This document shows positions 1-33,836 of a stretch of 33,836 nucleotides of DNA, piece by piece. The notes beneath the pieces are model-generated. The model was not told the DNA's origin, did no database searches, and saw only the letters and a list, made by a program, of their open reading frames with translations. The position numbers and the translations under genes were made by a program. The DNA comes from a virus, in IMG/VR virus record IMGVR_UViG_3300031951_000686, positions 1 to 33,836 of that record; one strand, written 5' to 3'. Every line of letters begins with the position of its first letter. Within the stretch, counting starts at the first letter, position 1.

Positions 1-1223
1 GTATCAAATCCATGCTTTCTTCTTATGCTAACTGGTTGATCAAAAAATTCCTTAAATTTTGCCGCCGCCAAAGCATTGTCTGGAACCGCACGAAAACACC
101 CAGTTTCTAACTCTTTGTAGAGAGCTTTTGGCGTTAAAGGCACACCGCCTAGGTTTCGTACAACGCTTTCCATGGCAGAGTAATCTGTAGCCATCACTGG
201 TATTCCACAAGCCGCCGCTTCGACTTGAGGAAGACCAAATCCTTCGCAATTTGCGTATTGTACGTACAGATCAAATAGATTAATTATCTTACTCAAGTCT
301 TCATACGAAACGCCGGTTTTTACATTCGACAACCCCGCTCCAAATTGTCCAGTATATGGTGACTGAGTAATTGCCCCCTTGAACAATGATGGAAATGGTT
401 TACCTGTTTGACCGCAAATATATGTAAAGTATACCTTAGAAGATAATTGATATTGTTGTAATAATTCTGGAATGTCCCATCCAAGGTCTGGATAACTTGT
501 ATGACAATAAAGATAATAATTTGAACTATCTTCAACACTATCTAGCAGAATCCTAAAAGCTTGAAAAAGATCTGGATATAACTTTCGTCGTTGATTCCTC
601 ATAACGGTTCCAATTATCTTAGCATTTGGATCTATTCCATAAGATGATCTTAATCCATCCCTATCTTGTATTGGTTGATATGCATGGTGTGCAGATGGTG
701 GAGATATTCCAATATATTTTATTTTGCCACCAGATTGTTGTTTCAGTACTTCACCAGCCCATTCTGAATATGTTAAACAGGCATCTGCTGATTCGTATGT
801 CGAAATCCATTGCCTAGCCTGCGGTCTAGCATCAACTGTTGGCATGATACACCATTTGAAGTATTGTCTAAATGGAGATCTTTCTGCAAAGTCTAACATC
901 CAAAAGTCCCGTATATCACACACAATGTCTGGCATGAAATCAAGACATACAGGCTCAAACATTATTTCGCCAAATTGAGCCAAGGGATTTTGAGAATATT
1001 GTTGTTTTTCTTCCTCTGAGCATGAATTATCTGGAACTACACCGTAATATTTCCAAGGTATTTCTGAGGCTCTTGGATCTGTTCGTTCGCCATACGAAGC
1101 CATTTCTGCTATTTCGTATTTGTCAGTACTATATAAATAGTTCAAAATTTCTCTTGTATATGTCGCATAGCCAGTATTGAGGAATGTTGCTTCGCTACAA
1201 AATAATATTCTTGGTTTTCTCAT
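1..1223 (-). CDS. Glycosyltransferase family 4 (GT-B), C-terminus off the window
   Basis: The frame is open from an ATG at 1223 down to base 3, giving at least 407 residues, and the gene runs off the left edge. It begins MRKPRILFCSEATFLNTGYA, a usual GT-B opening, and near the window edge carries NCEGFGLPQVEAAACGIPV. That matches the EGFGLPxxEAxACGxPV nucleotide-sugar site of GT4 enzymes. It probably transfers a sugar from a nucleotide-sugar donor to a phage or host glycan; the acceptor is unknown. The start overlaps the stop of the upstream SSB gene by one base (TAATG), so the two are translationally coupled. It is one of three glycosyltransferases in the window. The family call is firm and the substrate is not known. 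Confidence 0.85.
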   Translation of the reverse strand, partial: MRKPRILFCSEATFLNTGYATYTREILNYLYSTDKYEIAEMASYGERTDPRASEIPWKYYGVVPDNSCSEEEKQQYSQNPLAQFGEIMFEPVCLDFMPDIVCDIRDFWMLDFAERSPFRQYFKWCIMPTVDARPQARQWISTYESADACLTYSEWAGEVLKQQSGGKIKYIGISPPSAHHAYQPIQDRDGLRSSYGIDPNAKIIGTVMRNQRRKLYPDLFQAFRILLDSVEDSSNYYLYCHTSYPDLGWDIPELLQQYQLSSKVYFTYICGQTGKPFPSLFKGAITQSPYTGQFGAGLSNVKTGVSYEDLSKIINLFDLYVQYANCEGFGLPQVEAAACGIPVMATDYSAMESVVRNLGGVPLTPKALYKELETGCFRAVPDNALAAAKFKEFFDQPVSIRRKHGFD

Positions 1224-1534
1224 TAGTCTTCAAAGTCCTTGTGGCAGAAATCAAACTCATTAATTCTAAAAACAATATCATCACTGTCTTTACTTGAATT
1301 CTTGGCAGAGGCATGTACTACTAATTTAGTACCTTTAACAGCATACTTTTCTAAAGTTTCCGCACCTGTGTGCCAAGCCTCGCAGTTAACATAGGTTGGA
1401 ATTCTATTTTTTTCGCCAGTTTTAGTTTTACGATAGGTATATATGACCATCGTAAATTGTGCCATGACTACATCTCCAACCATTGAGACTCTTGGATTTT
1501 CTACCAAGTATCCCGTAAAAGAACACATATTCAT
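1223..1534 (-). CDS. ssb: Single-stranded DNA-binding protein, OB fold (first of two)
   Basis: This 103-residue protein has the SSB pattern: an N-terminal GYLVENPRVS strand, AQFTMVIYTYR, the YVNCEAWHTGAETLEKYAVKG core (known form INCVAWGKLAENLAKYLKKG) and a closing FRINEFDF strand. It ends in DFED, faintly like the acidic tip bacterial SSBs use to bind partners. The start is set by GGAG seven bases before ATG. It lies directly downstream of the C-terminal polymerase half and probably coats ssDNA at the phage fork. A second, clearly different SSB lies at 30932-31264. Confidence 0.85.
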   Translation of the reverse strand: MNMCSFTGYLVENPRVSMVGDVVMAQFTMVIYTYRKTKTGEKNRIPTYVNCEAWHTGAETLEKYAVKGTKLVVHASAKNSSKDSDDIVFRINEFDFCHKDFED

Positions 1535-1583
1535 CTTTGTCTCCTATCTTAATATATTAGCAACAACAACTCAATAAAACAGA

Positions 1584-3152
1584 CTACACTTCGTGTATTT
1601 TTTCCACTATAAACGAACTATCTTTGTCGCTCACTGAACCGCAAAATATCAAATTATTACCTTCATACATGATATACTTGTATTTATCTCGCACTTTTGG
1701 AAATACTATTACGCTATCTAAAAGGCATGTATCATCTTCTATAGTTAGAAATGACATTAATTGTCCTTTGGATTCTCCCTTTGTGATAGTATAATCTGAT
1801 AATCTTTGTATATTTGCCACTATGCAGATATCTTTTCCCTTTTTTCCATTCACAATTTCTTTACAAGTAGTATTTGCTGCTGAAGTGTCTGATGTTTCTA
1901 CCCTAGTCATACTTACTGGGCATCCAAGATATTTTACTTCTTGATCTATAACCCAGCTTGGGTCATCCTCAAGATCATACGGTGGATTAACTAATAAATG
2001 TATCTCATTTTCTACAGCCTGCTTACGATCTATTTTGTGCGTACCGCCGCCTTCCTTTTTTGTTGGTGCTAAATCTTTTAGGCAATTAATAAAATTAGCC
2101 CACTTTTTATCCTTATAATGCTCTACGGCCCAAGATTGTTCTGCCTTAGTTAATGTTCTATAGATTTCATAGTCATACAAAGCTTTATTTCTTGTTACAT
2201 TGCTATTCTTGCTTCTAAAGAATCCTATAGAAGCAAGAGCCTTAAAAGCGGTAGAACTTATTTTTGATGACACGAATAATAAAATTTCTAGCCAAGTGAA
2301 ATTATTGATATTTTTATCTAGTTCCTTTTCAGCTTGATCTATTGCTTCTATTAATTTGTCACCAGTTGCACCTGTAAGAGATTTGATGTCTTTGATTCCA
2401 AAGTATATTTTACCGTCTTTTATGTTGAATTTTGTTTGAAAGTTTGACAAATTAGGAGTTTTGGTTTCAATATCAAAAAGCTTTGCCTCTGAAATCAATT
2501 CATATACCTCTTTTTGAGGATCTTGTTTTTCATTAGCATAATATAAGTAGGATAAAAAGAATTCTTGAGTGTTATGAGCCTTATAATAGGCACTCCAATA
2601 TGAGCATACTGCATATGAAACGCTATGCGATTTATTAAATGCGTATCGTGCAGATTTTTCAATCCATCCAAAGATTTGCTCTGCGTCTTCCTTAGAAACG
2701 GTTCCTACACGCTCTGCACCAGCTATGAATGATTTTTTGACTTCATTCATGAGATCAGCCTTTTTCTTTCCAATCGCCTTACGAAGAACGTCAGCCTCTT
2801 GTAGATTGAATCCAGCAATTTTCTCTGCTATACGCATGGATTGTTCTTGGTATACTAGAACTCCATAGGTTGGTTTTAATATTTCTTCCAAGGCTGGATG
2901 TAAATATGTTACTTCTTCCCTGCCATGTTTTCTGTCTACATAATGCTGTGTCATACTTTTTCCATCTACAAAAGCTTTCAAAGTTCCCGGTCTAATGATG
3001 GCAATTAATGCAGATAATTCTTCTATGTTAGTTGGTGCCACCTTCTTGGACCAAGACTTTCCAAGATTACTTTCTAACTGGAAGATGCCTTTTGTTTTGC
3101 CTTCGGCAAATAGTTTCCAAGTTTCTGCGTCATTATAATTGATATCAATCAT
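1584..3152 (-). CDS. dnaE: DNA polymerase III alpha, C-terminal half of a split DnaE (fingers to OB domain)
   Basis: This 522-residue protein starts at ATG 3152, overlapping the endonuclease VII stop as ATGA, with AGGA just upstream. It begins where the N half ends in a DnaE alignment: GIFQLES (22-28), AIIRPG (51-56), DRKHGREE (73-80), PTYGVLVYQEQ (94-104) and LRKAIGKKK (123-131) are fingers-domain signatures. YAFNKSHSVSYA (170-181) is the site that in cyanobacterial DnaE holds the split intein; here it is uninterrupted. The last ~85 residues resemble the OB-fold domain. It lacks the palm aspartates, so it cannot polymerise alone and must pair with the product of 4846-6480. Together the halves total 1066 residues, slightly under a usual DnaE. 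Confidence 0.92.
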   Translation of the reverse strand: MIDINYNDAETWKLFAEGKTKGIFQLESNLGKSWSKKVAPTNIEELSALIAIIRPGTLKAFVDGKSMTQHYVDRKHGREEVTYLHPALEEILKPTYGVLVYQEQSMRIAEKIAGFNLQEADVLRKAIGKKKADLMNEVKKSFIAGAERVGTVSKEDAEQIFGWIEKSARYAFNKSHSVSYAVCSYWSAYYKAHNTQEFFLSYLYYANEKQDPQKEVYELISEAKLFDIETKTPNLSNFQTKFNIKDGKIYFGIKDIKSLTGATGDKLIEAIDQAEKELDKNINNFTWLEILLFVSSKISSTAFKALASIGFFRSKNSNVTRNKALYDYEIYRTLTKAEQSWAVEHYKDKKWANFINCLKDLAPTKKEGGGTHKIDRKQAVENEIHLLVNPPYDLEDDPSWVIDQEVKYLGCPVSMTRVETSDTSAANTTCKEIVNGKKGKDICIVANIQRLSDYTITKGESKGQLMSFLTIEDDTCLLDSVIVFPKVRDKYKYIMYEGNNLIFCGSVSDKDSSFIVEKIHEV

Positions 3153-3514
3153 TTATTCCTCGACAACAAGTAATTCAAAGCTTTTACCAATCCCTCAATA
3201 TTGTCCCCAAGTTTTCCTATTCCAGAATTGCATCTATCACACACCCATCCTCTAAATTCATTATTGGTATGATTATGATCTAGGCACCACGTTGGCTTTC
3301 CAGTTTTTGGATGAATTTTTGGAATTTTACCACAGCATTCGCACACTGTGGGTTTATCTGGTGCTGATAGTTTTAGCTTTTTTCTTATAGATGTATGTTC
3401 CTTAATACAATCTCTACATCTGTCATCAACGCCAAGTCTATATCTACTATGAGGAGGAAAATCTGATAGACTTTTGACTTGTTGACAATAAATGCATTTT
3501 TGCTCACTTGACAT
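3149..3514 (-). CDS. Endonuclease VII-family HNH nuclease
   Basis: From ATG 3514 the protein has 121 residues. In-frame starts at 3526 (ATG) and 3544 (TTG) are possible, but MSSEQKCIYC fits this family's usual opening. Zinc-type cysteine pairs lie at C7/C10, C33/C36 and C58/C61. They are followed by WCLDHNHTNNEFRGWVCDRC, the DHNH...FRG..C..CN signature of T4 gp49-like enzymes, which continues as NSGIGKLGD. Endonuclease VII resolves branched DNA, and relatives act as free-standing homing nucleases. The gene overlaps the exonuclease upstream by 11 bp and the polymerase C half downstream by 4 bp, exactly between the polymerase halves. A resolvase role and a role in fragmenting dnaE are both possible. 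Confidence 0.8.
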   Translation of the reverse strand: MSSEQKCIYCQQVKSLSDFPPHSRYRLGVDDRCRDCIKEHTSIRKKLKLSAPDKPTVCECCGKIPKIHPKTGKPTWCLDHNHTNNEFRGWVCDRCNSGIGKLGDNIEGLVKALNYLLSRNK

Positions 3515-4184
3515 ATAGGTTGCCATTAGCAAATGCTTTGTCAAAGTTCATATTCTGATATACCGCACGGTGAGTTTTCATTAATTTGATAAATATATTG
3601 GCAGAATCTTTGACATCTTGCAAAGCGTCGTGAGCATTTTCTGTGCTAAGTCCCATTCTATCTCTCAGTGAATCCATGCTAATTGACTTTACAGTTGGAT
3701 CACTCTCGGTCCAAGCGAAGACATTATCCATAATATCAATCTTGTATACTTTACTAAACAATTTCTGTTGTTCTCGGTCTTTGTCCCAAGGTCCAAATTC
3801 TTTACACAGTCTATTTATTATGATCATATCAAAGCCAATGATATTAAAACCAACAGGGATAGGATTAAAAAATGGCTCACCCTTCCAGTTATACTGATCT
3901 ACAAAGTTCGTAAACTTAGACCACACAGATTTGAGTGATGGTGCTTTTTCTAATTGTTCTCTTGTTTTTCTTGTAATCTTTAGTGCTTCATCTTCTACGG
4001 GATCTAGCCCTAGAGATATAGCTTTTTCGTTGTCGAGTATTGGCTGTATTTCACTATTGAATTCCCCCTTTAACTTAAAACTTCTTCCATCCAAAGCAAT
4101 AGCAGCAATTTGAGTTGGCTGTGTGCGATGTGGGTTACGTGATCCTGTTTCAAAGTCAAATATAATATAGTCCCTATTAGCCAT
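3504..4184 (-). CDS. DnaQ-like 3'-5' exonuclease (DEDDh), probable proofreading subunit
   Basis: The 226-residue protein opens with MANRDYIIFDFETG, the Exo I motif with D10 and E12. GFNIIGFD supplies the Exo II aspartate (D119), and NAHDALQD supplies H185 and D190 of Exo III, so all DEDDh residues are present. Such enzymes remove misincorporated 3' nucleotides and in bacteria work as epsilon bound to DnaE. Its place between the split polymerase halves suggests it edits for that polymerase (inference). It overlaps the FkbM gene as TAATG and the endonuclease VII start by 11 bp. There is no obvious C-terminal extension like the one epsilon uses to bind alpha. Confidence 0.88.
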   Translation of the reverse strand: MANRDYIIFDFETGSRNPHRTQPTQIAAIALDGRSFKLKGEFNSEIQPILDNEKAISLGLDPVEDEALKITRKTREQLEKAPSLKSVWSKFTNFVDQYNWKGEPFFNPIPVGFNIIGFDMIIINRLCKEFGPWDKDREQQKLFSKVYKIDIMDNVFAWTESDPTVKSISMDSLRDRMGLSTENAHDALQDVKDSANIFIKLMKTHRAVYQNMNFDKAFANGNLYVK

Positions 4185-4858
4185 TATTTTCTCACAAATA
4201 GTGAGTCTCCAGATATTTCAAAAAACTGATATTCTCGGCTGGTTTCAGTTAACCCGTTCTTATTCAAAAAATTAGCTATATCATCGAATGATGTCTCTCC
4301 TTCATACATTATGTAGTTTTTAGACCATTCGAAGATAGTCGCCTGCAATGTATCGATCATACTATTACAACCAATAAATACATTATATTCTGCACCTTGT
4401 ACATCCATAAAGATTGCATCTATTGAATCAACATTGAATCTATTACAAAAATCATAAAGGCTTATAGACTCTACATCAAAGGTCTGATAAACATTATTGA
4501 CTTTGAAAATTTCTTTCATCCCTTTACCGGGTTTTAAAATAGAACCTTGCCCAGTATTTTGGCAATTTTGTCCTACAAAAGTATCTTCATCATTTATAGT
4601 GTCAAGTGGATAATATCTATTGAAAGTTACAGATCCGCTAGTATCTGTTACTGCCATATGATATGTATGAACTTTATCATGTTCAGCAAACTTGTTGTTC
4701 AGTATTGAAAAGTTAGTAGGATCTGCTTCAAAGGCATATATATTAGCGTCTGGCCAAATAGAAATTATGTCAAATATATCACCACCACGATGCGCTCCAA
4801 CTTCAAAAATATTTTTCAAATTTGGAAAATTCTTTTTTACATTTTCTAAGAATAACAT
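4184..4858 (-). CDS. FkbM-family SAM-dependent methyltransferase
   Basis: The 224-residue protein has a class I methyltransferase fold: IFEVGAHRGGD (17-27) is the SAM-binding glycine loop, YAFEADP (41-47) the acidic strand-2 motif, and IFMDVQGAEYNV (149-160) the DVxGxE signature of the FkbM family. FkbM enzymes O-methylate sugars and other small hydroxyl groups. Its ATG lies inside the last codons of the polymerase N half (13-bp overlap), and the AAGGGGGG tract before it encodes that half's C-terminus. It has no obvious link to replication. It may have been captured there, or may work with the glycosyltransferases nearby. Confidence 0.85.
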   Translation of the reverse strand: MLFLENVKKNFPNLKNIFEVGAHRGGDIFDIISIWPDANIYAFEADPTNFSILNNKFAEHDKVHTYHMAVTDTSGSVTFNRYYPLDTINDEDTFVGQNCQNTGQGSILKPGKGMKEIFKVNNVYQTFDVESISLYDFCNRFNVDSIDAIFMDVQGAEYNVFIGCNSMIDTLQATIFEWSKNYIMYEGETSFDDIANFLNKNGLTETSREYQFFEISGDSLFVRK

Positions 4859-6480
4859 GTTTTCCCCCCTTTTATTATATCTTGAATTTTCATAATTTTA
4901 TCTAGTAAATTGATTCCTAGAACGTCAAACTTTACATGACCCAGTGCCTCTAAGTCTGCCATTTCAAGTCCGGCAACCTTTTCTGATGATCCTTTTTGTT
5001 TTACCATTGGGCATACTTTTTGTAAAGGCTCTGCGGATATAACCACTCCAGCAGCATGTTTACCCTGAGTTTTAAAAGTACCCTCTATCTGTATGGCTTG
5101 CTCAAAATACTCAGCATACTCTCCCTCAAGTTTTCCATCTTCTAATATTCTACAGAAATCTCTTAAATCATCAGAGTTATTGATCAAAGCCCACTTGATA
5201 ATAGATCGATCTTCGTCATCCATTTCTGCTAACTGATCTGAGATTCTTGCCTCGTCTGGTATGCAGTTACTTATAGCATTCATTTCAGAGAATGAGCAAG
5301 CCTCATTAACACGCAAAACTTCCTTAATAGCACTCTTTCCTTGAAGTCTGCCGAATGTTAACATTTGGCTAACTCGACTGCTACCATACTTATCTTTTAG
5401 ATATGCAATAATTTCATCACGTTTAGTACCGGGAACATCTATATCAATATCTGGTAGAGATATATGATCAGCACTATTTCGTCCAGCATTATAAAATCTT
5501 GCAAATAGAAGGTCAAACTCTATTGGATCAATCTTTGTGATACCAATCAAATATGAAATTAAACAACCTGCGGCAGATCCTCTACCGGGGCCAGATAGCC
5601 AATCCATGTCATTAACGTACTTGATAATATCACGCACAATAAGAAAATATCCGAATAGATTAGCATCTTTGATAACGTCAAACTCTTCCTTGAATCTACT
5701 CAAATACTTCTGCTTATCTTCTTCATTTGATACCTTGTTTTGATCTATTAATAGATTCTTCCAGCCAATACGACATAGTTCTTTGAGATAATCTTCTTCT
5801 GATGCCCCATTTGGACATTCAAATTTAGGCAACATTGGTTTACTGAGAATATCATAGTCTTCGCACTGGTCATAAATCTCTTTTAGTTTAGATGTATCTA
5901 GACTCTTGGATTCATCCTTATCTTTGACATAAAAAGAGTCTTGCATGAAATACACTAATTTATCCATATGCTCTTGTGGATATTTTGAGTCTACATTAAT
6001 ACCACCATTGTTGTCTGGCCTAATGCTTTTCTTTATTTTTGGTAGAGTAGTCTTCATGTCAGAACATAATAATACTCTGTGAAGCTTTGCGTCTTTTCTA
6101 TCAGTGTAATAACTAATAGGCATTGATTCAGTAGGAGCATTGTATACACTAATCAAATTTTTACTAATATCTATATTATCATATTGCTCTGGCAATTTAC
6201 CATTTTCATCTAATGATGAAACCATTTCAATTAGCTCGTACCAACCGTCTTTATTTTTGGCAAAAAGTGTAGCAAAATCAAATGAGCATCCAATGATTGG
6301 CTTTATGCCCTGCTTCTTGCAGGCTTTATAAAAAGCAACCGCACCAGATAATGTCTTATAATCACAAATGCCACATGCTGGATATCCATTTTCCTTGCAT
6401 TTTTGGGCTAATTCAGCTGGCTTCGAATAACCTTTTAGCAAACTGTAATGAGTAAAATTCTTCAATGGGAACCAATTCAC
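4846..6480 (-). CDS. dnaE: DNA polymerase III alpha, N-terminal half of a split DnaE (PHP and palm)
   Basis: The 544-residue protein starts with GTG at 6480, preceded five bases away by AAGGAG. Residues 1-70 align with the DnaE PHP domain (HYSLLKG, GAVAFYKACKKQGIKPIIGC), but the metal-binding HLHxHS and TDH motifs are lost (PLKNFT, CDY). GPGRGSAAG (297-305) and LPDIDID (342-348) are palm signatures; D346 and D348 correspond to E. coli D401 and D403. HVKFDVLG supplies the third catalytic aspartate, D519. The protein stops about 25 residues later, just before the fingers that begin in 1584-3152. No intein motif is present at the end, which reads GGKTCYS. A sigma70-type promoter lies directly upstream. 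Confidence 0.92.
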   Translation of the reverse strand: MNWFPLKNFTHYSLLKGYSKPAELAQKCKENGYPACGICDYKTLSGAVAFYKACKKQGIKPIIGCSFDFATLFAKNKDGWYELIEMVSSLDENGKLPEQYDNIDISKNLISVYNAPTESMPISYYTDRKDAKLHRVLLCSDMKTTLPKIKKSIRPDNNGGINVDSKYPQEHMDKLVYFMQDSFYVKDKDESKSLDTSKLKEIYDQCEDYDILSKPMLPKFECPNGASEEDYLKELCRIGWKNLLIDQNKVSNEEDKQKYLSRFKEEFDVIKDANLFGYFLIVRDIIKYVNDMDWLSGPGRGSAAGCLISYLIGITKIDPIEFDLLFARFYNAGRNSADHISLPDIDIDVPGTKRDEIIAYLKDKYGSSRVSQMLTFGRLQGKSAIKEVLRVNEACSFSEMNAISNCIPDEARISDQLAEMDDEDRSIIKWALINNSDDLRDFCRILEDGKLEGEYAEYFEQAIQIEGTFKTQGKHAAGVVISAEPLQKVCPMVKQKGSSEKVAGLEMADLEALGHVKFDVLGINLLDKIMKIQDIIKGGKTCYS

Positions 6481-6514
6481 AGCAACTCCTTCTCAAATAA
6501 TGACGGTCAAGCTT

Positions 6515-6543
6515 ATTATAGCTCAACCAAGTTTCTTTTGCAA
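6515..6543 (-). promoter_or_regulatory. Sigma70-type promoter for the polymerase operon
   Basis: On the minus strand TTGCAA (6543-6538) is followed by a 17-base spacer and a perfect TATAAT (6520-6515). Transcription would start near 6508, leaving a leader of about 28 bases with AAGGAG before the GTG of the polymerase N half. The -35 overlaps the end of the PAP2 gene. It is the closest match to a host vegetative promoter near any replication gene here, and it would let the block from 6480 to 1 be transcribed separately. Confidence 0.6.
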
Positions 6544-7170
6544 TTGTTGAAATATGGATTCTGCAAAAATCACAGAAGCCTTGTTGTCTGACGGGTAGTG
6601 TACGCCCTGCATTTCTCTGCAATAGGCAGTCGTTTTAATACTATCTCTAAACTCATGAATCAAACTTGGATATATTCTAGAGCATAATATACAGGCTAAT
6701 ACTGCATAGCAAGTATGACCAGATGGATATGATGGTGTTTTTGTAGTCTTTGACTCAATAACATTTATCTTTTTCCCGAATATATCTCCTAGATATTCCG
6801 GTCTTACTCTGTTGAAATACTGTTTTACAGTCAAAATATAATCATCCAAAACTTCGTAATACTTTTTAAACTCTTCTTCGGGAAAATCTAATCCACGTTT
6901 AAATAGTGTTTGTTTAAATAGATATTTGGGATCTTTATCTACTATCTTTATGAGTTCTACTTGTGAATCTGATAGATTAGAAGTTAATCTAGATAGATAG
7001 TTCAACTCATCAGCCACTACTAAGCTGTTATTTAAAGGTGGGGGTTCTAGTATATCTTTCCAAGATAAATTGTACTTTACAGCAAACTTTTTGGGATTGT
7101 CTGTATATCTTAGTTCATTTATCTTATTGTTTTGTATGATGTAATCTATATCTTTTACGCTACTTAACAC
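6523..7170 (-). CDS. PAP2-family / class A acid phosphatase
   Basis: The 215-residue protein carries the three phosphatase signatures in order: K116-x6-R123-P124, P149-S-G-H152 and R185-x5-H191-x3-D195 (REMQGVHYPSD). H152 and H191 are the expected phosphohistidine and acid/base pair. The family hydrolyses phosphomonoesters or lipid pyrophosphates. No signal peptide and no clear membrane segments are seen, which argues for a soluble, cytoplasmic enzyme rather than an undecaprenyl-pyrophosphatase. The start is GTG at 7170, six bases after GTGGGGG. The substrate is unknown; dephosphorylation of nucleotides or sugar phosphates would fit the neighbours but is a guess. Confidence 0.82.
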   Translation of the reverse strand: MLSSVKDIDYIIQNNKINELRYTDNPKKFAVKYNLSWKDILEPPPLNNSLVVADELNYLSRLTSNLSDSQVELIKIVDKDPKYLFKQTLFKRGLDFPEEEFKKYYEVLDDYILTVKQYFNRVRPEYLGDIFGKKINVIESKTTKTPSYPSGHTCYAVLACILCSRIYPSLIHEFRDSIKTTAYCREMQGVHYPSDNKASVIFAESIFQQLQKKLG

Positions 7171-7188
7171 TAGAAACCCCCACTTTCA

Positions 7189-8241
7189 TTACCAACTCTT
7201 ACAAGCCCAATATCGGGCCTTCCATTTTGGACCCGGATTATCACAGTTATGTCTAGCCCTAAAACTCTTTCTGCGCTCTGGAATGTTCTTCTTAATTGTC
7301 ATATTTGGATCACCAAACCTAACAATAACGACATTACCACTTTCGTTCTTGACATATACAGCAAATTTCTTAGGACCGCTTGGGGTTCTGAATGGTTTAT
7401 TAAGTGTAACTTTTCTTCCTTGATATTCACTAGCTTTGCCCATATACATTAATACTCTGCCATCTTTTTCGTAATAACCCTTACGTCTGTATGTATAAAC
7501 TTCACCAGTTTTTGGATCTTGATATTCATATGATCCTTCTTCTGTTTCCATTTCTGGTTCTTCTGTTTCCATTTCTGGTTCTTCTGTTTCTGTTTCAGAT
7601 GGTTCTTCTACTTCGTCTTCTTTATCGGTATACTCATCCTCATACTTACCGGGTTCATAATACTTAACAAAGTCATAGACATTTTGTATATAAATTTCTG
7701 CTTTAGAAATCATATCTTTAGTCCAATCTTGAAACTCAACTGGCATATCCATACCTTTCAGTCTCATGACTATCTCCATCAGATGGTCGTGCATCTTTTG
7801 AATTTGTTCAACAGCCATTTCGCTTCCGTCACCAGATTGTGCTTTTTTCCATGATTCTGGATCTGGACGATCTGGATCTCCGGGTTTAGCGGGCTTATAT
7901 TTTTTGCCCATTCTATCCCTCTTCTTGCGAATGTTTTCCCACAATCCGGGCTTTTCTGCCGCAATATCATATTCTTCTATTTCTTCGCCAAAATCTTCAT
8001 ACTCTGCCTGTAATGGAATATAAATATTTTCTTCAGTCAATTCCTCTTCATAACCAAATGACTCCATTTGTAGTCTAAAGTCTGCTTCTTCTACGCAACC
8101 GCAGTCGGCAGTAGCTTGATCTATACAAATGGCTACTCTTTGTTGAGAGCTTGGATATTCTTTTTTCATAACTTCACTACTCATGCAGCGTGAAACGAAC
8201 TTATCTTTATCTTCATCTTTGTTTCTTTTAGGAATTGGCAT
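7189..8241 (-). CDS. Modular phage protein with three recurring phage motifs and an acidic repeat
   Basis: From ATG 8241 (GGAG six bases upstream) the protein has 350 residues. It looks like three modules. Residues 1-45 (MPIPKRN..., FVSRCMSS, YPSSQQRVAIC) resemble a leader often seen on phage head-region proteins. Residues 98-115 (PGLWENIRKKRDRMGKKY) are a second recurring phage segment. Residues ~293-350 end in SFRARHNC and ARYWACKSW, a cysteine- and tryptophan-rich tail known from various phage proteins. Between them lie a helical stretch (~140-195) and a Glu/Thr/Pro tract (~210-235) with a tandem repeat. No catalytic motif is visible and the function is unknown. A virion-associated role is a guess based on the leader and tail motifs. 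Confidence 0.65.
   Translation of the reverse strand: MPIPKRNKDEDKDKFVSRCMSSEVMKKEYPSSQQRVAICIDQATADCGCVEEADFRLQMESFGYEEELTEENIYIPLQAEYEDFGEEIEEYDIAAEKPGLWENIRKKRDRMGKKYKPAKPGDPDRPDPESWKKAQSGDGSEMAVEQIQKMHDHLMEIVMRLKGMDMPVEFQDWTKDMISKAEIYIQNVYDFVKYYEPGKYEDEYTDKEDEVEEPSETETEEPEMETEEPEMETEEGSYEYQDPKTGEVYTYRRKGYYEKDGRVLMYMGKASEYQGRKVTLNKPFRTPSGPKKFAVYVKNESGNVVIVRFGDPNMTIKKNIPERRKSFRARHNCDNPGPKWKARYWACKSW
7537..7592 (-). repeat. 21-bp tandem repeat encoding EPEMETE
   Basis: Two identical 21-base copies (7537-7557 and 7558-7578) and a partial third (from 7579) lie inside the modular protein gene. They keep frame and encode a repeated EPEMETE-like heptad in an acidic, probably disordered linker. 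In-frame 21-bp units are a common substrate for slippage, so copy number may vary between relatives. Confidence 0.9.
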
Positions 8242-9100
8242 AATTGTCTCCAAGTATTAGTTTTTTAGCGTCATTAAAAATGTTATCTAAGCTTTCTTTG
8301 GGTATTCTATTTCTAAAATAGTTGTATATACTTAATACCATTATATCATTTGGATCTCTTGTTATTTCCAACCATCCTATAAAATAATTCCAAATTCTAT
8401 CTTCCAATACTAATCTGTATTTTACGCCTTCTGGTCTATTAAATCTATGTAACCATTCTAGCTTTGGTAAACATATGGCTTTCCCGCCGTTTCTGCGAAA
8501 TTTTTCATGTATATAACCCTCTTCTCCACCAAATCCCTTAAAATGTTCATTAAAACCTAACCAGTTTTTAGTTTCACAAGAAAATAATCCTAATCCCATC
8601 ATTGGTATTTCGAATGGTTCTCCAGTATCATAAGCTTGTTTATTTGTACCCCATACGCCAAACATATCACCACGCCAAATTGGATCAAATTGAGTGGAAT
8701 AACTAGTTTGATCATCATATATCATTGGGCCTTGAATAATGTCCTTACAGTCTGGATTGTTTTCATAATAGTGCAACAGTGCGTCTAATCCACCATTTTT
8801 AATAAATACATGACAATCAATAGATACAGTATATTTGCTAGAAGAATTCCTAAAGATTTCATCTCTGATTGCTGTGCTAGTCTTACTGTTATATGGTATG
8901 TATTTACAGTTACCATGCATCCAGCCTACCATATTCTTAACGGATTGACCATGCTTACCATCTGGATTGTTGTCTATGATTAGAATTTCATAATCTATAT
9001 TTTTCAATATATCATGATACATTCTTAATGCTTGAGTAGTAAAATATACTCCATCAAAATCATCATATGTAGCCATTCCTATTGTTAAAAGTTTGCTCAT
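8228..9100 (-). CDS. Glycosyltransferase family 2-like (GT-A)
   Basis: From ATG 9100 the protein has 290 residues. It opens MSKLLTIGMATYDDFDG, a GT2 start, with LIIDNNPDG for the nucleotide-binding strand and SIDCHVFIKNGGL in the DxD position. GFGGEEGYIHEKFRRNGGK resembles the acceptor-side GxGGEDxDxxxR segment of GT2 and GalNAc-transferase-like enzymes. It should transfer a sugar from a nucleotide sugar to an unknown acceptor. Its end overlaps the next start by 14 bp. An upstream in-frame TTG at 9106 is a weaker start. Confidence 0.83.
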   Translation of the reverse strand: MSKLLTIGMATYDDFDGVYFTTQALRMYHDILKNIDYEILIIDNNPDGKHGQSVKNMVGWMHGNCKYIPYNSKTSTAIRDEIFRNSSSKYTVSIDCHVFIKNGGLDALLHYYENNPDCKDIIQGPMIYDDQTSYSTQFDPIWRGDMFGVWGTNKQAYDTGEPFEIPMMGLGLFSCETKNWLGFNEHFKGFGGEEGYIHEKFRRNGGKAICLPKLEWLHRFNRPEGVKYRLVLEDRIWNYFIGWLEITRDPNDIMVLSIYNYFRNRIPKESLDNIFNDAKKLILGDNYANS

Positions 9101-9102
9101 AA

Positions 9103-10122
9103 TCAACCCGGAGCGGAATAAAATCCGATTTCAAAGCCTTCTCGCGTACAGTTTTTGATAGTTTTTTCTATCCCATTAGTTTTGATACTATTCTCTATAT
9201 ATATACACATGTTGGTTTCTGTTCCCGGCCAGTTATTTTTGCAATAATGGCATAATTTGGTACATTTCCAGTTTTCTCTATTTGGGGAAATTGGCTGTGG
9301 TTTTTCATTATTTTTAATGTCTAAGAATCTTTCCTTTAGCATCTCCAAAAATCTTTTTTCATCAGATTTATCAAAACACATGGAAAATGGACCACCATCC
9401 TTAATAAAAAAGATGCTCATTATTGACTGCTTGTATTGCGGGAAAAGCTTAGAAATTGCGTAATTATATAGCAATAACTGAGGATCTGAACATAATTTCC
9501 CATATGTTTTTTCCTCACCCGTAGCCCAATCTAACCTACGACCTGTCTTCCAATCAATTACTTCAATAATGCCTTCTTCTGTTTCTGTCACTAAGTCAAT
9601 TGTACCCTTAATTGCTAATTGCCCCTTCACCTTTTGACCATTTACTTCGTATTCGTAAAAAGCCCAATCTTCATCAATCGGTATATCAAAATGAGGTTCT
9701 GCTGCAACTATCTTTCTAAGTCTAGGATCAAACTGTCCATCATTATATTTTAATGTATCCCAAACGAGCTTTAAGCACAAATCTTTATCGCCTTTAGTAA
9801 AAGTATGCTTAGATCCTCCAGTGTAGAAATCAAAACTTCTGGATAATAAATTTTCTACAGTGGAACTTTTAAGAAAATCATTTTTTTTGACAGATACTGT
9901 TTTTAAGGCATCGTCTTCTATTGTTAATGTTGCTTTCTTGGGATTATCTTGTTGGTACTTTTTAAGTTGAGCTAATGCTTCCATAACTTTGTGAACTATC
10001 GTTCCTAGTTCAGCTTTTTTCCCACTATCTGATTGATGACCTAGTACATATGTAATAAAATATTGCATTTGACAATAAGCATAATTATTATAACTAGAAG
10101 ATCGTATATAGGTTACTAGCAT
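9103..10122 (-). CDS. Cas4/RecB-like PD-(D/E)XK nuclease with probable Fe-S cluster
   Basis: The 339-residue protein has the RecB nuclease order: GTIVHKVME (H44), GTIDLV (D176), EVIDWKTG (E187...D190-W-K192) and a QLLLYNYA motif (Q215). C17 near the start and C287, C291, C294 and C306 near the end match the split cysteine arrangement that holds a 4Fe-4S cluster in Cas4, AddB and similar phage exonucleases. It probably resects DNA ends to give 3' or 5' overhangs for RecA-dependent recombination. It is unrelated to a CRISPR locus here. It lies one base from the dNMP kinase stop and is followed by the GT2 gene. Confidence 0.86.
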   Translation of the reverse strand: MLVTYIRSSSYNNYAYCQMQYFITYVLGHQSDSGKKAELGTIVHKVMEALAQLKKYQQDNPKKATLTIEDDALKTVSVKKNDFLKSSTVENLLSRSFDFYTGGSKHTFTKGDKDLCLKLVWDTLKYNDGQFDPRLRKIVAAEPHFDIPIDEDWAFYEYEVNGQKVKGQLAIKGTIDLVTETEEGIIEVIDWKTGRRLDWATGEEKTYGKLCSDPQLLLYNYAISKLFPQYKQSIMSIFFIKDGGPFSMCFDKSDEKRFLEMLKERFLDIKNNEKPQPISPNRENWKCTKLCHYCKNNWPGTETNMCIYIENSIKTNGIEKTIKNCTREGFEIGFYSAPG

Positions 10123-10863
10123 TTAAATTCTCCAAAAAGTATTGTTTTTAAGTTCATCGCACAGAACTTCTAATGTCATATTATGATTGTCAAGTACTGT
10201 ATCAAAATTGTGCCAATCAAATTTATCGCTATCTAATGATGACTCTGATTCAGAATCACTATTAAAAATGTTTCTAGTTAATCTTACAACAATTCCGCCA
10301 TTGTCCTTGATAGCCTTGACTTCATTTGGAAATCTAACATCGGGAACAATAGCTAATTGAGAGTTTTCATGAAGTATTTTATTTATTGTTGCATATACCC
10401 AAGCGTCTGATCTTACTCGTCTTATTATTTTAGTACCAAAGTACTCCAAAAACTCTCTATGAGTCATGTGTCCAGTTTTATTGGTTTCGGTTGGCATATC
10501 CTCCCATAAAAATAATGTAGACTCATTCTTTTGATCGTCAGTGCCATAGATATTTAGTGCATTTAATCCAAAAAGATTTATGCACATTTCTTTCAAGTAG
10601 TCTGCAAAGTGATAAACTTTTATATATGGCCATAGTTCTCTTTCAGCGTAGTCAACAAAAATATTATCTTTTCTGGTAACATCAAATATTCCATATCCAC
10701 TTGTGCCAGTTATATCCTGAGTGTTTATTAGCAAGTCACCATCATCGCTAATCGCAAAATCATTTATCATAGATCGTTCTTTTAGAACTTGACCATTGAT
10801 GTAGTTTGCTACTGTGTTTTTGCCTGACTGCTTTCTTCCGGAAATTCCAATAATTTTAACCAT
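10123..10863 (-). CDS. Deoxynucleoside monophosphate kinase
   Basis: The 246-residue protein starts MVKIIGISGRKQSGKNTVANY, a P-loop of the T4 gene 1 type (GRKQSGKN, 9-16). Further signs are YGTDDQKNESTLFLW, YFGTKIIRRVRSDAW and IVPDVRFPNEVKAI, all typical of phage dNMP kinases. The enzyme would phosphorylate dNMPs to dNDPs and complete the salvage route with NrdAB, dUTPase and dCMP deaminase encoded elsewhere in the window. It overlaps the primase stop by 8 bp. Confidence 0.85.
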   Translation of the reverse strand: MVKIIGISGRKQSGKNTVANYINGQVLKERSMINDFAISDDGDLLINTQDITGTSGYGIFDVTRKDNIFVDYAERELWPYIKVYHFADYLKEMCINLFGLNALNIYGTDDQKNESTLFLWEDMPTETNKTGHMTHREFLEYFGTKIIRRVRSDAWVYATINKILHENSQLAIVPDVRFPNEVKAIKDNGGIVVRLTRNIFNSDSESESSLDSDKFDWHNFDTVLDNHNMTLEVLCDELKNNTFWRI

Positions 10864-11884
10864 TTACTATTCCTTTGATCTGCGGAAAAACATATTTTTT
10901 GATTTGTTCTATTGTCATCTCGCCAATGTCTTTTGTAGGTATTTTAGGAAATGACAGTCTATAAAATCTATTTAGCTGTCTCTGTATTTGCACTTTGGAT
11001 TCTCTGCCTGCTTGATCGTTGTCTAATAAAACTACAATGTGAGTTAATGACAGTGTGCTTAGTTTTGTTTCTTGCTCTTTGCTCAATGTTCTTCCAAAAA
11101 TGCTCATGCACTGTATGATACCCGCTTCGTGTAGTCTCCATACATCGCTTTGACCTTCTACCAGTATTACTGAGGATGTTTGCTTAATGGATTCGATGGC
11201 TCTATGGTAGTTGTAAAAAAAATAGCGTTTGTCAAAACCGGTTGGCGTAATTAAAAATTTGGGATGTTTATATTCTTTTGTCGCTCTTGCAATACATGCT
11301 ATTATAGACGTTCCGTCATCATTATGTATAGGAATTATGGATCTATCATATAGTTTGGAAGACTTATCGTAACAATCTCCAACTTGAAAGTGACCCAATG
11401 TTTCTTCTTTGAATCCGCGAGAAAGAAAATACTTCGATGGGATATCAACACATTTATCTAATTCTATTGGTTCACAACTTTTTACTATATTGTTTTCTTT
11501 AGAGATTGTATTTACTATTCTAGCAAAGTCATCTTCTTGAATTACTTCTGGTATAACAACATGTTTGTGTTGTTTGATTTTGAGAAAATTACATGACCAT
11601 CTTAATGCTTCGGAAAAGCCAACATCTACTCCATTTTGTTTGGATAAATATCCACGTATAATTCCGAAAATATCATTTCGATATTGTTGTTGACAATCTC
11701 TAGTCCAGCATTTCCATATACCTTTATCTTTAGAGAATGAAAATGCTCTAGGGTTGTCGCTGCCTTCATGTGCTGGACAATTACAATAAATGTTATCTCC
11801 TACTTCCTCAATTTCCATACCTAGACTGCGAAATACTTCTTCGGCACGATTGTTGAGATTATTCTTGATCTTCTGTAAGTCCAT
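10856..11884 (-). CDS. DnaG-type primase (CHC2 zinc finger and TOPRIM)
   Basis: The 342-residue protein has an N-terminal zinc finger, C34-x-C36-x2-H39...C59-x4-C64. It then has a central RNA-polymerase-like region with SKYFLSRGF (150-158) and RSIIPIH (181-187), and a TOPRIM domain with VILVEGQSD (E243) and VVLLDNDQAG (D288, D290). It is shorter than bacterial DnaG and lacks the C-terminal helicase-binding domain, as is usual in phages. It should lay RNA primers together with the DnaB gene directly upstream, whose stop it overlaps by 26 bp. Confidence 0.9.
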   Translation of the reverse strand: MDLQKIKNNLNNRAEEVFRSLGMEIEEVGDNIYCNCPAHEGSDNPRAFSFSKDKGIWKCWTRDCQQQYRNDIFGIIRGYLSKQNGVDVGFSEALRWSCNFLKIKQHKHVVIPEVIQEDDFARIVNTISKENNIVKSCEPIELDKCVDIPSKYFLSRGFKEETLGHFQVGDCYDKSSKLYDRSIIPIHNDDGTSIIACIARATKEYKHPKFLITPTGFDKRYFFYNYHRAIESIKQTSSVILVEGQSDVWRLHEAGIIQCMSIFGRTLSKEQETKLSTLSLTHIVVLLDNDQAGRESKVQIQRQLNRFYRLSFPKIPTKDIGEMTIEQIKKYVFPQIKGIVNG

Positions 11885-13325
11885 TAATTTTAAGCTTAGT
11901 AAGAGTGTCTTGATTTACCATGCCAGTGTCACCAACGGGCTGATTTTTAAATTCATTTCTAGTTTTAAGTTCTCGTAACTTTGCGTGAGAACCTTGCATA
12001 ACCATGTTAATATAGTCCCCATCGTCCAATCCTGCACCGTGCCTTGAGACAATAGGTACTAGTTTTCTATTTCCAGCATTTGGTCCATCTTCTGCTAATT
12101 CTTCTGGAGATTTAATTTTGAATATGCTGAATGATGTGCATAACCAGATCAATCTATCCGATCCAGAAACGGCATCTGTGCTTTCTTTTGTTATACCATC
12201 ACGATTTAATTGGACAAAGGACAAGCATGGTATGTCAAGCTTGACACAAAGATTATGTAATGATGTAATCTGAAAACCAAGTGCTTGGTATTCTTGTATA
12301 TTATTAGTAATAGAATTGGATGACATTAGTTTAAGATAGTCATATATGATCAAGCAGTCATTTGTTTTGCCATTTTCATCCATTCTGACTTCTTGCATAA
12401 TCCATCGCTTGATTAGATTAAGTATTTGATCAAAAGGCTTACCGGCTACGCTTACATAGCTATATGGTATAGATTCAATCTTGCTTATTGCCTCTGATAC
12501 CTTTTGGCGTTTGTCTTCATCGTCTGTGAATTGTCCAGTTGCAATTTCATTGATTGGAACGCCGCTGAGATTCGCTATTAGTCTATTTAGATGATCTTCT
12601 TTGCTCATTTCTGTATCAAGCATTAAGACCGGTATATTTTTTGATGATACATTTAGTGCAACATTATCGGCAAAAACGCTTTTACCAACCTTTGGTCTTG
12701 CAGAAACTAAGTCTACACATTTTCTACGTAGACCGCCGCCAATGGCTTCATCATACTTGTTAAATCCAGTTGGGATACCAATAATATCGCACTTATTTTC
12801 CTCTAGAAAAGTTAAATAATCTTGTGCGCCTTTTCCTATCTTTTCTGGAAGATCACCACTGTCATCTTCTCTTAAAAAGTCAGTTACTGGATTTTCTAAT
12901 ATTTGTATAATCTCGTTTATAGATTCTGATCCAGTGACACTATCTACATCTTGATGAATCTTAGATGTTAATTTCTTGATCTTTCTTGCAAATTCAAACT
13001 TCTTAATCTGTATCGCAAAATTGAATACATTATCCTTGTTTACTGGAAAGTCCATTAAAGACTTTATGTATCTAAGTTCTTGATCAGTATTAATGCTATC
13101 TGATATATTAAACTGTTCTGCTACCGATAGGATAGATGGTATATCTACCTTCTGATCATTCAAGATTACCTTTTCGATACACTTGAACAGTATTTGATTG
13201 TTCAAATTTCCAAAAGTATCTTGGTTAATTATGTCAGATATAGTAACGTAAGCATCAAGACCGTGCTGCAAAAGTCCAGCTAATACAGCACGTTCTGATC
13301 CCACATCGATTAACTTTGTTTCCAT
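11859..13325 (-). CDS. dnaB: Replicative DNA helicase, DnaB family
   Basis: From ATG 13325 the protein has 488 residues. This start follows AGG by four bases, gives the usual DnaB opening (METKLIDVGSERAVLAGLLQ), and sits one base after the upstream stop; an in-frame ATG at 13367 is less likely. The N-terminal domain (1-115) has the DnaB all-helical pattern. GIPTGFNKYDEAIGGGLRR (183-201) leads into Walker A ARPKVGKS (209-216). PVLMLDTEMSKE and CLIIYDYLKLM give the H1a and Walker B motifs, and LSFVQLNRD and SGSDRL give H3-H4. It unwinds DNA as a hexamer at the fork. Confidence 0.92.
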   Translation of the reverse strand: METKLIDVGSERAVLAGLLQHGLDAYVTISDIINQDTFGNLNNQILFKCIEKVILNDQKVDIPSILSVAEQFNISDSINTDQELRYIKSLMDFPVNKDNVFNFAIQIKKFEFARKIKKLTSKIHQDVDSVTGSESINEIIQILENPVTDFLREDDSGDLPEKIGKGAQDYLTFLEENKCDIIGIPTGFNKYDEAIGGGLRRKCVDLVSARPKVGKSVFADNVALNVSSKNIPVLMLDTEMSKEDHLNRLIANLSGVPINEIATGQFTDDEDKRQKVSEAISKIESIPYSYVSVAGKPFDQILNLIKRWIMQEVRMDENGKTNDCLIIYDYLKLMSSNSITNNIQEYQALGFQITSLHNLCVKLDIPCLSFVQLNRDGITKESTDAVSGSDRLIWLCTSFSIFKIKSPEELAEDGPNAGNRKLVPIVSRHGAGLDDGDYINMVMQGSHAKLRELKTRNEFKNQPVGDTGMVNQDTLTKLKINGLTEDQE

Positions 13326-13326
13326 G

Positions 13327-13746
13327 TTACCTACCAATGCATCTATTGCAACGATAATATTCTCCATGAATGCATTTTGGATCTTCTTTAAAAGTTTTTC
13401 CGCACACGCTGCACTCTACTTCTGCTTTTTTATATGGCTGACGTTTACGTGGTGTACGCTCAAATTGAGGGGTTTCAATATGGCGATCTTCCCCCATATC
13501 TTGCCACTCATTTTTTCTAGCTTTCACGGGTTCCTTTCTCCTTACATTAGAATTGTCATCCTGCCTATGCATTGTGAAATCTTCTTTGACGCTGGCAGTT
13601 GGCGTTGAAGACTGTATATGTTTGATGCTTTCCTTCTTTACTTCTTCTGGAACGCTAGATACGGTTGGGCTATCACCCACAAGTGCCTTTAACAAAGCTT
13701 GTTTTTGCTCATCGTTGAGCATATTTATGAAATCGTTCATGCTCAT
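13327..13746 (-). CDS. Unknown zinc-ribbon protein upstream of dnaB
   Basis: The 139-residue protein has a short N-terminal helix (NDFINMLNDEQKQALLKALV), a polar, probably disordered middle and a C-terminal zinc ribbon ECSVCGKTF...YRCNRCIGR (two CxxC pairs). It lies one base before the DnaB start and overlaps the upstream gene as ATGA. Its shape, a helix plus linker plus zinc ribbon, and its place next to the helicase make a helicase loader or ssDNA-binding accessory possible. No motif proves this. Confidence 0.6.
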   Translation of the reverse strand: MSMNDFINMLNDEQKQALLKALVGDSPTVSSVPEEVKKESIKHIQSSTPTASVKEDFTMHRQDDNSNVRRKEPVKARKNEWQDMGEDRHIETPQFERTPRKRQPYKKAEVECSVCGKTFKEDPKCIHGEYYRCNRCIGR

Positions 13747-14219
13747 GATCGTTTGCCTTTCTCAAGTAATATGTCTGCTTTTCTCTTTACTTCAAATACT
13801 TTACCGTCTAATGATTGTAATCTAGCTTCTGCTATTTCTCGCATATTTTCTAAAGAGGCGGCATAAGAATTTGTATTTGCTAATATGTGCTTTTTAGATT
13901 CATGTTTGGTGTACTGGCCAAATTCTTGACTGTTCTTAACAATCATTTTTTCCATTTGATCATTGCACCAATTCAATGCCACTTTATTCTTATTTATTTC
14001 ATCTTGAATGTAGGTAGCATAACCATATAGAAGATATGCGGCATCAAAAAGTTCTGCTTGTGTCATTTTCCTTAGTTGCTCAGATGACATATCTGCTACA
14101 ACCAAGTATTCTTCTCTAAAAGATGAAAATTTTGTATTTGTCAGATTAATATAGTCATTAATTGATGCTATATATTCCGCTAGCTTATCAGATGCCTTTA
14201 ATTCTTTGTCGCCACTCAT
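13743..14219 (-). CDS. Unknown helical protein
   Basis: The 158-residue protein is predicted almost wholly helical from its composition, with heptad-like stretches around 55-85 (AAYLLYGYATYIQDEINKNK) and 120-150 (LENMREIAEARLQSL). No catalytic motif is seen. It lies in the recombination and replication cluster between a Vsr-like nuclease (32-bp overlap with its end) and a zinc protein (ATGA). No other ATG is available near the start, so the long overlap seems real. The position suggests a replication or recombination accessory factor. I do not recognise the family. Confidence 0.6.
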   Translation of the reverse strand: MSGDKELKASDKLAEYIASINDYINLTNTKFSSFREEYLVVADMSSEQLRKMTQAELFDAAYLLYGYATYIQDEINKNKVALNWCNDQMEKMIVKNSQEFGQYTKHESKKHILANTNSYAASLENMREIAEARLQSLDGKVFEVKRKADILLEKGKRS

Positions 14220-14610
14220 CTTCGCTTTCTGAATATTTTAGGGTTATTAACTCAATTCCATTCAACTCACACCAGTTTATCTTATCATCGTCACGCACTT
14301 GGCCTTTTATGAAGTCTGCTTTGCTCCTATGAAAAAATGCATTGTACTCATAGTGCTGTTCTCCATGAACCTCAACCCCCAGTTTAATAGAAGGAATGTA
14401 AAAGTCAAGGTACAGTACAGATTTTCTGTGTAACGCTGTGCTTCCCGGTAGTTTCACTTCTTCTAGTATTCTATAGCTATTATATATTTCTTTTAATAAG
14501 TTTCTTGCACGTATATGATATTTAGACCGCTTACGTTTGTCATCATTGAATACATCATATCCAGTTAAGTTCCAAGTATATTCTTTGCCATTTATACCAA
14601 TTACTTTCAA
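14188..14610 (-). CDS. Vsr/DUF559-like PD-(D/E)XK endonuclease
   Basis: The 140-residue protein has LYLDFYIPSIKLGVEVHGEQHY (D69, E80), then DDKINWCELNGIELITLKYSE. This is the pattern of small Vsr-fold nucleases in which an acidic pair and a nearby H or Q hold the metal. The start is TTG at 14610, fixed by AAGGAG five bases upstream and by a TTGA overlap with the recA stop. Tight coupling to recA suggests a role in recombination or in processing branched or damaged DNA. The substrate is not known. Confidence 0.72.
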   Translation of the reverse strand: MKVIGINGKEYTWNLTGYDVFNDDKRKRSKYHIRARNLLKEIYNSYRILEEVKLPGSTALHRKSVLYLDFYIPSIKLGVEVHGEQHYEYNAFFHRSKADFIKGQVRDDDKINWCELNGIELITLKYSESEDEWRQRIKGI

Positions 14611-15713
14611 TGCAACTCCTTAATTTTTTGATAGAGGAAATTAGCAATATCTGGATTGTTATTGATAAATTCTGCGACATTGTTTATGCCTTGAAACTTA
14701 AAGAATCTTTCAATGTCCTCTGGAGTTTTATTGACATTATTAGCTTCTAAGACCTGTGCTACGATAGGATTAGAAATTTCATCTACCGCACATTGAATAG
14801 TATACCATGCTCCAGAAGCCTTGATCAATCTAAACTCACATGCTATCTGTATAATTTCCTGTGCCTCATCTATACCTATGCCATATTTAATCCAACCTTC
14901 TGCTGTGCTATTCGGTCTTCCACCGGCATTAGACGTTTTGATAACCCAGTTTGCTATCTGACCAACGTGAGGGCCAGTATCTTTTGGCACTTGCCACTTG
15001 CCACGATGAGTAATAACCATGTTAGTTCCAGCTTGATATTGCAACATATTTCCACAGTCTGCCATCTTTTGTGGCGCATATGGTGATCCGCCAGTATTTG
15101 CAATATTGTGCGTAATGCAGATTAATATTGTCTTGTTTTTCATCAATGTTCCGCTGATACGCTTGAAAAACATAGACAAAAGCCTTGGTAACGCATTTCT
15201 TACACCCGTGCGTACCTCTCCCTCAAGTTCGCAAGAAGGAACCATATTGGACAATGAATCAGCAATAATCAAACAACCGGAATCATTGTTTATGTAGTAC
15301 TCAATAATGTTTAAAAAATCTTCTGCTGACAATACTCTTTCATCTGTAGACTCAACTATTAGGATATTATCTGGTTCTAGCCCTTTAATACCATCAAAGT
15401 TCTGCTTAGATAGTCTACCTTCAGTATTGACATAGATAACTCTCTTATTTAGCTTTTGACACTTTGAAGCAAAATGTAGTGCGGTTGTTGTTTTACCGCT
15501 CTTTGGATCTCCTGTCATTACTACTACAGACCCCTCTCTTATTCCACCGCCAAGAGCTATATCTAAAGCTGGGGATACTCCTATGACACCAAGGTTGTTG
15601 ATATTTTGCAGAACTTCCGTACCGCTTCTAACAACATCTCCGTATTTGCTGACTATCGAACTGCTTACTGCATCTTCTGAAAATTTTGTATTAGTCTTCT
15701 TAACCTTGCTCAT
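14607..15713 (-). CDS. recA: RecA/UvsX-type recombinase
   Basis: The 368-residue protein has Walker A GDPKSGKTT (68-76), the NTEG acidic residue (E95), Walker B GCLIIADS (143-150) and a RecA-type C-terminal ATPase edge (LICITHNIANTGG, RGKW). GVSPALDIALGGGIREGSV is the usual RecA approach to the P-loop. It should form filaments on ssDNA and drive strand exchange for recombination-dependent replication and repair. Partners encoded nearby are SSB, the Cas4-like nuclease and the Vsr-like nuclease. Its SD/start block (GAGGAATTTATGA) is the same as that of the methyltransferase gene upstream. Confidence 0.9.
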   Translation of the reverse strand: MSKVKKTNTKFSEDAVSSSIVSKYGDVVRSGTEVLQNINNLGVIGVSPALDIALGGGIREGSVVVMTGDPKSGKTTTALHFASKCQKLNKRVIYVNTEGRLSKQNFDGIKGLEPDNILIVESTDERVLSAEDFLNIIEYYINNDSGCLIIADSLSNMVPSCELEGEVRTGVRNALPRLLSMFFKRISGTLMKNKTILICITHNIANTGGSPYAPQKMADCGNMLQYQAGTNMVITHRGKWQVPKDTGPHVGQIANWVIKTSNAGGRPNSTAEGWIKYGIGIDEAQEIIQIACEFRLIKASGAWYTIQCAVDEISNPIVAQVLEANNVNKTPEDIERFFKFQGINNVAEFINNNPDIANFLYQKIKELH

Positions 15714-15720
15714 AAATTCC

Positions 15721-16323
15721 TCAAGTGAATAGTGTCATAACAGATTGTGCTTTGTGATAGTCCTCTATGTCCCGACATAATATGCCAAGACCCCTATTTG
15801 TTCTTTCACCGGTTCTGTCCTCGCAGTCTATGATACCATGATACCCCATAGAAGTCCACTCGTCAAATGCCCACTTTGGTCCTTCACAATATTGAGATGT
15901 ATTAGAGACATCATGCAATATGATGGATCTAGGCATATACTGTTTTAGTATATCAGATTCTAACTTGACGGCATTTAGCGTATGATCGCCATCTAATAGT
16001 ATAATTGAATCCGAATCTATCTCTTTTGTTAAAGCCACAAGGCTAGACTCTTGATATAGTTTTAGATCTAGTGATCCGCGAGATTTTTCACGTATCTTTA
16101 GAACAGGTTCTGTAAAACATATATCTATTAATACGCATTTGTTTTGACTTTCTTCACAGCCCCTTACAATGCAAGAAGTCGATACCCCATAACATGAGCC
16201 AACTTCTATGAATTTAGAAAATGCCTTCAATGCTAGTATATAATGTTCTATAATTTTAGCATGTCTAATATCCATAGACATTGTATCATTAATGTAAGGT
16301 TCAATAATATCATGATATTTCAT
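15721..16323 (-). CDS. Class I SAM-dependent methyltransferase-like protein
   Basis: The 200-residue protein has FIEVGSCYGVSTSCIV (motif I region), VLIDICF for strand 2, SIILLDGDHT for strand 4 and SIILHDVSN for strand 5. This is the arrangement of small-molecule and sugar O-methyltransferases of the CmcI/Methyltransf_24 type. A metal-dependent mechanism is possible through the DGDHT and HDV acids. It precedes recA by seven bases and overlaps the upstream gene as ATGA. The substrate is unknown; like the FkbM protein it may decorate glycans. Confidence 0.72.
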   Translation of the reverse strand: MKYHDIIEPYINDTMSMDIRHAKIIEHYILALKAFSKFIEVGSCYGVSTSCIVRGCEESQNKCVLIDICFTEPVLKIREKSRGSLDLKLYQESSLVALTKEIDSDSIILLDGDHTLNAVKLESDILKQYMPRSIILHDVSNTSQYCEGPKWAFDEWTSMGYHGIIDCEDRTGERTNRGLGILCRDIEDYHKAQSVMTLFT

Positions 16324-16832
16324 AAATTCCTCAGTCTGTTAATACTCTTTTTGTTTGATGTAAATGATGCAGATCTAGAAGATAAGGTTTGAGATTCTAC
16401 TTCTGCATCTAGGTTTATCTGCATTTTTTCCTTTTCATCATCAATCTTTTGTTGATGCTTGGCTATTATCTTTTCGGCCTCTGGATTTACCTTGTATCCT
16501 CTGCCATTTTGAATGCCAATGACGAGTAGTTTGTCAAAATCTTTAGACTGTATGGCGGATAAGATTGCTTCTTCGCTGTATTTCTTTTTTAGCTGAACGG
16601 CTGCACCGTGCTGCTTTTTCCAGAGCCAGTGTAGAGGATCTCCCTTTGTCCAGAACTTATATGACGGCTTGCCTAGATTCAGCTTTTCTGATCTTCTAAT
16701 CACAATATACTCAGCAATATATGACTCAAATGTGCAATATTCACCAGTGTGAATATGTTTATATTTATGAGTTTCTGACCATTGTTTTTGATATTCTTGA
16801 CTAAAAAGCTCTGGTTTATCTTTCTTTTGCAT
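16320..16832 (-). CDS. Unknown protein
   Basis: The 170-residue protein is basic and not recognised. Its N-terminal half is rich in aromatic residues (HKYKHIHTGEYCTFESYIAEY, PSYKFWTKGDPLHWLWKKQH). Residues ~118-138 form a charged, probably coiled helix, and the tail is Ser- and Arg-rich (LSSRSASFTSNKKS). No enzyme motif or membrane segment is seen. It overlaps both neighbours by a few bases and belongs to the run of small genes feeding into recA. Confidence 0.6.
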   Translation of the reverse strand: MQKKDKPELFSQEYQKQWSETHKYKHIHTGEYCTFESYIAEYIVIRRSEKLNLGKPSYKFWTKGDPLHWLWKKQHGAAVQLKKKYSEEAILSAIQSKDFDKLLVIGIQNGRGYKVNPEAEKIIAKHQQKIDDEKEKMQINLDAEVESQTLSSRSASFTSNKKSINRLRNL

Positions 16833-17244
16833 AGTTATATATCAATGCTTCTTCAAAACAGTTTTCAATTGTATCTTTATTTTCTAATTCTTTTATTAGC
16901 TCTGGAATTAACCAAGTGGTCTTATTGACAATATTATCTTTCAATATACCTATAGTAAATGTTTGTTTAGTCGATTGACCAAAAGATCCTAAAATAGACT
17001 TGGCTAAGTATACACCATCTGAATTGTTTGTGTCAACTTCAATAGAGTGTGACCTATATTGTAATCCAACGTTTTTAATACCTAATTTATGAGTGATGCA
17101 ATGTTCTTTTAGTTCCATCCACTCAGTATAATCTTTTAAGTATATTTCTGAATCATTACTTAAGGTTGCTCTGATCCACGTTTTATACTTGTCTTTTTTG
17201 TATTCTTCAAGCCAATCCGAATATGATGTTATGAAAGTTTTCAT
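16816..17244 (-). CDS. Unknown protein
   Basis: The 142-residue protein is soluble and mixed alpha/beta by composition, with no motif I recognise. It starts at ATG 17244, forming ATGA with the upstream stop, and overlaps the next gene by 17 bp. The N-terminus (SYSDWLEEYKKDKYKTWIRATL) is strongly amphipathic. It is kept as a gene because the frame is open, tightly spaced and coupled to both neighbours. Confidence 0.58.
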   Translation of the reverse strand: MKTFITSYSDWLEEYKKDKYKTWIRATLSNDSEIYLKDYTEWMELKEHCITHKLGIKNVGLQYRSHSIEVDTNNSDGVYLAKSILGSFGQSTKQTFTIGILKDNIVNKTTWLIPELIKELENKDTIENCFEEALIYNYAKER

Positions 17245-17528
17245 TTTATCTTGGTAACACAGTTAGAGTGATTCTTTTTTATTGGTAATCTTTTTTGATC
17301 TATCATAGAGGATGCATTTTCTGTCATTATTGTTGCACCGCTTTGACGTACAAACTGCTGTTCGACTATGGTTTTTGGTGCTGAAACCTTATTTTTTTTT
17401 ATGTGTTTTTCTATAGCTCCAGAAGCTCTATCTAAATCTGTAGCTATTTGTTCTATTGATTGCCCAGCTTTAAACTTTTCTTCAACATAAAAAACTTCAG
17501 CTTTTCCAAGCGGTCCTGTTTTAGCCAT
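17241..17528 (-). CDS. Small helix-turn-helix-like phage protein
   Basis: The 95-residue protein opens MAKTGPLGKAEVFYVEEKFK and has a likely HTH in AGQSIEQIATDLDRASGAIEKHIKK (22-46). Similar small proteins are widespread in large aquatic phages, usually without a known function. The second half is less ordered. It may bind DNA or act as a transcription cofactor. It is coupled to its neighbours by an 8-bp overlap upstream and ATGA downstream. Confidence 0.6.
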   Translation of the reverse strand: MAKTGPLGKAEVFYVEEKFKAGQSIEQIATDLDRASGAIEKHIKKNKVSAPKTIVEQQFVRQSGATIMTENASSMIDQKRLPIKKNHSNCVTKIK

Positions 17529-17853
17529 TGATAAAGCTCCTTTGCGCTCTTGTCATATACAAAGAATTTTTGGTTTTTAGATATGACACATAATAATTAT
17601 AGGTAGATAAACTAACTTGTTTTAATTTGAGATTAAGTTTAGATTCTCTATGGCTGTCTATGCCATATGGATCGTATGGTTGATTATTCAATATTAATAT
17701 AGCATATTTAGATTGACTTCCAGTAGTGCTAGTCTGAGCAAAGATTTGTTCAGATTCTTCCTGTACTGGTCTTCCAAGCTTATTGATATATATTTCAAAA
17801 GTATCTTTTTTATCCACGTTTTCAATATTATCTGACGAACTGATAAATTTCAT
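17521..17853 (-). CDS. Unknown protein
   Basis: The 110-residue protein has no motif I can name. The middle (SKYAILILNNQPYDPYGIDSHRES) looks like beta strands with a conserved-looking PYDPYG turn, and the C-terminus is basic. It overlaps the zinc-ribbon gene as ATGA upstream and the HTH gene by 8 bp downstream, so it is part of the same transcript. Confidence 0.55.
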   Translation of the reverse strand: MKFISSSDNIENVDKKDTFEIYINKLGRPVQEESEQIFAQTSTTGSQSKYAILILNNQPYDPYGIDSHRESKLNLKLKQVSLSTYNYYVSYLKTKNSLYMTRAQRSFING

Positions 17854-18200
17854 TTTTCACCTGTCATAATGTATTTAGTTTTCTGTACTTCTGTCATTTT
17901 ATTGATATCTTTTTGTGTTGCCGAACCAAAAGAAGAAAAGTACGAAGTCTCCCCCGTACTTTTCTGTGATTTGGCTTCTATTTCTGATCTTTCGTAGCTA
18001 CCCTTTTTAGACCAATTTCTGTCCGCTAAACTTCCAATAGTTTTGCCGTCCTTCATGAAAGATCCTATGCCACCATATATTACTCTACGCAGGCCGTTTT
18101 TTCCACAACTTGGGCAAGTAATTAATGATTCGTCCTTTATGGACTGATAAACATCTTTTAATTCATGCGAACATTCTTCGCAAATATAATCGTATAACAT
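17850..18200 (-). CDS. FmdB/CxxC-type zinc-ribbon protein
   Basis: The 116-residue protein opens with YDYICEECSHELKDVYQSIKDE and continues LITCPSCGKNGLRRVIYGGIG. C7/C10 and C29/C32 form the FmdB-like zinc ribbon (known form YxYxCxxCG...CPxCG). The C-terminal 65 residues are polar and probably disordered. FmdB proteins are small putative regulators of unknown mechanism that recur in phages. It follows PhoH by six bases. Confidence 0.78.
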   Translation of the reverse strand: MLYDYICEECSHELKDVYQSIKDESLITCPSCGKNGLRRVIYGGIGSFMKDGKTIGSLADRNWSKKGSYERSEIEAKSQKSTGETSYFSSFGSATQKDINKMTEVQKTKYIMTGEK

Positions 18201-18206
18201 AAGTCC

Positions 18207-18887
18207 TCAAGATTCTAATGCGTGTAAAACCGCTCCTAGTATTCCATTTCTTTGTATATCTTGATATCCTAAACCGCACATACCAATACCATGAATATTA
18301 GATAGTTTTTCTATGCATTCTAACAGTCCATTTCCATGATATAAATCAGTTTGTTTGGTATCCCCGTTAATCATTACTTTGGAGTTTTCGCCCATTCTTG
18401 TGATGAACATTTTTATTTGTTCTAGTGTACAATTTTGAGCTTCATCTAAAATCATGTATGAATTGTGAAAAGTAGATCCTCTCATAGTTTCCAGCGGTTC
18501 AAATCTAATTCTACGAGTATTGTAATATAAACCAAACTTATCTCTACCAAGAAAATACTTTAAATTTTCTTCCATTGGTTGTAAATATGGCTTAATTTTT
18601 TCTCCTAGCTCTCCGGGTAATGAACCTATGTCTTTTCCTGTACAAACCAATGGTCTTGTTACTATTATAGTATCAATCTTATCTTTTAGCAGATGCTCCG
18701 CAGCAACACCTGCGGCAATGAAAGATTTGCCAGTTCCAGATGGACCTGTACAAAATATGATATCATTTTCAATGATAGATCTAATATAATCTTTTTGATT
18801 TTCTGTTTTTGCCACTAAGACATTTTGTTTAGGCTCTTGTTTGGATTTTTTATTTTTTTTCGAATTGTTATGTGCCGCTGCTGCCAA
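18207..18887 (-). CDS. phoH: PhoH-family ATPase
   Basis: The 226-residue product has Walker A GPSGTGKS (48-55), VTRPLVCTGKDIGSLPGEL (76-94), Walker B MILDEAQNCT (145-154) and INGDTKQTD, all PhoH signatures. PhoH-like proteins resemble the helicase core of RecD-type proteins and are very common in marine and freshwater phages; their role is unsettled. No ATG is available. TTG at 18887, nine bases after GGGGAG and inside the dUTPase gene, is the likeliest start. A GTG about 24 codons later is an alternative. Confidence 0.88.
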   Translation of the reverse strand: MAAAAHNNSKKNKKSKQEPKQNVLVAKTENQKDYIRSIIENDIIFCTGPSGTGKSFIAAGVAAEHLLKDKIDTIIVTRPLVCTGKDIGSLPGELGEKIKPYLQPMEENLKYFLGRDKFGLYYNTRRIRFEPLETMRGSTFHNSYMILDEAQNCTLEQIKMFITRMGENSKVMINGDTKQTDLYHGNGLLECIEKLSNIHGIGMCGLGYQDIQRNGILGAVLHALES

Positions 18888-19293
18888 AGCCGTTGTCTCC
18901 CCGTTGCGAGGAACCTAACGATTCATGGACCTCCATAATTACGCGAGGAACCTCTTGGAATATAATCTGAGCGATTCTATCCCCGGTTTGTATACTAACA
19001 TGTTCATCTGAAGTGTTGTATAAACAAACCATTATTTCTCCTCTATATCCACTATCTACAACTCCAGCTAAAACATCTATGCCACGTTTAACAGATAGAC
19101 CCGATCTAGGCCAAATTAAACCAGCAAAATGTTCTGGCATTTGTAGTGCTATCCCAGTACTGACAGTCTTGCGTTGTTTTGATGGGATGATGGTATCAAC
19201 GCTTGAGTATAAATCAAAACCAGCATCGTTAATGTTTGCCTTAGTTGGAACATTTGCTCTATCATTTAATAGTTGAACTCTTACAAGGTTCAT
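18868..19293 (-). CDS. dut: dUTP diphosphatase (trimeric dUTPase)
   Basis: The 141-residue protein carries all five dUTPase motifs: DAGFDLYSS, RSGLSVKRGI, GVVDSGYRGEI (with the catalytic Asp), GDRIAQIIF and RGDNGFGSSGT as the C-terminal arm. It hydrolyses dUTP to dUMP and pyrophosphate, keeping uracil out of DNA and feeding thymidylate synthesis. It overlaps nrdB upstream as ATGA and the PhoH start downstream by 20 bp. Length and motifs are normal for the family. Confidence 0.95.
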   Translation of the reverse strand: MNLVRVQLLNDRANVPTKANINDAGFDLYSSVDTIIPSKQRKTVSTGIALQMPEHFAGLIWPRSGLSVKRGIDVLAGVVDSGYRGEIMVCLYNTSDEHVSIQTGDRIAQIIFQEVPRVIMEVHESLGSSQRGDNGFGSSGT

Positions 19294-20369
19294 ATATCAA
19301 TTCCTCCAAAATCTGTTTCTTCAAGATCGTTTTTACTGGCACCAATTTTGTATGATGTAATTTCGTGTTCCTGTGGTGCTACTTGTACAGATTCACTGTT
19401 CATCCAAGGATCAGTCCATCCAGAAATTGGATTTCTGCACCCTTTATCATATTGTAGCCCAATATTCTTTCTACGACTCATGCACAGCCAATCTATATAT
19501 TCTGCCATTACCTTTTCATTAAGACCTATAATTGATCCATCTTTGAATAGATACTCTGACCATGCTTTTTCTTCATTCGCCGCCGATTCAAACATTTGTA
19601 TGGCTTCTTCTTCGCATTCTTCTGCAATTTTAATAAATCCTTCATCCGGATTAGTTCTCAAAATCTTAATTATTTCTTGAGTATTGTAAAGATGCAGAGC
19701 CTCATCACGCTTGATAAGTTTAATAATATCGGCATTACCGATCATCTTCTTGTTCTCAGCAAAAGCAAATGCACAAATAAATGATACATAAAATCTTACT
19801 GCTTCAAGTATATTGACGCTTATGAGAGTTAGGTAAATCTGCTTTTTTATATCTTTAAGCTTGCCGGAATGTCCTATTTCTCTCAGAGCGTTGTATTCTT
19901 TAATGGCTACATTGGCCCGTTTTAATATTTCTTTGTCTGTTAAACAACTGTCTAGTATTTCACTAGGATTGTTGTATACATTCTTAATAATATATGTATA
20001 GCTATAGCTATGGATTTGTTCAAAAAACTGCCAAACGTTCATGCAGGCTTCTAGCTCTGGATTAGAAACGTATTGAGTTAATGTAGGGACGCCTCTGCAA
20101 ATAACACTGTCCATCATAGTCTGATACTTTAAGTTAGACGTAAAGATGAACTTCTCATTTGCTGACATTATATCGTCATTTTTGAAGTCATTTCTGTCTT
20201 TCTTTAATTCTATTTCTTCTGGCCTCCAGAAGAATTCTATCTGTTTCTTATATAGATCAAAGAATACGGGGTACTTAAACTTATCGTATCTTTGTAGTGA
20301 TAGATCTTCGCCAAGGAATAATGGCTGAGACAGATAATCTACATTGTGTTTATTCAATATTGTTTTCAT
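19290..20369 (-). CDS. nrdB: Ribonucleotide reductase class Ia, beta subunit
   Basis: From ATG 20369, which forms ATGA with the nrdA stop, the protein has 359 residues. D58 (KKDRND) and E117...H120 (FFEQIHSYSYTY) are metal ligands, and Y124 is in the place of the E. coli Y122 radical. LEAVRFYVSF and KRDEALHLYNTQ supply the second set of ligands. WADYLFRDGS-like (WSEYLFKDGS) and NVQVAPQE-like (SVQVAPQE) segments match E. coli and T4 NrdB. It holds the diiron-tyrosyl radical used by NrdA. An in-frame TTG three codons upstream is not needed. Confidence 0.95.
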   Translation of the reverse strand: MKTILNKHNVDYLSQPLFLGEDLSLQRYDKFKYPVFFDLYKKQIEFFWRPEEIELKKDRNDFKNDDIMSANEKFIFTSNLKYQTMMDSVICRGVPTLTQYVSNPELEACMNVWQFFEQIHSYSYTYIIKNVYNNPSEILDSCLTDKEILKRANVAIKEYNALREIGHSGKLKDIKKQIYLTLISVNILEAVRFYVSFICAFAFAENKKMIGNADIIKLIKRDEALHLYNTQEIIKILRTNPDEGFIKIAEECEEEAIQMFESAANEEKAWSEYLFKDGSIIGLNEKVMAEYIDWLCMSRRKNIGLQYDKGCRNPISGWTDPWMNSESVQVAPQEHEITSYKIGASKNDLEETDFGGIDI

Positions 20370-22594
20370 ATAGCACAAGCCCCCGATTCACAATTGGTTT
20401 CTTTTTCTGTTGCACCGTCACCGTCAGGGGTATTACAGTAATAAAAGTTCTTTACACCATATTTATACCCGTAAATTTGATCTTTTATTAAGATACTCAA
20501 GGGTATATTGCCGTCTGGATAATGGGCATAATTGTAGTACAAATTAACACTAATGCTCATGTCAACAAATTTTTGAAGTACGGCACAAATATTTAAAATG
20601 GCCTTATTACTTTCCATTTCCCAAGCCAAGCTGTAATAATTTTTTCTTGAGGCATAATTTGGAACTAACTGTTTTAGAACTCCATTTTTTGCCTTTTTGT
20701 AAGACATAAGATTACGAACTGGCTCAATGCCGTTTGTACTGTTTTGTATTACACTAGATGATTCACATGGCATGATTGCTGTAACGGTTGAATGTCTAAG
20801 GCCAAACTTTGCTATTCTGGATCGCAGACCTTCCCAATCCATAGTATACTCTGGAGCAGCAAGTTCGTCAACTGTTTTTTTGTACCAATCTATTGGTAAT
20901 AATCCTCTAGAATATTTTGTCTCATCGAATTTAGAACATGGTCCAAACTTTTCTGCTAACTTGCATGACTCATTTAGCAAATGCCACTGAATTTGCTCCA
21001 TAGTTTCATGGACTAGTTTAAGAGTCTCCTTATCCTCATACTTCAATTTGTTCTTTGCTAAGAATGCGGCAAAATTTGTTATACCAATACCAAGAGATCT
21101 TCTATTTTTAGTGAAGTTTTTTCCAGCCTCAACTGGATAATCTTGATAGTCTATAATAGATTCTAATGATTTCACAGCAATTGAACAGGCTTTTTGTAGA
21201 TCTTTTTCATCTTCTATTTCAAATAGATTTAATGCTGATAGAATACAAATACCAATCTCACCTTCTTTATCATCTATGGATGATATTGGTTTAGTTGGAT
21301 GAATAATTTCTTGGCAAAGATTGCTCATATAAACTGGTGCGTCCCATGATCCATGCTCATTGGCATTATCAATATTCATTACATAAATACGACCAGTTTC
21401 TAATCTTTCTTTTGTGAAAATTTCTGCTAACTTTCTGGCACTAATCTTTTTCTTCATCTTGATATAGCGAGCATTTTCGTACTTCTCATATAGCTTTTTG
21501 AAGTCTTCATTGTTGTTCATGGCTGAATATAATCCGCCAGTTTCATGTGGACTCATAAGCGTAATATCTTCATTCTTAATTAAACGCTCATAAAATAGTT
21601 TATTGAACTGCACTGAGTAATCTAGTTTTCTTACTCTGTTATCGTCAGTTCCGGCGTTATTCTTTAGTACCATAATATCTTCAATTTCATAGTGCCAAAA
21701 TGGAATATGCACAGTTGCAGAACCGCCGCGAATTCCATTTTGACTTGTAGCCTTTACGGCAGACTCAAAAACTTTGAGATATGGTATTAAGCCAGTGTGG
21801 ACTACTTCACCGCCCCTAATGCTTGAATTAATTGGTCTAATTCTGCCAATATTTAATCCTATACCGGCTCTTCTTGCTGTATATTTACCAACTGCGTGTA
21901 CGCTAGAGAATATGGAATCAAGATCGTCTTCTACGTCTACTAAAACACAGCTTGCAAATTGTTTAATTTTAGTCCTCACACCGGCCATTATTGGTGTAGG
22001 AAGATTTATCTTGAAGGTTGAGAAGCATTCATATGCCTCTTCTACCTCGTCCACAGTGTCAAATAGAGACATAGCAATGCACATGTATGCAAACTGGGGA
22101 GTTTCATACATTTCGCTCGTTAGTCGATTTTTAATCAGATACTTGTCTATCATCTGCTGCAAGCCAGCGTATGTGAATAGATAATCTCTGTCGTGATCAA
22201 TAAATTTTTCTATGTGATTAATCTGATCTTTTGACCATTTAGATAAAATATCAGCATCATATACGCCAGCTTCAATATTATTAGATATATGAGAAAATAG
22301 ACTTGGTGGTGAGTCATGTTTTTCCCAAAGGTCTTTTCTTAAAGACATATTGAGTAGCCTAGATGCCACATATTGATAGTTTGGCTTGCTAGGTGAAGTC
22401 AAATCATTCGCAGACTTAATAAGTATTTGATGAATTTCTTGGGTAGTTATGCCATCTCTTAGAGAAAGGTTGGCATTCATCTCTATGTCTGACCACGAAA
22501 CATTTGCAATATCTTTGATTGCCCACTCTACAACCTTGTGAATCTTTTCAACTGTATATACCTCAAAACTCCCGTTCCTTTTTTGAACGCGCAT
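20366..22594 (-). CDS. nrdA: Ribonucleotide reductase class Ia, alpha subunit
   Basis: The 742-residue protein has an N-terminal ATP-cone-like region (MRVQKRNGSFEVYTVEKIHK) and the catalytic residues of NrdA: C216 (FASCVLVDVEDDLDSI), N425-x-C427-x-E429 (SNLCQEI) and C450 (CILSALN). It ends NCESGACAI, the CxxxxC tail that accepts electrons from thioredoxin or glutaredoxin. It reduces NDPs to dNDPs for phage DNA. The start ATG 22594 follows AAGGG. No intron or intein interrupts it, which is worth noting because phage nrdA is a common insertion site. Confidence 0.96.
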   Translation of the reverse strand: MRVQKRNGSFEVYTVEKIHKVVEWAIKDIANVSWSDIEMNANLSLRDGITTQEIHQILIKSANDLTSPSKPNYQYVASRLLNMSLRKDLWEKHDSPPSLFSHISNNIEAGVYDADILSKWSKDQINHIEKFIDHDRDYLFTYAGLQQMIDKYLIKNRLTSEMYETPQFAYMCIAMSLFDTVDEVEEAYECFSTFKINLPTPIMAGVRTKIKQFASCVLVDVEDDLDSIFSSVHAVGKYTARRAGIGLNIGRIRPINSSIRGGEVVHTGLIPYLKVFESAVKATSQNGIRGGSATVHIPFWHYEIEDIMVLKNNAGTDDNRVRKLDYSVQFNKLFYERLIKNEDITLMSPHETGGLYSAMNNNEDFKKLYEKYENARYIKMKKKISARKLAEIFTKERLETGRIYVMNIDNANEHGSWDAPVYMSNLCQEIIHPTKPISSIDDKEGEIGICILSALNLFEIEDEKDLQKACSIAVKSLESIIDYQDYPVEAGKNFTKNRRSLGIGITNFAAFLAKNKLKYEDKETLKLVHETMEQIQWHLLNESCKLAEKFGPCSKFDETKYSRGLLPIDWYKKTVDELAAPEYTMDWEGLRSRIAKFGLRHSTVTAIMPCESSSVIQNSTNGIEPVRNLMSYKKAKNGVLKQLVPNYASRKNYYSLAWEMESNKAILNICAVLQKFVDMSISVNLYYNYAHYPDGNIPLSILIKDQIYGYKYGVKNFYYCNTPDGDGATEKETNCESGACAI

Positions 22595-22623
22595 TATCTA
22601 CCCTTTCTTTTGTCAATCGTCAA

Positions 22624-23259
22624 TTATTCGTTAAATAGCTTTTTGAAGAGTCTTTCAAGTATGAACTTTAATATGACAGGCAATACAACATACAAAAGCA
22701 AGAATGTCAAAAATACAGATCCGTGACGAACTTCTTCGTCTTCTTTTATATTGGATATTACGAAATCTTTGCAGTCTCTTTTTAGCTGCCTTCTTGTATA
22801 CTTGTCACAATTAGAAAAATCCATTCCGCCTTGGTTAGCTATTGTAGCCCATTCGCCAGCGTAGTGCAAACACTTTTTAGCCAAAAAGTTTCTTTCTTCA
22901 TCTGGATACTCAGAGTTGATCTGTGATTCGATGTCGCTAAAATTTAATGAACTACCAAATAGCATCTCAGAATTGTCATCATAAGTAAAGTTTATGTCTG
23001 GAAGGTACTTTAACTTAAGTGTACCACCTACTTTGCCCAAAGTCAAGCCCTGTACATATGCACTAAGCTTAATAAATTTTTTCCAAGTTACTTTTGGCAA
23101 AGATTCGGTAAATGACAAAATGATGTTTTCAGATGTATCTTTTACAATCTTTATGTCAAGAGGTTGGGGAAAGCTTATATTTACATTTTTGATGTCATAA
23201 CCATTCTTAGAGAATATAAAGTCAACAATTTGTTTTATTTGAGAAATCGGTATAGCCAT
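22624..23259 (-). CDS. Unknown protein with a C-terminal membrane anchor
   Basis: The 211-residue protein has a mostly beta-rich N-terminal ~110 residues, a charged middle with three cysteines (C129, C149, C160 by count), and one hydrophobic segment near 180-203 (GSVFLTFLLLYVVLPVILKFIL) followed by a basic tail (ERLFKKLFNE). It looks tail-anchored. It ends the membrane/lysis block and is separated from nrdA by 29 bp. The family is not recognised. Confidence 0.6.
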   Translation of the reverse strand: MAIPISQIKQIVDFIFSKNGYDIKNVNISFPQPLDIKIVKDTSENIILSFTESLPKVTWKKFIKLSAYVQGLTLGKVGGTLKLKYLPDINFTYDDNSEMLFGSSLNFSDIESQINSEYPDEERNFLAKKCLHYAGEWATIANQGGMDFSNCDKYTRRQLKRDCKDFVISNIKEDEEVRHGSVFLTFLLLYVVLPVILKFILERLFKKLFNE

Positions 23260-23262
23260 TGT

Positions 23263-23733
23263 CTACTTTCTTTGTATTAAAGCCCAAGCTAGGCCCATAA
23301 ATACTTCTGATAATTCAACTTTTTCTACTTCGGTTAACTTATGATTGTCATCTCCACCGCAAGCAGATGTAATTAGATTGATAATTTTATCATCTAGTCC
23401 AGAATACTTATCCGACATTGCGCCATTAAAAAATTCTTTAGCGGATAGAGATAAAACATCATTGACTTGCTGTAATTGAGCATCATAATTTTTTACTCTA
23501 GTAGCAAATTCTTGGCTATATATTGCCATCTTAGCCCTATCAGTCGGGTCTGTTATAAGATCAGACGTTGATTGAACTAAGGTTAAAATTCTTTCATTTG
23601 GCTTATCTATATTTAGTATTGCTACATCCGGTTTAGGAGAAATGTTTGGGAGCAATGGGCCTAACTGCATTGTTAGACCTATACCAATTAATACTAAAGC
23701 AATTATATTTTTGACATTAAGAAACTTTTGCAT
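23263..23733 (-). CDS. Membrane-anchored protein with extracytoplasmic helical domain
   Basis: The 156-residue protein has one N-terminal hydrophobic segment (NIIALVLIGIGLTMQLGPLLP, 9-29) without a clear cleavage site. It continues with a soluble, mainly helical domain (KMAIYSQEFATRVKNYDAQLQQVNDVL). The layout is that of a signal-anchored periplasmic protein. GAGG precedes the ATG by six bases. It overlaps the upstream small membrane gene by 17 bp. A role in lysis or envelope change is inferred only from the neighbours. Confidence 0.6.
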   Translation of the reverse strand: MQKFLNVKNIIALVLIGIGLTMQLGPLLPNISPKPDVAILNIDKPNERILTLVQSTSDLITDPTDRAKMAIYSQEFATRVKNYDAQLQQVNDVLSLSAKEFFNGAMSDKYSGLDDKIINLITSACGGDDNHKLTEVEKVELSEVFMGLAWALIQRK

Positions 23734-24010
23734 TTGTATCCTCTTCTATGACCTTATTCAATAAAGGAAATACTTCATCAAGTTTATCAGACGCAACTTT
23801 CAAATCATATTGATCGCATTTGCTTTTGAGTTGATACCATAGACTGACTATTTCTAAAAATCCTTCTTCTTTTTTTACAGTCTCTATAATTTCTACTTTT
23901 GCTTTAGATTTAGCAAACAGCTTTGAGATTAAATATGGTACGTCAATTAGATTAGATGCTAATATAAGCACACCTACTACTAAAAACCAAATACTCAGAT
24001 TAGTATACAT
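23717..24010 (-). CDS. Small membrane protein, possible inner-membrane spanin-like partner
   Basis: The 97-residue protein has one N-terminal membrane segment (IWFLVVGVLILASNLI, 7-22) and a charged helical tail rich in Lys and Glu (FAKSKAKVEIIETVKKEEGFLE). An inner-membrane spanin has this shape, and the gene directly upstream encodes a lipoprotein, which would be the outer partner. The order (lipoprotein first) is unusual for spanins and the helix is short. The spanin idea is weak. Confidence 0.55.
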   Translation of the reverse strand: MYTNLSIWFLVVGVLILASNLIDVPYLISKLFAKSKAKVEIIETVKKEEGFLEIVSLWYQLKSKCDQYDLKVASDKLDEVFPLLNKVIEEDTNAKVS

Positions 24011-24012
24011 TG

Positions 24013-24330
24013 TTACCTCACGTTAGTGGTCTTTGAATGATATGGGCATACGGTCTTATGACCGTCGCCCTGTACAATTATTCCAGTTCCCTTGCAAATG
24101 CACTTTGCTGGATCTGGATCTGTATCCACCACGGGTTTTGGAGATGGATCAGACTTAAATACTTCTTTTTCTGCACTATTGAATGCAGTTTTGCACTGTT
24201 CTTGCCACTCCGTTACATAAGAAGAGTACATATTTGTTATATCTTCTGGATTGACACAAAATATTGGCTGAGTACATCCAGCAAGAAACATACAAATTAC
24301 TAATGCTATATAATTTTTCATTTTATGCAT
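24013..24330 (-). CDS. Lipoprotein with a CxC...CxxH zinc-like motif
   Basis: From ATG 24330 the protein has 105 residues. MHKMKNYIALVICMFLAGC is a lipoprotein signal with lipobox L16-A-G-C19; a shorter start at 24321 also works. The mature part ends with CICKGTGIIVQGDGHKTVCPYH, in which C77, C79, C95 and H98 could bind zinc much like half of a DnaJ-type cysteine-rich repeat. A lipoprotein in a probable lysis block could be an outer-membrane spanin or a superinfection-blocking protein. No ribosome site is obvious; it overlaps the upstream stop and may be translationally coupled. Confidence 0.7.
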   Translation of the reverse strand: MHKMKNYIALVICMFLAGCTQPIFCVNPEDITNMYSSYVTEWQEQCKTAFNSAEKEVFKSDPSPKPVVDTDPDPAKCICKGTGIIVQGDGHKTVCPYHSKTTNVR

Positions 24331-24556
24331 TTTTGTCAAAGTAGTATGCTACATCATCAAATCTATTTGTTAATCTAGTTTCATTAGCTGTGTATGAGTA
24401 TGTTTTCTCGTACTCAAATGGACTAACTAGTGCTTGATAACTACCACTGCCAGCCACTGGAGCGCCTCTCCAGCAATATACGACCGCAGAACCGTTCTTT
24501 ATATTGTCAAACGACGCTGTTGCACTTGTTACTACATCTGTTGTTGTTACTGCCAT
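24323..24556 (-). CDS. Small unknown protein, possibly virion-associated
   Basis: The 77-residue protein is rich in Thr, Ser, Ala and Tyr (MAVTTTDVVTSATASFDN..., YSYTANETRL), polar and probably beta-rich. It has no membrane segment. GGAG lies seven bases before the ATG. Its composition resembles small phage structural proteins more than lysis proteins, but no motif supports a firm call. Confidence 0.55.
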   Translation of the reverse strand: MAVTTTDVVTSATASFDNIKNGSAVVYCWRGAPVAGSGSYQALVSPFEYEKTYSYTANETRLTNRFDDVAYYFDKNA

Positions 24557-24574
24557 TGTATTGCTCCGTTTTTG

Positions 24575-25492
24575 TTAAAATTGATCTTTGAGTGTCCAAG
24601 TTACTTTTCTTGGTGGGAAACCATCTACATCGCTAAAAACCCAAGATCCATTTGATGCTAACATTTCTGCCGCATCTCTTTCTCTAATCCAGAAACTGCC
24701 GTCAGGTTGATCTAAACGTTTTTCTCCGTTATTCCATCCGCCCCAAGAATTTTGGACTAAGAATAATGTTTCGTTATATATTTCATGGGTATCGTCCATA
24801 CCTATCCAAGCCATCGCGTGCGCCCAAGAACCAGACCTTGCTGCTATACCATTTTTATCTCTTCTAGAGCTAAATCCAGACATAGAGCATACGCTAATAG
24901 AATAACCATTAGCTAATGCATCTCTGGCTTGATCTACTGTGTTAATAAGACTTATGGTTTGTACTTGATGTTTCTTCGCAGAATGTACTAGTTCTTGTGG
25001 TACGCCAGTTCTGCCCCATTTTCCTCCGACAGCACTATATTGAGATAGATCGTATTCTCCATACTTTTGACGAAGTAATATTCCGCCAGTTTCATTTACG
25101 AACTTGGCCGCACCTGCACAGGTCATTCCTTCTCCACCATGACCACGGGAACCGTAGATGCCTTCCGTGGCACCACGGGCAACAAAGTCTTCTCGTTGTC
25201 CACCTATAATTTCACAGCTTCTTGTGATATCTACGGCATTTCGCGTAGCATGTGAAACACAATCTCCTTGGAGTTGTCTTTCAGAAGGACCAAAAGATGG
25301 ATCAAACTTTAGTAAATTTTTAAATGGTAAGGCTAGTTTACCTTTGCCGCTACCATACAAGTCATAAGCCGCCACACCAAACAAAGGGTGAGGAAGCTTC
25401 CCCAAAAGTTTATCTAGTTCTTTTGGGTCACAATATGATCCTACAAAGCCTTCTTTATAGGCTTTTAACAAATCTTTTGGTGCTTTAAACAT
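24575..25492 (-). CDS. Papain-family (C1-like) cysteine peptidase
   Basis: From ATG 25492 the protein has 305 residues. QLQGDCVSHATRNAVD (C78 in the nucleophile helix, with an upstream Gln for the oxyanion hole), SGSWAHAMAWIG (H225) and LVQNSWGGWNNG (N248) give the Cys-His-Asn triad of papain-like peptidases; NSWGxW is the family hallmark. No signal peptide or cell-wall-binding repeat is visible. It lies directly after the holin-like gene (one base between stop and start), the usual place for an endolysin, so a peptidoglycan peptide or protein substrate crossing the membrane through the holin is possible. It could instead be a virion protease. An upstream TTG at 25525 would give 11 more residues. 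Confidence 0.8.
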   Translation of the reverse strand: MFKAPKDLLKAYKEGFVGSYCDPKELDKLLGKLPHPLFGVAAYDLYGSGKGKLALPFKNLLKFDPSFGPSERQLQGDCVSHATRNAVDITRSCEIIGGQREDFVARGATEGIYGSRGHGGEGMTCAGAAKFVNETGGILLRQKYGEYDLSQYSAVGGKWGRTGVPQELVHSAKKHQVQTISLINTVDQARDALANGYSISVCSMSGFSSRRDKNGIAARSGSWAHAMAWIGMDDTHEIYNETLFLVQNSWGGWNNGEKRLDQPDGSFWIRERDAAEMLASNGSWVFSDVDGFPPRKVTWTLKDQF

Positions 25493-25493
25493 A

Positions 25494-25715
25494 TTACTTT
25501 GAATTATCCTTAGCCCATTTGACAATAGTGTTAATAACTACTACGACAACTGGGACCACTAAAGCTGACATATTGCCAAGATCTACTTTTGCTAGATTTT
25601 CGCCAACGTATGTTAATACGGCAGCTAAACCTACTAATAAAGCATTCTTACCAACGGAAATTAGATCTGTGCTATTTAAAGCAAAAGGACCAGAACCATA
25701 TTTTACTTCTGACAT
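25494..25715 (-). CDS. Holin-like small membrane protein
   Basis: The 73-residue protein has two hydrophobic segments (NALLVGLAAVLTYVG near 23-37 and ALVVPVVVVVINTIVKW near 51-67) joined by a short turn, and a lysine-rich C-terminus (KWAKDNSK). That is the plan of class II holins, which open the inner membrane at a set time. AAGGAG lies eight bases before the ATG. The PAS protein gene ends two bases upstream and the peptidase begins at once downstream. The role is inferred from topology and position. Confidence 0.68.
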   Translation of the reverse strand: MSEVKYGSGPFALNSTDLISVGKNALLVGLAAVLTYVGENLAKVDLGNMSALVVPVVVVVINTIVKWAKDNSK

Positions 25716-25717
25716 TG

Positions 25718-26311
25718 TTATATCTCCTTGAGTGTTGAAATACTGACTAAAAATCCTCCATGCTCTTTTTCGTTTATCCTATACGGAAATCCGATTAACT
25801 TAACCGTTTTTCCGTCTACTGTTTGTACTGTTTTGGCAAGTTTTCTGTTCATCTCTAAACAGGATTTTAGTTCATCAAATACTTCTTCTCTTTGATCTTC
25901 TTGTACATAATTCAACCAATCATAACCATCTACACTGGTGATTACATCTTGTGTTAATTCGTAAAAATTATTATTAGTCCATGTGAGCCTTCCACTGTCA
26001 TCTATCTCAAACAGAGCAACATCATTGTAATGTAATGCTGCTTTAGTTCTTTGTTCTATTATCTTTTGGCGTTTTTCCATCCTATTGATAGTAGAGCGAA
26101 GATCTATCACAGTATCTTTTAAACTGTTGCCACCATTTGTCGTTAACTCTTTTCTAATAGTCTCTATAGACTTTGTTATTTCTTCTTGTCCTTTGACAAA
26201 TTTTAGAGTTGGCTTTATTACTTTGACCCAAGCCAGACTAAAAAAAGTTCCTATTGCACCAAAAATACTACATAGTAGTGGTATATTTTGTGGATCTTTT
26301 ATGTCTAGCAT
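25718..26311 (-). CDS. Membrane-anchored PAS-domain protein
   Basis: The start at ATG 26311 is decided by GGAGGT nearby, giving 197 residues. Residues ~9-31 are one membrane segment, 41-90 a charged coiled coil (TINRMEKRQKIIEQRTKAAL), and 95-195 a PAS domain: DVALFEIDDSGRLTWTNNNF, DWLNYVQEDQREEVFDEL, then the KTVKLIGFPY and GGFLVSIS strands. PAS domains bind cofactors or small ligands or mediate dimerisation. There is no kinase, cyclase or HTH output domain, so the output would be through the membrane segment or a partner. It sits just before the holin-like gene. No ligand can be assigned. Confidence 0.78.
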   Translation of the reverse strand: MLDIKDPQNIPLLCSIFGAIGTFFSLAWVKVIKPTLKFVKGQEEITKSIETIRKELTTNGGNSLKDTVIDLRSTINRMEKRQKIIEQRTKAALHYNDVALFEIDDSGRLTWTNNNFYELTQDVITSVDGYDWLNYVQEDQREEVFDELKSCLEMNRKLAKTVQTVDGKTVKLIGFPYRINEKEHGGFLVSISTLKEI

Positions 26312-26335
26312 TGTTACCTCCAAGTTGAAAGATAG

Positions 26336-26370
26336 GATAAAGTGCCTCAAGTTTCCAAGAGGCACTTATC
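26336..26370 (-). terminator. Strong hairpin after the probable virion gene
   Basis: GATAAAGTGCCTC (26336-26348) pairs with GAGGCACTTATC (26359-26370), forming 12 base pairs with one bulged A around a 10-base loop. It begins 21 bases after the stop codon of the 26392-27009 gene. The following bases on the minus strand are only weakly T-rich, so it may be a partial terminator or an RNA-stabilising 3' hairpin that limits read-through into the PAS/holin block. Confidence 0.65.
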
Positions 26371-26391
26371 CATAAAAACGAATGACAATAA

Positions 26392-27009
26392 TTATTCGTT
26401 GCTATCTTTAGCCTTGTAGGCAACATTGCGTGTTGGTAGTGCTGCTCCAAACCTGTAAGTTAATTCACCGGGTACTGCTCTACTTGTTGATGCAGCGTCA
26501 TCTACAGCTGGATAATTACCACTTGTAGCAACGTAAGTAACAGCAGTACCAGCACCAGTGCCTCTGGTAAGACCGGGGAAATTACCGCTAGATGGCACAG
26601 CAAGAACATTGAACTCCTTAGTAGCATAAGTGCCAACTTGAGTAGTCTTTAGATTCTTATTAATTACAGCCTCTGTAGCACCACCGGGAATGGTTAAAAG
26701 AGTTGAAGCTGAACCGTTGATTTTACCAGCGTTGGTATCACCAGCGGCCATTAATAAAAATTCACTACCGGCAGGTGGAGTATAAGCAAATGTGCCAGCA
26801 CTCTTTGCTTTTGTAACACCGTTAGGATCTGTATAATTTAGCGGTGCGGATGGTGTATCCTGCACCACTTTAGTACCATACTCTGGATTTGTGCCTAAAT
26901 TAGTTCTTAGGGTTAAATCTGTTAGATTTTCAGACACATCGCCAGCCTGTAAAACAACGCCGCCGTCATTTCTGTATGGATTGCTATTATTAGCTTTTGT
27001 GGATGCCAT
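26392..27009 (-). CDS. Probable virion structural protein (capsid decoration-like)
   Basis: The 205-residue protein is rich in Gly, Ala, Thr, Ser and Asn, almost cysteine-free, and beta-prone (GTFAYTPPAGSEFLLMAAGD, VTYVATSGNYPAVDD). That is typical of head-decoration or surface virion proteins. It has its own leader of about 90 bases, a strong AAGGAG site and a hairpin at the 3' end, so it is probably made in large amounts from its own transcript. Its base composition is GC-richer than the neighbours. No homology to a named capsid protein is claimed. Confidence 0.62.
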   Translation of the reverse strand: MASTKANNSNPYRNDGGVVLQAGDVSENLTDLTLRTNLGTNPEYGTKVVQDTPSAPLNYTDPNGVTKAKSAGTFAYTPPAGSEFLLMAAGDTNAGKINGSASTLLTIPGGATEAVINKNLKTTQVGTYATKEFNVLAVPSSGNFPGLTRGTGAGTAVTYVATSGNYPAVDDAASTSRAVPGELTYRFGAALPTRNVAYKAKDSNE

Positions 27010-27099
27010 ATTATTCTCCTTTTTGAATAGTAATTAAATTACAAATATTTTCATATCCGCATCCGTTAAAGTCCAATTCCTATGTATATATATACACAT
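27010..27099 (-). promoter_or_regulatory. Candidate late promoter and leader for the virion gene
   Basis: This 90-base gap is one of only three sizeable gaps in the window. On the minus strand it holds a palindromic TGTATATATATACA (27081-27094 region), loosely like the TATAAATA element recognised by T4-type late sigma factors, then an AT-rich leader ending in AAGGAG. No -35-like box is convincing. The upstream neighbour encodes a sigma-like protein, which makes a late promoter reasonable but unproven. Confidence 0.35.
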
Positions 27100-27570
27100 T
27101 TAGCAAAATTTGTCTTTTATGTCATTTGCCAATTTATTTATTTTGCGTCTAACACTTTCTCTATTTTTTCCATATTTTGATGCTATTTCTGATATTGTCA
27201 TCTTGCTCAGTCTGTCATTTATTAAATTTTGATCATTTTCATTTGGAAATTCATCCATGAGATCAGTGTATATAAATGAATTTATATTAGAAGCTATATT
27301 ATTATGGAGTTTACTATGGCATCTATTTTTGTTTACAAACTTGATTTCTTTCATGCACTCTATGAATACGCCTTTGAACAAATATGTTGTAAACTTTGCA
27401 CCCTTCGATTCATCATGGTTCAAAAAGGTTTTCCACAGAGCGTTTAATTGACATGTCTTTATAACATCTGGATCAAGTTGATTCTTAAATCTTTTTGATG
27501 CTTTATTCATTATTTTAAGTATGTTTTCATCTTTTAAAGCCTGTGCAATATCGTCATTCAAATTATTCAT
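27100..27570 (-). CDS. Sigma-factor-like protein (T4 gp55-type late sigma candidate)
   Basis: From ATG 27570 (AAGGAG six bases upstream) the protein has 156 residues. Residues 33-78 (LDPDVIKTCQLNALWKTFLNHDESKGAKFTTYLF...) match the region 2 pattern of small sigma factors, in which a helix leads into GxKFxTYL. Residues 123-147 (KMTISEIASKYGKNRESVRRKINKL) form a region 4-like HTH. The size is close to that of T4 gp55. It would redirect host RNA polymerase to phage late promoters. It lies immediately upstream of the best candidate virion gene. Confidence 0.72.
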   Translation of the reverse strand: MNNLNDDIAQALKDENILKIMNKASKRFKNQLDPDVIKTCQLNALWKTFLNHDESKGAKFTTYLFKGVFIECMKEIKFVNKNRCHSKLHNNIASNINSFIYTDLMDEFPNENDQNLINDRLSKMTISEIASKYGKNRESVRRKINKLANDIKDKFC

Positions 27571-28030
27571 CAATTTCTCCTTTTATTATTTTGCTTTCAA
27601 TATCATATCTTACGTTTTGAAAATCAAACATTTGTCCTATACCAACAAAAAATCTATATCTACTGAAGATTTTTAGAACTTCTATTCCCTCTATTTTATT
27701 AAGTTGATCACGTATACTTGGAGTAATATCAAAATTAGTGTGACCTATCCAACAATCAAAGTTTGCTAGCATGGATATGTCATCTATTACTTGTGGTGTA
27801 AGTGGCAACATTTTCTGCATTAAAGATGAAAGTGGACTTTTTTTGTCATCACCCTCTGAATATGATTCATCATCATCGTCATCATTATCATCATCTAACT
27901 CATCATCAATCAAACCTTCATCTGATTCAAACATATTTTGTAGTATGTTTTGCAACATTGGGCATGATAGTTGTTTTTCAATATAATCTTCGTACTTTTG
28001 CCATCCTATTACTTTAGTAAGTTTTGACAT
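27563..28030 (-). CDS. Unknown protein with acidic tract, upstream of the sigma-like gene
   Basis: The 155-residue protein has a strongly acidic run at ~40-58 (DDELDDDNDDDDDESYSEGD) between a short N-terminal helix and a folded C-terminal domain (FDCWIGHTNFDITPSIRDQL..., FSRYRFFVGIGQMFDF). Acidic tracts can mimic DNA or contact RNA polymerase. Its 8-bp overlap with the sigma-like gene suggests the products act together, for instance in late transcription. I do not recognise the family. GGAG lies six bases before the ATG. Confidence 0.6.
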   Translation of the reverse strand: MSKLTKVIGWQKYEDYIEKQLSCPMLQNILQNMFESDEGLIDDELDDDNDDDDDESYSEGDDKKSPLSSLMQKMLPLTPQVIDDISMLANFDCWIGHTNFDITPSIRDQLNKIEGIEVLKIFSRYRFFVGIGQMFDFQNVRYDIESKIIKGEIDE

Positions 28031-28039
28031 ATATTGCTC

Positions 28040-28408
28040 CTATTTTAGAAAAACTTCCGATGGTTTTATGCATGGCTCATCGTCTTTTGTGTTTATATTA
28101 AGCAATTTTGTTTTTGTCTCTATATCTAAGTAAGTAAAGAATTTAACTAAACTATCTTGTTTTCCATCTGATACCATTGCATTTTTAATTATATCTACTG
28201 TATCTAAAATAGACTTTTCACTAGATAAGATATCAATTATCTCACATAGAGATTGTATACATTCATCAGTATACTCACTTAGTTCTACATCAACTATGAT
28301 AGATTCTGAACTTTTATTTATTATGTAGCTGACTTTAGCAAGTGTCTCGCTATTATCATCATTAGAATCATTTTTGGTTTTCTTGCTCGTCAAAAAATCA
28401 AATAACAT
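28040..28408 (-). CDS. Unknown protein
   Basis: The 122-residue protein is acidic, with a lysine/asparagine-rich N-terminus (TSKKTKNDSNDDNSE) and a helical body (YTDECIQSLCEIIDILSSEKSIL). No motif is recognised. It overlaps the GT4 gene by 11 bp and is followed nine bases later by the acidic-tract gene, so it belongs to the same transcript. Confidence 0.57.
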   Translation of the reverse strand: MLFDFLTSKKTKNDSNDDNSETLAKVSYIINKSSESIIVDVELSEYTDECIQSLCEIIDILSSEKSILDTVDIIKNAMVSDGKQDSLVKFFTYLDIETKTKLLNINTKDDEPCIKPSEVFLK

Positions 28409-29468
28409 CTAATATCTTCCTTCCTGTATTGCTCCAACTGAAAGTGTTGGCGGTCTTTATGCCAGCATCATTTGATAGCAGTTGACCATTTTTATTAAGA
28501 GAGTGAATTTGCTTCATATGCTGTATAGCATGACCTTTTGCGTTATCATCAATATATGCCCAATTTCCCTGACCATGGAACCACTTTCCATCATAGGCTG
28601 TCTCAGTTTTACTGATAGGTATCAATAAAGAATTGCTTTCATTGCAGAATTCAGTATGTGCTGAGTAATTAGTAGTTATTACATGTTTTCCACAAGCCAT
28701 CATTTCTAATAGCTCTAGATTCCAACCTTCTGCTCTAGCTAAGAATACGCCACAATGCATTTGCGACATAATATTATACACTTCATTTTGCGTGTTTTGT
28801 CTAGGAATAATATGAATTTTGCTACCTAATTTAGACTTCTTGTATAGATTTATCCACTCTGATTGTTCTGATTCGCTACAAAATGGATTGTCGCACATCA
28901 TATACAATTCTACATTGTCGCTCTCGTCAAAAGAATCATTAAAAATGTTTACTATTAAGTCGTGACCTTTTCTGATTTCCCACTTGCCACAATTGAAGAA
29001 TTTTGTTGTGCTGTTATCTGGCACATGTGATGGCTTAAATATCGAAGTATCGACTCCTAATGGAATGACTTTGACATTGTTCTTAGCAATTGATTTAATA
29101 TTATGATGTATTACCTCTTTAGCCCATTCTGAGCATACGAAGATTGTATCTAATGATTTAAGTTGATGTTTTTCAAGATCATTAAACTTGTCAAGTTCAA
29201 AAATCGGAAAACCTATTCTCTTTCCTCTACCGGCAAATTGAGCCATATCATGCTGATGCCATATCTTTATACATGGAGCATTAACATCAAAAAAATGCGA
29301 ATTTTGTATGCACTTAGAAATAATATCAGCATCTTCTTGATTTGTAACTTGCGGTTGACCTATCATAAATAAAGATATATTGTTTTTATGACTAAGTTCT
29401 TTTACGACATTCAACCCAGTTATTCCGTAACCAAGCTGATTTATTGGGGCGATCACATTGATATTCAT
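28398..29468 (-). CDS. Glycosyltransferase family 4 (GT-B)
   Basis: The 356-residue protein has the N-terminal GT-B pattern (PINQLGYGITGLNVVKEL), the domain linker VIPLGVDTSIFKPS, FFNCGKWEIRKGHD opening the second domain, and ARAEGWNLELLEMMACGKHVITT, the EGxxLxxLExMACGxPV donor site. It should use a nucleotide sugar. The partial GT at 1-1223 is a second GT4, but the two differ in sequence throughout what is visible, so they are not recent duplicates. The acceptor is unknown. Confidence 0.86.
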   Translation of the reverse strand: MNINVIAPINQLGYGITGLNVVKELSHKNNISLFMIGQPQVTNQEDADIISKCIQNSHFFDVNAPCIKIWHQHDMAQFAGRGKRIGFPIFELDKFNDLEKHQLKSLDTIFVCSEWAKEVIHHNIKSIAKNNVKVIPLGVDTSIFKPSHVPDNSTTKFFNCGKWEIRKGHDLIVNIFNDSFDESDNVELYMMCDNPFCSESEQSEWINLYKKSKLGSKIHIIPRQNTQNEVYNIMSQMHCGVFLARAEGWNLELLEMMACGKHVITTNYSAHTEFCNESNSLLIPISKTETAYDGKWFHGQGNWAYIDDNAKGHAIQHMKQIHSLNKNGQLLSNDAGIKTANTFSWSNTGRKILDVI

Positions 29469-29476
29469 ATGTTATC

Positions 29477-30022
29477 CTATTTATTGTATTTGAAAAAAAA
29501 CCATCTTTTTAGTTTTATGACATCGCCTTCTTGATTGACATGATCTAGATAGTTTATAATTTCGCCAAGAGATCCAAAGATATGTTCGTGCGGAAGCATA
29601 AAAAACAACCAATTAGGTGCATTCTTTTTGCCTTGCTGGCACCATACGAGTATTGGTTTTTTTTGCCTATTAGCAGTTACTATTTCTTCGTATGTACCAC
29701 AGGCATGTATATCTAAATCTATGTGGGCAATAATAAAATCTGAAATATCTACACATCTCAAATCAGCACTACGTATAACAGAGAATTTTTCTTTGATCTT
29801 GTCATATTGTTCTGTTTCTTTATAGTATTCAATCCAATGTCTAGTTCCTTCATCCTCTACTACTCCATCAATTGGTTTATCACATGGATCTATGACAACT
29901 ATTCCCATCTTTTGTAAGATTCCAGTTATTCTTTTTCTCCATGTAGTCCCACCGTCAGGCACCCTATCCATTGCCCCAACAAGATAAGTTCTCATTCCAT
30001 TCAGATTATTCATTGAAGCCAT
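29477..30022 (-). CDS. Nucleoside 2-deoxyribosyltransferase-like protein
   Basis: The 181-residue protein begins with a Rossmann-like strand (RTYLVGAMDR) and has RSADLRCVDISDFIIAHID, then IHACGTYEEIVTANRQKKPILVW. This is the DxxxxxAD...GTxxEI..A pattern of the deoxyribosyltransferase fold, where the Glu after GTY would be the nucleophile. Members exchange bases on deoxyribose or hydrolyse N-glycosidic bonds. The ATG at 30022 has GGAG upstream and overlaps the deaminase-like gene by 17 bp. Its location among nucleotide genes fits a base-salvage or modified-nucleotide role. Confidence 0.68.
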   Translation of the reverse strand: MASMNNLNGMRTYLVGAMDRVPDGGTTWRKRITGILQKMGIVVIDPCDKPIDGVVEDEGTRHWIEYYKETEQYDKIKEKFSVIRSADLRCVDISDFIIAHIDLDIHACGTYEEIVTANRQKKPILVWCQQGKKNAPNWLFFMLPHEHIFGSLGEIINYLDHVNQEGDVIKLKRWFFFKYNK

Positions 30023-30413
30023 TGTCTATACTCCACCATATTTTATTTATGCCAAGGGATTGTATAATTGTATCGCATTTACCGCACGGCTTACTGCATC
30101 TTAACTCTCCACGCTTGTTCAATCTAAGTATCACCATTTTTAGGCTACTATCTATATAGTATTTTCCCCATAATCGGGATATTAAATCTGTTTCTGCATG
30201 AAAATGAGGATGCTGAAGATTGATATTAAATCTTTTTGCCAATATTAGAGCTTTTGTATGAGTTTTTTCTGGATTGTTTTGACCTATGGCCAATAACTTA
30301 TTACGCTTATAAGCAAAAGCAAAGTGAAAAAATTTGTTTTTAGTTTGTCTTTCTTCTTTAGCTTCTGGTAACAAACTTAATGCTATCTCTAGTGATTGAT
30401 CTATTATATTCAT
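30006..30413 (-). CDS. Cytidine-deaminase-fold protein
   Basis: The 135-residue protein has FHAETDLISRL (H72-A-E74) and CSKPCGKCDTII (C110, C113), the HAE...PCxxC zinc site of the deaminase superfamily. It differs from the classical dCMP deaminase encoded at 32008-32451. It may act on a free base, a nucleotide or an RNA/DNA base; the sequence does not tell. It overlaps the membrane-protein gene as ATGA and the deoxyribosyltransferase-like gene by 17 bp. Confidence 0.72.
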   Translation of the reverse strand: MNIIDQSLEIALSLLPEAKEERQTKNKFFHFAFAYKRNKLLAIGQNNPEKTHTKALILAKRFNINLQHPHFHAETDLISRLWGKYYIDSSLKMVILRLNKRGELRCSKPCGKCDTIIQSLGINKIWWSIDNGFNE

Positions 30414-30814
30414 GGTAATTTTAGTGCTATCATCAAAAATTCTTGTATAGTCTTTGGTCGGGGGTGAGTTGTTGAGAACACAAATGTAGCTTGGTTTTGT
30501 GCTTGACGCTTTTTCATTCCAAGTGCAACCAGTGCATCAACACAATCAGCATACAATTGCTGGCTTTCAACGTCAACAACTTTCTTAATTTTGGTTCTGG
30601 TCTTGGTCTTCTTTTCTATTGTCTTAACGGTTTTATGGTTATGATGAACTTCATTAATCACAATGGGGCTTGACTCAACATATCCAATTACAAAATTATC
30701 ATCAAAACGTACAACCTTGTTCTCTTTAGCAGCCTTGACTGCATAGAAAACGATTGCAATAATAAACATAGCTGCAAATATGTGGCCGATTATAGGATCT
30801 GGTTGTGGATTCAT
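30410..30814 (-). CDS. Membrane-anchored protein with a RuvA-C-like helical tail
   Basis: The start is ATG 30814, with GAGGT five bases upstream. An earlier ATG at 30832 falls inside the promoter -10 and is excluded. The 134-residue protein has one membrane segment (9-26), a basic linker (KTKTRTKIKKVVD) and a C-terminal helical bundle (LYADCVDALVALGMKKRQAQNQA) similar to the RuvA C-terminal DALxxLGxKxxEA motif. It is the first gene after a sigma70 promoter, so it is probably early. A DNA- or protein-tethering role at the membrane is a guess. Confidence 0.6.
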   Translation of the reverse strand: MNPQPDPIIGHIFAAMFIIAIVFYAVKAAKENKVVRFDDNFVIGYVESSPIVINEVHHNHKTVKTIEKKTKTRTKIKKVVDVESQQLYADCVDALVALGMKKRQAQNQATFVFSTTHPRPKTIQEFLMIALKLP

Positions 30815-30830
30815 GGTTGACCTCAATGAC

Positions 30831-30858
30831 ATTGTACCATACTTATCGTCACAGTCAA
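30831..30858 (-). promoter_or_regulatory. Sigma70-type promoter with extended -10
   Basis: On the minus strand TTGACT (30858-30853), a 16-base spacer and TACAAT (30836-30831) form a near-consensus promoter. The bases before the -10 read TATGG, an extended -10 (TGn). The start site would be near 30824, ten bases before the ATG at 30814. It lies right after a terminator, so a new transcript clearly begins here. Confidence 0.75.
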
Positions 30859-30870
30859 GGCCGAAACATT

Positions 30871-30905
30871 AAAAAAAATGGCCCGCAGCACAAGGCGACG
30901 GGCCA
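30871..30905 (-). terminator. Intrinsic terminator after the second SSB gene
   Basis: TGGCCCG (30879-30885) and CGGGCCA (30899-30905) form a perfect seven-pair GC-rich stem with a 13-base loop. On the minus strand it is followed by eight Ts (30878-30871). This ends the transcript carrying GMP reductase through SSB. Confidence 0.88.
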
Positions 30906-30931
30906 CTTTGAGACTAGACTAGAGACAGACT

Positions 30932-31264
30932 TCACTCTTTAGAGTCTTGCCCTACAGTTCCAGATGGTCCTAAAGAAATTTCATCTGCCATTACGCAGAT
31001 TGAATTCTTCTGATTACCATCCTTATCTTGATAATCATCTATCTTTAACTTTCCTTGAACGCCAACTAGTCTACCCTTCTTTAAGTGATCCTTTAGAGCT
31101 TCAGCCATCTTTCCAAAGCATAGGATATTCAAAAAAAGAGTTTCTTCATTTCTGCGATCATTAACAGCCATGCGAAACTTCGCCATAGAAGTACCCTTTT
31201 GGGTAGTGCTAATTTCTGCATCCTTCGTTAATCTACCGCAACCAAGCCAAGTATTAATATTCAT
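30932..31264 (-). CDS. ssb: Single-stranded DNA-binding protein (second of two)
   Basis: The 110-residue protein has a clear SSB pattern: MNINTWLGCGRLTKDAEI, AKFRMAVNDRR, LFLNILCFGKMAEALKDHLKKGRLVGVQGKL and ICVMADEISL. It lacks an acidic C-terminal tip (ends QDSKE). It is closer to bacterial SSBs than the copy at 1223-1534. GGAGG lies nine bases before the ATG and an intrinsic terminator follows. Having two SSBs may separate early and late, or replication and recombination, roles. Confidence 0.9.
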   Translation of the reverse strand: MNINTWLGCGRLTKDAEISTTQKGTSMAKFRMAVNDRRNEETLFLNILCFGKMAEALKDHLKKGRLVGVQGKLKIDDYQDKDGNQKNSICVMADEISLGPSGTVGQDSKE

Positions 31265-31268
31265 ACTA

Positions 31269-31586
31269 TCATACCTCCAGTGCTGAACGAATTTTTCCTC
31301 TTAGAACTTGCGTATTTCCACGATTGTGAGATGCTAGAGTAGCACTATATACATTTCTAGCAAAGGTGCGTGGAATACCAAGTAGCCTAGCAGCAAATTC
31401 AGTATCTTCTCTATTATTATAGAAGAAACCAAATCCAGACTTATGGGCTAGTGCTGTAATAGGATTTAGTGTAAAACCCTTGTAGTAACCACTCTGAATA
31501 GTTGCTGTTACTTTATTGTCATCTACGCCCCAGTGATAAGAACTAGCAATATTAGATAGCTTACCTAGAAATTCACTATAATTCAT
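31269..31586 (-). CDS. Unknown small protein
   Basis: From ATG 31586 (AAGGAG seven bases upstream) the protein has 105 residues. It is basic, with a helical N-terminus (YSEFLGKLSNIASSYHW), a beta-like middle (VTATIQSGYYKGFTLNP) and a C-terminal stretch with LLGIPRTFARNVYSATL. No known motif is seen. It is four bases upstream of the SSB gene, so it may be a DNA-metabolism accessory. GC content is higher than in most neighbours. Confidence 0.57.
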   Translation of the reverse strand: MNYSEFLGKLSNIASSYHWGVDDNKVTATIQSGYYKGFTLNPITALAHKSGFGFFYNNREDTEFAARLLGIPRTFARNVYSATLASHNRGNTQVLRGKIRSALEV

Positions 31587-31588
31587 TT

Positions 31589-31762
31589 TCAATCTCCTTC
31601 GCTCGTTTTGCTTTCGAATGTTTGTATATCTTTTACGCCACTGTCTACATAGACTTTTAACTGTTCAATTTCTTTTTGAATAAGAGCCTGCTGCTTAGTC
31701 AAATCTTCAATTCGTTGAACTACATTCTGAAGATGTGCTTTAGCCATGTCAATAACTGTCAT
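31589..31762 (-). CDS. Small coiled-coil protein
   Basis: The start is ATG 31762, preceded by AAGGAGG four bases away, giving 57 residues. Nearly the whole chain is a heptad-like amphipathic helix (AHLQNVVQRIEDLTKQQALI and on to about residue 45), suggesting a dimer or trimer. No function is assigned. The longer reading from a TTG at 31804 is less likely because the ribosome site favours 31762. Confidence 0.6.
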   Translation of the reverse strand: MTVIDMAKAHLQNVVQRIEDLTKQQALIQKEIEQLKVYVDSGVKDIQTFESKTSEGD

Positions 31763-31811
31763 ATTTCCTCCTTCATTTACCATATTATAGTCTTGTGCAA
31801 TCAAAAAAACA

Positions 31812-32018
31812 TTACGGTCTTTGTTCGTAAGTCAGGTAATCTAATACCTCAGTATGGGTCCAATTAGGCTTATAATTATCGTCTGTAGCAACTCTAGCTA
31901 TATCTATGTATTCGTTTTCTAGTTTGATAATTAAATTAGCCAAGAATTCTATCTTGTTGGAATGCATACATTCCTCTATTAAGTTAATAGTATCTTTTAG
32001 CTTTTTGTCAACAGTCAT
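31812..32018 (-). CDS. Small unknown protein
   Basis: The 68-residue protein is acidic and mainly helical (LKDTINLIEECMHSNKIEFL, LIIKLENEYIDIARV). It overlaps the dCMP deaminase stop by 11 bp. No motif is recognised. The frame is kept because it is coupled to its neighbour and fills the only gap here. Confidence 0.5.
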   Translation of the reverse strand: MTVDKKLKDTINLIEECMHSNKIEFLANLIIKLENEYIDIARVATDDNYKPNWTHTEVLDYLTYEQRP

Positions 32019-32451
32019 TTACATATTCCGTATATTCTATGTTTGATTCTTTAAACAAATCAAGCGACAACTTGAATTCTTCTGCCCATCTTTCATTAGT
32101 GTTCTTATATGAAACTATACGACTTATTCCTGTTTGTATTACCATGGAAGCACAACGCGGGCATGGCATAAATGGATAGGTATATAAAGTACATTCATCA
32201 AGAGATCTACTTGCAGATAATATTGCATTCATTTCTCCATGAATTATTATTTTGTATTTTGTTTCTCTATCATTGAGCCTATCATCATCTGCTAATTTTT
32301 TAGGAAATCCATTGTACCCTAATGATACAATCTTATTATCACGATCCGTTATTACAGCACCAATTTTAGTTGATGGGTCTTTTGACCAAGTTGATACTAA
32401 TTTGGCTAAGTCTAAGAATCTTATATCCCATTTGAAGTTTTGCAGATTCAT
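32008..32451 (-). CDS. Deoxycytidylate (dCMP) deaminase
   Basis: From ATG 32451 the protein has 147 residues; a TTG at 32472 would add seven and overlap GMP reductase. WSKDPSTKIGAVI, SLGYNGFP, IIIHGEMNAI (H71, E73) and YPFMPCPRCASMVIQTGI (C97, C100) are the dCMP deaminase signatures. It converts dCMP to dUMP for thymidylate synthesis, matching the dUTPase and ribonucleotide reductase. The extra zinc site seen in T4 dCMP deaminase is not obvious. Confidence 0.92.
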   Translation of the reverse strand: MNLQNFKWDIRFLDLAKLVSTWSKDPSTKIGAVITDRDNKIVSLGYNGFPKKLADDDRLNDRETKYKIIIHGEMNAILSASRSLDECTLYTYPFMPCPRCASMVIQTGISRIVSYKNTNERWAEEFKLSLDLFKESNIEYTEYVNDC

Positions 32452-32455
32452 AAAA

Positions 32456-33499
32456 TCATACGCTCTTATCAAAATGTACTCTATTTACGCGAATAAACTC
32501 TGCACATTTAGGCAAATCTTTTAGACTATCTGCACCAAGATATGCACAGGTACTACGTAGTCCTCCTAATATATCATCTATTACATCAATTGCATCACCT
32601 TTATATGGAATAGATTTTACTCTACCTTCACTTGCACGGTAGTTTTTAATTCCACCATACTTTTCTTGTGCTTCGTGAGAACTCATGCCGTAGAACTTTA
32701 AAACGCGACCTTCACTGGTCCAAGTCCAATCGCCCTCGCATTGTTCTGTTCCAGCAAGCATACCACCAAGCATGACAAAATCCGCTCCAGCAGCAAAGGC
32801 TTTTGCAACATCGGAGGGAGTTCTGCAACCGCCATCTGCACAAATTCTACCTAGGTGCTTATCTTTAGCTTTTAAACCATGTGCAGCATGAGAGCATTCA
32901 TCTATTGCAGAAAGTTGAGGATATCCCACTCCTGTCTTTAGTCTCGTCGTACATGCCGATCCCGGTCCTATTCCAACCTTAACAATATCAACGCCGCCGT
33001 GTAAAATTAATTCATGAACCATTTCTGGAGTGCATACATTGCCAGCCATTATAATTGTTCTAGCCCCAAATTTTTCTCTTATCATTGCACAGTGATCTAC
33101 AAATTGATCGGTATATCCGTTTGCAACATCAATGCATATATTGGGGACTGCTTCAATAGAATCAACAAGTTTCTTGAGTTTTGTGATTTCATCATCACTA
33201 ATTCCCATGCTATACCAAAATGTGTTAAGATTTTGCATATTTAAAATGTAATCGCTTACATCGTGGTGCTTATGTAAGCACGTTATACAATCTCTCTTAG
33301 ACAATGATTCGGCCATTTGAAAAGTGCCAGTTGTATCCATATTGGCTGACATTATTGGAATGCCGCTCCACTCAAGAGAAGAATGGAAAAACTTAAACGT
33401 TCTTTTTAAGTCAACCAAGGACCGTGATGCGGCTCGGGATCGCTGTGGAACGAGTAAGACATCATCGAAATCTAGTTTTGTGTCATTATTTATGTTCAT
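32456..33499 (-). CDS. guaC: GMP reductase
   Basis: The 347-residue protein equals E. coli GuaC in length and tracks it closely: LDFDDVLLVPQRS, PIMSANMDTTGTF, CIDVANGY, IVKVGIGPGSACTTR with catalytic C183, CADGGCRTPSDVAKAFAAGADFVMLGGMLAG and FYGMSS. The CBS domains of IMP dehydrogenase are absent. It reduces GMP to IMP with NADPH, redirecting guanine nucleotides to adenine or other purines. GGAG lies six bases before the ATG. The promoter must lie upstream of, or read through, the terminator just before it. Confidence 0.93.
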   Translation of the reverse strand: MNINNDTKLDFDDVLLVPQRSRAASRSLVDLKRTFKFFHSSLEWSGIPIMSANMDTTGTFQMAESLSKRDCITCLHKHHDVSDYILNMQNLNTFWYSMGISDDEITKLKKLVDSIEAVPNICIDVANGYTDQFVDHCAMIREKFGARTIIMAGNVCTPEMVHELILHGGVDIVKVGIGPGSACTTRLKTGVGYPQLSAIDECSHAAHGLKAKDKHLGRICADGGCRTPSDVAKAFAAGADFVMLGGMLAGTEQCEGDWTWTSEGRVLKFYGMSSHEAQEKYGGIKNYRASEGRVKSIPYKGDAIDVIDDILGGLRSTCAYLGADSLKDLPKCAEFIRVNRVHFDKSV

Positions 33500-33512
33500 T
33501 TATAACTCCATG

Positions 33513-33546
33513 AAAAAACCGACAGGGGAATTTCTTCCCCTATCGG
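33513..33546 (-). terminator. Intrinsic terminator before GMP reductase
   Basis: CCGACAGGGGAA (33519-33530) and TTCCCCTATCGG (33535-33546) form a 12-pair stem with one C-A mismatch around a four-base loop. On the minus strand six Ts follow (33518-33513). It ends the transcript of the 33562-33816 gene. GMP reductase begins 14 bases later, with its ribosome site in between, so some read-through is likely. Confidence 0.85.
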
Positions 33547-33550
33547 CTTC

Positions 33551-33569
33551 AACACACACACTCACACAC
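33551..33569 (-). repeat. CA/GT dinucleotide run
   Basis: A short CA-rich run (GT on the coding strand) spans the last codons and stop of the 33562-33816 gene and the spacer before the terminator. It is prone to slippage and could shift the C-terminal end of that gene. Confidence 0.7.
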
Positions 33570-33816
33570 TTACAGTTTCAAGTTTCTTGGAAAGCACCTT
33601 ATTGATTCTCTCCATCTTGGCGGTGACTTCAACAATCCACTCACGATTACGCTTCTGACGTTGAACGTGGTCAATATCATCGCTGGTCATATGCACGACC
33701 TTATCGAAGATGCTATCGAATTCGGCAACGACTTCGTATCGGCAGCAACGAAGCTTTTGGAACTTACTGTCAGAAGGGACGCTAACAACATCGCGAGGAT
33801 TTACCTTGCAAATCAT
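33562..33816 (-). CDS. Unknown small charged protein
   Basis: The 84-residue protein is rich in Arg, Lys, Asp and Val. Its central part (YEVVAEFDSIFDKVVHMTSDD) looks like a helix pair, and its C-terminal helix is basic (KRNREWIVEVTAKMERINK). No motif is recognised. Its GC content is visibly higher than that of the genes to its left. The start overlaps an upstream stop as TAATGA, and a terminator follows. Confidence 0.6.
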   Translation of the reverse strand: MICKVNPRDVVSVPSDSKFQKLRCCRYEVVAEFDSIFDKVVHMTSDDIDHVQRQKRNREWIVEVTAKMERINKVLSKKLETVSV

Positions 33817-33836
33817 TAGACGGTTGCCGCCATCAT
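33816..33836 (-). CDS. Last codons of a gene entering from the right
   Basis: The minus-strand frame ...MMAATV-stop ends at 33816 and overlaps the next ATG as TAATG. This is the same coupling seen throughout the window, so it is probably the 3' end of a further gene. Too little is present to identify it. Confidence 0.35.
   Translation of the reverse strand: MMAATV

Follow-up and report, generated by a model that had tools for sequence, protein, structure and literature searches.

A membrane-tethered PAS-domain protein encoded next to a putative holin in uncultured T4-like phages

The window, by which we mean the whole 33.8-kb stretch of DNA analysed here, is an uncultured virus record with a T4-like gene set, including ribonucleotide reductase subunits, a UvsX-type recombinase, a DnaB-like helicase, a primase and a split DNA polymerase, the last of these being seen as ORFs at 1584-3152 and 4846-6480 with three other ORFs in between. 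It also carries a dehydrogenase gene (32456-33499; phrog_9582) that resembles IMP dehydrogenase and is a possible auxiliary metabolic gene. The PAS gene and the neighbours described next all lie on the minus strand. A 197-aa PAS-domain protein is encoded at 25718-26311 (ATG at 26311, stop at 25718-25720) and is followed, after a gap of 2 nt, by the gene for a 73-aa holin-like small membrane protein (25494-25715, ATG at 25715), whose AAGGAG ribosome site (25724-25729), read directly from the sequence, lies within the last PAS codons. An earlier note on this DNA had rightly placed the PAS stop two bases before the holin-like gene; the range 25494-26311 that it gave for the PAS sensor in fact covers both genes. 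The papain-like peptidase that it named as the next gene is indeed found there, at 24575-25492. This gene likely starts at ATG 25492, 1 nt past the holin-like gene, and most relatives begin at the equivalent ATG. The peptidase model matches C1A papain-like proteases, the best being xylellain (E 3.5e-9), and with Q84, C89, H236 and N259 invariant the modelled protein is a C1A papain fold with a complete Gln/Cys/His/Asn active site. On the other side, a 205-aa protein of unknown function (26392-27009) is the usual, though not constant, upstream neighbour of the PAS gene. Between it and the PAS ribosome site lies a strong RNA hairpin (26335-26371; z -6.0 in the window), which is kept in all 11 loci looked at despite differing arm sequences and is a possible terminator or processing site parting the cassette from the upstream gene.

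The PAS protein consists of a single N-terminal TM helix, a long cytoplasmic helix and a C-terminal PAS domain, and has no output domain within its 197 residues. The TM helix (residues 10-28; 26228-26284) is flanked by acidic residues on its N-terminal side and basic residues on its C-terminal side. The AlphaFold2 model (pLDDT 81.9) places helices at residues 9-59 and 62-94, and the near-invariant linker motif KELTTNGGNSLKD (residues 54-66; 26114-26152) sits at the break between them. The PAS domain (residues 97-196; 25724-26023) was delineated by this model, by PDB fold matches and by residue conservation: residues 99-193 of the model follow the strand and helix order of the PAS fold, a sheet of five strands plus helices, the PDB matches listed for it are PAS domains (best Foldseek E 4.8e-6), and comparison with PDB PAS domains gives VIA Z of 12-13.4 over residues ~97-195. 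At the sequence level, 12 of 23 relatives match Pfam PAS models (PAS_9; best 8e-6), with the window protein itself reaching E 0.005-0.1, under the cut-offs. Thus, by its fold and the Pfam matches of its relatives, the C-terminal domain belongs to the PAS domain superfamily, and the earlier description of a membrane segment with a PAS domain lacking an output domain stands; where that description had a coiled coil, the model has a long helix. The half of the protein that comprises the membrane helix and the TNGG segment is weakly matched by two PHROG families of unknown function, 1009 and 9869, the match to 9869 falling at the linker-motif region; with 103 and 98 positions, respectively, these families are too short to contain the PAS domain.

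Across 80 homologues, seven residues of the PAS domain show no variation (W111, N113, W132, S150, C151, P176 and Y177), and E55, N59, G61, S63, K65 and D66 are likewise fixed in the linker. C151, predicted on the long helix preceding the third strand, is the sole invariant cysteine or histidine of the domain. As the 80 homologues show neither a LOV motif nor an invariant PAS histidine, there is no support for reading the domain as a flavin-LOV domain or as a haem domain like that of FixL. The PAS gene evolves under purifying selection (dN/dS 0.05-0.15). Comparison of the two flanks of the TM helix shows the C-terminal one to be the more basic in all 80 homologues, and this charge bias leads to a predicted N-out/C-in orientation in which the PAS domain faces the cytoplasm, opposite to the arrangement in the T4 holin T.

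The 73-aa protein fits the holin pattern of a small protein with one to three TM segments and a charged C-terminus, which here is basic. Hydropathy within its family shows one or two segments depending on the homologue, with two in the nearest long genome. A scan of the longest close relative (161 kb) for small ORFs with two hydrophobic segments points most clearly to the 73-aa gene, the few other candidates looking like antisense or very short ORFs. The 73-aa protein matches no holin family in Pfam or PHROGs, and the case for its being a holin comes from what takes its place. A second family of ~60-aa proteins, showing no relation to it in hhalign comparisons, matches three PHROG families, all annotated as holins (12, 11 and 7 of 19 members; best 4e-5). 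The two types hardly ever meet: of the 101 distinct neighbourhoods of the peptidase, the 73-aa type alone occurs in 77 and the ~60-aa type alone in 23, and both occur together in just one. This mutual exclusion, a near-complete replacement by a family of PHROG holins, indirectly supports a holin function for the 73-aa protein, which we take to be a putative holin. On the peptidase tree, holin swaps form three independent well-supported pairs and run nearly always in the expected direction; with so few pairs the direction is not significant (sign test p 0.25).

We recovered 93 distinct PAS homologues (80, and 13 from a later search), all of them on uncultured viral contigs. No homologue was found in 84,980 bacterial or archaeal genomes, and tblastn searches of GenBank phages with the PAS protein, its N-terminal half, the holin-like protein and the peptidase found no relatives. 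The gene after the PAS gene is holin-like in 93 of 93 cases, a count inflated by strong long-range synteny within the clade, such that these loci are not independent. It belongs to the 73-aa family in 92 of them and to the ~60-aa family in one (L347). In the first 80 the match to the 73-aa family adjoins the PAS gene in 79 and overlaps it in L276, owing to an upstream start codon; among the later 13, the 73-aa type comes next in 12, the remaining one being L347. The gap between the two genes is mostly 1-2 nt across homologues. Each of nine long records carrying the PAS gene has one copy, and the two long records from the lineage with the ~60-aa holin type yielded no homologue. Hence a PAS gene lying far from any holin, which the earlier note had named as evidence against its idea, was not seen among the 93 homologues. 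The PAS-holin-peptidase order that it expected to be conserved holds for the first two genes; the peptidase is missing from the neighbourhood of ~11 PAS-holin loci, and at the five of these whose neighbourhood was read completely, ribonucleotide reductase comes straight after the pair. The PAS gene therefore tracks the holin, with the peptidase outside the core. The surroundings of the pair vary on both sides: upstream there is either a protein of 205-245 aa or a glycosyltransferase-like protein, and downstream there is the peptidase, extra membrane genes together with the peptidase, or ribonucleotide reductase directly. The adjacency is therefore not merely a by-product of block synteny. At one locus (L198, 344-1838) the PAS gene lies in two ORFs and the peptidase in several pieces, the holin-like gene being intact; this breakage is either decay or sequencing error.

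Most of what is known about how lytic phages time lysis comes from a small set of models, namely lambda, T4, P1 and 21, in which the trigger is holin build-up or superinfection. The best reading of the present locus is that the PAS protein is a membrane-tethered cytoplasmic regulator or partner of a holin. We see an even chance that in these uncultured T4-like phages the two proteins form a module for lysis control, made of a holin and its membrane-tethered cytoplasmic PAS partner. In such a module, the 73-aa membrane protein would act as the holin, and the PAS protein, tethered beside it by its one TM helix, would bind it. The PAS domain, probably a dimer, would probably bind a small molecule or report redox state, and a change in this domain would reach the membrane through the long helix, with its conserved TNGG break. 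The state of the PAS domain would then set whether the protein restrains or releases the holin, i.e. holds or helps it, with an effect on lysis timing as the outcome. On this view, the moment at which the host bursts may depend on something that the phage senses within it. We put forward only tentatively, as possible but short of probable, the stronger form of this proposal, in which a cytoplasmic PAS sensor gates the holin at the membrane, the lysis time is set by a metabolic, redox or ligand signal of the host, and the arrangement serves two unrelated holin types. If true, retention of a sensor domain next to holins throughout this clade of T4-like phages would mean that lysis can be linked to conditions within the host. 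As a small module of two genes with natural variants, i.e. two holin types, presence or absence of PAS and a BhlA-like substitute, it is testable in E. coli. A literature search found no paper joining a PAS domain with a holin or antiholin in the sense of lysis control, and in this respect agrees with the earlier note, which knew of no lysis-timing system built in this way. A parallel in terms of domains is VqmA of vibriophage VP882, likewise a phage-encoded PAS domain controlling host lysis; however, VqmA is soluble, a PAS-HTH transcription factor that works via qtip, and neither sits in the membrane nor acts on a holin (PMC8284805).

Evidence on the position before the holin comes from loci that lack the PAS gene. 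The presence of PAS changes nine times on the peptidase tree, with at least five of these changes forced by well-supported branches, and in six distinct cases the place is filled by a 91-109-aa protein with a TM helix and a coil but no PAS domain. One such protein has matches to Holin_BhlA (E 0.001, short of the curated cut-off) and to phrog_2429 (1.6e-5). The BhlA holins have a single TM segment (PMC9527704); in PBSX, XhlA works together with XhlB (PMC6834076, PMC10630273). These observations hint that the position before the holin is a place for a protein that partners it. These same substitutes, together with a gene order like that of PBSX xhlA-xhlB-xlyA (PMC6834076, PMC10630273), are what speaks for an alternative in which the PAS protein is a BhlA/XhlA-like accessory holin subunit that makes the pore with the 73-aa protein, its PAS domain serving only for dimerization and not for sensing. 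However, the two slot fillers are unrelated: homology between the N-terminal half of the PAS protein and the BhlA-like substitute (A6) was rejected, the profile comparison giving 0.6%, and no Pfam match links the PAS protein to BhlA or XhlA. Many PAS-domain residues are moreover invariant, C151 among them (80 of 80 homologues), and we regard this alternative as unlikely. PBSX XhlA-XhlB-XlyA and SPbeta BhlA/BhlB do resemble the present arrangement in that a single-TM protein is encoded beside a holin or holin-like protein, and the peptidase that most loci here carry may correspond to a hydrolase (PMC6834076, PMC10630273, PMC9527704), but they have no PAS domain, and the sequence link to them is weak, running only through the alternative occupant of the slot.

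The genomic setting bears on a further alternative, namely that the pair has nothing to do with lysis and is a membrane sensor with a small partner that reprograms the host envelope or metabolism, the two having been kept together by general synteny. The cassette is located in the nrd/replication region beside nrdA, on the strand opposite to the tail and structural block, and is not a classical late lysis cassette; neighbouring genes are syntenic in long blocks. Further, papain-type peptidases are, to our knowledge, not established peptidoglycan hydrolases, and since enzymes of this family cleave ordinary peptide bonds, action of the peptidase on the cell wall is doubtful. Against this stand the changes of flanking genes on both sides while the PAS and holin-like genes stay together, and the replacement of the 73-aa protein by PHROG holins; on this evidence an envelope or metabolic role is improbable. 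The T4 late promoter TATAAATA was considered and rejected, as it shows no excess over chance. Phage lysozyme (PF00959) is absent from 12 records, and among the matches listed for 56 selected proteins of the 161-kb relative there is no lysis enzyme, only a RIIB homologue; these results, like the position of the cassette, weigh against the proposed lysis-control module.

Turning to the T4 system itself, holin T and the antiholins RI and RIII offer a likeness to the proposed holin-PAS partnership, in that there too a membrane-anchored protein of a T4-like phage has a globular domain regulating holin triggering (PMC12162936, PMC11413866). In T, however, this domain lies in the periplasm and belongs to the holin itself, whereas here it is on a separate protein of no sequence relation to T and is predicted to be cytoplasmic. 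A reading of the PAS protein as a class III holin of the T kind, with a periplasmic globular domain, is very hard to credit: T does have a TM helix, a bridge helix and a globular domain (PMC12162936), and T4-type holins are listed when viral models are searched by fold (Proteus phage phiP4-3, E 0.012; Stubb, E 0.052), but the charge bias in 80 of 80 homologues predicts the opposite of the N-in/C-out topology of T, the ~9 residues preceding the TM helix leave no room for its N-terminal amphipathic helix, and homology to T was rejected as 11 collected T homologues show no profile similarity (hhalign 0.2%). T is not among the PDB fold matches listed, which carries no weight against T likeness.

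Several other features of these genomes were observed. In L203 (5007-7049) and L197 (5087-7165) inteins split the peptidase exactly at the catalytic cysteine, which becomes the first residue after the intein; the intein of L203 contains Hint and LAGLIDADG domains detected by Pfam. L166 (4221-6263) and L127 (6773-8728) probably also have inteins, seen only as peptidase ORFs enlarged by the size of such an insert. The 161-kb T4-like relative (L160) encodes, on its minus strand (16721-17488), a trypsin-like protease that appears to have a signal peptide. Finally, a lipoprotein-like or secreted protein with the motif CxCxGTGxxxHGDGHxTxCPxH is encoded in the window (24013-24339), in L076 (11911-12645) and in L051 (10932-11456); distant relatives have it joined to a thioredoxin-like domain.
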